Shown here one piece after another: positions 1 to 64,000 of a DNA stretch of 64,000 nt. The stretch spans positions 248,001 to 312,000 of the forward strand of contig NZ_JACHFJ010000003.1 of the NCBI RefSeq assembly GCF_014201825.1, given 5' to 3'. Position 1 is the stretch's first letter. Each line of letters begins with the position of its first letter. The notes under the pieces are model-generated. The model saw only the letters and a list, made by a program, of their open reading frames with translations. It searched no databases and was not told the origin of the DNA. A program made the position numbers and the translations under genes. Source of the DNA: Acidocella aromatica. GTDB taxonomy: Bacteria > Pseudomonadota > Alphaproteobacteria > Acetobacterales > Acetobacteraceae.

Positions 1-1180
1 CCACCACCAGATCGCCGGCCTTCAGCTCGCCGGTGCGCTTGAGGAACACAGGCGCCGCGATGGAGCAGAGCAGATACACGATGATGAAGCCGTAGGAGGC
101 CAGCGTGCCGTACCAGCCATAGGTGTTGGTCTCAGTCTGGCCGGAGAAGACGGCGCAGACCGCGAAGTTCAGCACCACGCCCACGGTGAGCGCCAGCAGC
201 GGGGTTTTGTGTGTCTTGTGCACCAAGCCCATGGAGTTGTGCACGAACTGGTAGCGCCCGAGCGAGAACAGCATGCGCCCGAACGCGTTGATGGAGGCCA
301 GCGCGCAGGCGAAGGAGGACACGGTGGCGCCGAAATACACCGCGGCGGTGACCCATTTGCCGGACTTGCTGGCGAGGTCGCCGATGGGGGCGGAGGAGCT
401 GCCCAGCGCGGCGGCATCGTCGCCGAAACCCTGGGTGATGGCATAGGCGCAGATGATGAAGAATGTGCCGGAGGAAACGGCCGTCCAGATGATCGCCTTG
501 GGAATGGTGACACCCGGGTTCTTGGTCTCCTTGCCGAGCGAGGCCGCGCTCTCGAAGCCGACGAAGGAGAAGATGCCGAACACGATGGCCTGGGTGATGC
601 CGCCGAAGCTGGCACCCTTCAGGGTGAGCTGCGTGGTGTCCGGGGCGAAATGCGCGTGCGCCAGGGTGACGACGATCACGCCGAGGATGATGGTCATCGA
701 GATCCCCTCCAGCGTGAGGCCTATGCGCGAGGAAATGCGCACGTCACGCGTGGCGAATACCCAGACCAGCACCGAGATGATGAGGTACATCAGGAGGTTG
801 GGGATGGCGAGGGTGATGCCGAGCGAGCTGAAGAAAGTCTTCACGAAGATGGAGGTGGCGATGGTGAGCGCCATGGCGGTGAAGAGATAGGCCGCCAGCA
901 TCGCCCAGCCGGAGAGCACGCCCCAGACGGGACCCAGGCTGCGCGAGACATAGATGAAGAACGACCCCGCGGCGGGGATGCGCCCGGCCAGCTTGGAGAT
1001 GTTGAGCGCCACGATGAACAGCGCCACCGTGCATAGCATGAACACGAACCAAGAGGCGTTGCCCGCCGTGCTGGCAACGACCGCGACCGACAAGGCCGGT
1101 GTGAGCGTGGGCGAGACATTGGCCACCGACTGGCCGAGTGCCTCTATGAACGACAGACTATCCTTGCGTAGCTCAGACAT
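1..1180 (-). CDS. APC-family amino acid permease, C-terminus cut by window edge
   Basis: The reading frame opens with ATG at 1180 (protein begins MSELRKDSLSF) and runs off the window after about 393 codons, so the C-terminus is missing. It has many hydrophobic segments, beginning with a GQSVANVSPTLTPAL stretch and an AGRIPAAGSFFIY stretch typical of the amino acid-polyamine-organocation superfamily. A GITQAIVFGIFSFVGFE segment matches the family's conserved middle region. The expected role is proton-coupled uptake or exchange of an amino acid or amine across the inner membrane; the substrate cannot be read from sequence. A GGGGA ribosome-binding site lies about 8 bases upstream. The gene stands apart from the ntr operon, with 154 bases between them. 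Confidence 0.85.
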   Translation of the reverse strand, partial: MSELRKDSLSFIEALGQSVANVSPTLTPALSVAVVASTAGNASWFVFMLCTVALFIVALNISKLAGRIPAAGSFFIYVSRSLGPVWGVLSGWAMLAAYLFTAMALTIATSIFVKTFFSSLGITLAIPNLLMYLIISVLVWVFATRDVRISSRIGLTLEGISMTIILGVIVVTLAHAHFAPDTTQLTLKGASFGGITQAIVFGIFSFVGFESAASLGKETKNPGVTIPKAIIWTAVSSGTFFIICAYAITQGFGDDAAALGSSSAPIGDLASKSGKWVTAAVYFGATVSSFACALASINAFGRMLFSLGRYQFVHNSMGLVHKTHKTPLLALTVGVVLNFAVCAVFSGQTETNTYGWYGTLASYGFIIVYLLCSIAAPVFLKRTGELKAGDLVV

Positions 1181-1334
1181 AAAAAATCCCCGTGGCTGGC
1201 GAAAAACCACCGAGGACCGGCAAAGTAACCCCTGAACATCACCGGCACGTTACGGCTCCGGCGTCATTTATTTTTCTTTTAGTGCAATAAGTTTTCTTTG
1301 CAAGCAAATTATGGGCAGCGAGGCGGCAGGCGGC

Positions 1335-2732
1335 TCACACCCCGACCTTGTCCTCCGCGCCAATGCCAAGCTGCTTGAGCTTGCGGTGCAGGGCGCTGCG
1401 TTCCATGCCGACGAAATTGGCCGTGCGCGAGATATTGCCGCCAAAACGCAGGAGTTGGGCCTGGAGGTACTGGGTCTCGAACACGTCCCGCGCCTCGCGC
1501 AGCGGCAGGGAAAGCACGTCCGCCGCCAGGTCGATGGCCAGGGCCTGCGGCGCGTGGGAGGAAAGCTCCGTCGGCAGATGCTCGGCATGGAAGTACTCGC
1601 CCGGCTCGTTCGAGCGCATGATCATCAGCCAGTCCATGATGTTGTGCAGCTGGCGGACATTGCCTGGCCAGTCATGGGCTTGCAGCGCGGCCACGGCGTC
1701 CGACGCCAAGGAGCGCGGCGGCAGGCCGGAGATCTCGGCCGCGTGGCGCAGGAAGCTCTCGGCCAAAGTAGGGATGTCCTCGCGCCGCTCGCGCAAGGCG
1801 GGCACGCGTAGCGGCACCACGGCGAGGCGGTAATACAGATCCTCGCGGAAGTCCCCGGCGGTGATTTTCGTCTGCAAATCCCGCGCCGAGGTGGCCAGCA
1901 CGCGGATATCCACCTTCACCCGCGAGGTGCCGCCCACGCGCTCGAAGCTCTGGTCCTGCAGCACGCGGGCGATCTTGCCCTGGGTTTCCAGCGGCAGCTC
2001 GGAGACCTCGTCCAGCAGCAGCGTGCCGCCATGGGCGCGCTCCAGCACGCCGAGCTTGCGCGGGGTGCCGGGGCCTTCAGCACCCGGCTCCACGCCGAAC
2101 AGCTCGCTCTCGAACCGCTCAGGCGCCAGGATGGCGCAGTTCAGCGCCACGAACGGCCCCTCCGCGCGGCGGGACTTGGCGTGGATCATGCGCGCCACTG
2201 TCTCCTTGCCCGCACCTGGCGGGCCGGAGATGAGCACGCGCGAGCCCGTGGGGGCCACTTTCTCGATGGCCGCGCGCAGGCCCGCAATGCCGTTGCCCTC
2301 GCCGATCAGGTTGTTTTCGCCGCCAAAGCGCAGGCGCTTCAGCTCCTCGTTCTCCTGGGTCAGCTTCGCCGCCTCCAGCGCGCGCTTGACCACCAGCAGC
2401 AGCCGGTCGGAGTTGAAGGGTTTCTCGATGAAGTCGTAGGCGCCGCGCTGGATCGCCGCGACAGCGGTTTCGATGGTCCCGTGCCCCGATATCATCACCA
2501 CCGGCACGCGCGGCTCCTCTTGGTGGAATGCCTCCAGAATGCCGATGCCATCCAGCTTCGAGCCTTGCAGCCAGACGTCGAGGATCACCAGATTTGGCCG
2601 GCGCGCGCGGTAGGCGGCCAGGGCATCGTCGGAATTTCCGGCGCTGCGGGCTTCGTAGCCCTCGTCGCGCAGAATCGCTTCGACCAGCATCCGGATATCC
2701 GGCTCGTCATCCACGATCAGTATTTCGGTCAT
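1335..2732 (-). CDS. ntrX: NtrX, response regulator of the NtrY/NtrX two-component system
   Basis: This 465-residue protein has a receiver domain (acidic pocket D8-D9, phospho-acceptor about D52 in LVILDVW), a central AAA+ domain with Walker A GPPGAGKE and a GGTLLLDEV Walker B region, and a C-terminal Fis-type helix-turn-helix (NISRTANFVGMERSALHRKL). The sigma-54 contact loop GAFTGA is absent: the equivalent segment reads GVEPGAEGPGTPRKLG. As known for alphaproteobacterial NtrX, it probably does not remodel sigma-54 polymerase in the classical way. It is the last gene of the operon, its start overlapping the ntrY stop by four bases. NtrY is the expected partner in nitrogen, redox or cell-envelope control. 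Confidence 0.93.
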   Translation of the reverse strand: MTEILIVDDEPDIRMLVEAILRDEGYEARSAGNSDDALAAYRARRPNLVILDVWLQGSKLDGIGILEAFHQEEPRVPVVMISGHGTIETAVAAIQRGAYDFIEKPFNSDRLLLVVKRALEAAKLTQENEELKRLRFGGENNLIGEGNGIAGLRAAIEKVAPTGSRVLISGPPGAGKETVARMIHAKSRRAEGPFVALNCAILAPERFESELFGVEPGAEGPGTPRKLGVLERAHGGTLLLDEVSELPLETQGKIARVLQDQSFERVGGTSRVKVDIRVLATSARDLQTKITAGDFREDLYYRLAVVPLRVPALRERREDIPTLAESFLRHAAEISGLPPRSLASDAVAALQAHDWPGNVRQLHNIMDWLMIMRSNEPGEYFHAEHLPTELSSHAPQALAIDLAADVLSLPLREARDVFETQYLQAQLLRFGGNISRTANFVGMERSALHRKLKQLGIGAEDKVGV

Positions 2733-4660
2733 TCCGCCGGCAACTCCCTCACATCATCCATCGCCGCAGTTTCGGCTAGCTTTGGCAGGCTCAACGACAC
2801 TTCCGCCCCAACCCCGCCAGGGGCAGGTTTCAGCTCCAGCCGCCCACCATGGTCCTCCATGATCTTGGCGACAATGGCAAGGCCGAGTCCGGTGCCCTTG
2901 GGCTTGTGGGTTACATAGGGTTCAGCCAGCCGGGCGTGGTCCGTATCCGGCAGGCCGACGCCGTCATCTGTCACGCTGAACACCGCCATGCGGCCCTCGG
3001 CGCGCAGGCGCAGCGAGACGTGTTTCGCCCCCTCGCGCATCCCCACGGCGTCCGCCGCGTTTTGCAGCAAATTGGTCAACGCCTGGCCAAGCAAACGCCG
3101 GTCGCACACCGCTCGCAGGGGCTCCTCGATGATGACCTCCCACTCGATCTGCGGATGGGCGACGCGTTGCAGCACCATGGCCTCGCGGGCGATGCGCTCC
3201 AGGGATTCGGGGTGCATCACCGGGGCGGGCATGCGGGCGAAGGAGGAGAACTCGTCCACCATGCGCCCGATATCCCCGACATGGCGCACGATGGTCTCGG
3301 CGCATTGGGTGAAGCTCTCGGGGTCGGAGGTGATCTCCTTGGCGAAGCGGCGCTTGAGCCGCTCAGCCGAGAGCTGGATGGGGGTGAGGGGGTTCTTGAT
3401 CTCGTGCGCGATGCGCCGGGCGACATCCGCCCAGGCCGCCTTGCGCTGTGCCGCCATCAATTCCGTCACGTCGTCGAAGGTCACGATAAACCCATCCGGC
3501 ACCCCTGAATTCATCTCCGCGCCGATGCGCACCAGCAACACACGTTTCTGCATGGCGAGGCCATGCTCGACCTGCGCCGTGGCGGGGCGTTCGGGCTGGG
3601 CCATCACCGCGGCGATGAGGGGGGCGAATTCGGGCACAACCTCGGCCAGATTCCGGCCAATTTGGGGTACGAGGTCGAGTCGAAGCAATTCAGAAGCGGC
3701 ACGGTTGGGCAGTTCCACGCGGCCTTTCTTGTCCAGCCCGATCACGCCCGCCGAAACACCGTCCAGCACCGTGGCGGTGAAGCGGCGACGTTCGTCCAAC
3801 TGGTTGTTCACGTCCAGCAGCTCGCTGCGCTGGGCGGCGAGCTGGGCGGTCATGCGGTTGAAGGCGCGGGAGAGCCCGGCCACTTCGTCGCCGGTGGCGG
3901 TTTCAGGCACGCGCACGGCGAGGTCGCCATCGCGCACCTTCTCGGCGGCGCGGATGAGATGGCCAATCGGCTTGGCGATCTGGTTGGCGATAACGAGGCC
4001 GAAGCCGATGAGAGCCGAGAGCACCAGCAGCGCCAGCACCGCGATGATGAGCGCGAAGGAGACTTCCAGGCTGGCGCGGTTCTTGGCCAGGCGCTGATAC
4101 TCCGCCACCGCTTCTTGCGTCTTGTTCACATGGTCGAGGATCGCGGGGTCTACCGGCTTCTCGATCATCAGCATCATCGGCGGCGTCATGTCGAGCTTGA
4201 TGACCGCCTGCTCCACCGTGGTGCCCGGCGGGCTGATCACCGGCACCTGCCCGGTGCTGGCCTGGGCGATGGTGCGGTTGTCCGGCACCGTGGCCGCCAT
4301 GCCGGCGAACAACCCGGCGGAGGCCACGATCTCGCCGTTCAGCGGTTCGAAGATCACCGCCTGGGTCAGCCCCCGCACCGTGGCCTGGGTAACGAGGTAG
4401 GAGGCGAACTCATTGGGGTTGCCGAAGAACACCGAGCCGCCCTGCGAGAGGTCGTTGGCCATTGCCAAAGCGTCGAGCCGGATGTCGTTGTTGTGCTCTT
4501 CGAGATAGCCCTGGGCGACCTGATTACTCTCGTCCAGTGCCGTTTGCACACGCTGGTTGAACCAGGCCTGGATGCCGAAATTGAAGAATACGATGGCGAA
4601 CACCGCCACCACGATGGCCGGCACCGCCGCCACGCCGCCGAATAGGAGGGCAAGACGCAC
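2729..4660 (-). CDS. ntrY: NtrY sensor histidine kinase, main open frame (N-terminus displaced by frameshift)
   Basis: This 643-residue frame carries most of NtrY: a transmembrane segment at its start, a periplasmic sensor stretch, a second transmembrane segment (about residues 205-230), a HAMP domain (IANQIAKPIGHLIRAAE), a PAS domain, the dimerisation/phospho-acceptor helix (RRIAHEIKNPLTPIQLSAERL) and the ATPase domain (NLLQNAADAV, DDGVGLP, GTGLGLAIV). It starts with GTG mid-protein. The usual first two transmembrane helices are encoded just upstream in another frame (4680-4970), and one surplus G in the 4672-4685 region separates the halves. Rejoined, the protein would be about 747 residues, normal for NtrY. 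Either a real null or truncated allele or a sequencing error explains this. Confidence 0.9.
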   Translation of the reverse strand: MRLALLFGGVAAVPAIVVAVFAIVFFNFGIQAWFNQRVQTALDESNQVAQGYLEEHNNDIRLDALAMANDLSQGGSVFFGNPNEFASYLVTQATVRGLTQAVIFEPLNGEIVASAGLFAGMAATVPDNRTIAQASTGQVPVISPPGTTVEQAVIKLDMTPPMMLMIEKPVDPAILDHVNKTQEAVAEYQRLAKNRASLEVSFALIIAVLALLVLSALIGFGLVIANQIAKPIGHLIRAAEKVRDGDLAVRVPETATGDEVAGLSRAFNRMTAQLAAQRSELLDVNNQLDERRRFTATVLDGVSAGVIGLDKKGRVELPNRAASELLRLDLVPQIGRNLAEVVPEFAPLIAAVMAQPERPATAQVEHGLAMQKRVLLVRIGAEMNSGVPDGFIVTFDDVTELMAAQRKAAWADVARRIAHEIKNPLTPIQLSAERLKRRFAKEITSDPESFTQCAETIVRHVGDIGRMVDEFSSFARMPAPVMHPESLERIAREAMVLQRVAHPQIEWEVIIEEPLRAVCDRRLLGQALTNLLQNAADAVGMREGAKHVSLRLRAEGRMAVFSVTDDGVGLPDTDHARLAEPYVTHKPKGTGLGLAIVAKIMEDHGGRLELKPAPGGVGAEVSLSLPKLAETAAMDDVRELPAE

Positions 4661-4970
4661 ATGCAGCCGCGCCCCCCGCAGCCCCGCGCCGGTGCTCCAG
4701 CAGGATGCGCGTGACGCGCCCGGCCAGCACCACGATGAGCATCAGCAGCGCGGCGAAATCGGCGATGATCATGCCCACCGCCACGCCGGAATGTACCGAG
4801 AGCTTCACCCGTCCGGCCAATATGCCGAACGAGGCCAGCCCAAGCAGCAGCGCCGTGGATGCAACCAAGAGCGTGGAGACGCGCCCGAGCATCAGATCCA
4901 CTACATAGGCCCAGCCGGAACGGGGCGGAATGTCGTCGCCGCCCGGGGCCTCGGGCTCAGCTGCGGCCAA
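4524..4970 (-). pseudogene. ntrY: N-terminal fragment of NtrY, out of frame with the kinase body
   Basis: The first ~97 codons, from a TTG start at 4970, encode two membrane helices (VSTLLVASTALLLGLASFGI and GMIIADFAALLMLIVVLAG) followed by RVTRILLEHRRGAAGG, the membrane-exit motif expected just before RLHVRLALLFGG of the downstream frame. After a run of six Gs (read on the minus strand; plus-strand 4672-4677) and a nearby run of four (4682-4685) the frame goes off into a non-homologous tail. Removing one G from either run restores a standard NtrY. The TTG start has a GGGGTGAG ribosome-binding site and lies 6 bases after the ntrC stop. No ATG is available in that gap. Confidence 0.85.
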
Positions 4971-4976
4971 GGCGGC

Positions 4977-6437
4977 TCACCCCACCCGGCGCTGCACGCC
5001 GATGCCGTGCTCGCGGATTTTTTTGCGCAACGTATTGCGGTTCAACCCGAGCAGGGCGGCGGCGCGGATCTGGTTGCCGCGGGTTTCGGCCAGCGTCATG
5101 CGGATGAGTGGGCGTTCCAGCTCGGCCAGGGCGCGCTCGTACAGCACGCCCTCCTCGCCGGATTCGCGGATGGCTGCCAGCAGCCGGGCGATATGGCGTT
5201 CGACCACGGTGGTCATGCTGTCCGCATCGTCGGAGGCGGGAATGGAGGCGGGTTCCTCGGCCACGCTGTAATCGGCCAGCTCCTGCGCCACGATCTCCTC
5301 GGTGATCACCGGCTGCGGCACCAGGGCGGCGAGGCGGCGGATCAGATTCTCCAGCTCGCGCACATTGCCCGGCCAGCGATAGGCCGAGAGCAGCGCCATG
5401 GCGGCGGGGTCGATGGTCTTGGTGGGCAGCCCCTCGGCCTGCGCCTTGTTGAGGAAATGCTGGGCCAGGACGGGGATGTCGTCCGGCCGCTCGCGCAAGG
5501 GCGGCAGGCGGATGGGCACGACGTTGAGGCGGTAGAACAGATCCTCGCGGAACTGGCCGGAGCGGATCAGCGCGCGCAGGTCGCGGTGGGTGGCGGCGAT
5601 GATGCGGGCATTGGCGCGGATCGGCTGGCGGCCGCCCACGGTGGTGTATTCGCCCTCCTGCAGCACGCGCAGCAGGCGGGTCTGGGCCTCGGGCGGCATG
5701 TCGCCGATTTCATCCAGGAACAGCGTACCCCCGGCGGCCTGCTCAAAGCGCCCGACATGGCGGTTGGTGGCCCCGGTGAAGGCCCCGCGCTCATGCCCGA
5801 ACAGCTCGGACTCGATCAGCTCGCGCGGGATGGCGGCCATGTTGATGGCCACGAACGGCCCTTGGCGGCGGCGGCCGTAATCGTGCAGGGCGCGCGCCAC
5901 CAGCTCCTTGCCCGCGCCGGATTCGCCGTTGATCATCACGGTGAGGTCGGTGGTCGTGAGTCGGGCGATGATGCGGTAGATTTCCTGCATGGCGGGCGAG
6001 CGGCCGATCAGCGGCAGCGTCTCCTCCTCGCTCGGTTCCACCGCCTTGGCCTGGGCGGCCAGGGAAATGGGCTGCTTCATCGCGCGATCCACCACGGCGA
6101 GCAGGTCGGCGAGGTCGAACGGCTTGGGCAGATACTCGAACGCGCCGCGCTGTGTGGCCTGCACGGCGGTGGTGAGCGTGCTCTGCGCGCTCATCACGAT
6201 TACCGGCAACTCCGGGCGGATGCGGCGGATGCGCGGGATCAGGTCCAGCCCGTTCTCGTCGGGCATGATGACATCGGTGATGACGACATCGCCTTCGCCA
6301 TCCTCCACCCAGCGCCAGAGCGTGGCGGCGGAGGAGGTGGCGCGCACCTGATAGCCCGCGCGGCCCAGCGCCTGGGTCAGCACGGTGCGGATCGAACGGT
6401 CGTCGTCTGCGACGAGGATGGTCGGCAAAGTGGTCAT
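4977..6437 (-). CDS. ntrC: NtrC, sigma-54-dependent nitrogen response regulator
   Basis: At 486 residues this is a full-length NtrC. The receiver domain has D11-D13 and phospho-acceptor about D55 (VVITDVIMP). The AAA+ domain shows Walker A GESGAGKE, an intact sigma-54 contact motif GAFTGA and [13 protein letters not shown]. The C-terminus is a Fis-like helix-turn-helix ([17 protein letters not shown]). Phosphorylated by NtrB under nitrogen limitation, it activates sigma-54 promoters such as glnA and nitrogen-uptake genes. It lies between ntrB (7-base gap) and ntrY (6-base gap) in one operon. The intact GAFTGA contrasts with NtrX two genes downstream. Confidence 0.96.
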
Positions 6438-6444
6438 GATTTAT

Positions 6445-7584
6445 TCAGGTGCTTTCGTTCGGGTCTTCGTACACCGGCAGATGGATGCGGAATTCCGTGC
6501 GGCCCGGGCGGCTATCCACGTCGATCAGCCCGCCATGGTCAGCGACGATCTTGGCGACCAGCGCCAAGCCAAGGCCTGACCCCGCCGCCTTGGTGGAGAC
6601 GAAGGGCTCGAACAGGTGGCGGCGGATATCCTCGGGGATGCCGGGGCCGTTATCGCGCACGGAGACGAAGATGGGTAGGTTGGGGCGCGAGCGCCCGGCG
6701 GAGGCCGAGAGACGCACGCCATGCTGGAAGCCGGTGGTGAGATGGATCTCGCCATCCTGGCGGTCGGCGCCGGCAATGGCCTCGGCGGCGTTCTTGATGA
6801 GGTTGAGCAGGACCTGAATGAGCTGGTCGCGGTTGCCCAGCACATGCGGCAGAGAGGGGTCGTAGCTCTCGATGAACTTGATCCGTGTGGCGAAGCCGCT
6901 GCCGGAGAGTTTGCGCACATGCTCCAGCACGCGGTGGATGTTCACGCTCTGGCGTTCCAGCTTCTTCTCGCCGAAAGTCTCCATGCGCTCCACCATGGCG
7001 CGGATGCGGTCGGCCTCGTCGCGGATCAGCACGGCGAGCTCGCGGTCGCTCGGCGGGGCGCTCATTTCCAGCAGCTGGGCGGCGCCACGGATGCCCGAAA
7101 GCGGGTTCTTCACCTCATGCGCCAGAATCGCCGCCATGCCTGTGATGCTGCGGGCTGCGTTGCGGGCGGACATCTGCTGGTCCAGCGCCAGGGCGGCGGA
7201 TTCGTCCTGCAGGGTAAGGGCGACATAGCCGGGCTTTTCGAGCATCGGCGCGGCGTGGACCGAGCAGCCGCGCCGGGTGAGGCGCGGGCCCTCGATGGTG
7301 AGGTTATGCTCGGCGATGCTGACCCCGGCCCCGCGCGTGCGCTCCAGCATCAGGAAGATGGGATGGTCGGCGGGCAGGATGTCGGATAGCGGGGTATGCA
7401 GCAGCAGGGCCTTGGAGGCGCCGAAGAACTCCTCCGCCGCGTAGTTCAGGGCGGCGAACATGTCGTGCTCGTCCAGCACCGCCACGGCGATGGGCAGGGT
7501 CTCCAGGATCTGCGAGGGGTCCAGCGGCGGGCGGGGCTGTGCGCCGCGCTTGCCCAGACCAAAGGCCTTGCGCAGGCCGCTCAT
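6445..7584 (-). CDS. ntrB: NtrB, nitrogen regulation sensor histidine kinase/phosphatase
   Basis: This 379-residue soluble kinase has no membrane segments. An N-terminal PAS domain (about residues 25-130) precedes the H-box [21 protein letters not shown] and the ATPase domain with the N-box [13 protein letters not shown]1 DNGPGIPED and G2 GSGLGLALV. NtrB reads nitrogen status through PII protein and phosphorylates or dephosphorylates NtrC. Its ATG overlaps the dusB stop (ATGA-type), indicating translational coupling in dusB-ntrBCYX. Confidence 0.95.
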
Positions 7585-8672
7585 GCGGCGCAGGCCTGGG
7601 CGTAGGCGGCTGTTTCCTCGCCAGAGGGGGCGGTTTCATCCTGGCGGACGAAGCCCTGCTCGATCAGCGGGTCGTAGAACTCGTCGATCAGCGCTTCCAC
7701 GGCGGGGCCGTTATCCAGCCGGTTCATGGCGGCGCGGAAGGCGGCGGAGCCGCGCAGCCCGTGGCTGTACCAGGCGACATGCTTGCGCGCGAGGCGCACG
7801 CCGCCCTTCTCACCGAAATGCTCGCGGATGGAACGGTAGTGGCGCAGCAGGATCTGCTTCTGCGTGGCGAGGTCCGGCGGGGCGGTGAGCTGGCCGGTGG
7901 TGAGATAGTCGATGACCTGTTGCAGGAACCAGGGGCGGCCATAGGAGCCGCGCCCGATCATCACGCCGTCGGCCCCGGAGCGGCGCAGCGCCTCCTCGGC
8001 CTTGGCCTCGGTGGTGATGTCGCCATTGACGATGACGGGCAGCTTCACCGCCTCCTTCACGGAGCGCACGAAATCCCAGTTGGCCACGCCCTCGTAGAAT
8101 TGCTGGCGGGTACGGCCATGCACGGTGATGAGGGTGATGCCGGATTCTTCGGCAATGCGCGCCAGAGTGGGGGCGTTCAGGCTGTTATGGTCCCAGCCCA
8201 TGCGCATCTTCAGGGTCACCGGCACGTCCACGGCGCGGGCGGTGGCCTCCAGGATGCGGCCGGCGAGAACCTCGTCGCGCATCAGGGCGGAGCCGGCCGA
8301 CTGGCCGATCGCCACTTTTTTCACCGGGCAACCGAAATTGATGTCCACGAGATCCGCTCCCAGCCCAACGGCGATCTTCGCCGCTTCGGCCATGGCCTCT
8401 GGCTCGCAGCCCGCGAGTTGCACCGAGGACGGGCCGCCGCCCGCCACAACCTCGGCCATGCGTAATGTATTGCGGTTTTCCCGTACCATGGCCCAGGAGG
8501 CGATCATTTCCGAAACCACCAGCCCGGCACCCATCTCTTTCACCAGGGCGCGGAAGGGCAGGTCCGTAACGCCGGAGAGCGGCGCCAGGATGACCGGGTG
8601 TTGCAGCGTGACCTGCCGGGGCCCGGTGCCGAGCGTGACCGGCTGGATCAGGGGTTGCGTGGAAATGCTCAT
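7581..8672 (-). CDS. dusB: tRNA-dihydrouridine synthase DusB (NifR3)
   Basis: This 363-residue FMN enzyme of the Dus family reduces specific uridines in the tRNA D-loop. Visible motifs are the N-terminal [12 protein letters not shown], the active-site region [10 protein letters not shown] with its conserved cysteine, the GSALMRDE segment, [13 protein letters not shown] and the FMN-phosphate site [16 protein letters not shown]. The gene was first named nifR3 because it heads the ntrBC operon in purple bacteria; the same arrangement is seen here. It is the first gene of the five-gene ntr operon and is transcribed divergently from ispF. Confidence 0.96.
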
Positions 8673-8787
8673 GATTTGTGCAAATTACCGTCCGGCGCTG
8701 CCACTTGCAATGACCACGTCGCACAAAGGTTGACGGTTCGGCGCCAGACCGTACATCTCGGCCCGGTAAAACATGGAGCAGTACAGC

Positions 8788-9267
8788 ATGATTCCCCGCA
8801 TCGGCACCGGTTTCGACGTTCACGCCATGGCGGAGGGCCGCAAGATGATCATTTGCGGTATCGAAGTGCCACATGAGAAGGGCTTGGCCGGGCACTCGGA
8901 TGCCGATGTCGGTATCCATGCGCTGTGCGACGCGATTTACGGCGCGCTGGCGGAAGGCGATATCGGCCGGCACTTCCCGCCCTCCGAGGAGAACTGGAAA
9001 GACGCGGATTCCGCCCGGTTCCTGCGCCATGCGGCCGAGCGCATCGCCGCGCGCGGCGGCCAGTTGGCCAATGCCGACATCACCATCATCTGCGAACGCC
9101 CCAAGATCACCCCGCATGCCCCCGCCATGCGCGCGCGCCTCGCGGAGCTGCTGGGGGTGGATGTCGGGCTGATCTCGGTGAAGGCGACCACAACGGAGAA
9201 GCTGGGCTTTACCGGGCGTGGCGAGGGCATCGCGGCGCAGGCCGCCGTGATTGTGCTGGTGCCCTGA
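8788..9267 (+). CDS. ispF: IspF, 2-C-methyl-D-erythritol 2,4-cyclodiphosphate synthase
   Basis: IspF cyclises CDP-methylerythritol 2-phosphate in the MEP isoprenoid pathway. The protein is about 159 residues from ATG 8788, which is preceded by GGAG at a 9-base spacing; an in-frame ATG at 8773 lacks such a site. Metal-binding and family motifs are [28 protein letters not shown] and, near the C-terminus, [19 protein letters not shown]. Many alphaproteobacteria carry an IspD-IspF fusion at this place beside dusB-ntrBC. Here IspF stands alone and no ispD is in the window. Confidence 0.95.
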
Positions 9268-9399
9268 AACATCGTGCATGGCTGAAAGCGGTGCCGAAAT
9301 GGTTAGTGAACGAAAGTACACGAGCCCTGCAAAACGGCATTGCTGCACTGCGTGATCATATCTGCCTCAGGTGAGCGGGCCTAAAGTATATACTCGGCC

Positions 9400-9482
9400 A
9401 TAGGATGAGTTACCTCTCCTATTTTTTCTTGGACGTTTCCTCCCTAAACTTGGCGGTGCTTTATAGCACCGCCTTTTTTTTT
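9400..9482 (+). ncRNA. Candidate small trans-acting RNA, suhB/AbcR-like
   Basis: An 83-base unit without coding potential shows the layout of a regulatory sRNA. A TATACT box at 9389-9394 would place the start near 9400. The 5' hairpin pairs ATAGGA (9400-9405) with TCCTAT (9417-9422) and GAG with CTC inside. A U-rich single-stranded stretch follows with GGACGTTTCCTCCC, containing an anti-Shine-Dalgarno CCUCCC. It ends in a perfect 8-bp terminator stem. From memory this resembles the alphaproteobacterial suhB/AbcR (alpha-r15) sRNAs that target ABC-transporter mRNAs; a covariance search was not possible. No convincing -35 box was seen. Confidence 0.55.
9452..9482 (+). terminator. Rho-independent terminator of the candidate sRNA
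   Basis: GGCGGTGC (9452-9459) pairs perfectly with GCACCGCC (9466-9473) around a six-base loop and is followed by nine Ts. It points rightward. The nearest upstream plus-strand gene, ispF, ends 185 bases earlier, so the terminator more likely belongs to the RNA starting near 9400. Confidence 0.9.
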
Positions 9483-9486
9483 GTTT

Positions 9487-9786
9487 TCAAGCGATTTGCT
9501 TGGCGGTGGTGATGGAAGGGGCTGCGCCGAGCAGCGGTCCGGCCTCGCTCAGGGCCTTTTGCAGATGCGGGGAGGCCATGTGCGCGTCCACCGCCGCTTG
9601 ATCCTTATAGGTTTCGTAGACATGGAACACGCCTGGAGTCTCCAGGGCCTCGTGCAGCGTGTACTGTAGCGTGCCGGGTTCGGCGCGGCTGGGCGCGACC
9701 AGCGCAGTGAGCACGGCGCGCAGGGCGTCGGTCTTGCCGGGGGCTGCGGTGAGCGTGGCGAAGACGCTAATGGCGGTGGATGACAT
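9487..9786 (-). CDS. Antibiotic biosynthesis monooxygenase (ABM) domain protein, putative quinol monooxygenase
   Basis: This 99-residue single-domain protein has the ABM ferredoxin-like fold pattern: N-terminal strand ISVFATLTAAPGKTDALRAVL, central EPGTLQYTLHEALETPGVFHVYETYKDQAAVDAHMASPHLQ and a short C-terminal strand. The spacing is typical of YgiN/LsrG-like quinol monooxygenases or small-molecule-degrading enzymes, which act as dimers. The true substrate is unknown. The gene is monocistronic, convergent with the sRNA terminator at 9482, and lies just downstream of the tmRNA gene on the same strand. Confidence 0.85.
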   Translation of the reverse strand: MSSTAISVFATLTAAPGKTDALRAVLTALVAPSRAEPGTLQYTLHEALETPGVFHVYETYKDQAAVDAHMASPHLQKALSEAGPLLGAAPSITTAKQIA

Positions 9787-9857
9787 CAGGAACTCCCCTT
9801 TTGGTTTATTGGCGGGGGGAGCCTATCCGGTGGATTCTGACCGGTGCAAGGAGAATG

Positions 9858-10117
9858 AAGTGGGGGGTTTCTGTTGCCCGGTACCCCCCGAACCGCGCTT
9901 AGCTGTTTTTAGGCAGCGACGGCGAATGCAACGTTGTTATCGTTCGCATTTAAAAATTAGCCCGATGACGGCGGTACAATGCCGGGCAAAAGATGGGTCT
10001 TTACCACGCATGTCGAGTCTGTTTCGCCCCCATGAATGGTGGAGGCGCCGGGTACTGCCCCCGGGTCCATAACGCTTATTCCACGCACCGTTTATCACCA
10101 TAGTCAGCAAGCTGACG
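9858..10117 (-). ncRNA. ssrA: tmRNA (ssrA), permuted two-piece alphaproteobacterial type
   Basis: On the minus strand the acceptor piece comes first. It has a T-arm-like GACCCGGGGGCAGTACCC and ends CGCCTCCACCA at 10037. After a 5-base spacer the coding piece begins at about 10031 with GGGGGCGAAACAGACTCGACA-type sequence, so GGGGGCG can pair with CGCCTCC as the acceptor stem. The tag frame runs 9947 to 9909 and encodes ANDNNVAFAVAA followed by TAA, ending in the degradation signal AVAA. Downstream, GGGGGG and CCCCCC runs fit a pseudoknot near 9862. A TATATT box at 10128-10123 suggests transcription starts near 10117. The RNA rescues stalled ribosomes with SmpB. Exact ends are approximate. Confidence 0.95.
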
Positions 10118-10175
10118 GAGCTAATATAGGCGAGGGACGCTGGCTGCGAAAGGGGGGCGGTGTTATTGAGCGGAT

Positions 10176-11081
10176 ATGACACTGACACCTGAGCAGACCG
10201 CCGAAATCGCCACCGCCCGCGCCCAGACGCACAGCACGCTGCGCCCCACCGTACCGGCGTTGGAGGAATTGCTGTTCACCGCTTTTCCCGTGCTCGACCA
10301 CGGTTTTATCCGCGTGGTGGACTATATGGGCGACGATTCCGCCGTGGTGCAGGCGGCGCGTGTCTCCTACGGGCGCGGCACGCGCAAGGCGCTGGAGGAT
10401 GCCGGGCTGATCCGCTACCTGATGCGCCATTACCACTCGACCCCGTTCGAGATGTGCGAGATCAAGTTCCATGTGAAGCTGCCGATCTTCGTGGCCCGCC
10501 AGTGGATCCGCCACCGCACTGCCAATGTGAACGAGTATTCGGCGCGCTATTCCATTCTGGACAAGGATTTCTACCTCCCCGCGCAGGAGAAGCTGGCCAA
10601 GCAGTCCACCGATAACCGGCAGGGGCGGGGCGAGGTGCTGGCCCCCGCCACCGCCGAGCGCGTGCTAAACTTGCTGCGCGAGGACGCGGAGGCGACCTAC
10701 GGCCATTATGAGGAGATGCTGGGCGACGATGTGGGGCTGGCCCGCGAGCTGGCGCGCATGAACCTGACGCTCAACACCTACACGCAGTGGTACTGGAAGA
10801 CGGATCTGCACAATCTCTTCCACTTCCTGCGCCTGCGCGCGGATAGCCACGCCCAGTACGAGATCCGCGTCTATGCGGAAGAGATGCTGAAGATCGTGGA
10901 GGCCTGGGTGCCGCTCTCCTTCGCCGCGTTCCGCGACTATCGGTTGGGAGCGGTGACCTTCTCGGCCAAGATGCTGGAGCTGGTGAAGCGGATGCTGACC
11001 GGCGAGGCGGTGACGCAGGAGGCGTCGGGCCTGTCCAAGCGCGAATGGACGGAGTTCATGTCCTCGCTGGGGCGGGAGTAA
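10176..11081 (+). CDS. thyX: ThyX, flavin-dependent thymidylate synthase
   Basis: ThyX makes dTMP from dUMP using methylene-tetrahydrofolate, FAD and NADPH. The 301-residue protein carries the ThyX signature as [14 protein letters not shown] (RHRxxxxNExSxR), preceded by [21 protein letters not shown], and the SYGRGT segment near residue 65. It is slightly longer than the shortest family members because of an N-terminal extension of about 40 residues. It is transcribed divergently from tmRNA, about 60 bases from the tmRNA start. No thyA is present in the window. Confidence 0.96.
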
Positions 11082-11084
11082 ACC

Positions 11085-11603
11085 TCAGGCGGCCTCTTTC
11101 AGGTCCACCATAATTTCGTCCGCCAGTCGTTCCAGGCTGCGGCGGACTTCCTCTACCGCGACATGCGCGGGCACACTCACCTTGATCACGGCGCGGAACA
11201 TCTCCTCGCCGGTGAAGGGCGCGCTTTCGATCGAACTGCTCAGCTCCTCGATATTTACGCCGAGCTTGCGCAGGGTCTGGGTGACGTCGCGGACGATGCC
11301 GGGGCGGTCATGCCCCAGCACTTCCAGCGTCAGCGCCTCGTAATCCTGGGGTGGGGCTGCTTCGCTGCCCTCGGTGACGGTGACGCTCAGCCCGTCGGCC
11401 TGTAGCTCTGAAAGCGCGGCGATGAGGCCGGAGGCGGCATTGGCGGGCACGCGCACCAGCACGATGCCCGCGAACTGCCCGGCGAGCTGCGCCAGCCGGC
11501 TCTCCAGCCAGCTGCCGCCGCCCGCCGCGATCCTCTCGGAAATGGCATTCACCAAGCCGGGGCGGTCGGAACCGATGAAGGTCAGTACGAGTGATGTGGT
11601 CAT
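11085..11603 (-). CDS. Double ACT-domain protein, GcvR-like
   Basis: The 172 residues form two tandem ACT domains: residues about 1-80 (TFIGSDRPGLVNAISERIAAGGGSW) and about 90-170 (LEVLGHDRPGIVRDVTQTLRKLGVNIEEL). This matches the glycine cleavage system repressor GcvR and related small regulators, which bind amino acids rather than DNA. A glycine link is plausible because gcvTHP lies about 28 kb away under a glycine riboswitch, but no GcvA is visible and the assignment to GcvR proper is tentative. Its stop lies 3 bases from the convergent thyX stop. Confidence 0.8.
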   Translation of the reverse strand: MTTSLVLTFIGSDRPGLVNAISERIAAGGGSWLESRLAQLAGQFAGIVLVRVPANAASGLIAALSELQADGLSVTVTEGSEAAPPQDYEALTLEVLGHDRPGIVRDVTQTLRKLGVNIEELSSSIESAPFTGEEMFRAVIKVSVPAHVAVEEVRRSLERLADEIMVDLKEAA

Positions 11604-11636
11604 GGTCTCGTTCTCCGCGCCGGTCTGGGCTGGGGG

Positions 11637-12422
11637 TTAGCGGTTATCCCGCTGCTGGCCGAAGAGCTGCAGCAGGAACAGGAACAGGTTGATGAAGTTC
11701 AGGTACAGGGTCAGCGCGTCGTACACGCTGCGCTTGCCGGCCATCTCCACGCCATAGGCGCTGCCGTACTGGATGTAGTCGGCCTTGATGCGCTGGGTGT
11801 CGTAGGCGATGAGGCCGACGAACACGAGCACGCCGATGACCGAGATGACAAACGCCATCGCCGCCGAGTGCAGGAAGATGTTCACGATGGAGGCGATGAT
11901 GATGCCGAACAGGCCCATCATGAAAAAGCTGCCCCAGCTCGTGAGATCCTTGCCGGTGGTGTAGCCGTACAGGCTCATGGCGGCGAAGGTACCAGCGGTG
12001 ATGAAGAAGACCTCGGCAATGGAGGTCGAGGTATAGACCATGAAAATGGTGTTCAGGCTGGCGCCCATGGTGCCGCAGAACACCCAGAACAGCGCCTGCG
12101 CCGCTTGGGTGGAGAGCTTGTTCACCCCGAAGCTGAGCACCATGACGAAGGCAAGCGGGGCGAAGACGGCGATCCAGGAGAGGATGGTCGGCACCTCGAC
12201 CGTGTAGCCCTGGGCGTTTTGCGCCGTGGTGTAGAACAGCGCGTGCAGGGCGGGGATGGCGAAGATGGCGTAGGCAACCAGGCCAGTCAGCACCAGGCCG
12301 GAAGCCATCCAGTTATATACGCGCAGCATATAGGCGCGCAGGCCGGCATCGAGCGCCGCGCTGCCATAGGCGGAAAAGCCGGTCTGCGCCGTGCGGTAGG
12401 AATTATTGGGGTTCAATGCCAT
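11637..12422 (-). CDS. Bax inhibitor-1/YccA family membrane protein
   Basis: A 261-residue protein with seven predicted membrane helices matches the BI-1/YccA (TMBIM) family. Signature segments are YNWMASGLVLTGLVAYAIF, the middle VYTSTSIAEVFFITAGTFAAMSLYGYTT and the C-terminal VFVGLIAYDTQRIK, whose aspartate belongs to the pH-sensing di-aspartyl site of the family. Bacterial members are calcium-leak channels or FtsH modulators in the inner membrane. The C-terminus is NLFLFLLQLFGQQRDNR. It sits between the ACT protein and rne on the same strand but separated by 118 bases and a hairpin from rne. Confidence 0.92.
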   Translation of the reverse strand: MALNPNNSYRTAQTGFSAYGSAALDAGLRAYMLRVYNWMASGLVLTGLVAYAIFAIPALHALFYTTAQNAQGYTVEVPTILSWIAVFAPLAFVMVLSFGVNKLSTQAAQALFWVFCGTMGASLNTIFMVYTSTSIAEVFFITAGTFAAMSLYGYTTGKDLTSWGSFFMMGLFGIIIASIVNIFLHSAAMAFVISVIGVLVFVGLIAYDTQRIKADYIQYGSAYGVEMAGKRSVYDALTLYLNFINLFLFLLQLFGQQRDNR

Positions 12423-12497
12423 GGAAGAAATCGCTCCTTGAATGGGCCTTGCGGCCTCAAGGTCATACTTCTTCCGTTTCGTCTGGTTTTCAAGTGA

Positions 12498-12521
12498 ATT
12501 GGCGGCATTCCTGCCGCCAAT
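12498..12521 (-). terminator. Stem-loop after rne, weak terminator
   Basis: ATTGGCGGC (12498-12506) pairs perfectly with GCCGCCAAT (12513-12521). It lies 20 bases past the rne stop on the minus strand. The following bases are only modestly T-rich, so it may act as a 3'-end stabiliser as much as a terminator. Confidence 0.5.
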
Positions 12522-12540
12522 CCCGTTACAAATGGTAAGC

Positions 12541-15324
12541 TTAGCGGCGCCACCAGCCGGTTTTCTTCGCCGCCGGCGCGGCCTCGCTGCCCACGATGAT
12601 AGGCTTCACCGCCGGTTCCGGGGCAGTTTCAGCTTCAGCGGGTTCGGCCAGGACGGGCGCGGGGGCTTCAACCACCGGTTCCGCCGTACGCTGCGCGTCC
12701 TCAGCCACGGGGCTCGGCGCCTCTTCCACGGCTGTCACCACGGCCGGTTCTTCGGTCAGCAGCGGCTGCGTGGCTTCGGCGGCCTCGCGGGCGGCACGGC
12801 GGGCTTCCGCCTCGGCGCGTTCGGCGGCCTCGAAGATGTCCGCGATGTCGGCATAGACCGGCGCGGGAGCGGCTTCCTCGATCGTGGCCTCACCCTCGCC
12901 GGTGCGGCGGCGGCGGCCGCCTCGGCTGCGGCGGCGCTTGGGCGCGGGCTCTTCCTCGGTCGCGGGGGCTTCCTCGGTCACCAGGACGGGGGCTTCAGGC
13001 TCCTCCTGCGGCGCGCCAAGGGCGGCTTCCAGCACCAGATCCAGTTCCGTGGGCTGGTCCTCGGCCACCGGCGCTGCTTCCGGCGCAGCCTCGGTCACCG
13101 GGGCTGCGGCTTCCTCCTCGGCGCCAGCTTCTTCCAGCGTGCCACGGTCCTCGCGGCGCTTGCCGCGGCGGCGGCGGCGGCGCTTGCGGTCGCCGTTCTC
13201 GCCCTTCTCGGCGGACTTGGTCTCGTCGGCCTCGGTCTCGGCTTCGGTCTCTTCCTCCTCGGCGATCTCCTCCACCGGGGCGGCGATTTGGCGCTCGGGG
13301 CGCACCGGGGCCGGGGCGGGGGGCTGGGCCGTCTGCGGCTTCAGCCGGTCGATGCGGAAATTCGAGCCGGTCAGAGTGGAATCCGGCGTGAAGATCACGC
13401 GCATCGAGTAGCGTTCCTCGATGACCGTGAGGCGCTCGCGCTTGTGGTTGAAGAGGTAGAAGGCGATCTCCGGCGGCAGGGTAACGGAGATTTCGGCGGC
13501 GCGGAACTTGGCGCCCTCATCCTCGATGGCGCGCAGGATATGCAGTGCCGCACTCTCGGGGCTGCGCACATGGCCCATGCCGGCGCAATGCGGGCAGGTG
13601 ACCAGCGAGGCCTCGGTGAGCGAGGGGCGCAGGCGCTGGCGGGACATTTCCATCAGGCCGAAATGGCTGATGCTGCCCACCTGGATGCGCGCGCGGTCGT
13701 GCTTCAGCGCGTCCTTGAGCTTGCGCTCGACGGCCGAATTATTCTTGCGGGACTCCATGTCGATGAAGTCGATCACGATCAGCCCGGCGAGGTCGCGCAT
13801 GCGCAGCTGCTTGGCCACCTCCTCGGCGGCCTCCAGGTTGGTGCGCAGGGCTGTGTCCTCGATGCTGCGTTCGCGCGTGGAGCGACCGGAGTTCACGTCG
13901 ATGGCGACCAGCGCTTCCGTCTGGTTGATGACGATGTAGCCGCCCGAGCGGAGCTGCACGATCGGGTTCAGCATGGCATCCAGCTGCGCCTCGACCTGGG
14001 ACTTGGCGAAGAGCGGCTGGCCTTCCGTCCAGAGCTGCACCTTGCGGGCGTGGCTCGGCATCAGCATGCGCATGAAGTCGCGCGCCGCGCGGAAGCCTTC
14101 CTCGCCGTCCACCAGGATGTCCTCGACATCGCGGGTGTAAACGTCGCGGATGGCGCGCTTGATGAGGTTCGCTTCCTCGTAGATCAGCGCCGGGGCGGTG
14201 GATTCCATCGTCTTGTCGCGGATGTCATCCCACAGGCGCAGCAGGTATTCGCAGTCGCGCTTGATTTCGGGCTTCGGGCGGTTGGCGCCTGCCGTGCGCA
14301 CGATAAGCCCCATGCCCTGCGGCACGTCCAGTTCGGACATCGCCTCCTTCAGGCGGCGGCGGTCGGCCTGCGAGGTAATCTTGCGCGAGACGCCGCCACC
14401 CGTGGGGGAGTTGGGCATCAGCACCGAGAAGCGCCCGGCGAGCGAGAGATAGGTGGTGAGGGCAGCACCCTTATTGCCGCGCTCCTCCTTGACCACCTGC
14501 ACCAGCATGATCTGGCGGCGGTGGATCACGTCCTGGATCTTGTAGTTGCGCAGGAAGCGCTGGCGCATGCGGCGCTCGCGGGCTTCCGCCGCGTCGTCGC
14601 CGTCACCGCCGATCTGCTCGGGGGTGGAGGCCTCGGCGCCAGTTTCGGTCTCGATGGTCTCCACGGTGTCAGTGGTCTCGACCGTCTCCACAACGGCCTC
14701 CGGCGCACCGCCCTCGGCGGCTTCCGCGTACTCGGCCTCGGTCTGCGCGGCCTCGGTGGGGGCTGCCTCGATCGGGGTGTTTTCCTCCGGCAGGGTTTCC
14801 ACGCTGGCTGGGGCTTCCGCGTCCGGGGCGATGTCTTCCGCCGTGGCGGGTTCGTTCAGCGCCTCGGCGATGCCGGTGGGCTCCTCCAGCAACTCGCCAT
14901 GCGGCTCGGCGTCCTCGGGCGGCGGGGCGGCGACGATCTCGATCGGCTTGATTTCAAGCGCCTGGGCGGTTTCGGCGGGCAGGGTGGCGGCGGGCGCCGC
15001 TTCCTCGGCCTCTTCCTCGGCGACGCGGGCGGCTTCTTCCTCGGCCTGCATGGCGAGCAGCTTCTCGCGGTCGGCGATGGGGATCTGGTAATAATCCGGG
15101 TGGATCTCGCCAAAGGCGAGGAAGCCATGGCGGTTGCCGCCATATTCAACAAAGGCAGCCTGCAGGCTGGGTTCGACCCGGATCACCTTGGCGAGGTAGA
15201 TATTGCCTTTTATCTGCTTGCGGCCGACGGTCTCGACGTCGAAATCTTCAAGCCGGTTACCGTCCAGAACCACCACGCGGGTTTCTTCCGCGTGGCTGGC
15301 GTCGATTAACATTCTTTTCGTCAT
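12541..15324 (-). CDS. rne: Ribonuclease E/G family endoribonuclease
   Basis: This 927-residue endoribonuclease handles mRNA decay and rRNA/tRNA processing. The S1 RNA-binding domain is split: its first part ends around FLAFGEIHPDYY and resumes at YKIQDVIHRRQ after an acidic, Ala/Glu-rich insertion of about 150 residues (about 95-245). The catalytic part has AIDVNSGRST and IVIDFIDMES, supplying the two metal-binding aspartates, and the zinc-link CPHC. The C-terminal ~300 residues are low-complexity with arginine-rich clusters (KRRRRRRGK, RRSRGGRRRR), as in degradosome scaffolds. A leader of about 300 bases precedes the gene. Confidence 0.96.
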   Translation of the reverse strand: MTKRMLIDASHAEETRVVVLDGNRLEDFDVETVGRKQIKGNIYLAKVIRVEPSLQAAFVEYGGNRHGFLAFGEIHPDYYQIPIADREKLLAMQAEEEAARVAEEEAEEAAPAATLPAETAQALEIKPIEIVAAPPPEDAEPHGELLEEPTGIAEALNEPATAEDIAPDAEAPASVETLPEENTPIEAAPTEAAQTEAEYAEAAEGGAPEAVVETVETTDTVETIETETGAEASTPEQIGGDGDDAAEARERRMRQRFLRNYKIQDVIHRRQIMLVQVVKEERGNKGAALTTYLSLAGRFSVLMPNSPTGGGVSRKITSQADRRRLKEAMSELDVPQGMGLIVRTAGANRPKPEIKRDCEYLLRLWDDIRDKTMESTAPALIYEEANLIKRAIRDVYTRDVEDILVDGEEGFRAARDFMRMLMPSHARKVQLWTEGQPLFAKSQVEAQLDAMLNPIVQLRSGGYIVINQTEALVAIDVNSGRSTRERSIEDTALRTNLEAAEEVAKQLRMRDLAGLIVIDFIDMESRKNNSAVERKLKDALKHDRARIQVGSISHFGLMEMSRQRLRPSLTEASLVTCPHCAGMGHVRSPESAALHILRAIEDEGAKFRAAEISVTLPPEIAFYLFNHKRERLTVIEERYSMRVIFTPDSTLTGSNFRIDRLKPQTAQPPAPAPVRPERQIAAPVEEIAEEEETEAETEADETKSAEKGENGDRKRRRRRRGKRREDRGTLEEAGAEEEAAAPVTEAAPEAAPVAEDQPTELDLVLEAALGAPQEEPEAPVLVTEEAPATEEEPAPKRRRSRGGRRRRTGEGEATIEEAAPAPVYADIADIFEAAERAEAEARRAAREAAEATQPLLTEEPAVVTAVEEAPSPVAEDAQRTAEPVVEAPAPVLAEPAEAETAPEPAVKPIIVGSEAAPAAKKTGWWRR

Positions 15325-15654
15325 AGAAGCTCCGGTGCGCGCGGCAATCGCCGGCCCGAGCAGAAAGGCTCAGAGCCGACAGGGCGCGATATGAGGGTAG
15401 AAATGGGGATGCAGACCAGAACCGCGCCTTTTCCGAGCAGAAAATAGAAACTTCGGTAGGCAGAGCGGTCATCGGTCCTTGAACTCGCCGGGGCGGTGCG
15501 CCACGGCCATGGGTATTTTTTTGTCGAAGCCTCCGGAGCGCGGAACCGGCCGCGTAAGGCCAGTCTCCACCCAGGCCCGGAAGCCTGTCATTGTAGATGA
15601 CCGAAAACCCCTTGTCCCGCAAGGGGGTTGTTCAGCCGGAGGTTTATCAGCAAC
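15325..15654 (-). promoter_or_regulatory. Long rne leader / intergenic region with stem-loop
   Basis: This 330-base gap lies between divergent rne and the glycosyltransferase gene and contains no convincing gene. On the minus strand CCCCTTG (15626-15620) and CAAGGGG (15614-15608) form a 7-bp stem followed by TTTT, a short terminator-like element inside or before the rne leader. RNase E commonly controls its own mRNA through its 5' leader, so attenuation or a cleavage site is possible. On the plus strand GGAGG at 15638 is the likely ribosome-binding site of the glycosyltransferase. Confidence 0.45.
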
Positions 15655-17007
15655 ATGGCCAGGCTAAACCGGACCGGAGCGCTTGTGAGTAAGATCGGCT
15701 GCGTCGCCATTGTAAAGAATGAGGAACGCCATATCGCGGAATGGCTCGCCTGGCAGTTCCTCGTCGGGTTTGATTGTGTTTTCCTCTTTAATAACGAGTC
15801 CACGGACCAGACCAAGGCCATCGCCGAGGGGTTCGCGCCCCGCTACGACGTGCGGGTGCTGGATTGGCCCACCCAGGAGGGGGGGACGCAGGAGCGGGCG
15901 TACATGCGCGCGGTTGAACTGCTGCGGGACGAATTTGAATGGCTGGCCTTTTTCGATGCCGATGAATTCCTGGTTTTGGATGAGGGGCTCAATCTCAAGG
16001 CTATTCTACGGCAGCGGCAGGAAGCCGCCATTGGTATTCAATGGGCATTGTTCGGCTCGTCCGGCCATCTGGAATACCCGAAGGAACTGGTTGTCGAGGC
16101 TTTCACCCGCCGTGCTCCAGCCTCCTTTGCGCCGAATGCGCATATCAAGAGTATTGTCCGCCCCCGGGCGGTGAAGCGGGCATTCAATCCGCATGCCTTT
16201 GAAATCGAAGGTGAATGTGTGGATTTTAAGGGAAGGCCTCTGGCGTTTCAGCTGCCCGGCGTTCTAGCTGAGGGGCGGGATTACGATGGTGTGAAACTGC
16301 ACCATTACTTCACCCGCTCCTGGGCGCACTGGCAGGCCAGGGCGGAACGCGGAACTTTCGGCGCAAAGCGGACGGAGCAGGAATTCCGCGACTATGATCG
16401 CAACGAAGTTCTTGACGATGCCGCGGCGCGGCATGCCCCCGAGATTAAACGGATGTTGGAGGCATTCCAGGGGGGCTGGGTTGCGCCGAGTAAGACCGTG
16501 GCCGTGGTGTTGGTGGTCAAGGATGAGGCGAGCGACATCCTGGCATGGCTCGCTTGGTACCGGCTGCTCGGGTTCGATGCCGCCATCGTCTATGATGACG
16601 ATTCCACCGATGGCACTTGGGAGCTAGTGCAGGAGGCGGCGCAGCATTGGGATATCCGCCTCAGCCGTACAATAGGGGATAGAAATATCTGCTACCAGGA
16701 GCGGCAACAGGCTTCCTACTGCCAGGCTCTCTCTACCTACAAGAACGAGTTTGCTTGGCTCGCCTTCTTCGATGCGGACGAGTTCCTGCAACTGCGCCAG
16801 GATAAGAGCGTGGGGGCGTTTTTGGCCCGCTTTCCCAATGCCAATGAGGTGGCGGTGAACTGGTGTAATTATGGTAGTTCTGGCCATATGCTGAAGCCGA
16901 AAGCCCCGCCGCCGTTGGCCTATACATGGCATGGCGGCGCTCGGATGGAGGTGAATAAGCATGTGAAATGCTTTGTTCGCCCCGGTAAGGTGGGCCTAAT
17001 TGGCTGA
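15655..17007 (+). CDS. Tandem GT92-like glycosyltransferase, 5' part of a frameshifted gene
   Basis: Two homologous glycosyltransferase modules are seen, each opening with a Lys-Asn/Asp-Glu motif (CVAIVKNEERHIAEWLAW; VVLVVKDEASDILAWLAWY) and carrying WLAFFDADEF, the metal-binding D-x-D site. Each ends with a K-x(2)-VRP segment (HIKSIVRP; HVKCFVRP). This is the GT92/DUF23-like pattern for extracellular sugars. The second module stops early at TGA 17005 after a GGG at 16992-16994. Adding one G gives GPNWLTVHCFDV and reads straight on into the 17010-18026 frame, which supplies the rest of the module. Start chosen at ATG 15655; a GTG at 15688 is also possible. Confidence 0.8.
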   Translation: MARLNRTGALVSKIGCVAIVKNEERHIAEWLAWQFLVGFDCVFLFNNESTDQTKAIAEGFAPRYDVRVLDWPTQEGGTQERAYMRAVELLRDEFEWLAFFDADEFLVLDEGLNLKAILRQRQEAAIGIQWALFGSSGHLEYPKELVVEAFTRRAPASFAPNAHIKSIVRPRAVKRAFNPHAFEIEGECVDFKGRPLAFQLPGVLAEGRDYDGVKLHHYFTRSWAHWQARAERGTFGAKRTEQEFRDYDRNEVLDDAAARHAPEIKRMLEAFQGGWVAPSKTVAVVLVVKDEASDILAWLAWYRLLGFDAAIVYDDDSTDGTWELVQEAAQHWDIRLSRTIGDRNICYQERQQASYCQALSTYKNEFAWLAFFDADEFLQLRQDKSVGAFLARFPNANEVAVNWCNYGSSGHMLKPKAPPPLAYTWHGGARMEVNKHVKCFVRPGKVGLIG

Positions 17008-17009
17008 CG

Positions 17010-18026
17010 GTGCATTGCTTCGACGTTGCACCGGAAAGCGCCGTGCAAGCTAGTGGCGAGCCTGTGGTATGGAGCGAGACGCCGGGAATCGTCGCCGGGA
17101 CGCCAGACTGGTCCGTAGCCAAAATCATGCACTACCAATGCCGCAGCATGGAGCATTTCATCGAGCGGCTGAAGAAGCGACCGCAATTCCAGGAGGTGCC
17201 GAACCTTTGGGCCGCCTATGACGTGCGCGACGAGGAGGATACCGCACCCCAGGCGCTGGCGGGGCCGCTGCTCGCTGGGATCGAGGCGCTGCGCGCGCCG
17301 CGGTTCGTGCCCAACGCCGTGCCGCCGGAGAACAGGCTGATCTTCGACATTGGGATGGCCGAGGGCGATGACACGGCACTGTATCTGGCGAAGGGGTTCC
17401 GTGTGGTGGGGCTGGAGCCCTCGGCCAAGACCTATTACGGGCTGTGCGAGCGCTTTGTCGCCGAGATCAAGGCTGGGCGGCTGACCGTGCTGAACTATGC
17501 CGCCGGGCGCGAGACCGGGCAGATCCTAGAATTCTTCCATAACGACAAGCATCCGCGCCTTTCCGGCTTTTCCGCTGGCCGGCCGGAATTCGCCAGCGGC
17601 TATACCAGCTACCATGTCGTCACCATCGGCTGGGCGGAGCTGGTGGCCCAATATGGCGTGCCGCATTACGCCAAGATCGACATCGAGGGCGCCGAGGTGG
17701 CGTTCCTGGCGGGCGCGGAAGGGGCGGCGCTGCCTGCTTATATCTCGGTGGAATGCCATGATCTCGGCCCCGCCGAGGCGTTGCACAAGCTCGGCTACCG
17801 GCGTTTCCAGCTCTCCGACCAGAACCCGCCCGGTGGCTATGCCTGGCCCGATCCGGCGCGCGAGGGGCGTAAGGCGGAGGGGGTGGATGTGAACCATACC
17901 TCCGGGCCATTCGGCGCGGAGCTGCCGCCGGACTGGCTGGATTTCGAGATGTTCCGTACCGCCTGGCGCGCAGCCAAGGCGCAGGGTAAGCCGACATGGT
18001 ATGACTGCCACGCCGCGCTGGTGTGA
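17010..18026 (+). CDS. End of glycosyltransferase module plus FkbM-family methyltransferase, 3' part of a frameshifted gene
   Basis: The first ~85 residues (VHCFDVAPES to MEHFIERLKKR) complete the second glycosyltransferase module, matching the same stretch of the first (KLHHYFTRSWAHWQARAERG). Residues from about 110 onward form an FkbM-type S-adenosylmethionine methyltransferase: LIFDIGMAEGDDTALYLAKGFRVVGLEPS (SAM site), YAKIDIEGAEVAFLAG and ISVECHDLG. The natural gene therefore probably encodes GT-GT-FkbM, about 790 residues, making and O-methylating a surface glycan. The GTG at 17010 is only the first in-frame start after the shift. A GTGGGGC/GCCCCAC hairpin lies at 18031-18049. Confidence 0.8.
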   Translation: MHCFDVAPESAVQASGEPVVWSETPGIVAGTPDWSVAKIMHYQCRSMEHFIERLKKRPQFQEVPNLWAAYDVRDEEDTAPQALAGPLLAGIEALRAPRFVPNAVPPENRLIFDIGMAEGDDTALYLAKGFRVVGLEPSAKTYYGLCERFVAEIKAGRLTVLNYAAGRETGQILEFFHNDKHPRLSGFSAGRPEFASGYTSYHVVTIGWAELVAQYGVPHYAKIDIEGAEVAFLAGAEGAALPAYISVECHDLGPAEALHKLGYRRFQLSDQNPPGGYAWPDPAREGRKAEGVDVNHTSGPFGAELPPDWLDFEMFRTAWRAAKAQGKPTWYDCHAALV

Positions 18027-18137
18027 GGTGGTGGGGCATTTAGCCCCACCGTGAAAAACTCTTGTGCGGCCTGGGGCGCTTGTGCAGCGCCGATGCTATG
18101 CTGCATCACGCAGGCAAAACGACGAGGAGTTTGAAAC

Positions 18138-20294
18138 ATGACCGAAGCACGGGTTTCCATCGACGGCCTGAACATCGCCGCCGTTCTGTATGATTTCGTC
18201 AATAACGAGGCGCTGCCCGGCACCGGTGTGGAGCAGGGCAAGTTCTGGCCGGGCTTCACGGCGCTCCTCAAGCGCTTCTCCGCCACCAATGCCGAGCTGC
18301 TGGCCAAGCGCGACGCCATCCAGGCCAAGATCGACGCCTGGCACCTCGCCCATAAGGGCAAGCCCATCGACGAGCCCGCCTATGAGGCGTTCCTGCGCGA
18401 GATCGGCTATCTGCTGCCCGAGCCGGCGGAATTCACCATCGACACCGCGAATGTCGATCCCGAGATCGCGACCATCGCCGGGCCGCAGCTCGTGGTGCCC
18501 GTCTCCAACGCCCGCTACGCGCTGAACGCCGCCAATGCCCGCTGGGGCAGCCTGTACGATGCGCTCTACGGCACGGACGCGCTGCCGGATGAGGGCGAGA
18601 TCGCCCGCGGCAAGGGCTTCAACCTCGCCCGCGCCAGCGCCGTGGTGGCCCGTGGCCGCGCCTTTCTCGACGCGCATTTCCCCCTGGCCGACGGCAGCCA
18701 TGCCGATGCGCTGGGCTATAAGGTGCGCGATGGCCATCTGGCCGTGGTGCTGCATTCCGGCGAGGTGGGGCTGCGCGACGCCGCCCAGTTCGCGGGTTAT
18801 ACCGGCGAGGCCGCCAGCCCCAAGAGCGTGCTGCTGAAGAACCACAACCTGCATGCCGATATTCTGATCGACGCCACGCACCCGATCGGCAAGAACGACA
18901 CCGCGCATGTCGCCGACATCATTCTGGAATCCGCGATCAGCACGATCATGGATTGCGAGGACTCGGTGGCCGCCGTGGATGCCGAGGACAAGGTGGCCGT
19001 GTACCGCAACTGGCTGGGCCTGATGCAGGGCACCCTGACCGCGCCGGTGGAGAAGGGGGGCAAGACCTTCCTGCGCGATATGCACCCGGACCGCGTCTAT
19101 ACCGCGCCGGATGGCTCTACCCTGACCCTGCATGGCCGCTCGCTGCTGCTGGTGCGCAATGTCGGCCACCACATGCTCACCGACGCGATCACCCTGGACG
19201 GTGCCGAAGTACCGGAGACGGTGATGGACGCCGTGATCACCTCGCTGATTGCGATCAACGACCTCAAGGCCAAGCGCAACTCGCGTGCCGGTTCGGTCTA
19301 TATCGTGAAGCCCAAGCTGCATGGGCCGGAAGAGGTGGCCAACGCCAACGCGCTGTTCGGCGCGGTGGAGGAACTGCTCGGCCTGCCCGCCAACACGCTG
19401 AAGATGGGCATCATGGACGAGGAGCGCCGCACCTCCGTCAACCTGAAAGCCTGCATCCAGGCGGCGAAGTCCCGCGTGGTGTTCATCAACACCGGCTTCC
19501 TCGACCGTACCGGCGATGAGATCCACACCTCCTTCGAGGCGGGTGCGTTCATCCGCAAGAACGACATCAAGAACCAGCCCTGGATCAAGTCCTACGAGGA
19601 CCGGAACGTGGATTTCGGGCTGGAATGCGGGTTGCAGGGCAAGGCGCAGATCGGCAAGGGCATGTGGGCCGCACCCGATTTGATGGCCGGGATGCTGGAG
19701 CAGAAGATCGCGCATCCGCGCGCCGGCGCCAACACGGCCTGGGTGCCGTCCCCCACCGCCGCCACGCTGCACGCGCTGCACTACCATCAGGTGGACGTGC
19801 TCGCCCGCCAGAACGAGCTGAAGAGCCGCGCCCCGGCCAAGCTCTCCGACCTGCTGACCATCCCGCTGGCTGGCGGCATCAACTGGAGCCCGGAGGAGAT
19901 CCAGCAGGAGCTGGACAATAACTGCCAGGGCCTGCTGGGCTACGTGGTGCGCTGGGTGGACCAGGGCGTGGGCTGCTCCAAGGTGCCGGACATCCACGAT
20001 GTCGGCCTGATGGAGGACCGCGCGACGCTGCGTATTTCCTCGCAGCATCTGGCCAACTGGCTGCACCATGGCGTTGTCACCAAGGAGCAGGTGCTGGAGA
20101 CGCTGAAGCGCATGGCCGTGGTGGTGGACCGCCAGAATGCGGGCGATGCGGCCTATAAGCCGATGGCCCCCGGCTTTGATGGCCCGGCCTTCAAGGGCGC
20201 GTGCGAACTGGTGTTCGAGGGGCGCGATCAGGCGAACGGCTATACCGAGTTCGTGCTGACCCGCCGCCGCCGCGAGGCCAAGGCGGCCGCCTGA
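18138..20294 (+). CDS. glcB: Malate synthase G
   Basis: This 718-residue enzyme condenses glyoxylate with acetyl-CoA to malate. Length and motifs are those of the G isoform: [25 protein letters not shown]-like [28 protein letters not shown] and the C-terminal [25 protein letters not shown] with its cysteine. The ATG has an AGGAG ribosome-binding site (GACGAGGAGTTTGAAAC). The gene is monocistronic with a strong terminator. No isocitrate lyase or glycolate oxidase gene is in the window, so the glyoxylate source is not shown here. Confidence 0.97.
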
Positions 20295-20302
20295 GGATAA
20301 GG

Positions 20303-20331
20303 ACCGGGGAGGGCAGCCTCCCCGGTTTTTT
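20303..20331 (+). terminator. Rho-independent terminator of glcB
   Basis: ACCGGGGAGG (20303-20312) pairs perfectly with CCTCCCCGGT (20317-20326) around a 4-base loop, followed by six Ts. It starts 9 bases after the glcB stop. Confidence 0.95.
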
Positions 20332-20713
20332 ATGGCGCCGGGGGCGGTTCCTCGAGGGGCGGCGTTTCCAGAACCTCGTTCACCCTGATGTTAAGCTCCA
20401 GATGCAGCTGGTGCAGTTCGGTCAGCATCTGGCGGACATCGTTCACCGTCTCCATCACCGCGTCGTGCTGTTCCTTGGCCAACTGGTCGGAGGAGCGGGC
20501 GGCGAGGATGGTGCCGACGCCCAGCAGGGGCAGCGCCACCAGCTGCAATACGCCCGAGCTGGCATATTGCACGAAGGGCATGGTCGCGGGCCATTTCAGC
20601 GGCAGCAGGGTCAGAACCAGGCAGAACCAGAAGAAGCCCATTGTCGCGAAAATCGCGTTGGCACGGATGGCGATCTGGTCGTTGAGCCAGGAGAGTTTGT
20701 CGCGCAGGTTCAC
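20330..20713 (-). CDS. Small two-helix membrane protein of unknown function
   Basis: From GTG 20713 the protein has about 127 residues, starting VNLRDKLSWLNDQIAIRANAIFATMGFFW. Two membrane helices (ATMGFFWFCLVLTLLPL and SSGVLQLVALPLLGVGTILAA) are followed by a charged, probably coiled-coil tail (SSDQLAKEQHDAVMETVNDVRQMLTELHQLHLELNIRVNEVLE) and a Pro-rich end. The pattern faintly resembles low-affinity iron permease/DUF1003-type proteins but no family can be claimed. A frame extends upstream to TTG 20773 through an A/T-rich palindrome; that extension is unlikely to be translated. Confidence 0.65.
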   Translation of the reverse strand: MNLRDKLSWLNDQIAIRANAIFATMGFFWFCLVLTLLPLKWPATMPFVQYASSGVLQLVALPLLGVGTILAARSSDQLAKEQHDAVMETVNDVRQMLTELHQLHLELNIRVNEVLETPPLEEPPPAP

Positions 20714-20757
20714 GTTTGAAAATAACTCGCTGAATAAGTTGCAAAAATTTTTTGGGT

Positions 20758-20783
20758 GCCGCCTTTTTTGCAAAAAAGGCGGC
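20758..20783. terminator. Perfect 26-bp palindrome, bidirectional terminator
   Basis: GCCGCC-TTTTTT-GC-AAAAAA-GGCGGC is a perfect palindrome. GC-rich arms flank A and T runs, so each strand can form a hairpin and the next bases on the minus side are again A/T-rich. It separates the 20789-21307 gene from the 20330-20713 gene. Confidence 0.7.
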
Positions 20784-20788
20784 GTCTT

Positions 20789-21307
20789 TCATCGCACCGG
20801 AATGGTGGCCGGGCGGAATTCGCCGCGTGCCAGCGGCTCGGGCGGAGGCGGCTGGCGGCAGCAGATGAGCCAGTAGGGCAGCACGAGCAACAGCGTCCAG
20901 GCGAAGCTGCCGAACAGTGCCGCGTGGCTCAACACCGGCCATTGCGAGGGGAAGAGGGCGAGGTCCAGCAGCCAGAGCGTACGCCAGATCAGCCCGGTGA
21001 GCCGCACCGCCGGGGCCAGGGCCGGGCGGCGTGGGGCGCTGCGCTCATGTGTGCGGATTTGCATGAAGGCTGTACCCGCCATTACCAGCAGGCAGAGTAT
21101 ATCCTCCAAGAAATCGGCGCTGGGGATGGTGTCGTAACGGTGGATCCAGATGGCCCCGATGCCTGCCCCCAGCACGATGCAGGCGCGGGCCAGGGTGTAG
21201 AGCGGCAGACCAAGATACCAGCAGGCGAGATTGACGGCTGGCTGCATGAGCCGGTCGATGATGAAATCATCCACGCATCGCGCGAAACTGATGATCCTCT
21301 CCGCCAC
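20789..21307 (-). CDS. Multi-pass membrane protein of unknown function
   Basis: A 172-residue protein with about four hydrophobic helices (NLACWYLGLPLYTLARACIVLGAGIGAIW, FLEDILCLLVMAGTAFM, LIWRTLWLLDLALF, ALFGSFAWTLLLVLPYWLICC) and a Pro/Arg-rich C-terminus. I recognise no family. The GTG start at 21307 lies one base past the nagA-murQ stop, so the two are likely co-translated. A link with the downstream two-helix protein or with amino-sugar recycling is only suggested by position. Confidence 0.65.
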   Translation of the reverse strand: MAERIISFARCVDDFIIDRLMQPAVNLACWYLGLPLYTLARACIVLGAGIGAIWIHRYDTIPSADFLEDILCLLVMAGTAFMQIRTHERSAPRRPALAPAVRLTGLIWRTLWLLDLALFPSQWPVLSHAALFGSFAWTLLLVLPYWLICCRQPPPPEPLARGEFRPATIPVR

Positions 21308-21308
21308 C

Positions 21309-23339
21309 TTATGCTGGTCCTGTATGTCCCACGTGGTTTTGCAACGCGCGCCGTAATGAGCCGGAGGCCGCCGCCAGCCTGGTTTGTGCCTGCTCGGCGG
21401 TCAACCGGCGCAAAATCATTAACGCCGCACACTTAACATGCATCCCGCAGGCGGTGAGTGCAAGGGTGGCGTCACGTTCATTTGCGCCCGTGATTTGCTG
21501 GACCATTGCCAAGGCGCGGCGGCGGAGCTTGGCATTCGTTGCGCGCATGTCCACCATGTAGGGGCCATAGGTTTTGCCGAGGCGGATCATCACCGTGGAG
21601 GAGAGGGTGTTGAGCGCGATCTTCTGGCTGGACCCGGCGGAGAGCCTCGTGGACCCGGCGATCACCTCCGCTCCTGTGGCGATTTGCACCGGAATTTCGG
21701 CGGCCTCGGCCATGGGGGAGGCGGCATTGTTGACGATGGCGCCGGTAAGCCCGCCAAGCGCGCGGGCATGGCGGATGGCGGCGAGGGTGAAGGGCGTGCT
21801 GCCCGAGGCGGCGATGCCGACCAGTGCGTCGGCGGAGGTGAAGTGGCGGGCGGTGAGTGCGGTGATGGCGGCTTGGGTATCGTCCTCCGCGCCCTCGGCG
21901 GCCTTGATGAAGGCGGATGGACCGCCGGCGAGCAGGGGGATGATCAGCCCGTCCTCAATGCCGAAGGTGGGGCCGCATTCCACGGCGTCGAGAAAGCCAA
22001 GCCGGCCGGACGTGCCCGCCCCGGCGTAGAAGAGCCGCCCGCCCGCTTGCAGCTTGGCGGCGACGGCATCGGCCAGCCGGGCCAGGGATGGGGCGGCGGC
22101 GGTGAGGGCGCGTTGGGCCGCTTGTTCTTGGGTGAGGAAGGTGGTCACGATGTCCAGCGTGTCCCGCTCGTCGAGGTCCATCAGCTCGGCCTGCGCGGTT
22201 TCGGTGCCGCGCTGCTTGGCGGGGGCGGGGGCTTGTGCTGTCCCAGCCGTCCAGACGCGCTGTGGGTGGAAATCGTCGCTGAACCAGACGAGATCGGCCC
22301 GCGCGCCAGGGGTGAGCGCGCCGCGGTCGGCGAGGTTCAGGGCGTGGGCCGGGCGGGATGTGGTGGCGGCCAGGGCCGTTTCGGGGGCTACACCGGCGGC
22401 GATGAGGCGGCGCACGCCCTCGTCCAGCGTGATGCCAGCCCCGGCGATGGTGCCGTCCGCCCGAAGCCCCACGCCCTGATGTCCAAGCGTAACGGGCGCG
22501 CCGCCGAACTCCCGCACCGTGCCCGGCTCCAGCCCGGCGATGAGGATGGAATCGGTAACCGCGATGGCGCGCGGGCAGGCGGCGAAGGAGATTGCCAGAA
22601 GCTCAGGCGCGACATGCACGCCATCGGCGATGAGGCAGGGGGAGAGGCGGGAATCGGTGAGGGCCACGCCCGGCGCGCCGGGCGCGCGGTGGTGCAGCGG
22701 CGATTGTGCGTTGAAGACATGGGTCACCAGCGTGGCTCCCGCCGCGGCGGCGTTGCGCATGGTGGTGGCGTCGGCAGCGGTGTGGCCGAGCGCGACCGTG
22801 ATCCCGGCTTCGCGCAGCCGGGCGATGGCCGCCAGCGCGCCGGGCAGTTCTGGTGCCAAGGTGACGAGGCGGATCACCTTGCCCATGGCCAGAACCTCGG
22901 CGATGGCCACGTCGTCCGGCAGGTGCAGAAATTCGGCGAGATGCGCGCCACGTTTGGAGGGGGCGAGGAACGGGCCTTCAAGATGCAGGCCCAGAATCGC
23001 GCCGTGCCGCGCCTGGGCGGCTGCGGTGCGCTGGGCGGCTGCGGCGAGATCGCCCAGTGGGGCGGTGATGGCGGTGGGCAGCACGGAGGTGACGCCACAG
23101 GTCATGAGGCCCGAGACGAAGATATCCCACTCCTCCGGCGTGGCGGTCGCGCAATCCACCCCGAAGGCGCCGTTATTGTGCAGATCGATCAGCCCAGGGG
23201 CGAGGAAGCCATGCGTCAGGTGAATGTCTGCATCGACATTGCCGAGGATGATGCGGGTGATGCGCCCATCGTGCACCTCCACGGCGCCGGGAGGGGTGAA
23301 GTTGTCGCCCAGGAACAGGCGGGGAGCTGAGATGATCAT
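21309..23339 (-). CDS. NagA-MurQ fusion: GlcNAc-6-phosphate deacetylase fused to MurNAc-6-phosphate etherase
   Basis: The 676-residue protein joins two enzymes of peptidoglycan recycling. Residues about 1-365 are NagA: LIDLHNNGAFGVD, GLHLEGPFLAPSKRGAH, VALGHTAADATT, THVFNAQSPLHHRAPG and catalytic AVTDSI. After a short linker (PAPAKQRGTETAQ), residues about 385-676 are MurQ, an SIS-fold etherase: LDERDTLDIV, FYAGAGTSGRLGFLDAVECGPTFG with the general acid glutamate, ASGSTPF and TRLSAGSSQKIALN. MurQ converts MurNAc-6P to GlcNAc-6P, the NagA substrate, so the fusion covers consecutive steps. There is no internal stop or frameshift. Neighbouring nagZ, anmK or nagB are not in the window. Confidence 0.93.
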   Translation of the reverse strand: MIISAPRLFLGDNFTPPGAVEVHDGRITRIILGNVDADIHLTHGFLAPGLIDLHNNGAFGVDCATATPEEWDIFVSGLMTCGVTSVLPTAITAPLGDLAAAAQRTAAAQARHGAILGLHLEGPFLAPSKRGAHLAEFLHLPDDVAIAEVLAMGKVIRLVTLAPELPGALAAIARLREAGITVALGHTAADATTMRNAAAAGATLVTHVFNAQSPLHHRAPGAPGVALTDSRLSPCLIADGVHVAPELLAISFAACPRAIAVTDSILIAGLEPGTVREFGGAPVTLGHQGVGLRADGTIAGAGITLDEGVRRLIAAGVAPETALAATTSRPAHALNLADRGALTPGARADLVWFSDDFHPQRVWTAGTAQAPAPAKQRGTETAQAELMDLDERDTLDIVTTFLTQEQAAQRALTAAAPSLARLADAVAAKLQAGGRLFYAGAGTSGRLGFLDAVECGPTFGIEDGLIIPLLAGGPSAFIKAAEGAEDDTQAAITALTARHFTSADALVGIAASGSTPFTLAAIRHARALGGLTGAIVNNAASPMAEAAEIPVQIATGAEVIAGSTRLSAGSSQKIALNTLSSTVMIRLGKTYGPYMVDMRATNAKLRRRALAMVQQITGANERDATLALTACGMHVKCAALMILRRLTAEQAQTRLAAASGSLRRALQNHVGHTGPA

Positions 23340-23352
23340 GAAGGGAGCATAC

Positions 23353-23427
23353 TGGTGCCGGGTGAGGGATTTGAACCCCCGGCCTTCGGTTTACAAAACC
23401 GCTGCACTACCACTGTGCTAACCCGGC
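23353..23427 (-). tRNA. tRNA-Thr (anticodon TGT)
   Basis: On the minus strand the cloverleaf has the acceptor stem GCCGGGT/ACCCGGC, D-arm AGCACAGTGGTAGTGC, anticodon loop TTTTGTAAA with anticodon TGT, T-arm GGGGGTTCAAATCCCTC and an encoded CCA. It is 75 bases long. It lies 13 bases from the nagA-murQ start and is read in the same direction. Confidence 0.95.
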
Positions 23428-23522
23428 ACGGAGGGTGGCTTAACATAATCTGCATTTAGTTCCATCCCCCCACTTGATCTCCTTCGCCGAGTTATTTATA
23501 CGCCCGTCCACCGGCATGGTAC

Positions 23523-23598
23523 GGGGCTATAGCTCAATTGGTAGAGCGTCTGCATGGCATGCAGAAGGTCAGCGGTTCGATTCCGCTTAGCTCCACCA
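23523..23598 (+). tRNA. tRNA-Ala (anticodon GGC)
   Basis: The cloverleaf starts GGGGCTA and ends TAGCTCC-A-CCA with CCA encoded. The D-arm is AGCTCAATTGGTAGAGC, the anticodon stem-loop CTGCATGGCATGCAG gives anticodon GGC, and the T-arm contains GGTTCGATTCC. It is 76 bases long, divergent from tRNA-Thr 95 bases away. Confidence 0.96.
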
Positions 23599-23632
23599 CC
23601 GTACTTTCCCTAAAAAATTCAAGCATTAAACA

Positions 23633-23674
23633 ACGCCTCTGCCGCAGCGCGCTTGCGCGCGCCGAGGCGTTTTT
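23633..23674 (+). terminator. Terminator of tRNA-Ala
   Basis: ACGCCTC (23633-23639) pairs with GAGGCGT (23664-23670), with a GCGCGC-rich inner hairpin between, followed by four to five Ts. It sits 35 bases after the tRNA and just before the convergent ohr stop. Confidence 0.8.
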
Positions 23675-23682
23675 GGCGTAGC

Positions 23683-24108
23683 TCAGGCTACGGTCAGCTT
23701 TACGTCCACGACTTTATGGATGGCGTTGGAATAGGGGCAGACGATGTTGGCCTTCTGCACCAGGTCTTCGAGCTGGGCTTTCTCCAGCCCCGGGGAGGTG
23801 ATGGTGAGTGCGGCGGTGATGCCGAAGCCGGTGCCGTCCTCACGCGGGCCGATGCCGATATCCGCCGCCACCTTGGTCTCGGGCGAGAGTTTCACATGCT
23901 CCTTGCCCGCCACGAATTTCAGCGCGCCGAGAAAACAGGCCGAATAGCCAACAGAGAAAAGCTGTTCGGGGTTGGTGCCGGGGCCGCCATCGCCGCCCAG
24001 TTCCGTGGGGATGGAGAGTTTAACCGAGATGCGGCCATCATCGCTCGCGCCCTGGCCGTCGCGGCCGCCAGTCGCGTGGCCATGGGCGGTGTATTTTACG
24101 TCAGTCAT
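23683..24108 (-). CDS. ohr: Organic hydroperoxide resistance protein, Ohr subfamily of OsmC
   Basis: This 141-residue peroxidase detoxifies organic hydroperoxides with two reactive cysteines, seen in YSACFLGAL and IVCPYSNA near positions 60 and 125. N-terminal YTAHGHATGGRDG and TNPEQLFSVGYSACF are characteristic of Ohr rather than OsmC. No OhrR repressor gene is nearby. The SD GGAGG is 6 bases from ATG and lies entirely within a perfect 10-bp hairpin (separate entry). Confidence 0.95.
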   Translation of the reverse strand: MTDVKYTAHGHATGGRDGQGASDDGRISVKLSIPTELGGDGGPGTNPEQLFSVGYSACFLGALKFVAGKEHVKLSPETKVAADIGIGPREDGTGFGITAALTITSPGLEKAQLEDLVQKANIVCPYSNAIHKVVDVKLTVA

Positions 24109-24112
24109 GGTG

Positions 24113-24139
24113 ATCCTCCGGGTTGGTTACCCGGAGGAT
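24113..24139 (-). promoter_or_regulatory. Hairpin sequestering the ohr ribosome-binding site
   Basis: ATCCTCCGGG (24113-24122) and CCCGGAGGAT (24130-24139) are perfect complements around a 7-base loop. In the minus-strand RNA the 3' arm contains the GGAGG Shine-Dalgarno (24119-24115), which starts 6 bases before the ohr ATG. Folded, the RNA would block ribosome entry. The element lies between the upstream aminotransferase stop and ohr. Confidence 0.6.
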
Positions 24140-24155
24140 GTGGCGCTGGATGCGC

Positions 24156-25358
24156 TTAGCGCAAGGCGGCGGCGAACTCCGCGATGCGGGCGCAGGCCTT
24201 GGCCAGCACGGCCTCGGAGGTGGCGGTGGAGATGCGGATATGCCCGGGCATGGCAAAGGCCGAGCCCTGCACCACGCCGGTATGTGTTTCCTCCAGCAGG
24301 GCCATGGTGAAATCCGAATCCGTTGCCAGCTTGCGCCCGCCCGGGGTGGTCTTGCCCAGGCAGCCCTTGATGCTGGGGAACACGTAGAACGCGCCTTCCG
24401 GCTGGTGGCAAGCAAAGCCCGGCACGGCGTTCAGCGCCGCCACGACGATGTCGCGCCGCGTCTGATAGGCTGCTGCCCGCTCAGCCAGGAAATCCTGTGG
24501 GCCGGTGAGCGCCGCCAGCGCCGCGGCCTGGCCCACCGAGGACACGCCGGACGTGGCCGTGGCCTGCACCACGGTGCAGGGCTTGATGATCTCGGCGGGG
24601 CCGAAGCACCAGCCCACGCGCCAGCCGGTCATGGCATAGGTTTTGGAGACGCCGGAGACGGTGACGATGCGATCCGCGAGGTCCGGCGCGGCGGCGAGCA
24701 GGGTGGCGTGCTTGCGGCCGTCGAACAGCAGATGCTCGTAGATATCGTCGGACAGCACCCAGACATGCGGATACACGCGCAGCACCTCGGCGATGGCCTT
24801 GAGCTGCGCCTCGGTGCAGGCTGCGCCCGAGGGGTTGTTGGGGTAGTTGAGCAGCAGCAGCTTGGTGCGCGAGGTGATGGCCCGCTCCAGTGCCTGCGGC
24901 TGGAGCATGAAGCCGTCCTCCTGCGGGCAGGGGACGAAGACCGGTTTGGCCCCGGCGAAATTCACTGTCTGTTCATAGCCAGCCCAGGCGGGAGCGGGGA
25001 TGATGACCTCGTCGCCGCGCTCGGTCAGCGACATCAGCACGTTGAAGATGGCCTGCTTGCCGCCATTGGTGACCAGCACATCCGCCGGGCGGATTTTCAT
25101 GCCATGCTCGCGGTGGAATTTTTCCGCCACCGCGCTGCGTAATGCCTCGGTGCCGCCGAGCGGGGGGTATTTGGTCTCGCCACGCAAGGCGGCCTCGTGC
25201 GCCGCCTGAACCACACGCTCGGGCGTGGGGAAATCTGGCTCGCCCAGGGAGAGGGAGATCACGTCATGCCCCTCGGCGCGCAGAGCGCGCGCGCGCGCCG
25301 CCATGGCCATGGTGGCCGCCAATTCGGTTCGTTCGACCCGTGCTGCGAATTTTGTCAT
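24156..25358 (-). CDS. Class I pyridoxal-phosphate aminotransferase, aspartate aminotransferase type
   Basis: A 400-residue fold-type I aminotransferase of the alphaproteobacterial AspAT (1-gamma) kind. Motifs are the substrate-binding SLSLGEPDFPTP, PLGGTEALR, the NYPNNPSGA loop, SDDIYEHLLFDG and the lysine in VSGVSKTYAMTGWRVGW that forms the Schiff base; a C-terminal arginine region HIRISTATS binds the carboxylate. Related enzymes may also act on prephenate or aromatic keto acids, so the exact substrate is open. It precedes ohr on the same strand. Confidence 0.9.
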   Translation of the reverse strand: MTKFAARVERTELAATMAMAARARALRAEGHDVISLSLGEPDFPTPERVVQAAHEAALRGETKYPPLGGTEALRSAVAEKFHREHGMKIRPADVLVTNGGKQAIFNVLMSLTERGDEVIIPAPAWAGYEQTVNFAGAKPVFVPCPQEDGFMLQPQALERAITSRTKLLLLNYPNNPSGAACTEAQLKAIAEVLRVYPHVWVLSDDIYEHLLFDGRKHATLLAAAPDLADRIVTVSGVSKTYAMTGWRVGWCFGPAEIIKPCTVVQATATSGVSSVGQAAALAALTGPQDFLAERAAAYQTRRDIVVAALNAVPGFACHQPEGAFYVFPSIKGCLGKTTPGGRKLATDSDFTMALLEETHTGVVQGSAFAMPGHIRISTATSEAVLAKACARIAEFAAALR

Positions 25359-25499
25359 GTCCTTGGGTTTAAGGCCTGCGGTTCGTTTTGGGCAAGCAAG
25401 CTTGGCGGGGCTGCACTGCCCTGGGCAGATTGCTAGGCGCGGGAGGTGGGGTTATGACCGGCGCGTCAGTTTTTTAACAGTCCGCATGGGGAGCGTAGC

Positions 25500-26891
<1,392 letters not shown>

Positions 26892-27614
26892 ATGGCTGAC
26901 TATATCCGCCTCGGCGTCAATATCGACCATGTGGCCACGCTGCGCAACGCGCGCGGCGGCGGCCACCCGGACCCCTTCACGGTGGCGAAGGCCTGTGTCG
27001 AAGCGGGGGCGGATGGCATCACCATCCACCTGCGCGAGGACAGGCGGCATATCCGTGATGCGGATGCCGAGGTGATCTGCCGCTGGGCGGCGCGGCCAGT
27101 GAATTTCGAGATGGCGGCCACCGAGGAGATGACCGCCATCGCCAGCCGGCTGAAGCCGCACGGTGCCTGCATCGTGCCCGAGCGCCGGGCCGAGGTGACG
27201 ACCGAAGGCGGGCTGAACGTGGTGCAGCAGCGCGCTGCGCTGAAGCCGGTGATCAAGCGGTTGCAGGATGCGGGGATCGTCGTGTCCCTGTTCATCGACC
27301 CGGAGCCGGATCAGGTGCGGGCCTCCGCCGAGATCGGCGCCCAGGTGGTGGAACTGCATACCGGCGCTTACGCCCACGGCAAGCCGGGTGAGCTGGAGCG
27401 GCTGCGTCAGGCGGCGGTGCTGACGGCCGAGGTTGGGCTGGAATGCCATGCTGGGCATGGGCTGACCTTTGCCAATGTGCAGCCGGTAGCGAAGCTGCCG
27501 GAACTCCGCGAACTGAATATCGGGCATTTCCTGATCGGCGAGGCGCTGCTGATGGGGCTGCCCGCCGCAATCGCGGAGATGAAGCGGCTGATGGCGGAAG
27601 CCCGCGCGGCCTGA
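26892..27614 (+). CDS. pdxJ: PdxJ, pyridoxine 5'-phosphate synthase
   Basis: PdxJ condenses 1-deoxyxylulose 5-phosphate with aminoacetone 3-phosphate in PLP synthesis. The 240-residue protein has the family start LGVNIDHVATLRNARGG, GITIHLREDRRHI, the EMTAIA segment, ELHTGAYA and the C-terminal HAGHGLTFANV and LNIGHFLIGEALLMGL. Its ATG immediately follows the lpd stop, so the two are co-transcribed. Confidence 0.96.
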   Translation: MADYIRLGVNIDHVATLRNARGGGHPDPFTVAKACVEAGADGITIHLREDRRHIRDADAEVICRWAARPVNFEMAATEEMTAIASRLKPHGACIVPERRAEVTTEGGLNVVQQRAALKPVIKRLQDAGIVVSLFIDPEPDQVRASAEIGAQVVELHTGAYAHGKPGELERLRQAAVLTAEVGLECHAGHGLTFANVQPVAKLPELRELNIGHFLIGEALLMGLPAAIAEMKRLMAEARAA

Positions 27615-27686
27615 ACACTAGGCTGTGATGGGGTTGCCCGGGCTCCTGCCCTTGGCGCGCTGCCTGGCACCCGGCATCATGGGCGC

Positions 27687-28982
27687 ATGTTCCGTTTTAT
27701 AACCCCGCGCAACCGGCGCGTCCTGCTCAGTGGCGCGGCTGGCGTGCTGCAGCGTATGGCGCAGCTGGCGGCGAGCTTGATCATTCTGCCGCTGGCGCTG
27801 CATTGCCTGGGCGTGGCCGGGTTCGGCGTATGGGGGGCGGCGACCTCGCTGAGCTGGGCGGGGGGGATGCTCGATCTTGGTCTCGGCGGTGCGCTGGTGA
27901 CGTTGCTGCCTGCCGCAAGGCACCGCGGCGAGGATCCGCGCGATTACGTGACGGCCTGTTTGTGTGTGGCGGTGGCGTTCGGTTTGCTGCTGCTGTTGGG
28001 TGGTGGGGCCTTGGCGTTGGTTTGTCCGCGCCTGACGCCCTCGCCGCCCTTTTTAGTGGCGGGGCTGTGTTTGGCTCTGAATATCCCGCTGGGGCTAGCC
28101 TCCTCGCTATGGTTTGGACTGCAGAAAGGTCATGTCTCCGGGCTGTGGGACATGGCGCAGACAGCCCTGATGCTGGGCTTTGTCATGGTTGGAGCTTGGG
28201 CGGGGGCTGGGGTAACGGTGCTGACGCTGGGTGTGTTCGGCGCTGGAGTTGTGGCTAATGCCGGGAGCTTGACCCATGTGCTGCTCACCCAGCCTAGCTT
28301 GCGTCCCAGCCTGCGGCCGAAGCCTACAGTGCTTGCCCACGCTTTGCGGAGCGGAGGTTTTCTGGCTCTTATCACCATTGCTGGCGCTTGCGCCTACGTG
28401 TTCGATAATGTGCTGGCGCTGCACTGGCTTGGCCCAGTCGTGGCGGCGCAAATGGCGGTGGTGCTGCGTATGTGCATCACCGTGACCGGGTTGCTGGCGG
28501 TAGCGACGCAGGCGCTTTGGCCTGCTTTTGTCGAGGCCGTGGCGCTGAACGATCATCGCTGGGTGGGGCGCACGCTGTTGCGTGGCACGCTAACGGTGGT
28601 GGGGTTGGCCTGTGCCGGGTCGGGGCTGATCGTGCTCGCAGGCAATAAGCTGCTGGTGTTCTGGCTGCATCAGGATTTGCATTTGCCGTTGACACTGTTT
28701 CTCGCCATGGCGGGGTGGATTGTCGTTCTCATATTGCCGCGCGTGGCCGCGCTGCTGCTTAACGCTACCGTGCGATATAAAGGGCAGTTCATTGCCCAAG
28801 CCGTCGCCACGGCGCTGGCATTGGCGCTCAAACCTGCCCTCGCCGCCGCTTTTGGCGCCGCCGGGCTGCTGGCCGCAACGCCACTAACCGCCCTGTTCGT
28901 CCTCTGTCCCGCCTATGCTTGGCTCGCTTGGCGCCAGGTCGCGGCGCCCCGTTTCATGAAAGCCCAACCATGTCGTTCCTGA
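27687..28982 (+). CDS. Polysaccharide flippase (Wzx/MATE-like membrane protein)
   Basis: A 431-residue protein with about 12 hydrophobic helices resembles oligosaccharide flippases. The start (RMAQLAASLIILPLALHCLGVAGFGVW) matches the first helix of the PST/Wzx family (LGxxxFGxw). It probably moves undecaprenyl-linked repeat units across the inner membrane. It is the first gene of a ~10-kb glycan island, 72 bases after pdxJ, and its stop overlaps the next gene's start by 13 bases. Sequence conservation is low, so exact substrate cannot be stated. Confidence 0.75.
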   Translation: MFRFITPRNRRVLLSGAAGVLQRMAQLAASLIILPLALHCLGVAGFGVWGAATSLSWAGGMLDLGLGGALVTLLPAARHRGEDPRDYVTACLCVAVAFGLLLLLGGGALALVCPRLTPSPPFLVAGLCLALNIPLGLASSLWFGLQKGHVSGLWDMAQTALMLGFVMVGAWAGAGVTVLTLGVFGAGVVANAGSLTHVLLTQPSLRPSLRPKPTVLAHALRSGGFLALITIAGACAYVFDNVLALHWLGPVVAAQMAVVLRMCITVTGLLAVATQALWPAFVEAVALNDHRWVGRTLLRGTLTVVGLACAGSGLIVLAGNKLLVFWLHQDLHLPLTLFLAMAGWIVVLILPRVAALLLNATVRYKGQFIAQAVATALALALKPALAAAFGAAGLLAATPLTALFVLCPAYAWLAWRQVAAPRFMKAQPCRS

Positions 28983-29899
28983 GCGTCATCACCCCCTGTT
29001 ACAACGAGGAAGCCAATGTGGTGGAGCTGCATGCGCGGGTGGCGGCAGCCATGGCCACGCTGGCGGACTGCACCTACGAGCATATCTTCATCGACAATGC
29101 CTCCACCGACCGTACCGTGGCGCTGCTGAGGGAGATTGCCGCCAAGGATACGCGGGTGAAGGTCATCGTGAATGCGCGCAATTTCGGGCATATCCGCTCG
29201 CCGATGCACGCGCTGATGCAGGCCAAGGGAGAGGCGGTGATCAGCATCGTCGCCGATTTGCAGGACCCGCCGGAGATGATCCCCACCCTGGTGGAGAAAT
29301 GGCGCGAGGGGTTTGATACCGTGCTATGCATCAAGCGCTCCTCCGAGGAGACGCCGGCCATGTTCTTCCTGCGCCGGGCCTATTACGCGATGGTGGAGCG
29401 CATGGCCTCGATCGAGACGATCCAGAACTTCACCGGCTTTGGGCTGTACGACCGCAAGGTGGTGGAGGCGGTGCGCGGCTTTGACGATCCATACCCGTTC
29501 TTTCGCGGCATGATCGCCGAGATCGGCCTGAATATCTGCAAGCTCCCCTACGATCAGCCCGTGCGGCGGCGCGGCATCACCAAGAATAATTTCTACACGC
29601 TTTACGATATCGGGATGCTCGGCATCACCAACCTCTCCAAGGTGCCGCTGCGGCTGGTCACGGCGTTTGGGTTCCTCTGTGCCTGTATCTCTTTCATCTC
29701 CGGGCTGCTGTATTTGCTCTACAAGCTCATCTTTTGGTCGAGCTTCACCGTCGGCATGGCGCCGCTGGTTATCGGGCTGTTCTTCCTGGGCTCGGTGCAG
29801 CTGGTCTCACTTGGGATCATTGGTGAGTATGTAGGGGCGATCCACACCCAGGTGCAGAAGCGCCCCTATGTGATCGAGAAAGAACGCATAGGCTTCTAG
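28970..29899 (+). CDS. Family 2 glycosyltransferase with C-terminal membrane helices (DPM1/ArnC type)
   Basis: From ATG 28970 the protein has 309 residues. The GT2 catalytic domain shows SVITPCYNEEANV, FIDNASTDRT, VNARNFGHIRSPMHALMQAKGEAVI and the metal site VADLQDPPEMI. Two C-terminal helices (FGFLCACISFISGLLYLLYKLIF and APLVIGLFFLGSVQLVSLGIIGEYVG) identify it as a polyprenyl-phosphate sugar transferase like ArnC or GtrB. It would load a sugar on undecaprenyl phosphate for use by the next gene's product. It overlaps the flippase stop. Confidence 0.9.
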   Translation: MSFLSVITPCYNEEANVVELHARVAAAMATLADCTYEHIFIDNASTDRTVALLREIAAKDTRVKVIVNARNFGHIRSPMHALMQAKGEAVISIVADLQDPPEMIPTLVEKWREGFDTVLCIKRSSEETPAMFFLRRAYYAMVERMASIETIQNFTGFGLYDRKVVEAVRGFDDPYPFFRGMIAEIGLNICKLPYDQPVRRRGITKNNFYTLYDIGMLGITNLSKVPLRLVTAFGFLCACISFISGLLYLLYKLIFWSSFTVGMAPLVIGLFFLGSVQLVSLGIIGEYVGAIHTQVQKRPYVIEKERIGF

Positions 29900-29903
29900 C
29901 GCC

Positions 29904-31103
29904 ATGGCGTATCGCTACCGGATCAGCGCCATTGGGCTGGCGGCACTGGCGGTGTTCGCCGCGCTGCATGCGCTTGCTCTGCGGTTCTACGAGTTTTTTA
30001 CCCGCGTGCAGGACGGCGTGGCCAAGGCGCATCCGTTTGTGGACACGCTGGCGGTGCTGCAAGCCGGGGGCTGCTGGCGGGCTGGGGTGGATGTGTACCA
30101 TCCCAGCGCCTGCCTGGATGGCGGGGTGTTCAACTACTCGCCCGTGCTGCTGCGGATCGGGCTGCTGGGGCTCGGCCCGCATGACACTTTGGCGGTGGGG
30201 CTGCTGCTCTGCCTGGCGTTCCTCGCGGCGCTGGCGCTGCTGCCTGCGCCAGCGCGCGGCGGGGAGTTCCGGCTGCGTCTGGCTGCCAGCCTCTCGCCCG
30301 CCAGCTATTATGCGCTGGAGCAGGGCAATCTGGATGCCGGGCTGTTTGCCGCCGTTGCCTTGGCTGTTTGGCTGCTCTGGCGGGTGCCAAAGCTGAGGCT
30401 GGCCGCCTATGGAATCTTCGCCCTGGGCGCGGCGGCGAAGTTCTACCCCGTTTCCTGCTTTGTCTTGGCTTTGCGTGAGAAGCGCCGCGTGGTGCTGGCC
30501 CTGGCTGGTGCCGGGCTGGCGGGGCTGGCCTTCGTGGCGTGGCGCTACGGGCATGGCGTAGCGGCGGCGCTGGCGATCATCCCTTCCGGCACGCCGTTCC
30601 GCGCCAGCTTCGGGCGTATCGATTTGCCGCGCGGGTTGGCGATGCTGCATCTGCTGCATTTCCCGCCGGGGGCGGTCTCCTGGGCAATGGCGGCAGGCAT
30701 GCTGGGCGGCGGCTGGACGTTGCGTAAGGGCTGGGCGCGGGCGCTGGCGGCGCTGGACGAGGGGAGGCGGCTTTATCTCGTCACAGGCGCGGTGGTCACG
30801 CTGTTCTGCTTCTTGGCGGCGCAGAATATCGAGTACCGCGCGGTGTATCTGCTGCTCACCTTGCCGGGATTGTGGCTGCTGGGGCGGCGCCGGTTGCTGG
30901 CGACGATCCTGCTGTTGCTTTGGGAGGCTGTGCCCCGGGCCCTTATCTCGGGGCTGGTGCAGCCTTATCTCCCAGCGGGGCCGGCGGTCTGGTTCTGGCT
31001 GCTGCGGGAGGGGCTTTGGTGGTGGGTGGCGTTGGAATTCACGGCTTTGTCATTTGCCTTCGTTGCCCGTCAGGCACCACGCTTGTTCCGCGTCAAAAAT
31101 TGA
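29904..31103 (+). CDS. DUF2029/GT87-like integral-membrane glycosyltransferase
   Basis: A 399-residue protein with about nine hydrophobic helices. The pattern FNYSPVLLRIGLLGL, LSPASYYALEQGNLDAGLFA and GAAAKFYPVSCFVLAL (K-x-YP) is that of the GT87/DUF2029 polyprenol-phosphate-sugar dependent transferases of the GT-C fold. It would use the lipid-linked sugar made by the preceding GT2 enzyme, acting on the periplasmic side. It lies 4 bases after the GT2 stop. A polymerase (Wzy-like) role is a less likely alternative. Confidence 0.75.
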   Translation: MAYRYRISAIGLAALAVFAALHALALRFYEFFTRVQDGVAKAHPFVDTLAVLQAGGCWRAGVDVYHPSACLDGGVFNYSPVLLRIGLLGLGPHDTLAVGLLLCLAFLAALALLPAPARGGEFRLRLAASLSPASYYALEQGNLDAGLFAAVALAVWLLWRVPKLRLAAYGIFALGAAAKFYPVSCFVLALREKRRVVLALAGAGLAGLAFVAWRYGHGVAAALAIIPSGTPFRASFGRIDLPRGLAMLHLLHFPPGAVSWAMAAGMLGGGWTLRKGWARALAALDEGRRLYLVTGAVVTLFCFLAAQNIEYRAVYLLLTLPGLWLLGRRRLLATILLLLWEAVPRALISGLVQPYLPAGPAVWFWLLREGLWWWVALEFTALSFAFVARQAPRLFRVKN

Positions 31104-31126
31104 CGGTTTGGCCTGAATCCCATAAA

Positions 31127-31140
31127 TAAACAATTGTTTA
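31127..31140. repeat. AT-rich 14-bp palindrome before the NeuB-like gene
   Basis: TAAACAATTGTTTA is a perfect palindrome 22 bases upstream of the ATG at 31162, in a region otherwise GC-rich. It could be an operator or part of a promoter. A second short inverted repeat, CGTCAA-AAA-TTGACG (31091-31105), overlaps the end of the preceding gene. Confidence 0.4.
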
Positions 31141-31161
31141 AGCCCCCGGGGAATCTGAAAA

Positions 31162-32286
31162 ATGCGTGCTTCGATTTTCGACAATCTCTTTGTGCTGGAG
31201 ATGGCGAATAATCACTGGGGCGATGTGAATCGTGGCCTGAAGATTATCGCGGATTACGCCAAGGTGGTGCGCTACAACAATGTGCGCGCCGCGATGAAGT
31301 TTCAGTTCCGTGACGTTGACAGCTTCATCCACAAGGATTTCAGGAGCCGCACCGATATCCGCTATATCAAGAAGACGCTGGATACGCAGCTCTCCTGGGC
31401 GGATTACCAGAAAATGGTCAGCGCCGTGCGCAATTCGAGCATGATTTCGATGGCGACGCCGTTTGATGAGGCGTCAGTTGATAAATGCGTGGAGCTTGGC
31501 ATCCAGATCATCAAGATCGCCAGTTCCGACATCAAGGATTGGTTCCTGATCGAGAAGATCGCCACCACCAAGAAGCCGGTTATCATCTCCACCGGCGGTT
31601 CGTCCCTTCGTGATCTTGATGATCTGGTCTCGTTCTTTGCCAAGCGGAACATCCCGCTGGCGATCAATCATTGCGTGTCGATCTATCCGTCCGAGGATCA
31701 CGAATTGGAGATGAACCAGATTGACTTCCTCAAGGCGCGTTACCCGGATAACGTGGTCGGCTTCTCCTCGCATGAATATCACGATTGGCATAATTCCATG
31801 CTGGTTGCATATGCGAAGGGCGCGCGGACCTTCGAGCGGCATATCGATATCGATGCCGATGGTATTCCCGTCTCGCCCTATTGCTCGCTGCCGGAGCAGG
31901 TTGATACGTGGTTCAAGGCCTTCCACAAGGCCGAGGAACTGTGCGGCGGGTCTGCCGCCACCAAGCGCGTGCCGCCGGAGAAGGAAGTGCGCTATCTCGA
32001 CGGGTTGGTGCGCGGTGTGTACGCCAAGCGCGATCTGCCCGCCGGGCATATCCTCTCCGATGACGATGTCTATCTCGCCATTCCACTGCAGAAGGGGCAG
32101 ATCTCGTGCCGTGAGATGATGAAGGGCGAGGTACTGATCGGCGCGGTAACGAAAGATGCTGCATTGAACTTCAAGAATATCGACAGTCCCTATGGTGCCA
32201 ATTCCACGCTGGCGAAGATGATCGAGCAGCGCGGTATCGACCCGCAGCCCGAGGCGGCGGCGAATAACGTCACGCGGCTGGGCTGA
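31162..32286 (+). CDS. NeuB/SpsE-family PEP-dependent sugar acid synthase with SAF domain
   Basis: The 374-residue protein has a NeuB-type TIM barrel (LEMANNHWGDVNRGLKI, AMKFQFRDVDSF, MATPFDEASVDKCVELGIQIIKIASSDI, VIISTGGSS, GFSSHEYHDW, FERHIDID) and a C-terminal SAF/antifreeze-like domain from about residue 285 (RGVYAKRDLPAGHILSDDDV). Relatives condense phosphoenolpyruvate with an aldose to make nonulosonates (sialic, legionaminic, pseudaminic acids). None of the usual partner genes (UDP-GlcNAc epimerase, aminotransferase, CMP-transferase) is in the window, so the acceptor is unknown. Its codon usage is visibly more AT-rich than flanking core genes. Confidence 0.88.
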   Translation: MRASIFDNLFVLEMANNHWGDVNRGLKIIADYAKVVRYNNVRAAMKFQFRDVDSFIHKDFRSRTDIRYIKKTLDTQLSWADYQKMVSAVRNSSMISMATPFDEASVDKCVELGIQIIKIASSDIKDWFLIEKIATTKKPVIISTGGSSLRDLDDLVSFFAKRNIPLAINHCVSIYPSEDHELEMNQIDFLKARYPDNVVGFSSHEYHDWHNSMLVAYAKGARTFERHIDIDADGIPVSPYCSLPEQVDTWFKAFHKAEELCGGSAATKRVPPEKEVRYLDGLVRGVYAKRDLPAGHILSDDDVYLAIPLQKGQISCREMMKGEVLIGAVTKDAALNFKNIDSPYGANSTLAKMIEQRGIDPQPEAAANNVTRLG

Positions 32287-32290
32287 AGCC

Positions 32291-34069
32291 TTGCGCGTTG
32301 CGGATTACATTGCCGCGCTGGTGGCGGCGCATGGCGTAAAACATTTCTTCACCGTGACGGGCGGCGGGGCGATGCATCTCAACGATGCGTTCTCCCGCAA
32401 CAAGGATCTGCACGGCGTGTGCCTGCACCACGAGCAAGCCTGCGCGATGGCGGCGGAGGCGTATTGCCGCCTCTCGGGGCGCTTGGCGCTGCTGAATGTC
32501 ACCACCGGGCCGGGCGGCATCAACGCGCTCAATGGCGTGCACGGGGCGTGGACGGATTCGATCGGCATGCTCGTCATCTCCGGGCAGGTGAAGCAGGAGA
32601 CGATGGCGACGAGCTACGATCTGCCGTTGCGCCAGCTTGGCGACCAGGAGGCGGATATCGTCGCCATGGTCAAGGGCATCACCAAATACGCCGTGGTGTT
32701 GCGCAAGAAGGAAGACGTCCGATACGTCGTTGAGAAGGCGCTGCATCTCGCGCAAACGGGCCGTCCGGGGCCGGTGTGGATCGATGTGCCGATGGATATC
32801 CAGGGCGCGCAGATCGACCCGGATATGCTGCACGGTTTTACGCCTGAACCGGAAGCGGCGGTGCCGGATGTGAGCGAAGTCACGGCGATCCTGCGCAACG
32901 CCAAGCGCCCGGTGATCATGCCGGGAACCGGCGTGCGCATCTCAGGCGCGTACGCGGATTTCCTGAAGCTGGTCGAGCGCACGGGATTTCCTGTTGCCAC
33001 CGCATTCAATGCGCATGATGTGCTGCCGGATGATCATCCGGCTTATGTCGGTCGTCCGGGCACGGTGGGTGATCGCGCCGGGAATTTCGCCGTGCAGAAT
33101 GCGGATGTCGTACTGATCCTCGGCTGCCGGCTGAACATCAGGCAGATTTCCTATAACTGGGAAAACTTCGCGCCGAATGCGGTCAAGATCATGGTCGATA
33201 TCGACCCGGCGGAACTGGCCAAGCCGACGTTGAAGATCGAGAAGCCAGTTCTGGCGGATTTGAAAACGTTCATCCCGGCGCTGGTGCGCGAACTGGGCAA
33301 TTTCACGCCCAGTGAAACGCAGCGTGGCTATCTCGCTTGGTGCCAGAAGCGCCGCAGCCGCTACCCCGTGGTGCAGCCGGAATACATTGATGATTCGCGC
33401 GGCATCAACCCGTACATTTTTGCGGACCGGTTGTTTGATGAGGCGGGTGAGACGGATGTTGTCGTCACCGCCAATGCCACGGCCTGTGTCACTACCTTCC
33501 AAGCGGCGAAACTAAAAGCCGGGCAGAGGATGTTTTCCAATTCCGGCTCGGCCTCGATGGGTTATGACCTGCCAGCGGCCATTGGCGCGGCTTATGCGGC
33601 ACCGGAGCGGCGGATCATCTGTCTCTCTGGCGATGGCAGCTTCATGATGAATATGCAGGAGCTGCAAAGCATCGTGGCGCAGAAGCTCAATATCAAGATC
33701 TTCTTGCTGAACAATGCGGGGTATTCCTCGATCAAGCAGACGCAGAGCGCGTTCTTCCCGGACAATATGTTCGGCTGCGATGAAAGTAATGGCGTGACCT
33801 TCCCGGATTTCTGCGCCGTTGCCGCCGCATTCCGCCTGCCGGTGCATCGTGTTTCTACACATGCGGAGCTGCCTGCGGTGTTGGCTGAGGTGCTGGCGGC
33901 ACCCGGGCCGCAATTCTGCGAAATCATGCTGGACCCGGCTCAGACTTTTGCGCCCAAGCTGTCCTCGCGCAAGTTGGAGGATGGGCGGATGGTGTCCTCT
34001 CCGCTGCATGACATGGCGCCATTTCTCTCACGTGAGGAGCTGGCGGAAAACATGTGGAGCGAGGCATGA
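32291..34069 (+). CDS. Thiamine-diphosphate-dependent enzyme, acetolactate-synthase fold (YerE-like candidate)
   Basis: The 592-residue protein has all three ThDP-enzyme domains. The N-terminal pyrimidine domain holds the activating glutamate in LHHEQACAMAAEAYCRLSG; the central domain has RPVIMPGTGVRISGA; the C-terminal domain has the ThDP motif LSGDGSFMMNMQELQSIV ending in LLNNAGY. It starts with TTG 4 bases after the neuB-like stop. Biosynthetic acetolactate synthase is unlikely because no small subunit is adjacent. Its place directly before rfbF-rfbG-rfbH suggests a YerE-like role: adding an acetyl unit from pyruvate to C-4 of a CDP-4-keto-3,6-dideoxy sugar. Confidence 0.85.
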   Translation: MRVADYIAALVAAHGVKHFFTVTGGGAMHLNDAFSRNKDLHGVCLHHEQACAMAAEAYCRLSGRLALLNVTTGPGGINALNGVHGAWTDSIGMLVISGQVKQETMATSYDLPLRQLGDQEADIVAMVKGITKYAVVLRKKEDVRYVVEKALHLAQTGRPGPVWIDVPMDIQGAQIDPDMLHGFTPEPEAAVPDVSEVTAILRNAKRPVIMPGTGVRISGAYADFLKLVERTGFPVATAFNAHDVLPDDHPAYVGRPGTVGDRAGNFAVQNADVVLILGCRLNIRQISYNWENFAPNAVKIMVDIDPAELAKPTLKIEKPVLADLKTFIPALVRELGNFTPSETQRGYLAWCQKRRSRYPVVQPEYIDDSRGINPYIFADRLFDEAGETDVVVTANATACVTTFQAAKLKAGQRMFSNSGSASMGYDLPAAIGAAYAAPERRIICLSGDGSFMMNMQELQSIVAQKLNIKIFLLNNAGYSSIKQTQSAFFPDNMFGCDESNGVTFPDFCAVAAAFRLPVHRVSTHAELPAVLAEVLAAPGPQFCEIMLDPAQTFAPKLSSRKLEDGRMVSSPLHDMAPFLSREELAENMWSEA

Positions 34070-34860
34070 TCGACAGCTCGCGCGGGATCAAGGCGGTTAT
34101 CCTCGCGGGTGGGCGCGGCTCGCGTCTCTCGGAGGAGACCGATACCAAGCCGAAGCCGATGGTCGAGATCGGCGGGCGGCCGATCTTGTGGCATATCATG
34201 AAGATCTATGCCGAGCATGGCATTTCGGACTTCATCATCTGCCTGGGTTACAAGGGCGAGAAGATCAAAGATTATTTCTACAACTATAATCTCTATTCGT
34301 CCGACATTACTGTTGATTTGCGTTCCGGCGCCACCATCCATCAGAGCCAGGCCGAGGATTGGCGGGTGACGCTGGTGGAGACCGGGCTAGAGACGCAGAC
34401 CGGTGGACGGTTGCGGAAGATTCGGAAATATTTGGGTCAGGACGAGGTCTTTTGTATGACCTACGGCGATGCCGTGGCGGATATCGATATCACTGACGAG
34501 ATCGCCTTCCACCGTGCGCATGGCAAGCTGGCCACCGTGGCGGCGGTGCGGCCGTTGGCGCGGTTCGGTGCGCTGCATATCGATGGCGATGCCGTGGATC
34601 GGTTCGAGGAAAAACCCGCTGAGGAATCCGGCTTGATCAGCGGTGGGTTTTTTGTGCTTAACCCAAAGGCCCTGGACCTGATCGATGGCGATGCAACGCT
34701 GTGGGAAAAAGCGCCGATGGAGCGGCTGGCTGCTGCGGGGCAGTTGCAGGCTTATCGCCATAACGGCTTCTGGCAGCCCATGGATACGCTGCGAGACCGG
34801 ATGGCACTCGAACACCTTTGCGAAGCTGGGCAAGGACCCTGGATGACATGGCAAGTCTGA
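34066..34860 (+). CDS. rfbF: Glucose-1-phosphate cytidylyltransferase
   Basis: RfbF makes CDP-glucose from CTP and glucose-1-phosphate. The 264-residue protein shows the nucleotidyltransferase motif AVILAGGRGSRLSEETDTKPKPMVEIGGRPILWHIM, then FIICLGYKGEKIKDYF, typical of RfbF, the metal aspartate region CMTYGDAVADI, RFGALHIDG and the C-terminal NGFWQPMDTLRDR. ATG 34066 overlaps the previous stop (ATGA) and is preceded by GGAGCGAGG. It starts the CDP-deoxyhexose module. Confidence 0.95.
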   Translation: MIDSSRGIKAVILAGGRGSRLSEETDTKPKPMVEIGGRPILWHIMKIYAEHGISDFIICLGYKGEKIKDYFYNYNLYSSDITVDLRSGATIHQSQAEDWRVTLVETGLETQTGGRLRKIRKYLGQDEVFCMTYGDAVADIDITDEIAFHRAHGKLATVAAVRPLARFGALHIDGDAVDRFEEKPAEESGLISGGFFVLNPKALDLIDGDATLWEKAPMERLAAAGQLQAYRHNGFWQPMDTLRDRMALEHLCEAGQGPWMTWQV

Positions 34861-35909
34861 CGCATGCGGTTCCACGTTCGCAGTTCTGGGTGAACAAACG
34901 CGTTTTCATTACGGGACATACGGGGTTCAAAGGTGGTTGGCTAACGCTGTGGCTTTCGCAACTCGGGGCGGTGCTGCGCGGTTACGCGCTGCCCCCTGAT
35001 ACGCAGCCGAACATCTTTACCAGTTGCGGTGTTGAGTGGCTGATCGAGCATCAGCTCGGCGATGTCCGCGATGGTGAAACGCTGACGGCGGCGATGCAGG
35101 AGTTCAAACCGGATATCGTGCTGCATCTGGCGGCGCAGCCTCTGGTGCGTGCCTCCTACGCGCGCCCGATGGAAACCTACGCCACCAACATCATGGGCAC
35201 GGCGAATGTGCTGGATGCGGCCCGCCAGACGCCGAGCGTGCAGGTGGCGGTGATTGTGACCAGCGACAAGGTGTACGCCGAGAACGCCGAGGCGCATGAG
35301 GAAACATCGAGGCTGGGCGGGCATGATCCGTATAGCGCCTCGAAGGCCTGTGCCGAGCTGGTGGCTGCGTCCTTCCCATTGCCGGAGGGGTTGAAGCTGG
35401 CGACGGTGCGGGCGGGTAATGTGATTGGCGGGGGCGATTGGGCGCAGGACCGTCTGCTGCCGGATTTCTTCAAGACCATCATGGCGGGTGAGTTCCTGAC
35501 TATCCGCAACCCGCGGGCCATTCGGCCATGGCAGCATGTGCTGGAGCCGCTCTGCGGTTATCTGCTAGCCGCAGAGCATATGTGGACGAATGATGAGCAG
35601 CGCAACACGTGGAATTTCGGCCCGTCGCAGAGCAGTACTGTGACCGTGCAGACAATCGCCGGTAAGCTCTGCGCGCTGTGGGGGCAGGGGGCGTTTTTTA
35701 CCGTGATGCCCGACGAAAACCCGGTGCATGAGGCGCCGGTGCTGCGCCTGAACGCGAAGAAGGCGTGGCAGGATCTCGCCTGGCGGCCGGGGATGACGCT
35801 GGACGAGGCGCTCGCCGCCACGGTGGCGTGGTACCGCGCTTTTCAGGCCGGTGAGTCGATGCGCGATTTTACTCTCTCCCAGATTAAGGCATTCGGCCAA
35901 TATGAGTGA
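34848..35909 (+). CDS. rfbG: CDP-glucose 4,6-dehydratase
   Basis: This 353-residue extended SDR converts CDP-glucose to CDP-4-keto-6-deoxyglucose. The NAD site is [18 protein letters not shown]. The catalytic segment [11 protein letters not shown] plus [15 protein letters not shown] contains the YxxxK pair, and [19 protein letters not shown] and [15 protein letters not shown] are diagnostic for RfbG. It begins inside rfbF and ends inside rfbH, indicating translational coupling. Confidence 0.95.
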
Positions 35910-37218
35910 AGCAGAGGCGCTGCGGCGCCAGATTTTGGAGCTGTCCGCACGCTACGCGGAGCTCGCGCACGCTCCCAAGCCATTCGTGGCTGGAGAGTCT
36001 GCCGTGGCGGTTTCGGGCAAGGTGTATGGCGCGCCGGAATTGGTGAATCTTGTGGATTCCTCGCTGGATTTCTGGCTTACCACCGGCCGCTTCAACGACG
36101 AGTTCGAAGCCAAGCTCGCCAAGGCGGCAAAGAGCCGTTACGCGTTGACAGTGAATTCCGGGTCTTCAGCCAATCTGCTGGCGGTGACGGCGCTGACCAG
36201 CCCAAGCCTGGGGGTGGCTGCGCTGAAGCCGGGTGATGAAGTCATCACCTGCGCCACCGGCTTCCCGACCACGGTGAACCCGGTGCTGCAGAACGGGCTG
36301 GTGCCAGTGTTCGTCGATGTTTCGCTGCCTACCTATAATATCGACGTCGCGGCGATCGAGGCGGCGATCACGCCGCGCACTCGCGCCATCGTGCTCGCGC
36401 ATACGCTGGGGAATCCGTTTGATCTTGGCGCGATCACCGCGATTGCGAAGAAGCATGATCTGCGCCTGATCGAGGATTGCTGCGACGCGCTGGGCGCGAA
36501 ATATGACGGCGAGGCCGTGGGCAGTTTTGGCGAGATCGGCACGCTGAGTTTCTATCCGGCGCATCACATCACCACCGGTGAGGGCGGGGCGGTTTTCACT
36601 AAGTCAAGCCAGTTCAAGCGGATTCTTGAGTCGTTGCGTGATTGGGGGCGTGATTGCTGGTGCCCGCCGGGGCATGACAACACCTGCAAGCAGCGCTTCT
36701 CCTGGCAGCTTGGTGGGCTGCCGGTGGGGTATGACCACAAATATATCTACTCGCATCTCGGTTATAATCTGAAGATGACCGACATGCAGGCGGCGGTGGG
36801 CGTGAAGCAGCTGGACCGGCTGGATGAGTTCGTCGCCGCGCGCAATGCCAATTACGCTTATCTGCGCGCCGGGCTGAAGCGGTTCGAGGAGTTCCTCATC
36901 TTGCCTGAGGCGATGCCGAATGCGGAGCCTTCCTGGTTCGGCCTGCCGCTCACCATCCGGCCCGGCACGCCTTATACGCGCGATCTGCTGGTGAACCATC
37001 TCAACCGTGCGCGCATCGGCACACGCTATCTGTTCGGCGGCAATCTCATCCACCAGCCTTACATGAAGGGGCAGAATTACCGCGTGGCCGGGCCGACGCC
37101 CAATGCCGATCTGGTGATGAACGCGACTTTCTGGATCGGCGTATTCCCCGGGCTGGAGCAGCCGCATCTCGACTACGTGCTGGCGAGCTTTGACGAATTC
37201 TTCCGCCTGTATGCTTGA
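35902..37218 (+). CDS. rfbH: RfbH, CDP-4-keto-6-deoxy-D-glucose 3-dehydrase (PMP and [2Fe-2S] enzyme)
   Basis: A 438-residue aminotransferase-fold enzyme that removes the C-3 hydroxyl to form 3,6-dideoxyhexoses. The usual PLP lysine is replaced by histidine in [15 protein letters not shown], the hallmark of this PMP-dependent dehydrase. Iron-sulfur ligands fit the known C-x57-C-x-C-x7-C pattern: the second Cys of EDCCD, 57 residues, then DCWC and DNTC. It works with a flavin/iron-sulfur reductase (E3, DdhD/AscD), which is not in the window. It overlaps rfbG and the following SDR gene. Confidence 0.96.
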
Positions 37219-38113
37219 GATTTTGCAGCCTCTGCACGGTGTGCCGGTCGTCATCACCGGGGCGGGGGGATGGCTGGGGCAGGCGGCGCTGGAGATGGCG
37301 CATCGGGCCGGAGCGGAGATCTATGCGTTTGGCAAGACGCCGCGCCTGTACCATTTGCGGGATGGTGCGCCTTTGGAGATCCATCCGCACTCATTGCTGG
37401 GCAGGTATGATGTGCCTAGTGCGATTGTGCTTCATTTCGCCTTCCTCACCCGCGAGCATGTGGGGGAGATGGCGGTGGAGGACTATATCGCCACCAATCG
37501 GGCGATCTCTGACATGGTGGAAAATTTTATCCGTCGCAACGGTGCGCGAGGAGTGTTCGTGCCATCCTCCGGTGCGGTCTATGCGCCACCGCCCAACCCG
37601 TATGGAGAGGGAAAGTTGGCGGATGAGGTACGCTTTGCCTCGCTCGGGCGCGAACTGGGGATTCCCACAGTGCTCACCCGTGTGTTCAATCTATCTGGCC
37701 CGTTCATAAACAAAGTGAACTCCTACGCGCTGGCCTGCATCATCCGCGATATCCAGGCTCGCTGTCCGGTTGAGCTGCGGGCGGGGCATCCGGTTTGGCG
37801 CGGCTATGCGCATGTGGGGGATGTGCTGAATATCGCGCTTGGGCTGCTGCTGCGCGGGGAGTCGCCGCCAGTGTTCGACACGTGGGGCGAGCCCATCGAG
37901 CTTTCCGGCCTTACCATCCGCGCCGCGGCGCTGCTGGGCTGGCCTGAGGCGGAGGTTATTCGCCCCGCATGGCAAAACGGCGCCGCCGATCGTTATCTCG
38001 GCGGCGCCGTTCAGTATCTGGCCCATGCGAAATCGCTGGGTTTGGAACCTGCCAGCCTGGACCGGCAGATTCTCGAAACCGCAGATTACTTGGGCAGGTG
38101 CTTGGCGATATAG
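37211..38113 (+). CDS. NAD-dependent epimerase/dehydratase family (extended SDR), probable sugar reductase
   Basis: The 300-residue protein has an SDR dinucleotide site [18 protein letters not shown] and a catalytic S-x-Y-x3-K arrangement: [10 protein letters not shown] and NPYGEGK. The end [24 protein letters not shown] resembles nucleotide-sugar epimerases. ATG 37211 overlaps the rfbH stop by 8 bases. As the last gene after rfbFGH it likely reduces or epimerises a CDP-4-keto-deoxy sugar. If the ThDP enzyme is YerE-like, this would be the YerF-like reductase. Its end overlaps the convergent speE stop by 28 bases. Confidence 0.85.
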
Positions 38114-38943
38114 GGCGGCAGCCAGAAGCTCGCCACATGCACGTTCGGCGACCAGTATTCGCCGGTGATGCCAGCTTCCGCGGCGCGTGCGGCGATGGTC
38201 TCCACCGAATGCTGCGTCAGGCTGGCATCCTTGCCCGCCCAGCCCAGCGTCATGTAACCGCCGACATAGGTCGGCACCGCGGCGATGTAAGCCGTGACAT
38301 GCGGGAAGAACTGCTTGCGGCGCAGCGAGGTCTCGTGCAGCTCGTCGGCCTGCATGAAGGGCACGCCGCACTGGTTCACGATCAGCCCCTGCGGGGTGAG
38401 GATGCGCGCCGCGTTCTTGTAGAACTCGTCGGTGAACAGCACTTCGCCCACGCCGATCGGGTCGGTGGAGTCGACGATGATGACGTCGAAGGAGGCATCC
38501 GGCGCCTTCTTCACATAGTCGATGCCATCGCCGACGATGACTTCGGCGCGCGGGTTGGTCCAGGCGTCGCCGCCGATGCCGGGGAGGAATTCCTTGGAGA
38601 GGCGGATCACCTCGCCGTCGATCTCCGCCATCACGGCGCGCTCAACGCCCTTGTGCATCAGCACATGCTTCAGCACGCCGCCATCGCCCGCGCCGATGAT
38701 CAGCACGTTCTTGGCGTTGCCATGGGCCAGCAGCGGCACATGGGTGAGCATCTCCTGGTACACGAACTCATCGCGCTCGGTGATCTGCACCACGCCATCC
38801 AGCGTCAGCACGCGGCCATGGCTGTCGGTCTCGAACACGGCGATGTCCTGGAACGGGCTCTGCACCCGGGCCAGCTGACGCACGAACTTAAAGCGCTGAC
38901 CCCAATCCGGGTACAGCGTCTCGTTAAACCAGGTATCGGTCAT
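38086..38943 (-). CDS. speE: Spermidine synthase
   Basis: This 285-residue aminopropyltransferase moves the aminopropyl group from decarboxylated SAM to putrescine. Signature parts are WFNETLYPDWGQRFKF, VLTLDGVVQITERDEFVYQEMLTHVPL, VLIIGAGDGGVLKHVLMH, AEIDGEVIRLSKEFLP, and the catalytic VIIVDSTDPIGVGEVLF. It lies downstream of speD on the same strand with 66 bases and a hairpin between. Confidence 0.96.
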   Translation of the reverse strand: MTDTWFNETLYPDWGQRFKFVRQLARVQSPFQDIAVFETDSHGRVLTLDGVVQITERDEFVYQEMLTHVPLLAHGNAKNVLIIGAGDGGVLKHVLMHKGVERAVMAEIDGEVIRLSKEFLPGIGGDAWTNPRAEVIVGDGIDYVKKAPDASFDVIIVDSTDPIGVGEVLFTDEFYKNAARILTPQGLIVNQCGVPFMQADELHETSLRRKQFFPHVTAYIAAVPTYVGGYMTLGWAGKDASLTQHSVETIAARAAEAGITGEYWSPNVHVASFWLPPYIAKHLPK

Positions 38944-38963
38944 GGAAGGCTCCCAAACAGAGA

Positions 38964-38989
38964 GGGGGCGTTGTTACGCCCCCTTTTTT
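38964..38989 (+). terminator. Strong plus-strand terminator between speD and speE
   Basis: GGGGGCGT (38964-38971) pairs with ACGCCCCC (38976-38983) and is followed by six Ts on the plus strand. The adjacent spe genes are on the minus strand. It would stop read-through from the polysaccharide operon running antisense to speE. On the minus strand the trailing bases (TCTCTGTTT) make at best a leaky attenuator before speE. Confidence 0.75.
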
Positions 38990-39009
38990 AAAGCTCTCGC
39001 GTCTATCGC

Positions 39010-39465
39010 TTACGCGATGAGGCCGCGCTTCTGCTCGTTGATCTGGATGTGGCTCGGCGTGAACGCTTCCTTGAGGAAGGGGATCAGCTTGTACGGATCG
39101 CAGCAGCCGCACATGAACACATCCAGGGCCGCGAAGTTGCGCTCGGGCCAGGAGTGGATGGAGATGTGGCTCTCCGCCAGCACGACCACGCCGGACACGC
39201 CACCATTCGGGGTGAAGTGGTGGAAATGGTGATGCAGGATGGTGGCGCCGGCAGCGATCGCGCCGTCGCACAGCGTCTTGTCGATCAGCTCAGGGCTATC
39301 GAGATTGGAAGCACCCCACAGATCGATGATCAGGTGCATGCCGGCGTATTTCACGCCATCCTTCTCGACGTAGTAATCCTTCTGCGGCTCCGGGGAGACC
39401 GTGGACATCGCCTGGTTTTCGCTCGGAGTCTCCGAGACCATCCCCAGTCGGGCAAGTGCGTTCAT
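39010..39465 (-). CDS. speD: S-adenosylmethionine decarboxylase proenzyme
   Basis: SpeD supplies decarboxylated SAM for spermidine synthesis. From ATG 39465 (GAGGGGG 6 bases upstream) the proenzyme has 151 residues. Self-cleavage occurs at the Glu-Ser bond in LAESHISIHSWPE, turning the serine into the pyruvoyl cofactor. Other class 1b features are GMHLIIDLWGAS, LHHHFHHFTPNGGVSGVVVL and DVFMCGCCDPYKLIPFL with the catalytic cysteine. It is followed by speE. The region before the start can fold into two hairpins (separate entry). Confidence 0.95.
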   Translation of the reverse strand: MNALARLGMVSETPSENQAMSTVSPEPQKDYYVEKDGVKYAGMHLIIDLWGASNLDSPELIDKTLCDGAIAAGATILHHHFHHFTPNGGVSGVVVLAESHISIHSWPERNFAALDVFMCGCCDPYKLIPFLKEAFTPSHIQINEQKRGLIA

Positions 39466-39500
39466 TGCGAACCCCCTCAACTAGTAGACAGCCTGTAGAA

Positions 39501-39542
39501 CGCGGCACCTTACCGCGCCCCCCTGGGCCAATGAGGGGGGGC
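39501..39542 (-). promoter_or_regulatory. Structured leader upstream of speD
   Basis: On the minus strand two hairpins follow each other: GCCCCCC (39542-39536) with GGGGGGC (39523-39517), and CGCGG (39517-39513) with CCGCG (39505-39501), the two sharing one base. They end about 36 bases before the speD ATG. This could be a regulatory 5' leader of the polyamine operon. I cannot assign a known riboswitch class. Confidence 0.4.
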
Positions 39543-39581
39543 TTATGAGGCCATACCCCCCTGGATGCAAGTGATATTTTT

Positions 39582-39619
39582 ACTCCCGGCCATGATTTTT
39601 TGCTGCCCTGGCCGGGAGT
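39582..39619. repeat. Inverted repeat between gcvP and speD
   Basis: ACTCCCGGCC (39582-39591) and GGCCGGGAGT (39610-39619) are perfect complements with an 18-base loop. It is 12 bases from the gcvP stop. T-rich sequence follows on the plus strand and A-rich on the minus, so for gcvP it may protect the 3' end rather than terminate classically. Confidence 0.5.
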
Positions 39620-39631
39620 TTTCTCATGCCG

Positions 39632-42498
<2,867 letters not shown>

Positions 42499-42502
<4 letters not shown>

Positions 42503-42879
42503 GCCAGCGTGCTCAGATATTCGTCATAGGCGGCGCGATCCATGAGGCTGGATACGGAGGCCGGGTCCTCGAGGCGCAGCTTGAAGAACCAGCCATCGCC
42601 CTCGGCGCCGCTGTTCACCAAAGCCGGCTCGTCCACGATCGCCTGGTTCACCTCGGCCACCGTGCCCGCCAGCGGGGCGTACACGTCCGAGGCGGCCTTC
42701 ACGCTCTCCACCACGGCGCAAGCCTCGCCCGAGGCGACATTGCGGCCAGCGTCCGGCAGCTCGACGAACACGATATCGCCAAGCGCCTGCTGCGCATGGT
42801 CGGTGATGCCGATGGTGGCGAGACCGTCAGCGCCGACGGAAACCCATTCGTGATCCTTGGAGAAATAAATCTGGGACAT
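42499..42879 (-). CDS. gcvH: Glycine cleavage system H protein
   Basis: The 126-residue carrier protein holds the lipoyl lysine in [17 protein letters not shown] near residue 60. Other conserved stretches are [32 protein letters not shown] and [24 protein letters not shown]. It shuttles intermediates between GcvP, GcvT and Lpd. The gene lies 18 bases after gcvT and overlaps gcvP. Confidence 0.97.
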
Positions 42880-42897
42880 GTGAAGAGGCTCCTTAAT

Positions 42898-43959
42898 TCA
42901 GCGAACGTAGTTATGGGGAACGAAAGGAAGGGCGACGACGCTGCCGGGCAGCGGCTTGTCGCGCACGATGAGGTCGATCGCCGTACCGGGGGTGGCGAAG
43001 TCCGCGCGGACGTAGCCGAGCGCGATGGGGGCGTTCAGCGTGGGGGAGAACACGCCGGAGGTGACTTCACCCACGCGCTCAGCGCCGACGCGGATTTCGG
43101 CATGGGCGCGGGCGGGGGCGCGGCCTTCGAGCCGGATGCCAACCAGCTTCTCCGCCGTGCCGTTGGCCAGCGCGGCGTTCACCGGGCCAGCGCCCAGAAA
43201 ATCGGCGGCGGCGAGGCGCTTCTTGGAGAGGGCGAAATTCAGCCCGGCGGCGACGGGGGTGATGGTCTCGCCGATATCATTGCCATAGAGCGGAAGCCCG
43301 GCCTCCAGGCGCAGCGAATCGCGGGCCCCCAAGCCAGCGGGTACCGCGCCGCGCGCGAGCAGGATTTCGGCCAGATGCTCGCCTGCATCGCCGGGGCAGC
43401 CGATCTCGAACCCATCCTCGCCGGTATAGCCGGAGCGGGTGACGACGCAGGGGATGCCCTCGATGGTCAACTCAGCCGCGTCCATGAATTTCAGCGCGGC
43501 ACCCTCGGGCAGCAGGGTGACGGCCTTGGGGCCTTGCAGGGCGAGCAGGGCGCGCTCGAAATGGGTGACCACCTCCACGCCCTGGGCCTGGATATGCGCC
43601 ACGTCCACCTGCTTGCGCCCGGCATTCAGCACCGCCTGCAGACGGGTGCCGAGATTGGCCACCATCAGGTCATCGATGATCCCGCCTGCCTCATTAAGCA
43701 GCAGGGTATAACGCTGGCGGCCCGCTTTCAGCCCGGTGATGTCGCCCGGCACCAGACGCTCGAATGCGCGGGCATCGGCGATCTCCACCTGGCCCATGTG
43801 CGAAACGTCGAACAGTGCGGCGCCGGTGCGGCAGGCGTTATGCTCGGCGATGATGCCCGCATATTGCAGCGGCATCTCGTAACCGGCGAACTCGACCATG
43901 CGCGCGCCAAGGCGGCGGTGCAGCCCGTCCAAAGGTGTTTTAAGCAAGCGAACCCCCAT
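42898..43959 (-). CDS. gcvT: Aminomethyltransferase, glycine cleavage system T protein
   Basis: From ATG 43959 (GGGAG upstream) the protein has 353 residues, close to the family norm. It moves the methylene group to tetrahydrofolate. Features are LLKTPLDGLHRRLGARMVEFAGYEMPLQY, ALFDVSHMGQVEI, EAGGIIDDLMVANLG, VTRSGYTGEDGFEIG and VTSGVFSPTLNAPIALGYV. The open frame continues far upstream but that part is the glycine riboswitch, not protein. First gene of gcvTHP. Confidence 0.96.
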   Translation of the reverse strand: MGVRLLKTPLDGLHRRLGARMVEFAGYEMPLQYAGIIAEHNACRTGAALFDVSHMGQVEIADARAFERLVPGDITGLKAGRQRYTLLLNEAGGIIDDLMVANLGTRLQAVLNAGRKQVDVAHIQAQGVEVVTHFERALLALQGPKAVTLLPEGAALKFMDAAELTIEGIPCVVTRSGYTGEDGFEIGCPGDAGEHLAEILLARGAVPAGLGARDSLRLEAGLPLYGNDIGETITPVAAGLNFALSKKRLAAADFLGAGPVNAALANGTAEKLVGIRLEGRAPARAHAEIRVGAERVGEVTSGVFSPTLNAPIALGYVRADFATPGTAIDLIVRDKPLPGSVVALPFVPHNYVR

Positions 43960-43967
43960 AAGATCAG

Positions 43968-43987
43968 CTCCCGGCTTAAAGCGCCGG
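43968..43987 (-). promoter_or_regulatory. Possible riboswitch expression platform at the gcvT ribosome-binding site
   Basis: CCGGC (43987-43983) and GCCGG (43975-43971) form a small hairpin between the riboswitch and gcvT. The Shine-Dalgarno GGGAG (43972-43968) begins inside its 3' arm, so ligand-dependent folding could affect translation start. No T-run follows, which argues against transcription termination as the readout. Confidence 0.45.
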
Positions 43988-43997
43988 AAAGTTCTGA

Positions 43998-44186
43998 CCC
44001 CCCTCTGTCTGTGGACCTGAGAGATTCGGGCTTGTCCGGCCCTTGACCCCGTCGGTGCGGTGGCGCGGCCACCGGCTTTCCAGAGTGCCCCTTTTACAAG
44101 CCGCAGCCCTTTGTGCCTGAGCGGTTCCGGGGGCCGGTTGCGCCTTCGGCGGCGAGGGGGTAATTCCCGCGCTCTCTCCTGCGTCC
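43998..44186 (-). promoter_or_regulatory. Tandem glycine riboswitch controlling gcvTHP
   Basis: On the minus strand two glycine aptamers lie in series. The first has GGACGCAGGAGAGAGC, a CGCCGAAGGCGCAACC stem-loop and CGCTCAGGCACAAAGG followed by the CTCTGGAAAG junction. The second has the CCGGTGGCCGCGCCACCG region, GACGGGGTCAAGG and CTCTCAGGTCCACAGACAGAGGGG. The GGAGAGA / GCCGAAGG / CTCAGG-x-A-C-A-AAGGAC order is the hallmark of the gcvT RNA element. It ends 38 bases before the gcvT start. Glycine binding normally switches the operon on. Confidence 0.93.
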
Positions 44187-44275
44187 GAATAAGGACGGGC
44201 TCCTTTTGCCCCAGGGCACGGGTTTTGCAAAGCTGTTTCTTTATCGCGCGGTAAAAACAAGGATTTAACGGCCTT

Positions 44276-45058
44276 ATGTCAGAAACGCCCAAGCCCGCCC
44301 CCACGCTGGTGGTCGAGGATATTCACAAGAGTTTCGGCAATGTGGAGGTGCTCAAGGGCGTGTCGCTGACTGCCTATGAGCATGACGTGATCGCGATCCT
44401 CGGCTCCTCGGGCTCGGGCAAGAGCACCTTCCTGCGCTGCATCAACCTGCTGGAGATGCCGGATCAGGGGCGCGTGTCCATCCGGGGCGAGCTGATCGAG
44501 ATGAAGGACGGCAAGAACCGCGCCGCCGCCAACCCCAGGCAGATCGAGCGGCTGCGCACCCGGCTCTCCATGGTGTTCCAGCAGTTTAACCTCTGGGCAC
44601 ATATGACCGTGCTGCAGAACGTGATCGAGGCGCCGGTGCATGTGCTGAAGCTGGACAAGAAAACAGCCATCGCCCGCGCAGAGGCGATGTTGGAGAAGGT
44701 CGGGCTCTCGAACAAGCTGGACGCCTACCCGGCCCAGCTCTCCGGTGGGCAGCAGCAGCGCGTGGCCATCGCCCGCGCCTTGGCCATGGAGCCGGATGTG
44801 CTGCTGTTCGACGAGCCGACATCGGCCCTGGACCCGGAATTGGTCGGGGAGGTGCTGAAGGTGATGCGCGACCTGGCCAATGAGGGGCGCACCATGCTTG
44901 TCGTCACGCATGAGATGGGCTTCGCCCGCGAGGTGGCCGACCGCGTGATGTTCCTGCACCAAGGGCGAGTGGAGGAGGAAGGCACGCCGGAGGAGATGTT
45001 CACCAACCCCAAATCCGAGCGGTTCCGGCAGTTCCTCTCCAGCGCAAGGCGCCACTGA
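44276..45058 (+). CDS. Polar amino acid ABC transporter ATP-binding protein (HisP/GlnQ/ArtP type)
   Basis: A 260-residue ABC ATPase with intact motifs: Walker [22 protein letters not shown]-loop [22 protein letters not shown], signature [15 protein letters not shown], Walker [21 protein letters not shown] and the switch histidine [11 protein letters not shown]. The ILLEMPDQG and FNLW segments place it with polar amino acid transporters. Membrane and binding-protein subunits are not adjacent, so its partners must be encoded elsewhere. It is divergent from the gcv riboswitch by under 100 bases. Confidence 0.93.
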
Positions 45059-45149
45059 CCGGCGTTGCGTAACAAACAAGTTGTGGCGGCCACGGGGTGA
45101 TCCCTATCTAGGTGGCCAAACCGATTGATCAGGCGATTTGAGACACGGC

Positions 45150-46034
45150 ATGGCAGACGACCCGTATAAGGTTCTTGGCGTAAAGAAAGATGCGGCGGCG
45201 GATGAGATCCGCTCCGCCTACCGCAAGCTGGCGAAGAAGTACCACCCCGACCTCAACCCCGGCGACAAGGCGGCGGAGGAGAAGTTCAAGGCGGTATCGC
45301 TGGCCAATGACATTCTCTCCGACCCGGAAAAGCGCGGCCGCTACGACCGTGGCGAGATCGACGCCGCGGGCGCCGAGCGCGCGCCCCAGGGCAACTGGCG
45401 CAATTACGCCGGTGCTGGCGCGGGGGCGGGGCCGGGCGGCTTCGGCGGGTTCGAGGATATCTTCTCGAATATCTTCGAGCAGCGCGCCCATGGTCCAGCC
45501 CGGGGGCAGGATGATCGCTATTCGGTGAAGGCCGGGTTCCTGGAGGCGGTGAATGGCGGCACCAAGCGCATTACCTTGCCCGACGGCCAAAGCCTGGATG
45601 TGAAGATCCCGCCCGGCACCACGGAGGGCGACGTGCTGCGCCTGCGCGGGCGCGGCCAGCCCGGGCGCGGTGGCGGCCCGGCCGGTGATGCGCTGATCGA
45701 GATCCACGTCACCCCGCACAAGCTGTTCCGGCGCGAGGGGCGCAACATCCACCTGGAGCTGCCGATCTCGCTGAAGGAGGCGGTGCTGGGGGGCAAGGTG
45801 ACCGTGCCGACCCCGGCGGGTGATGTGGTGATGACCGTGAAGCCCCATACCGAGAGCGGCACCGAACTGCGCCTGCGTGGGCGCGGCGTGCCAGCCCATG
45901 GCCACCACCATGCCGGTGACCTGCACGTGAAGCTGCGCATTGTGGTCGGCCCGGCGGATGCGGCGCTGGAAGAGTTTCTCAAGGGCTGGGACCAGCCCAG
46001 CTTCGACCCCCGGGCTGGTCTCGGCGCTTACTGA
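45150..46034 (+). CDS. DnaJ-family co-chaperone, CbpA type (no zinc finger)
   Basis: From ATG 45150 the protein has 294 residues. The J domain (about 1-70) has the HPD motif in [19 protein letters not shown] Gly/Phe linker ([15 protein letters not shown]) is followed directly by the two substrate-binding beta domains ([49 protein letters not shown]). The CxxCxGxG zinc domain of DnaJ is absent, so it belongs with CbpA/DjlA-like proteins that stimulate DnaK ATPase. Its end overlaps the convergent efflux gene by 7 bases. Confidence 0.9.
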
Positions 46035-46921
46035 GGCTTCTGGTCCTTATCCGTGTCGCGCGGGGTGATGGAGACGGTGCAGGTCATGCCCGCCACCAGC
46101 CGCACCCCGTCCGGCACATGATCCAGTTCGACGCGCACGGGAATACGTGCGGCCAGGCGCACCCAGGTGAAGGTCGGGTTCACGTCGGCGAGCAGGGTGG
46201 GGGCGGTTCTGCGCTCCACGTCGGCAATGCCCGCCGCGATGCCGCTGACATGGCCGGTAATGGCCGGGCCGCCTTGCATCAGGGTGATCTTCGCCGCGTC
46301 GCCGGGGGCGATGCCGCGCATTTTGGTTTCTTCCAGATAGGCATCGACATAGAGCGAATCGCTATCCACGATCGCCAGCACGGGCGCGCCGGCGGTCACG
46401 TAGTCGCCCGGTTGCATGGAGAAATTGGTGATCATCCCGTTCACCGTGGCGTACACGGTGCTGCGGTGTAGGTTCAGCTGGGCCACGCCAAGATTCGCCA
46501 GCGCCTGATTGTACTCGGCCTCGGCCTCCTGGGCGGCGGCGCTCACCTGGTCGCGGTTAAGGCCGGAGGTGGCGCTGGACGAGGCGGCGGCATAGCGGGC
46601 CGCCGTGCTTTTGGCGTCCTCCATGGCGGCATGGGTGCGGGCCACAGCCGCCTGGGCCTGCTGTAGCGCCAGGGTGAAGCGCACCGGGTCGATCTGGAAC
46701 AGCTTGTCGCCCACATGCACCACCTGGTTGTCATGCACGAAGACCTGCACCACCGGGCCGGTCACGTCCGGCGCCAGGGAGATGATGTCGGCGCGCACGC
46801 GGCCATCGCGGGTCCAGGGGGCCTCCATGTAGTAGTTCCAGAGTTGCCAGCCCACGACAGCGGCCACAGCCAGGACCAGGAGCGTGGTGAGGAAGCGAAG
46901 CGTGAAGGATGCGGGGGTCAT
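46028..46921 (-). CDS. HlyD-family membrane fusion protein, AaeA-like
   Basis: A 297-residue periplasmic adaptor with an N-terminal anchor (FLTTLLVLAVAAVVGWQLWNYYM), a lipoyl-like half (DVTGPVVQVFVHDNQVVHVGDKLFQIDPV), a coiled-coil hairpin (about 75-140) and a C-terminal beta-barrel (YLEETKMRGIAPGDAAKITLM, ARIPVRVELD). It matches AaeA/EmrA adaptors. It is the last gene of a three-gene efflux operon: FUSC pump, DUF1656 protein, adaptor. Confidence 0.9.
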   Translation of the reverse strand: MTPASFTLRFLTTLLVLAVAAVVGWQLWNYYMEAPWTRDGRVRADIISLAPDVTGPVVQVFVHDNQVVHVGDKLFQIDPVRFTLALQQAQAAVARTHAAMEDAKSTAARYAAASSSATSGLNRDQVSAAAQEAEAEYNQALANLGVAQLNLHRSTVYATVNGMITNFSMQPGDYVTAGAPVLAIVDSDSLYVDAYLEETKMRGIAPGDAAKITLMQGGPAITGHVSGIAAGIADVERRTAPTLLADVNPTFTWVRLAARIPVRVELDHVPDGVRLVAGMTCTVSITPRDTDKDQKPQ

Positions 46922-46937
46922 GGGGCTCCGGTGGGAT

Positions 46938-47144
46938 TCAAAAGACGTGGTTCATCACCTGGCTTACCAGCCCGGTGAGGATGACGAGGATTGAGAAGTC
47001 GAACAGCGGCCTGTGCCATACATAGCGGTACAGGCCGTAGGCGGCGAGCACGCGGTGAATCACCGTGCCGATGAGCTGGGCGATGACCACCCAGACCAGC
47101 AGCGGCGGCAGGAACACGCCAAACAGGTCGATTTCACCGATCAT
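46938..47144 (-). CDS. DUF1656 small membrane protein, AaeX-like
   Basis: A 68-residue protein with two membrane helices (GVFLPPLLVWVVIAQLIGTVIHRVL and LFDFSILVILTGLVSQV) and the YRYVWHRPLFD motif between them, which identifies DUF1656. These proteins always accompany AaeA/AaeB-type exporters, but their job is unproven. Its ATG overlaps the FUSC gene stop (ATGA) and its stop is 16 bases before the adaptor gene. Confidence 0.92.
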   Translation of the reverse strand: MIGEIDLFGVFLPPLLVWVVIAQLIGTVIHRVLAAYGLYRYVWHRPLFDFSILVILTGLVSQVMNHVF

Positions 47145-49180
47145 GCGAATTTACCTTCGGTAGTCCAGGCGGGAATGGCGGGAGGCGCCGCCTCGGGGAA
47201 TAGCACGCTGCGCAGGCCGGAGAGGTGCATCAGAGCCGTTTTGTGAATGTGTGGGTCATCGACGAGTAGATTGATGGCGTTATCGATCGCCTCGCACAAG
47301 GCGGGCGGCGCCGGGCGGCGTGGATTGCCCCGGTAATGCGCGGCCACGCCGGTGAAGATCGTCTCGCAGGCCATGCGCGCGGTGGGGGAGACGCGCCACA
47401 GTTCATGGTGCAGGCCGAGCATGTCCAGCCCCACGCGCAGATTATTGAGTTCGGCGCGCACGCTTGCATCGGCGTCGATGCCGCGTTGCCCGGCGAGGCG
47501 CGGCAGCATCAGGCCCAGCCGGTCCACCGTAAGGCCGATCAGCACGCTGCCATCCTCCGTGCCGCGCCCCTCGGCGGCACGGGCGATCCCGCGCCAGCTT
47601 GCGCGCATCAGGCGGTCGGCCGTCCAGGCGGCGCCGAAGGAGCGGATCAGCAACGTCATCACCAGCGCGCTGATCAAGCCAAAGATCACGGCGAGCGAGT
47701 TGTTGGCCCAAGCGGGGAAGCTGCCAGTGAAGCCATTTTCCAGCGCCAGCTGGGTGGCGCCGGTGGCGGTGATGTTCATGCCCATCATGAAGGTCTTGGG
47801 GCGGGAGATGAGGACGCCGATCAGCAGGCCCGCAGGCAGCAGCGCCAAGCACAGGCCCTCGAAGGTATAGATGCGGGTGAGCACGGCGTAGTCGTAAATC
47901 CCGACACCGGCGAGGGAGAAGAAGGAGGCCTTCACCATGCTGGCGATGGCCGGTGCCGGGTTGTCCTGCGTCGCGAAGAAGGAGCAGGCGATGGCGACCA
48001 TCACGGCCGCACCCGCGCCGTTGGGCCAGTCGGTCCAGATCCACATGGCGCAGACCAGCAGCACCGCCAGGGCCGCCGCCAAGGCCGAGAGCAGTGCCAG
48101 GGTGTGGTCGCGGTTTTGCACGATGGAGGCGACGAACTCGCGGTCCAGTATGTCGTTGGAGGGCAGCGGGTCGCCATCGCGGATATGCCGGCGGATGGCG
48201 CGCGAATGGCGCACCAAGCTCACCAGCTCCTGCAGCCGCAGCGCCAGGCTGGCGCGCAGAAGCCCGGCCCAGTCGTGCTCATCCTCCTCTTCCAAGGTGA
48301 TGATGTCAGCCACCAGCGCATCGGCGTCTTCCGAGTTGCCCGCCTCCATCCATCGCTTGGTGTCGTCCAGAACGCGCCGCAGCTGCGGGGTGATGGCGCC
48401 GAGGCGTTCCAGCTGCGTCACGCGGGTACCGATCGAGGCCAGAACCGGAACCAGGCTGATGAGGTAGAGGCGTAGCCGGGTGACGTAGCGCACCGCCGAT
48501 TGCATCGGCGAGGTGTCATAGGCAAGCTGGGTGATCAGCCCGGTGATCTCGGTCGTCTCGACGGGCAGGCGGCGGCGGCCCTCGGCGGCGGCGGGGTTGG
48601 CCTCATCGCCGGAGAGCGCGGCAATGGCCCATTCGCGCGCGGGCTTGGCCCAGCCGCCGATGCGCCGGGACAGCACGGGCCCCAGAGCGCGCGGGAAGAT
48701 CAGCGTGCCGACCACGGTGCTGCAGGCGATGCCGATGGAGATTTCCTCCATGCGGGTGACGGCGGTATGGAAGACATGGTCCGGCGTGAACACGGAGGGA
48801 AAGCCGATGATGCCCGCCGTATAGCCAGCCAGCATGGGCAGGTAGGCGCGGGGCGTGCGATCCAGCAGCGAGATGTAGAGGCACATGCCGATCCATAGCG
48901 CCAGCGCCAAGCAGAGCAGCACCGGGGCGTTCACCAGATTGGGTACCATGGCTACCGCCGCCGCGCCGCCGATGAGCGTGCCGACGATACGGTAGAGCGA
49001 CTTGGAGCGCATACCCCCAGCGAAGGGCAGGGAGACGATGTAGGAGGTGGCCAATGCCCAATAGGGGGCGTCCAGCCCAAGCCAGAGCGAAATGTACAAT
49101 GCCGCCATCGCCCCGGCGAAGGTCTTTAGGGCGAAGATGAGCTCGTCCGGTTTGGGGATGATATCCGGCAGATTGGGCAT
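47141..49180 (-). CDS. FUSC/AaeB-family efflux pump (fusaric acid resistance type)
   Basis: The protein has about 679 residues from ATG 49180 (a TTG at 49192 is an alternative). Two blocks of membrane helices flank a large soluble loop (about residues 175-345). The first block has SLWLGLDAPYWALATSYIVSLPFAGGMRSKSLYRIVGT, the typical FUSC/PF04632 start, and the second begins AALAVLLVCAMWIWTDWPNGAGA. Relatives export aromatic carboxylic acids such as p-hydroxybenzoate or fusaric acid. No LysR or TetR regulator is next to it. Confidence 0.9.
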   Translation of the reverse strand: MPNLPDIIPKPDELIFALKTFAGAMAALYISLWLGLDAPYWALATSYIVSLPFAGGMRSKSLYRIVGTLIGGAAAVAMVPNLVNAPVLLCLALALWIGMCLYISLLDRTPRAYLPMLAGYTAGIIGFPSVFTPDHVFHTAVTRMEEISIGIACSTVVGTLIFPRALGPVLSRRIGGWAKPAREWAIAALSGDEANPAAAEGRRRLPVETTEITGLITQLAYDTSPMQSAVRYVTRLRLYLISLVPVLASIGTRVTQLERLGAITPQLRRVLDDTKRWMEAGNSEDADALVADIITLEEEDEHDWAGLLRASLALRLQELVSLVRHSRAIRRHIRDGDPLPSNDILDREFVASIVQNRDHTLALLSALAAALAVLLVCAMWIWTDWPNGAGAAVMVAIACSFFATQDNPAPAIASMVKASFFSLAGVGIYDYAVLTRIYTFEGLCLALLPAGLLIGVLISRPKTFMMGMNITATGATQLALENGFTGSFPAWANNSLAVIFGLISALVMTLLIRSFGAAWTADRLMRASWRGIARAAEGRGTEDGSVLIGLTVDRLGLMLPRLAGQRGIDADASVRAELNNLRVGLDMLGLHHELWRVSPTARMACETIFTGVAAHYRGNPRRPAPPALCEAIDNAINLLVDDPHIHKTALMHLSGLRSVLFPEAAPPAIPAWTTEGKFA

Positions 49181-49316
49181 GATGTCCGGCAAATAGCAAA
49201 AATGGTCAGCGCGATAGACTTAATATTCGCAATCCCGCAATGCGCGGTTATAAGTTCTATATGGAGCCGTGCTATGTCTGCGCCACATCCGGTGGCGCCA
49301 ACAGGACGGAAAGCCC

Positions 49317-50030
49317 ATGACCCGCAAGAACATCGTGATCCTTACCGGTGCCGGCATCTCCGCCGAATCAGGCATCTCCACCTTCCGAGACACCGGCGGG
49401 CTGTGGGAAAACCACCGGCTGGAGGACGTGGCGACGCCGGAAGGCTTCGAGGCCGACCCGCATCTGGTTCATCGCTTCTATAACGCCCGCCGTGCCCAGT
49501 TGCACGAAGTCGCGCCCAATGCCGCGCATTTCGCCCTTGCGGCGCTGGAGCGGGCCTGGGAGGGGCGGGGGGATTTTCTGCTGGTGACGCAGAATGTGGA
49601 CGACCTGCACGAGCGCGCGGGCAGCCGCCGCCTGTTGCACATGCATGGCGAGCTGCGCCGCCTACGCTGCACCATGTGTGAGGAGACACACCCGCACGCG
49701 CAGGATGCCGGGCTGGAGCTGGCCTGCCCGGCCTGCGGGCGCGCGGGCACGATGCGCCCGGACATCGTCTGGTTCGGTGAGATACCTTATCATATGGACG
49801 AGATCGGGGCGGCGCTGGGCGAGGCGGATATCTTCTGCGCCATAGGCACCTCTGGGCTGGTGTACCCGGCTGCCGGGTTCGCGGCGGAGGCCGTGCATAA
49901 CCGGCGCGGCTGCGAGTTATTCGAGATCAACCCCAACCCGACCGGGGTTGAGGTGTATGACCATGTCATCGCCGCACCGGCAACGCACGGTATGGCGGAA
50001 TTGTTGCGGTTGTTGGGCGTGGAGGACTAG
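49317..50030 (+). CDS. cobB: NAD-dependent protein deacylase, sirtuin (CobB, class III)
   Basis: The 237-residue sirtuin has the NAD site ILTGAGISAESGISTFRD, TQNVDDLHERAG, catalytic HMHGEL, the zinc cysteines CTMCEE and CPACGRAG, and the RPDIVWFGEIPY and GTSGLVYPAAGF motifs. RFYNARRAQL carries the Tyr-x-x-Arg pair that class III sirtuins use to bind succinyl or malonyl lysine, so it likely removes succinyl as well as acetyl groups. Start chosen at ATG 49317 with GGACGGA upstream; the frame extends further only through GTG codons. Confidence 0.95.
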   Translation: MTRKNIVILTGAGISAESGISTFRDTGGLWENHRLEDVATPEGFEADPHLVHRFYNARRAQLHEVAPNAAHFALAALERAWEGRGDFLLVTQNVDDLHERAGSRRLLHMHGELRRLRCTMCEETHPHAQDAGLELACPACGRAGTMRPDIVWFGEIPYHMDEIGAALGEADIFCAIGTSGLVYPAAGFAAEAVHNRRGCELFEINPNPTGVEVYDHVIAAPATHGMAELLRLLGVED

Positions 50031-50078
50031 GCGCGGTTTTGCCACGCGGCGTTTGGCCGCGTGGCAAGGACGAGTAGC

Positions 50079-50492
50079 TTAGACGGCGCTTTCGATCAGC
50101 GGCATCGCCATGCGGGACTTGGCCAGCACCATGCCGATATTGGCGGTGTTGCGGCACACGAACACGCCCACGTAATCCTGGTACTTCTTGCCGCGGATGA
50201 AGACGTGGATGTTGTTGTCGCTGTTGACGATGAACTCCTGGAAGTAATGGCGGGCGGACTCCACCCCCCGCGCGCGCTTCCAGATCGCCTCGACGGTGGC
50301 GACATTGGGGCCCTGGAACAGGTCCGAGGTGGCGGCGGCGACGAGATCGACCACTTCGCGCGGGTGGGAATCAACGGTCTTGATGCTGAGCAGGAAGCCG
50401 GACCCGACATCGATATAGCCGGCGGCGATGCATTCGGGGATGGTCGCGATCGATTGGGTCACAGCCGCATCGAGATTCGAGGTGGTGCTCAT
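50079..50492 (-). CDS. Small soluble protein of unknown function, possibly roadblock/LC7-like
   Basis: The 137-residue protein starts MSTTSNLDAAVTQSIATIPECIAAGYIDVGSGFLLSIKTVD and ends ANIGMVLAKSRMAMPLIESAV. Its order of helix-strand pairs (an opening helix with IPE, GYIDVGSGFLLSI, a central helix pair, FIVNSDNNIHVFIRG, VGVFVCRNTANIGMVLAKSR) suggests a roadblock/longin-type fold, but this is by eye only. A good ribosome-binding site (AAGGAGCT) precedes it. It lies 102 bases downstream of the ABC-phosphatase fusion on the same strand. Confidence 0.65.
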   Translation of the reverse strand: MSTTSNLDAAVTQSIATIPECIAAGYIDVGSGFLLSIKTVDSHPREVVDLVAAATSDLFQGPNVATVEAIWKRARGVESARHYFQEFIVNSDNNIHVFIRGKKYQDYVGVFVCRNTANIGMVLAKSRMAMPLIESAV

Positions 50493-50594
50493 CGTCTGGT
50501 AGCTCCTTGTAAGGCTTAATTTTATTGATGGCGGGCAGGGGCCGCTTGTGGCGGCCTCTGGTCCCTTATCGGTTTATCCCCAGACGTTGTTGTC

Positions 50595-52751
50595 TTACGG
50601 CTCTTTGTTGCCGCCGGCCACGCGGTCGCGCAACAGGTTCTGCTCCTGCTGCACTTCGTATTCGGTCAGGAAGTCCTCCTGATCGTCCGACTGCACGAAC
50701 TGGCGGTTGAAGCGGCGGATCTGGTTGAGCGCCCCTTGGGCCGACATGCCCTTCTCCTTCACCAGATAGGCGGCGAGGATGGTACCGGTGCGGCCAAGCC
50801 CGGCCAGGCAGTGCACGGCCAGCACCTTGCCGTTGTCCATCAGCTCGCGCATGCGCCCGACCAGCATGTCCATCTCGGCCGGGGTGGGCGCCTTGCGGTC
50901 GGCGATGGGCAGATGCACGTTCTTCAGCCCGTGCCGGGTCAGGGCGTCCTGCGGGAAATCCTGCTCGGTGAGGGTGATGAGCGTGGTCACGCCGACATTC
51001 TTCAGCAGGTCGAGGTCGTAATCCATATCCGCCGCCACGCCAGGCATTGGCGTCGCGGCGAGGCGTCCTTCCTCGATCCAGACAAAACCGCGCGGGCCGG
51101 AGGAGGCGCCGGGGTAGCGGGTCACCGCCACATGCTCGGGCTGGGCCAGAGCCACGGCCACGGGGGCAAGCATGGCGGGTGCCGGTTCCTCGGCCACGGG
51201 GTCTGGCTCCGGTTCTGGCGCGGGGGCCAGCGCGGCGCGGATTTCCGACTTGATGGCGGCCATGGCATCGGCGGAGAGCGGGGCGGGGGGCTGGACGTGG
51301 TCGGCCAGAACGGCGGCCTGGGCGTCCGGTGCGGGGACAGCCACGCTGCCCGTGGCCACGAACTGCGCCACCACAGGATTGGCGGTGTTGCTGAAGAACA
51401 GATCCGGCGTGGCCTGCTCTTGCACCCGGCCACCGGCGAGCAGGATGATCTCGTTGGAGATCATCTTCGCCTGCTTCTGGTTATGCAGCACTACCAGCAG
51501 CGCGCCATGCGCCCCCAGCGTTTGCAGCAGGTTGAGGACGACATCGGCATCGGCATCGGAGAGGCCGGAGGTCGGTTCGTCGATCATCAGCAGGGCGGAA
51601 TCCGCCGCCGCCTCGCGCAGAATGGTGACGACGCGCTGTGAGAGCGTGTCCAGCTCCATGAACGGCGTGTCGAGCTTGGCGATCATGTTCTCCGCCCCGA
51701 CCTGGCGGAGCCATTGGCTGGCCCAGTCGCGCTGCTCGGCTTCCGGCACGCCTTCCATCTGGCTCTTCACGTGGAATAGCAGGCTCTCCAGCGCCGAGCG
51801 CTGGGTGAGCTGGATTCGCTGCGCGACCAGCAGCGGGCGGTTTTCCATCGTGATGGGCTGGTCCTTGAACAGCGCCTCGCCCCAGCTCTTGAACAGGGCG
51901 TTCTGGCCGTACAGCCCGGCGAGCGAGCGCAGCAGGGTGGATTTGCCGGTACCGACCGGACCCATGAGCGTGGTGATGCCCTGGGCCGGGATGGCCAGCG
52001 TGACATTGTCGAGGATCACCTTGCCGCCGAATCCGACACCAAACCCGGCGCAGGTGAGGATGGCGGCGGCCGGAGCTGGCTGCGGCGCCGGTTCGGGCGG
52101 AAGCTCAAACACAGGCTCCGGCTCGGGTTTGGCCACAGGATGCAGGTCGAGAGGGGCTTCCTCTTCTGATAGCGCCGCCACGGACTCGGCTTCCACCGGC
52201 TCGGGCGGCAGGTCGATATGTTCTAGTATGGCGGTGGGATGCGGCTCGGTGATCGGCTCCAGCCGGGGGTCCACCCTGAGATCCTGCGTCAGTTCCTCGG
52301 GCTCGGGCGGCAGGTGCAGGTAATCGAGCAGCGGCTTTTCCTCGGCGGGCTCAGCCGGCAGGAAGGCGATTTCCGGCTTTTTCCTGTTCTTCTTGTCCTT
52401 GACCTTTTTGAAGTGCCGTTCGAGTTCGGCCAGTTCGCTCTCGCGCGATTGCTGGGGGCTGGCGCTGGCGGTCTCGGGGACGAAGCGCAACTCCTCACCG
52501 CTTGTGGTGAGCGTGAAGATGGACGTGTCGATCGGCCTCTCCTCCCGCCGCCGTCGGCGCGCCCGGCGCACGAGGTCCAGAAGCAGGAGGACGATGCCAA
52601 AGCCGAGAACGCCCAGCCCGATGTAGAGAATTTGTACTTCGTTCTTCAAAACCCGACCAGCCCCTGTGCTGACGGATATTTGTCGTTTGCCAGCGGCAAT
52701 CAGCTTCCAGGCAGAGCCTCGGATAAAGCATATTGACGCACGGCTAACCAA
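50595..52751 (-). CDS. Membrane-anchored fusion of an ABC-type ATPase domain with a dual-specificity phosphatase
   Basis: The open frame encodes up to 718 residues; TTG 52649 (MKNEVQILYIGLG, 684 residues) may be the true start. Order: a membrane helix (ILYIGLGVLGFGIVLLLLDLV), an acidic Pro/Glu-rich linker of about 170 residues, an ABC ATPase (Walker A GPVGTGKSTLLRSLAGLYG, Walker B ALLMIDEPTSGLSDADADVV, switch His in VVLHNQ), an Ala/Pro linker, and a tyrosine/dual-specificity phosphatase with LPIADRKAPTPAEM and the P-loop VHCLAGLGRTGT. The ABC signature LSGGQ is degenerate (DTLSQRVV). The ABC part is closest to PstB-like subunits. No permease is adjacent. Confidence 0.85.
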   Translation of the reverse strand: MVSRASICFIRGSAWKLIAAGKRQISVSTGAGRVLKNEVQILYIGLGVLGFGIVLLLLDLVRRARRRRREERPIDTSIFTLTTSGEELRFVPETASASPQQSRESELAELERHFKKVKDKKNRKKPEIAFLPAEPAEEKPLLDYLHLPPEPEELTQDLRVDPRLEPITEPHPTAILEHIDLPPEPVEAESVAALSEEEAPLDLHPVAKPEPEPVFELPPEPAPQPAPAAAILTCAGFGVGFGGKVILDNVTLAIPAQGITTLMGPVGTGKSTLLRSLAGLYGQNALFKSWGEALFKDQPITMENRPLLVAQRIQLTQRSALESLLFHVKSQMEGVPEAEQRDWASQWLRQVGAENMIAKLDTPFMELDTLSQRVVTILREAAADSALLMIDEPTSGLSDADADVVLNLLQTLGAHGALLVVLHNQKQAKMISNEIILLAGGRVQEQATPDLFFSNTANPVVAQFVATGSVAVPAPDAQAAVLADHVQPPAPLSADAMAAIKSEIRAALAPAPEPEPDPVAEEPAPAMLAPVAVALAQPEHVAVTRYPGASSGPRGFVWIEEGRLAATPMPGVAADMDYDLDLLKNVGVTTLITLTEQDFPQDALTRHGLKNVHLPIADRKAPTPAEMDMLVGRMRELMDNGKVLAVHCLAGLGRTGTILAAYLVKEKGMSAQGALNQIRRFNRQFVQSDDQEDFLTEYEVQQEQNLLRDRVAGGNKEP

Positions 52752-52820
52752 ATATCCATAATTGGAGGGTTTGCGCGCCTCCTTACAGGATGAAAGTTGG
52801 ACGGCTAGCCCGCACGGATT

Positions 52821-52888
52821 TTAAGTTACAAGCTCTATAGAGCTTTGAAAAGGCAAGTGACGGGTGAATAAAGATTAAGTTACAGCTT
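52821..52888. repeat. Palindrome and direct repeats upstream of the ABC-phosphatase fusion
   Basis: TTAAGTTACA occurs twice in the same orientation (52821-52830 and 52875-52884), both followed by AGCT or GCTT. Overlapping the first copy is a perfect 16-bp palindrome, AAGCTCTATAGAGCTT (52830-52845). This AT-rich 215-base gap between tRNA-Ser and the fusion gene has no gene I can support, apart from a 19-codon open frame on the minus strand from ATG near 52761. Confidence 0.5.
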
Positions 52889-52919
52889 GGTAACCAACGT
52901 GTCTTTGAAAAATGCCCAG

Positions 52920-52954
52920 AAAAAACGAACACTTCGGTGGGTGTCTCGTTTTTT
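52920..52954 (-). terminator. Terminator of tRNA-Ser
   Basis: AAAAAACGA (52920-52928) pairs with TCGTTTTTT (52946-52954), with ACAC/GTGT inside and a CAC-TTCG-GTG tip. It begins about 12 bases after the tRNA end on the minus strand and could work in both directions. Confidence 0.75.
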
Positions 52955-52965
52955 GTTTGTGCAGG

Positions 52966-53056
52966 TGGCGGAGAGACAGGGATTCGAACCCTGGGTACGC
53001 TATTAACGTACACACGCTTTCCAAGCGTGCGCCTTAAGCCGCTCGGCCATCTCTCC
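52966..53056 (-). tRNA. tRNA-Ser (anticodon GGA)
   Basis: The minus-strand RNA starts GGAGAGA and ends TCTCTCC-G-CCA with CCA encoded. The D-arm is TGGCCGAGCGGCTTAAGGC, the anticodon stem-loop CACGCTTGGAAAGCGTG gives GGA, a long variable arm (TGTACGTTAATAGCGTAC) marks a class II tRNA, and the T-arm is CAGGGTTCGAATCCCTG. Length 91 bases. Confidence 0.96.
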
Positions 53057-53109
53057 AGCTCGGCGTGGGGGCACTCTCTAGCGAAAGCAAAGCCCCCTGC
53101 CAAGAGGCT

Positions 53110-54915
53110 TTAAGCATCCATTTTAAGTGCGGCGAGGAATGCGCTCTGCGGGATCTCCACTTTGCCGAACTGGCGCATGCGCTTCTTGCCCTCTTTCTGC
53201 TTTTCCAACAGCTTGCGCTTGCGGGAAATATCGCCGCCATAGCATTTGGCCGTCACGTCCTTGCTCAGCGCCGAGATGGTTTCGCGGGCGATGACGCGCC
53301 CGCCGATGGCCGCCTGGATGGCGATCTTGAACAGCTGCTTGGGGATGAGGTCCTTGAGCTTGCCGCAGATGGCGCGCCCGCGCGTTTCCGCCTGGGAGCG
53401 GTGGGCGATGAAGGAGAGCGCGTCCACCGGCTCGGCATTTACCAGGATGGAGATCTTCACGAGATCAGCCTCGGCGTAATTGTCCATCTGGTAGTCGAAA
53501 CTCGCATAGCCGCGGCTCACCGATTTCAGGCGGTCGTAGAAGTCGAAGACCACCTCGTTCAGTGGCAGGCGGTACACGGCCATGGCGCGGTTGCCGACAT
53601 AGGTCAGGTCCAATTGCTGGCCGCGGCGCTCGGAGCAGAGGGTGAGGATGGAGCCGAGATAGTCATCCGGCACCATGATGGTGGCCTTGATCCAGGGCTC
53701 CTCGATATGGTCGATAACCGAGCCGTCCGGCATGTCGGCCGGGTTGTGCAGCTCCTCCATCTCGCCGTTGGACTTGAAGATATGATAGACCACCGACGGC
53801 GCGGTGGCGATCAGGTCGAGGTCGAACTCGCGGGAGAGGCGCTCCTGGATGATCTCCAGATGCAGCAGCCCGAGGAAGCCGCAGCGGAAGCCGAAGCCCA
53901 GCGCCGCCGAGGTTTCGGCCTCGTAGTGGAAGCTGGCGTCGTTGAGGCGCAGCTTGCCCAGGGAGTCGCGGAGCTTCTCGAAATCGTCGGCGTCCACGGG
54001 GAACAGGCCGCACCACACCACCGGCACCGAGGGCTTGAAGCCCGGCAGAGCCTCGGGAGCAGGGCGGCGGTCCTCGGTGATGGTGTCGCCCACGTTGCAA
54101 TCGGCCACGGTCTTGATGGCGGCGGTGATGTAGCCCATCTCGCCCGGCCCAAGCTCCTCCACCGGGCGCATGCGGGGGGTGAACACGCCAATCTGCTCCA
54201 CCGGATGCACCGCGCCCGTGGACATCATGCGGATCTTCTGGCCCTTCTTCATCACGCCATTCTTGATGCGCACCAGGATGACCACGCCAAGATACTGGTC
54301 GTACCAGCTATCCACCAGCAGGGCCTGAAGCTCGGCCTTGGCGTCGCCCTTCGGCGGTGGCAGGCGGGTAACGAGCGCTTCCAGCACGCCCTCGATATTC
54401 AGGCCGGTCTTGGCGGAAATCTCCACCGCGTCCGAGGCGTCGATGCCGATCACGTCCTCGATCTGCTGCTTCACTTTCGGCACGTCGGCGGCGGGAAGGT
54501 CGATCTTGTTCAGAACTGGCACGATCTCGTGATGCGCGTCGATGGCCTGGTACACGTTGGCCAGCGTCTGCGCCTCCACGCCCTGGGAGGCGTCCACCAC
54601 CAGTAGCGAGCCCTCGCAGGCGGCGAGCGAGCGGCTGACCTCATAGGCGAAGTCCACATGGCCTGGGGTGTCCATGAGGTTGAGGACGTAGGTCTTGCCG
54701 TCCTTGGCGGGGTAGCTCAGGCGCACGGTCTGCGCCTTGATGGTGATGCCGCGCTCCTTCTCGATGTCCATGTTGTCGAGCACCTGCTCGGTCATCTCGC
54801 GCGCGGTCAGGCCGCCGCAATGCTGGATCAGCCGGTCGGCCAACGTGGATTTGCCATGGTCGATATGCGCGATGATGGAGAAGTTGCGGATCAGGTCGAG
54901 AGGTGTGCCGGTCAT
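53110..54915 (-). CDS. lepA: Elongation factor 4 (LepA)
   Basis: This 601-residue GTPase back-translocates or helps assemble ribosomes. GTPase motifs are [15 protein letters not shown] (G1), GITIKAQTV (G2), [15 protein letters not shown] (G3) and NKIDLPAAD (G4). LepA-specific C-terminal features include [11 protein letters not shown] and [35 protein letters not shown]. It lies 54 bases from tRNA-Ser and 113 bases after asd, from which it is separated by a terminator. Confidence 0.97.
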
Positions 54916-54966
54916 GGGGGAGCTTTACGCGAAAAGGGGGGCGGCTGTCATGGGCCGCGTTGCATG

Positions 54967-54995
54967 AAAAAGGGGCCCCGGACGAGGCCCCTTTT
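54967..54995 (-). terminator. Terminator of asd
   Basis: On the minus strand AAAAGGGGCC (from 54995) pairs with GGCCCCTTTTT (54977-54967) around an 8-base loop. The T-run serves the asd transcript; the A-run on the other side makes it nearly symmetrical. It lies 33 bases after the asd stop. Confidence 0.85.
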
Positions 54996-55028
54996 CTTAT
55001 GTCATGGCGGATGCCGGAAGATGCGGCG

Positions 55029-56060
55029 TTACGCCGCCTTCTTGGCCAGCAGCCCCTGGGCGATCAGCGCCTCGGCGATCTGCACGGCGTTGAGGGCAGC
55101 ACCCTTGCGCAGATTGTCGGACACACACCAGAAGGCGAGGCCGTGCGGCACGGTCGGGTCGCGGCGGATGCGCGAGACGAACACCGCGTCCTCGCCCTTG
55201 CACTCGATCGGCGTGGTGTAGCCGCCCGGCACGTGCTGGTCCTCGACGATGATGCCCGGCGCCTTGCTCAGCAGCTTGCGGGCCTCGGCCACGTCCACCG
55301 GGTTTTCGAACTCGGCATACACGGCCTCGGAGTGGCCGATGAACACCGGCACGCGTACGCAGGTGGCGATGACCGGCACGTTCGGGTCGAGGATCTTCTT
55401 GGTCTCGACGGCCATCTTCCACTCTTCCTTGGTGGCGCCGTCATCCATGAACACGTCGATCTGCGGGATGCAGTTGAAGGCGATGTCCTTCTGGAACACC
55501 TGCGGCTTGCCGTGGTCGTTCACGAACTGCACCTTGGTGTTGTTGTAGAGCTCGTCCATGCCCTCTTTGCCCGCGCCGGACACGGACTGGTAGGTGCTCA
55601 CCACCACGCGCTTGATCTTGTACTTCTCGTGCAGGGGCTTGAGCGCCACCACCATCTGGATGGTCGAGCAGTTGGGGTTGGCGATGATGTTCTTCTTGGC
55701 GAACTTCGCGAGGTCATGCGGGTTCACCTCGGGCACCACCAGCGGCACGTCCGGGTCCATGCGGAACTGGGAGGTGTTGTCGATGACCACGCAGCCCTGC
55801 GCCCCCGCGCGCGGGGCGTGGACGGCGGACACCGAGGCGCCGGGGGAGAACAGGCCGATATCCCAGCCGGTGAAGTCGAAGGTCTCGAGGTTCTGCACCT
55901 TCAGCACCTTGTCTTCGCCGAAGGAGACTTCCTGCCCGGCGGAACGGCCGGAGGCGAGGGCGGCGACTTCCGACACGGGGAAGTTGCGCTGCGCGAGGGT
56001 TTTGAGGATTTCGCGCCCAACCGCACCGGTGGCACCGACAACCGCAACCCTGTAAGACAT
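55029..56060 (-). CDS. asd: Aspartate-semialdehyde dehydrogenase
   Basis: The 343-residue NADPH enzyme reduces aspartyl phosphate for lysine, threonine, methionine and cell-wall diaminopimelate. The start is ATG 56060 (SYRVAVVGATGAVGREIL, Rossmann site). The catalytic cysteine is in NPNCSTIQMV, with YQSVSGAGKEG and the substrate-binding RVPVFIGHSEAVY. Longer frames continuing upstream have no family similarity and overlap the divergent MFS gene. Confidence 0.97.
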   Translation of the reverse strand: MSYRVAVVGATGAVGREILKTLAQRNFPVSEVAALASGRSAGQEVSFGEDKVLKVQNLETFDFTGWDIGLFSPGASVSAVHAPRAGAQGCVVIDNTSQFRMDPDVPLVVPEVNPHDLAKFAKKNIIANPNCSTIQMVVALKPLHEKYKIKRVVVSTYQSVSGAGKEGMDELYNNTKVQFVNDHGKPQVFQKDIAFNCIPQIDVFMDDGATKEEWKMAVETKKILDPNVPVIATCVRVPVFIGHSEAVYAEFENPVDVAEARKLLSKAPGIIVEDQHVPGGYTTPIECKGEDAVFVSRIRRDPTVPHGLAFWCVSDNLRKGAALNAVQIAEALIAQGLLAKKAA

Positions 56061-56177
56061 GACCAAAACTCCAAACTGAAGAAAAGTGCAGGGTGGAGTA
56101 GGGCCAAAGACGGCAAAGTGCAAGCGGGGCGCCCGAATCGCCCTGGCTTTGGGCGGCATGGCTGCTACAACTTTCTT

Positions 56178-57413
56178 ATGAGTTCCGGCATAGAGTCTGT
56201 CGCGTCTGCCCGCACGCGTGAGCTGTTTGGCCATCGCCCCTTTTTGCTGTTCCTGCTGGGGCGTGCCTTTTCCAGCTTCTCCTACCAGATCGGCGCGGTC
56301 GCCATAGGCTGGCAGGTTTATGCCCTTACCCATAGCGTGCTGGCGCTGGGCTTGATCGGGCTGGTGCAGTTCCTGCCCTCGGCGGGGCTCACCTTCTTCG
56401 CTGGTCACGCCGCCGACCAGTTCGACCGCCGCCGCGTGACCCAGGCCTGTCAGGGCATCGAAGGCACGGTCGCGCTGTTCCTGGCCTGGGGCGGTTGGGG
56501 CGGTTGGCTGAACGTGGCCGAGATCTTCGCCGCCGTGGTGGTGATGGGGGCGGCGCGGTCCTTCGAGAGTCCGGCGGTGAGCGCCCTGCTGCCTGCCGTG
56601 GTGCCGGCGGGGATGTTGCAAAAGGCCACGGCCATGTCGTCCTCGGCATTCCAGACAGCCACCATCCTCGGTCCGGCGCTGGGCGGCCTGATCTACGCGC
56701 TCTCCTCCGCCGCGCCTTACGCGGTGATGGCCGCGGCCTGGGGCGTCTCGGCGGCCATGGCCGGGATGCTTCATGTGGAGCGTCCGGTGATGCCCAAGGA
56801 GCCGCCGACGCTGAAAGCCCTGTTCGCCGGGGTGGGGTTCGTGCGGCGGAGCCAGGAAATCCTGGGCACTATCTCGCTCGACCTGTTTGCCGTGATCCTG
56901 GGCGGCGCCACCGCGCTGCTGCCCGTTTATGCGCATGACATTCTGCACACTGGGCCATGGGGGCTGGGTGTATTGCGCGGCGCTCCGGCGATGGGGGCGC
57001 TGCTGGTCAGTGGCTGGATGACCCATTCGCCCATCGCCAGCCGGGTGGGGATGCGGATGTTCCAGGCCGTCATCCTTTACGGGGTGACGACCATAGTGTT
57101 CGGCCTGTCGCATTTCATGTGGCTGTCGGTAGCGGCGCTGTTCGTGATGGGGGCGGCGGACATGGTGAGCGTGGTCATCCGGCTTTCCCTGGTGCAGCTG
57201 CGCACTCCCGACGACATGCGCGGGCGGGTGGGGGCGGTGAACTTCCTGTTCATCAACGCCTCCAACCAGCTCGGCGAGTTCGAGAGCGGCTTCACCGCCG
57301 CGCTGTTCGGTACCGTACCAGCGGTTGTGCTGGGCGGGCTTGGCACGGTGGCGGTGGCGCTGCTGTGGATGCGGCTGTTCCCGGCGCTACGGAATGTGGA
57401 GAGGCTGGAATAA
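56178..57413 (+). CDS. MFS transporter, EntS/DHA3-like
   Basis: From ATG 56178 the protein has 411 residues and about 12 hydrophobic helices. The start FLLFLLGRAFSSFSYQIGAVAIGWQVYALTHSVLALGLIGLVQFLP and the loop AGHAADQFDRRRVTQACQ (a GxxxDrxDRRR-type motif A) match the DHA3 branch that includes EntS and MefA-like exporters. Later APAMGALLVSGWM and PDDMRGRVGAVNFLFINASNQLGEFESGFTAALFG are typical. Substrate unknown; siderophores or drugs are common in the branch. It is divergent from asd. Confidence 0.88.
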   Translation: MSSGIESVASARTRELFGHRPFLLFLLGRAFSSFSYQIGAVAIGWQVYALTHSVLALGLIGLVQFLPSAGLTFFAGHAADQFDRRRVTQACQGIEGTVALFLAWGGWGGWLNVAEIFAAVVVMGAARSFESPAVSALLPAVVPAGMLQKATAMSSSAFQTATILGPALGGLIYALSSAAPYAVMAAAWGVSAAMAGMLHVERPVMPKEPPTLKALFAGVGFVRRSQEILGTISLDLFAVILGGATALLPVYAHDILHTGPWGLGVLRGAPAMGALLVSGWMTHSPIASRVGMRMFQAVILYGVTTIVFGLSHFMWLSVAALFVMGAADMVSVVIRLSLVQLRTPDDMRGRVGAVNFLFINASNQLGEFESGFTAALFGTVPAVVLGGLGTVAVALLWMRLFPALRNVERLE

Positions 57414-57466
57414 AGCTTAACCCCCGAAGAAGACATGCTATAACGTCTCCGTAACAGGGGGCGGTC

Positions 57467-57787
57467 ATGCAAGAGATCATCAACGAGTTCGGCTCCGGGA
57501 TCTATTACGTTGCCCATGTCGTGATGACCGGAATCGGCATTATCGATGACGGCTTCTCCGTCTTCATGCGGGCGGCGGGGGTGGTCAACCCCGGGTTGCA
57601 GCTTGATTTTCTGCTGCTCATGGTCGTCGCCGTGGTGGTCTTGACCATGCGTATCATTGGCGGCGGGCTGGGGTGGATCATCCTGCTGCTCTGCGTTCTG
57701 CTGCTGCTGCATCGTGTCGTGCCGGGGTTCAGCTCGCCCGGTGGGCTTCCCGCATCCTCGTCGCTACAGAGCGCCATACAGCAATAG
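57467..57787 (+). CDS. Small hydrophobic membrane protein of unknown function
   Basis: A 106-residue protein with one or two strong hydrophobic stretches (DFLLLMVVAVVVLTMRIIGGGLGWIILLLCVLLLLH) following a less hydrophobic N-terminal helix. A GGGGGCGG ribosome-binding site lies just upstream. I recognise no family. It follows the MFS gene by 53 bases and could be co-transcribed. Confidence 0.6.
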   Translation: MQEIINEFGSGIYYVAHVVMTGIGIIDDGFSVFMRAAGVVNPGLQLDFLLLMVVAVVVLTMRIIGGGLGWIILLLCVLLLLHRVVPGFSSPGGLPASSSLQSAIQQ

Positions 57788-57920
57788 CCGCCTGGTTCGA
57801 TTTACTTGACGGTTTTGTCATAAAACGGCAGGTGCTCTGTTACTTCCCGTAACTGAGCCGGCGGTATCCGGCCTTGCGCGCGGGGCAATTTTGAGGGCCG
57901 GGCCCCTGAGGGAGTGCAGA
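57788..57920 (+). promoter_or_regulatory. Leader/promoter region of the NCS1 permease with short inverted repeats
   Basis: This 133-base gap contains GTTTT-GTCAT-AAAAC around 57812, next to a TTGACG that could be a -35 box, and GTTAC-TTCCC-GTAAC (57839-57853). A G-rich stretch (GAGGGCCGGGCCCCTGAGGGAG) precedes the ATG and supplies the ribosome-binding site. I could not match it to a known riboswitch. Confidence 0.35.
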
Positions 57921-59180
57921 ATGACCGCCGAAGTAACCCCCGAACTTTATGGCATTATCGAAGAAAAAGGCATTGCCGAGGTCTCCCCGCAGGAGCGCCA
58001 CGGTAACCCGAAGGCCGTGTTCGGCCTGTGGATGGCCGCGAATATCGAATTCGCGACCCTGACCACCGGCGCGCTGGCCACGGGCTGGCTGGGCCTGTCT
58101 TTCTCGGCGGCGCTGCTGGCTATCGTTATTGCCAATGTGCTGGGCGGGCTGGTGCTGGCCTTCTTCAGCACTTTCGGGGTGGATTACGGCCGCCCGCAGA
58201 TGATCCAGGGCGCCAACTGGTTCGGCGAGCTGGGCAACAAGCTGCCCTCGCTGCTGAATTTCTTCGGCGGGTTTTCGTGGTTCGCGGTCAACACCATCGC
58301 CGGGGCCTATGCGCTGCAATATTTCTTCGGCGGCAGCCTCATCATCGGCGTGGTCGCGCTCTCGCTGGTGCAGGTCGCCATCGCCTTCTTCGGGCATGAC
58401 CTGATCCAGACGGCGGAGAAATACCTGGTCTATTTCCTGACCCTGGCCTTCCTGGCGCTCACCGTGGTGGCGGTGCAGCATCTGGGCCTCTCTGTGCCTG
58501 AGAACGTGAAGGCCGAGGCGGCGGTGGGCGGCTTCTCCGGCGCGTTCATCCTCACCGTCTCGATCATGGTGGGCTACATGGTCGGCTGGATTCCCTATTC
58601 CTCCGACTATACCCGCTATTTGCGTACCGAGACCGGCGCCGCCGGGGTGAAGAAGACCGTGTTCTCCTACGCCTTCCTCGGCTCGGTGATCTCCACCGTG
58701 TGGATCGAGGCGCTGGGCGCGCTGCTGGGGGCCGCCGTGTCCTTCACCAAGCCGTCTGACCTGTTCACCACCTGGATGCCCGACTGGTTCAAGGTGCCGT
58801 TCCTCATCGCCGTCATCCTGGGCACGATCAGTGCCAACATCATCAACATCTACTCCGCCACGCTCTCCGCCCTGGCGGCGGCGAACTTCATCACCAATTA
58901 CGAGAACTTCCTGCTGGTGCTCGGCTACTGGACCATGCCGTGGATTGCTATCACCCTGCTGTGCCATGTTACCGACCGCGTCTCCCGCCTGCCGGTGAGT
59001 GCCGCGTTCATCGCCTGGGTGGGGGCCATCGCCGTGTCCTGGCCGTTCTATAACCAGGCACTTTATGTCGGCCCGGTGGCGGCCAAGTTCCCGCAGATTG
59101 GCGATTCCACCTTCATCGTCTCCTTCGTCGCCGGGGCGCTGTTCTATTTGCTGCTGAGCAAGCCCGCCAAGGCGGCGTAA
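57921..59180 (+). CDS. NCS1-family purine/cytosine permease
   Basis: From ATG 57921 the 419-residue protein has about 12 membrane helices. NCS1 motifs are LATGWLGLSFSAALLAIVIANVLGGLVLAFFSTFGVDYGRPQMIQGANWFG, WFAVNTIAGAYALQYFFG, VGWIPYSSDYTRYL and ANIINIYSATLSALAAANF. It should bring in a nucleobase or related compound such as cytosine, allantoin or hydroxymethylpyrimidine by cation symport; the exact substrate is not readable. It is followed by a strong terminator. Confidence 0.9.
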   Translation: MTAEVTPELYGIIEEKGIAEVSPQERHGNPKAVFGLWMAANIEFATLTTGALATGWLGLSFSAALLAIVIANVLGGLVLAFFSTFGVDYGRPQMIQGANWFGELGNKLPSLLNFFGGFSWFAVNTIAGAYALQYFFGGSLIIGVVALSLVQVAIAFFGHDLIQTAEKYLVYFLTLAFLALTVVAVQHLGLSVPENVKAEAAVGGFSGAFILTVSIMVGYMVGWIPYSSDYTRYLRTETGAAGVKKTVFSYAFLGSVISTVWIEALGALLGAAVSFTKPSDLFTTWMPDWFKVPFLIAVILGTISANIINIYSATLSALAAANFITNYENFLLVLGYWTMPWIAITLLCHVTDRVSRLPVSAAFIAWVGAIAVSWPFYNQALYVGPVAAKFPQIGDSTFIVSFVAGALFYLLLSKPAKAA

Positions 59181-59203
59181 GCCAGCAACATCGCACGCTA
59201 CGA

Positions 59204-59237
59204 ACCGGCCAGGGGGATGCCCTCTGGCCGGTTTTTT
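59204..59237 (+). terminator. Terminator of the NCS1 permease gene
   Basis: ACCGGCCAG (59204-59212) pairs with CTGGCCGGT (59224-59232), with GGG/CCC inside, followed by six Ts. The T-run ends at the stop codon of the convergent MFS gene. Confidence 0.92.
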
Positions 59238-60661
59238 CATGCCGGTTTGCCGGTGGTCACGCTGGCGTGCAGGTCGATCCGCGGCAGCCGTACCACCAGG
59301 GCGACGCCTAGCACCAGGAAGATGGCGGCGGCGAGGAAGCCGAGGCGGAAGCCCGAGAGGCTGGCATGCCCGGCCAGGGTTATGGCCACCCCCGCCAGCG
59401 TGGCCCCGAATGTGCCGCCCATGGCGCGCACCACCAGCAAGATGCCGGTTGCAGCGCCCATCTCGCCGCGATGGGCAAGGCTTTGCACCGCCACCAGCGT
59501 GGTTGGCATCAGCCCGCCCAGGCCAATGCCCCCCAGCGCGGCGAAGCCGACCGGCCAAAGCGGGCTTGCGGCATGCAGGCTGAAGCAGAGCAGGCCGTAG
59601 CCAATGGTGCCGATCAGCAGCGCCGCCGTCAGCACGGGCTTCACCTGCCCGGTGCGCCGGGTGGTTTGCCCGGCGGCAAAGGCGCCGATGGTGCTGGCGA
59701 ACAGCATCGGCACCAGATGCAGGCCCGCGGTGGAGGCGGTTTCACCGTAGATCCATTGCAGCAGCAGCGGCAGCAGGAAGATGGCGGTGAACAAGGCCGC
59801 CGAAGTCAGCCCGCCGAGCAACGCGACGCCCCCGACCCGGCTCAGCAACGCCGCCGGCAGCAGCGGCGCCGGGGCTATGCGCTGCTGCGCCGCGAGCAGG
59901 GCGAAGCCGAGCAGGGCGGCGGCCCAGATCGCCGCCTCCTGCCAGGAAAGCCAGGGGAAATCCGTGCCGCCCTCGCTCAGCGCCAGCACGGTGGCGGCCA
60001 CGCTGAACATCAGCAGCGCCGCCCCGGCATAGTCGATGCGCCCTTTGGTTCCCGCCACGGGCAGGCTCCGCAAGGCGCGGGTGCTCATGACAAGCGCGAT
60101 GACCGCCAGCGGCAAATTGCCCCAGAAGATCCAGCGCCAGGAGAGATGCTGGGTGATGAAACCGCCCACCACCGGCCCGGCAAGGGACGAGAGTGCCCAC
60201 ATGGAGGCGAACCAGCCCTGGTAGCGCCCGCGCTCGCGCGGCGGCACCACATCGGCCACCGCCGCCTGGCCAACGGCCGCCAGCGCCCCGCCGCCCAGGC
60301 CCTGCAGCGCCCGGCCCAGAGCGAGCATCGGCACCGAATCCGCCACGGCGCAGACGACGCAGGCCGCCAGAAACACCAACAGCGCCGGGGCCAGGACCTT
60401 GTAGCGCCCGATATGGTCGGAGAGTTTGCCGTAAATGGGCGTGGTGGCGGTGGTGGTGAGCAGATAGGCCGAGACCACCCAGGAAAGATGCGCGTCGCCA
60501 TGCAGGTTGGCGGCGATCTGCGGTATGGCGGGCAGCACCACCGACTGGTCCAGCGCCACCAGCAGGATGCAGGTGATAACCCCCGTGACCACGCGCAGCC
60601 GTTCGGCATGGCTGTAGTCGCGTTGTTCCGGTATTGCCGTGGCGCTGGCGTTTGCCGTCAT
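59237..60661 (-). CDS. MFS multidrug transporter, EmrB/DHA2 type (14 helices)
   Basis: From ATG 60661 the protein has 474 residues with about 14 hydrophobic helices, the DHA2 number. Motifs are CILLVALDQSVVLPAIPQIAANL (motif D1-like LDxTIVNVALP), STAYLLTTTATTPIYGKLSDHIGRYKVL (motif A), LGRALQGLGGGALAAVGQAAVADVVPPRERGRYQGWFAS and LAGPVVGGFITQHLSWRWIFWGNLPLA (motif C/D). It probably expels drugs or toxic metabolites by proton antiport. No adaptor gene or regulator is adjacent. Confidence 0.9.
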   Translation of the reverse strand: MTANASATAIPEQRDYSHAERLRVVTGVITCILLVALDQSVVLPAIPQIAANLHGDAHLSWVVSAYLLTTTATTPIYGKLSDHIGRYKVLAPALLVFLAACVVCAVADSVPMLALGRALQGLGGGALAAVGQAAVADVVPPRERGRYQGWFASMWALSSLAGPVVGGFITQHLSWRWIFWGNLPLAVIALVMSTRALRSLPVAGTKGRIDYAGAALLMFSVAATVLALSEGGTDFPWLSWQEAAIWAAALLGFALLAAQQRIAPAPLLPAALLSRVGGVALLGGLTSAALFTAIFLLPLLLQWIYGETASTAGLHLVPMLFASTIGAFAAGQTTRRTGQVKPVLTAALLIGTIGYGLLCFSLHAASPLWPVGFAALGGIGLGGLMPTTLVAVQSLAHRGEMGAATGILLVVRAMGGTFGATLAGVAITLAGHASLSGFRLGFLAAAIFLVLGVALVVRLPRIDLHASVTTGKPA

Positions 60662-60751
60662 GCCTGTGCACTCTCCCGTATTTGCGTTTTTCCCGCACTG
60701 CGGGAATAGAACAAGCCTCGCGCAGTTCTTAAGTTCAAGGGCCAACCCACC

Positions 60752-61327
60752 ATGCCGCTCAGCCATACCGTTCCGCGCCGCCTCTTGCACATGCGCGACA
60801 TCCGCCTGAGCGGTTATGAGCGCGAGGACGGGCTCATGGATGTCGAGGCGCATATGACCGATATCAAGACCTACAGCGCCAGCAATATTGACCGGAATGG
60901 CATCCAGGCCGGGGAGCCGCTGCACGATATGTGGCTGCGCATGACGCTGACGCAGGAGCTGGAGATCGTGGCCTGCGAGGCCGCGATGGACGCCACACCT
61001 TATTCCATATGTCCCGGAGTGGCGCCGAATTTCGAGCGGCTCAAGGGGCTGGTCATCGGCAAGGGGTTTCTTACCCAGGCGGCGCAGCGCGTGCGCGGGG
61101 TGGAGGGCTGCACGCATCTGCGCGAGCTGATCCAGCAGGTGGCCACCGTGGCCTACCAGACCCGCCAGGGGCTGCGTAAACCCACGGATAAGTCCGCGCC
61201 GGCGCACCATCTGGGCGCGGAGCCGCGGCTGGCGCGCGGGCTTCTCAACAGCTGTTACGCGCATGACGAGGCCGGGCCGATCGCCGCCAGGGCCCGCCCA
61301 GCCCCGGCTGAGGATGAAAACCGCTGA
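60752..61327 (+). CDS. DUF2889 domain protein
   Basis: A 191-residue protein. The N-terminal RRLLHMRDIRLSGYEREDGLMDVEAHMTDIKTY and LHDMWLRMTLTQELEIVACEAAMDATPYSICPGVAPNFERLKGL match DUF2889, found widely in proteobacteria with no proven function. Cysteines sit in CEAAMDATPYSICPG and GCTHLRELI. It lies between the divergent MFS gene and the ATP synthase operon and is not clearly linked to either. Confidence 0.85.
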   Translation: MPLSHTVPRRLLHMRDIRLSGYEREDGLMDVEAHMTDIKTYSASNIDRNGIQAGEPLHDMWLRMTLTQELEIVACEAAMDATPYSICPGVAPNFERLKGLVIGKGFLTQAAQRVRGVEGCTHLRELIQQVATVAYQTRQGLRKPTDKSAPAHHLGAEPRLARGLLNSCYAHDEAGPIAARARPAPAEDENR

Positions 61328-61450
61328 AACTAGACGTCCGATGAAACGTTTACGGCCTTGCTGCGCGTAAAACGCTATGTTACTGCCCCGCGCAGCCCCG
61401 GCTAAGGGGGCTTGAATTTTAGACCATGGCAACTAGGCGGGACAAAAATA

Positions 61451-62014
61451 TTGGCCGAGATCACAGGCACTGGCGAGACCGGGTTGACCGCGCGTTACGC
61501 GGCTGCTCTGTATGCACTGGCTTTTGAGCAGAACGCCCTGAACGAGGTAATTGAGCAGATGCAGGCTCTCGGGCGGCTGATCGCCGAGAGCGCGCCGCTC
61601 AAGCAGTTCCTGGCCAACCCGCTGACCGACGCCGCCAAGGCCCGCCAGGTTCTGGCCGATGCCCTCGCCGCCCAGGGTTTCGGCACGCTGGTGCGCAATT
61701 TCGTCAATGTCGTCGTGGCGAATCGCCGCCTGCGCGACCTGCCGGCCCCGGTCGCCGGTTTCGCCGCCTATGTCGCCGCCAAGCGCGGCGAGGTCGTGGC
61801 CGATGTCACCTCCTCGCACGAGCTTACCGAATTGCAGCGCACCCAGCTGCGTGCCCGCCTGGCGGAAGCCGGCTATGGCAATGTCCGTCTTGTCGAGCAC
61901 ACCGACCCCAGCCTGCTCGGCGGGCTGGTGCTGAAAGTCGGCGCCAAACTTTTCGATACCAGCCTTAAGTCACGCCTTAACCGGCTCAACTATTCTCTCA
62001 AGGGAGCTGCCTGA
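61451..62014 (+). CDS. atpH: ATP synthase delta subunit
   Basis: AtpH joins F1 to the stator stalk. The protein begins [25 protein letters not shown] and ends [34 protein letters not shown], both typical of delta. The likely start is TTG 61451 ([11 protein letters not shown], 187 residues), with AGGCGGG about 10 bases upstream; an ATG at 61424 is in a different frame. First gene of the F1 operon atpHAG..., 123 bases after the DUF2889 gene. Confidence 0.94.
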
Positions 62015-62015
62015 C

Positions 62016-63548
<1,533 letters not shown>

Positions 63549-63552
63549 GCCC

Positions 63553-64000
63553 ATGGCCTCCTTGAAATCCCTGCGCAACCGGATCAACTCCGTCAAATCG
63601 ACGCGGAAGATCACGAGCGCCATGAAGATGGTGGCGGCCGCCAAGCTGCGCCGCGCGCAGGCGCAGGCCGAGGCGGCACGCCCCTATGCTTGCCGCATGG
63701 GCGAGATGCTCGCGGCGCTAGCCGCCTCCGAGGCGGGCAACCCCAATGCCAGCCCGCTGCTGGTGGGTAACGGCAAGAGCAAGACGCATCTGCTCGTCGC
63801 CGTGACCGCCGACCGCGGTCTTGCGGGCGCCTTCAACGCGAACATCGCCAAGGCGGTCCGCACCAAGGCTAAGGCGCTGGAGGCTGAGGGCAAGACGGTG
63901 AAGATCTTCACGCTGGGCCGTAAGGGCAATGACGCCCTGCGCCTGGACATGAAGGACAAGATCGTCGGCACCAAGAACTTCGTTGGCAAGAAGGCCGCCA
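63553..64000 (+). CDS. atpG: ATP synthase gamma subunit, N-terminal part (cut by window end)
   Basis: From ATG 63553 the frame reads [36 protein letters not shown], the conserved N-terminal helix of the rotor shaft, then [19 protein letters not shown]. About 149 codons are present before the window ends. It lies 4 bases after atpA in the F1 operon. Confidence 0.97.

Follow-up and report, generated by a model that had tools for sequence, protein, structure and literature searches.

The gene locus and the domain layout of the fusion

The window, i.e., the complete analyzed stretch of 64,000 nt of Acidocella aromatica DNA, contains a gene that encodes an ABC ATPase domain and a dual-specificity phosphatase (DSP) domain in one chain (Table 1). 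The order along the locus is lepA, tRNA-Ser, the fusion gene, a gene for a 137-aa protein, and then three genes that are sir2-like, FusC-like (a membrane transporter), and HlyD-like; the names were assigned from sequence. lepA and tRNA-Ser lie upstream of the fusion on the same strand, and the same lepA, sir2, fusC, and hlyD neighbors were recognized at other fusion loci. No permease of the ABC type was seen next to the fusion in the window, in line with the initial annotation, and an ordinary amino-acid-type ABC ATPase is encoded about 5.5 kb away (44276-45058). No terminator-like site was predicted in the interval that separates the fusion from the 137-aa gene; in the scanned stretch, such sites were no more common than in shuffled sequences. 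Elsewhere in the window, at 9818-10129, ARAGORN found a tmRNA gene with the tag ANDNNVAFAVAA.

Table 1. Positions of the fusion gene, its domains and motifs, and the adjacent 137-aa gene in the window.
Feature	Position	Strand	Remarks
ABC-DSP fusion gene	50595..52649	minus	684 aa, probable TTG start; longer open frame 50595-52751
Single N-terminal membrane helix, then RRARRRRREER	52572..52634	minus	from sequence; exact ends predicted
Acidic Pro/Glu/Ala-rich linker 1, predicted disordered	52080..52511	minus	pLDDT mostly <50
ABC nucleotide-binding domain	51348..52073	minus	
Walker A GPVGTGKST	51936..51962	minus	GPANSGRST in G016/G017
ABC signature position, LDTLS instead of LSGGQ	51639..51653	minus	from alignment
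Walker B LLMIDEP with catalytic Glu	51573..51593	minus	
Switch (H-loop) histidine	51483..51485	minus	
Dual-specificity phosphatase domain and conserved C-terminal helices	50595..51128	minus	PF22784/PF00782
General-acid aspartate of LPIADRKAP	50898..50900	minus	Glu in G016/G017
Phosphatase P-loop HCLAGLGRTG	50784..50813	minus	HSHASLGRTG in G016/G017
137-aa gene	50079..50492	minus	102 nt downstream of fusion; predicted Roadblock/LC7 fold, MglB-like

The frame 50595-52751 is open throughout. Pfam searches revealed PF00005 (ABC_tran, E 1.9e-13) and, in the phosphatase part, PF22784 (PTP-SAK, E 2.6e-20; 73.5 bits versus a cut-off of 27) and PF00782 (DSPc, E 1.9e-14). Together with 11 genomes that have the gene in one frame, this confirmed the initial description of an uninterrupted ABC-DSP frame on a membrane anchor. 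The span first given to the gene was the whole open frame, but translation probably starts at the TTG at 52649, because a TTG occupies the same position in all six fusion loci compared and clear similarity in the preceding residues is limited to the near relative G030. Five other genomes (G022, G025, G026, G016, and G017) have an ATG 13-16 codons upstream of the TTG position, and the start codons of their fusions may differ from that of the window.

The chain is composed of a membrane helix, an Arg-rich inner flank, linker 1 (144 aa), the ABC domain, linker 2 (72 aa), and the phosphatase. In the predicted structure, the helix comprises residues 2-36 (block pLDDT 65-89), and the positive-inside rule would place the N-terminus outside and the C-terminus inside. 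Linker 1 varies from 59 to 281 aa across the 11 one-frame fusions. The whole-chain model had a mean pLDDT of 64.0 and a pTM of 0.40; its confidence was good for the ABC domain (block means mostly 80-93), middling for the phosphatase, and mostly below 50 for the linkers. A structure search with the model returned, among the matches listed, only ABC proteins and no DSP fold, and the DSP assignment rests on sequence.

Conservation of the ABC and phosphatase motifs

The fusion carries the ABC-ATPase marks Walker A, Walker B with the catalytic Glu, and the switch His, and it has LDTLS in place of the LSGGQ signature. A degraded signature had been noticed before, and the loss of LSGGQ stands, but the motif had been placed at DTLSQRVV, while in the alignment it is LDTLS that coincides with LSGGQ. 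LSGGQ was found in none of the 13 orthologs (12 fusions and the ABC-only gene of G004). The variants at this position in the other orthologs are LDTLT, LEPVY, LGGLA, LPPLA, LDQLS, LDPLS, and LPPGL, and one of the two LSGGQ glycines is positionally kept in G031 (LGGLA) and G004 (LPPGL). For comparison, SGGQQQRLCIAR was present in 14 of 15 PstB-profile loci, SGGQQQRLCIAR having also been the search string.

The switch His, initially described as kept, is indeed present in seven carriers, i.e., the window fusion and six others (together G000, G030, G013, G014, G020, G031, and G018), but it is replaced by Gln in five of the 12 fusions (G016, G017, G022, G025, and G026) and in ABC-only G004. The Walker B Glu and the Q-loop Gln occur in all 12 carriers and the Walker A Lys in 10, and the same 10 have the HCX5R loop and the Asp of LPIADRKAP, which we take to be the general acid as in the PTP family. 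The best conserved stretches of the ABC domain were QRVVTILREAAA, the Q-loop segment NRPLLVAQRIQL, and Walker A. The conservation of the D-loop and signature stretches (0.57 and 0.64) was near the domain mean of 0.61, in a profile that comprised nine of the 12 ABC rows (G030, G017, and G004 were dropped).

In G016/G017, the Walker A Lys, the phosphatase Cys, and the general-acid Asp are all replaced, and both domains are retained. Both catalytic centers are probably dead in this lineage; the double loss is a single event in one sister pair and carries no statistic. The joint loss of the Walker A Lys and the catalytic Cys in proteins that keep both domains points to a joint function of the two domains. 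Catalysis is dispensable in G016/G017, because it was lost there while the protein was kept. ATP binding is likely in the other 10 of the 12 carriers because their Walker motifs are kept, and phosphatase activity is likely in the same 10 because the HCX5R loop is intact. Without a signature motif, the normal ATP-sandwich dimer of ABC ATPases is unlikely to form, and such a dimer is thus unlikely for the fusion.

Distribution, selection, and descent of the fusion

At E 1e-30 or better, the fusion matched in 13 of the 38 genus genomes, 12 times with both domains and once (G004) with the ABC domain only; the other 25 had no match. In 11 of the 12 carriers, both domains reside in a single unbroken frame, and in G014 the halves stop at contig ends. 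Splitting of homologs into two genes, or a join created by the assembly, had been considered in the initial annotation, and the results spoke against both.

In the wider family, a search that scored three candidates per genome yielded a fusion match at E 1e-25 in five of 299 genomes, all of this genus and thus in one of 96 genera. Among ten loci listed, seven were true relatives (three titled Acidocella, four unplaced MAGs) and the remaining three were ABC proteins of 23-29% identity. The ABC profile gave 354-436 bits for orthologs and 90 for the next ABC protein. The DSP profile matched in 17 of the 299 genomes, including four from this genus; outside the genus, the 13 matches reached at most 64 bits and were either small frames or parts of frames with other domains. 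Three of these DSP relatives from other genera (L064, L067, and L068) are followed in the same frame by what is presumably an ADP-ribosylglycohydrolase-like domain, and the relatives L066 and L070 share another C-terminal stretch.

Plasmid-borne copies were rejected: 2,294 plasmid records matched, and none covered 80% of the fusion. The 15 plasmid matches listed included only the ABC part, 13 under annotated ABC genes and two unannotated. PHROGs and PADLOC gave P-loop/ABC matches to the fusion, and PHROGs also two in the DSP part.

A midpoint-rooted LepA tree was calculated for 29 of the 38 genomes; it lacks nine that had no full lepA match, among them G017 and G018. All 10 carriers present fell inside one clade of 17 (support 99/99), in which G004 and six genomes without a fusion match were nested. 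One gain and several losses are the simplest reading, and some of the six no-match genomes are incomplete. G004 grouped with G001 inside the carrier clade in the LepA and the asd+LepA trees; its ABC-only gene was therefore rejected as the ancestral state, a secondary loss of the phosphatase being more likely. In the ABC tree, the G004 branch was long and its placement unsure.

Comparison of the window with G030 (Nei-Gojobori) yielded dN/dS values of 0.15 for the ABC domain, 0.08 for the DSP domain, and 0.11 for the 137-aa gene; dN was 0.13-0.16 for the linkers versus 0.05 and 0.02 for the domains. For G016 versus G017, dN/dS was 0.14 (ABC) and 0.13 (DSP). Judged by these ratios, the fusion is under purifying selection. 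An assembly artefact, a chance frame, or a decaying gene, which the many spurious frames of high-G+C DNA and the 25 genus genomes without a match might suggest, is refuted by the 11 one-frame orthologs, the synteny, and dN/dS values well below 1.

The Roadblock-like neighbor

Roadblock proteins are a class of NTPase regulators, and a Roadblock fold is predicted for the 137-aa protein. No Pfam family matched the window protein at E 10, and none of the 16 members of its family had a Robl_LC7 sequence match. Compared with MglB-type Roadblock/LC7 proteins, it differs in having 12% identity, no Robl_LC7 match, and no small GTPase gene seen adjacent. The proposal that this gene is the partner of the fusion was strengthened by the restriction of the family to fusion carriers with the switch His (seven of the 38 genomes) and by the predicted fold, but was weakened by its absence beside six of the 12 fusions. 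Both domains occurred together in 12 of the 13 homologs, and the neighbor adjoins the fusion at six of the 12 loci. No remnants of the gene were found in the six carriers without a neighboring copy. At four loci (L135, L128, L129, and L132 of G018, G022, G025, and G026), its place after the fusion is taken by another short frame, which lies on the opposite strand, encodes about 110-130 aa, and begins with a signal-like segment.

The Roadblock family was present in seven of seven switch-His carriers versus none of the five Gln fusions (none of six with G004), with a chance probability of 0.0013 when kinship is ignored. Trees of the DSP domain (12 rows) and of sir2/fusC/hlyD (13 rows, only three of them Gln rows) united the His carriers in a single clade. 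In the ABC tree rooted with PstB, the Gln rows lay inside the His rows with weak support, and in the asd+LepA tree, the starred branches require two or more changes. G017 is in none of the LepA, asd+LepA, and sir2/fusC/hlyD marker trees, and G018 is only in those that include fusC/hlyD. The match between family and switch His may be a single event, since their carriers are monophyletic in the DSP tree; with the trees in conflict, transfer of the gene block is possible.

A viral contig of 71.5 kb (L160, IMG/VR UViG_3300033513_000003) encodes, at 2998-3405, a protein that is related to the 137-aa protein with 59% identity, next to a vWA-like frame (label from sequence); the GC content was 44-47% in the stretch read. 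As a phage contig carries a Roadblock relative, the 137-aa gene may have a role of its own. In the genome of the window, a third paralog of the 137-aa protein lies next to a gene for a 119-aa small protein (contig C3, L138:10467-10823 and 9901-10305); the latter resembles a second Roadblock-type protein, but the case for it is weak (no Pfam match, a weak profile match with hhalign at 17%). The small GTPase model searched, PF00025 only, matched in eight of the 38 genomes, in every case in frames of 886-1009 aa, and the control also matched in E. coli; G030 was the one Roadblock carrier among the eight.

Matches to Hanks-type kinases were found in 32 of the 38 genomes (carriers G017 and G018 had none) and the BY-kinase model matched at E 1e-12 in 28, of which 24 were above the cut-off (carriers G014 and G020 had none). 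Neither kinase type was found in all carriers, and a tyrosine or Ser/Thr kinase as an obligate partner is thus not supported. The sole Hanks-type match in the window's own genome (L158:7790-9517, contig C5) is a PP2C-kinase-like chain with a C-terminal membrane helix, adjoining a metallophosphoesterase-like gene (labels likewise from sequence).

Comparison with known systems

The ABC domain resembles PstB and the amino-acid-importer ATPases (HisP/ArtP type) in its fold, its Walker A and B motifs, and its Q-loop, and it is 27% identical to PstB of its own genome over 214 columns. Unlike these proteins, the fusion lacks LSGGQ, has a membrane helix of its own and a fused phosphatase, and no ABC permease was seen alongside. 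The phosphatase is similar to DUSP23 (VHZ), 25xa-type, and PTP-SAK enzymes in the HCX5R loop, the general acid, and the C-terminal helices; the nearest solved structures by sequence were 25xa (E 5.4e-26) and DUSP23 (2img, E 7.5e-22, and 4erc). The solved DUSP23/25xa chains are 150-162 aa long, whereas the phosphatase studied here forms the C-terminal part of an ABC protein with a membrane anchor. MlaF was among the nearest folds to the ABC domain. In MlaF-MlaB, a small partner, the STAS protein MlaB, docks on the ABC ATPase and serves a lipid transporter. In contrast, the fusion contains a phosphatase, and its small neighbor is a predicted Roadblock protein whose contact is putative.

Proposed function and alternative explanations

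We propose, with a probability of about 50%, that the fusion is a membrane-tethered signaling phosphatase with a nucleotide-dependent ABC domain for docking or regulation. The single helix would anchor it in the inner membrane, and the long disordered Pro/Glu-rich linkers would enable both cytoplasmic domains to reach partners near the membrane, where the phosphatase would dephosphorylate a protein or, less likely, a lipid. The ABC domain would bind ATP, with the usual ATP-sandwich cycle or transport being unlikely, and its nucleotide dependence would set the place or timing of the phosphatase. In the clade of the window, the Roadblock protein, often encoded adjacent, may contact the ABC-DSP module. 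The analysis shows the architecture and distribution of the fusion, the selection on it, its motif losses, the predicted Roadblock fold, and the co-occurrence with the Roadblock family; from these we infer the topology, the binding of ATP, the activity and substrate of the phosphatase, its regulation, and the Roadblock contact. The lost signature and the lack of an adjacent ABC permease speak for a non-transport role. To this extent, the initial view of a signaling device rather than a transporter is upheld, but a general link between ATP use and dephosphorylation is not supported, given the absence of LSGGQ from all 13 orthologs, the missing switch His in five of 12 fusions, and the loss of both centers in G016/G017.

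A more specific version, which we regard as improbable, would make the system the equivalent of the MglA/MglB switch for ATP. In it, the ABC P-loop domain, which lacks a signature motif of its own, would be switched by the Roadblock protein instead of the usual second ATPase subunit, and its nucleotide state would gate the fused phosphatase at the membrane. On this reading, the ABC center has decayed in the five of 12 fusion carriers without the Roadblock family: all five have lost the switch His, and one pair also the Walker A Lys as well as the Cys of the phosphatase.

It is rather doubtful that the fusion is a scaffold or phosphate-reader, the domains of which mainly bind a nucleotide and a phosphorylated partner, with catalysis dispensable family-wide. 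The universal lack of LSGGQ and the loss of both centers under purifying selection in G016/G017 are in agreement with it, but the Walker A Lys, the Walker B Glu, and the Cys, Arg, and general-acid Asp of the phosphatase are present in 10 of the 12 carriers, and the loss is confined to one sister pair.

Alternatively, the protein could be the ATPase subunit of an ABC transporter with a permease encoded elsewhere and the phosphatase as an accessory domain. The importer-type fold and motifs, the nearest relatives (PstB with 97 bits, amino-acid ATPases), and the high conservation of the Q-loop segment would fit this unlikely explanation, whereas the missing LSGGQ, the switch His lost in six of 13 orthologs, the membrane helix, and the neighborhood (no ABC permease beside the fusion in the window; lepA, sir2, fusC, and hlyD at other loci) argue against it.

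Very unlikely is an origin from PstB with a role in phosphate signaling, in which the fusion would compete for PstAC or PhoU against PstB and dephosphorylate a Pho-type regulator. PstB was the best NCBIfam match, and it was also the top other ABC gene in the own genome with the A3 profile, beside phoU- and phoB-like genes. However, the score of 97 bits is far from the cut-off of 343.2 of the PstB equivalog (TIGR00972), the best solved-structure matches were amino-acid ATPases, with PstB seventh, and in the single-sequence search, the best match in the own genome was the amino-acid-type gene of the window. In addition, PstB joins the tree by a very long branch, and the fusion is not linked to pst.

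Significance

ABC and dual-specificity phosphatase domains are each common. Word searches of the open-access literature found neither their combination in one membrane-tied chain nor an ABC-Roadblock pair. If the ABC domain controls the phosphatase, an ABC fold would have turned from a motor into a regulator, and if the Roadblock protein contacts the fusion, Roadblock control would extend from Ras-like GTPases to an ABC ATPase. G016/G017 represent a natural double loss of both catalytic centers in a retained protein. The fusion is known in a group of acid-loving Acidocella-type bacteria, in which it looks like a signaling device and not like a pump.
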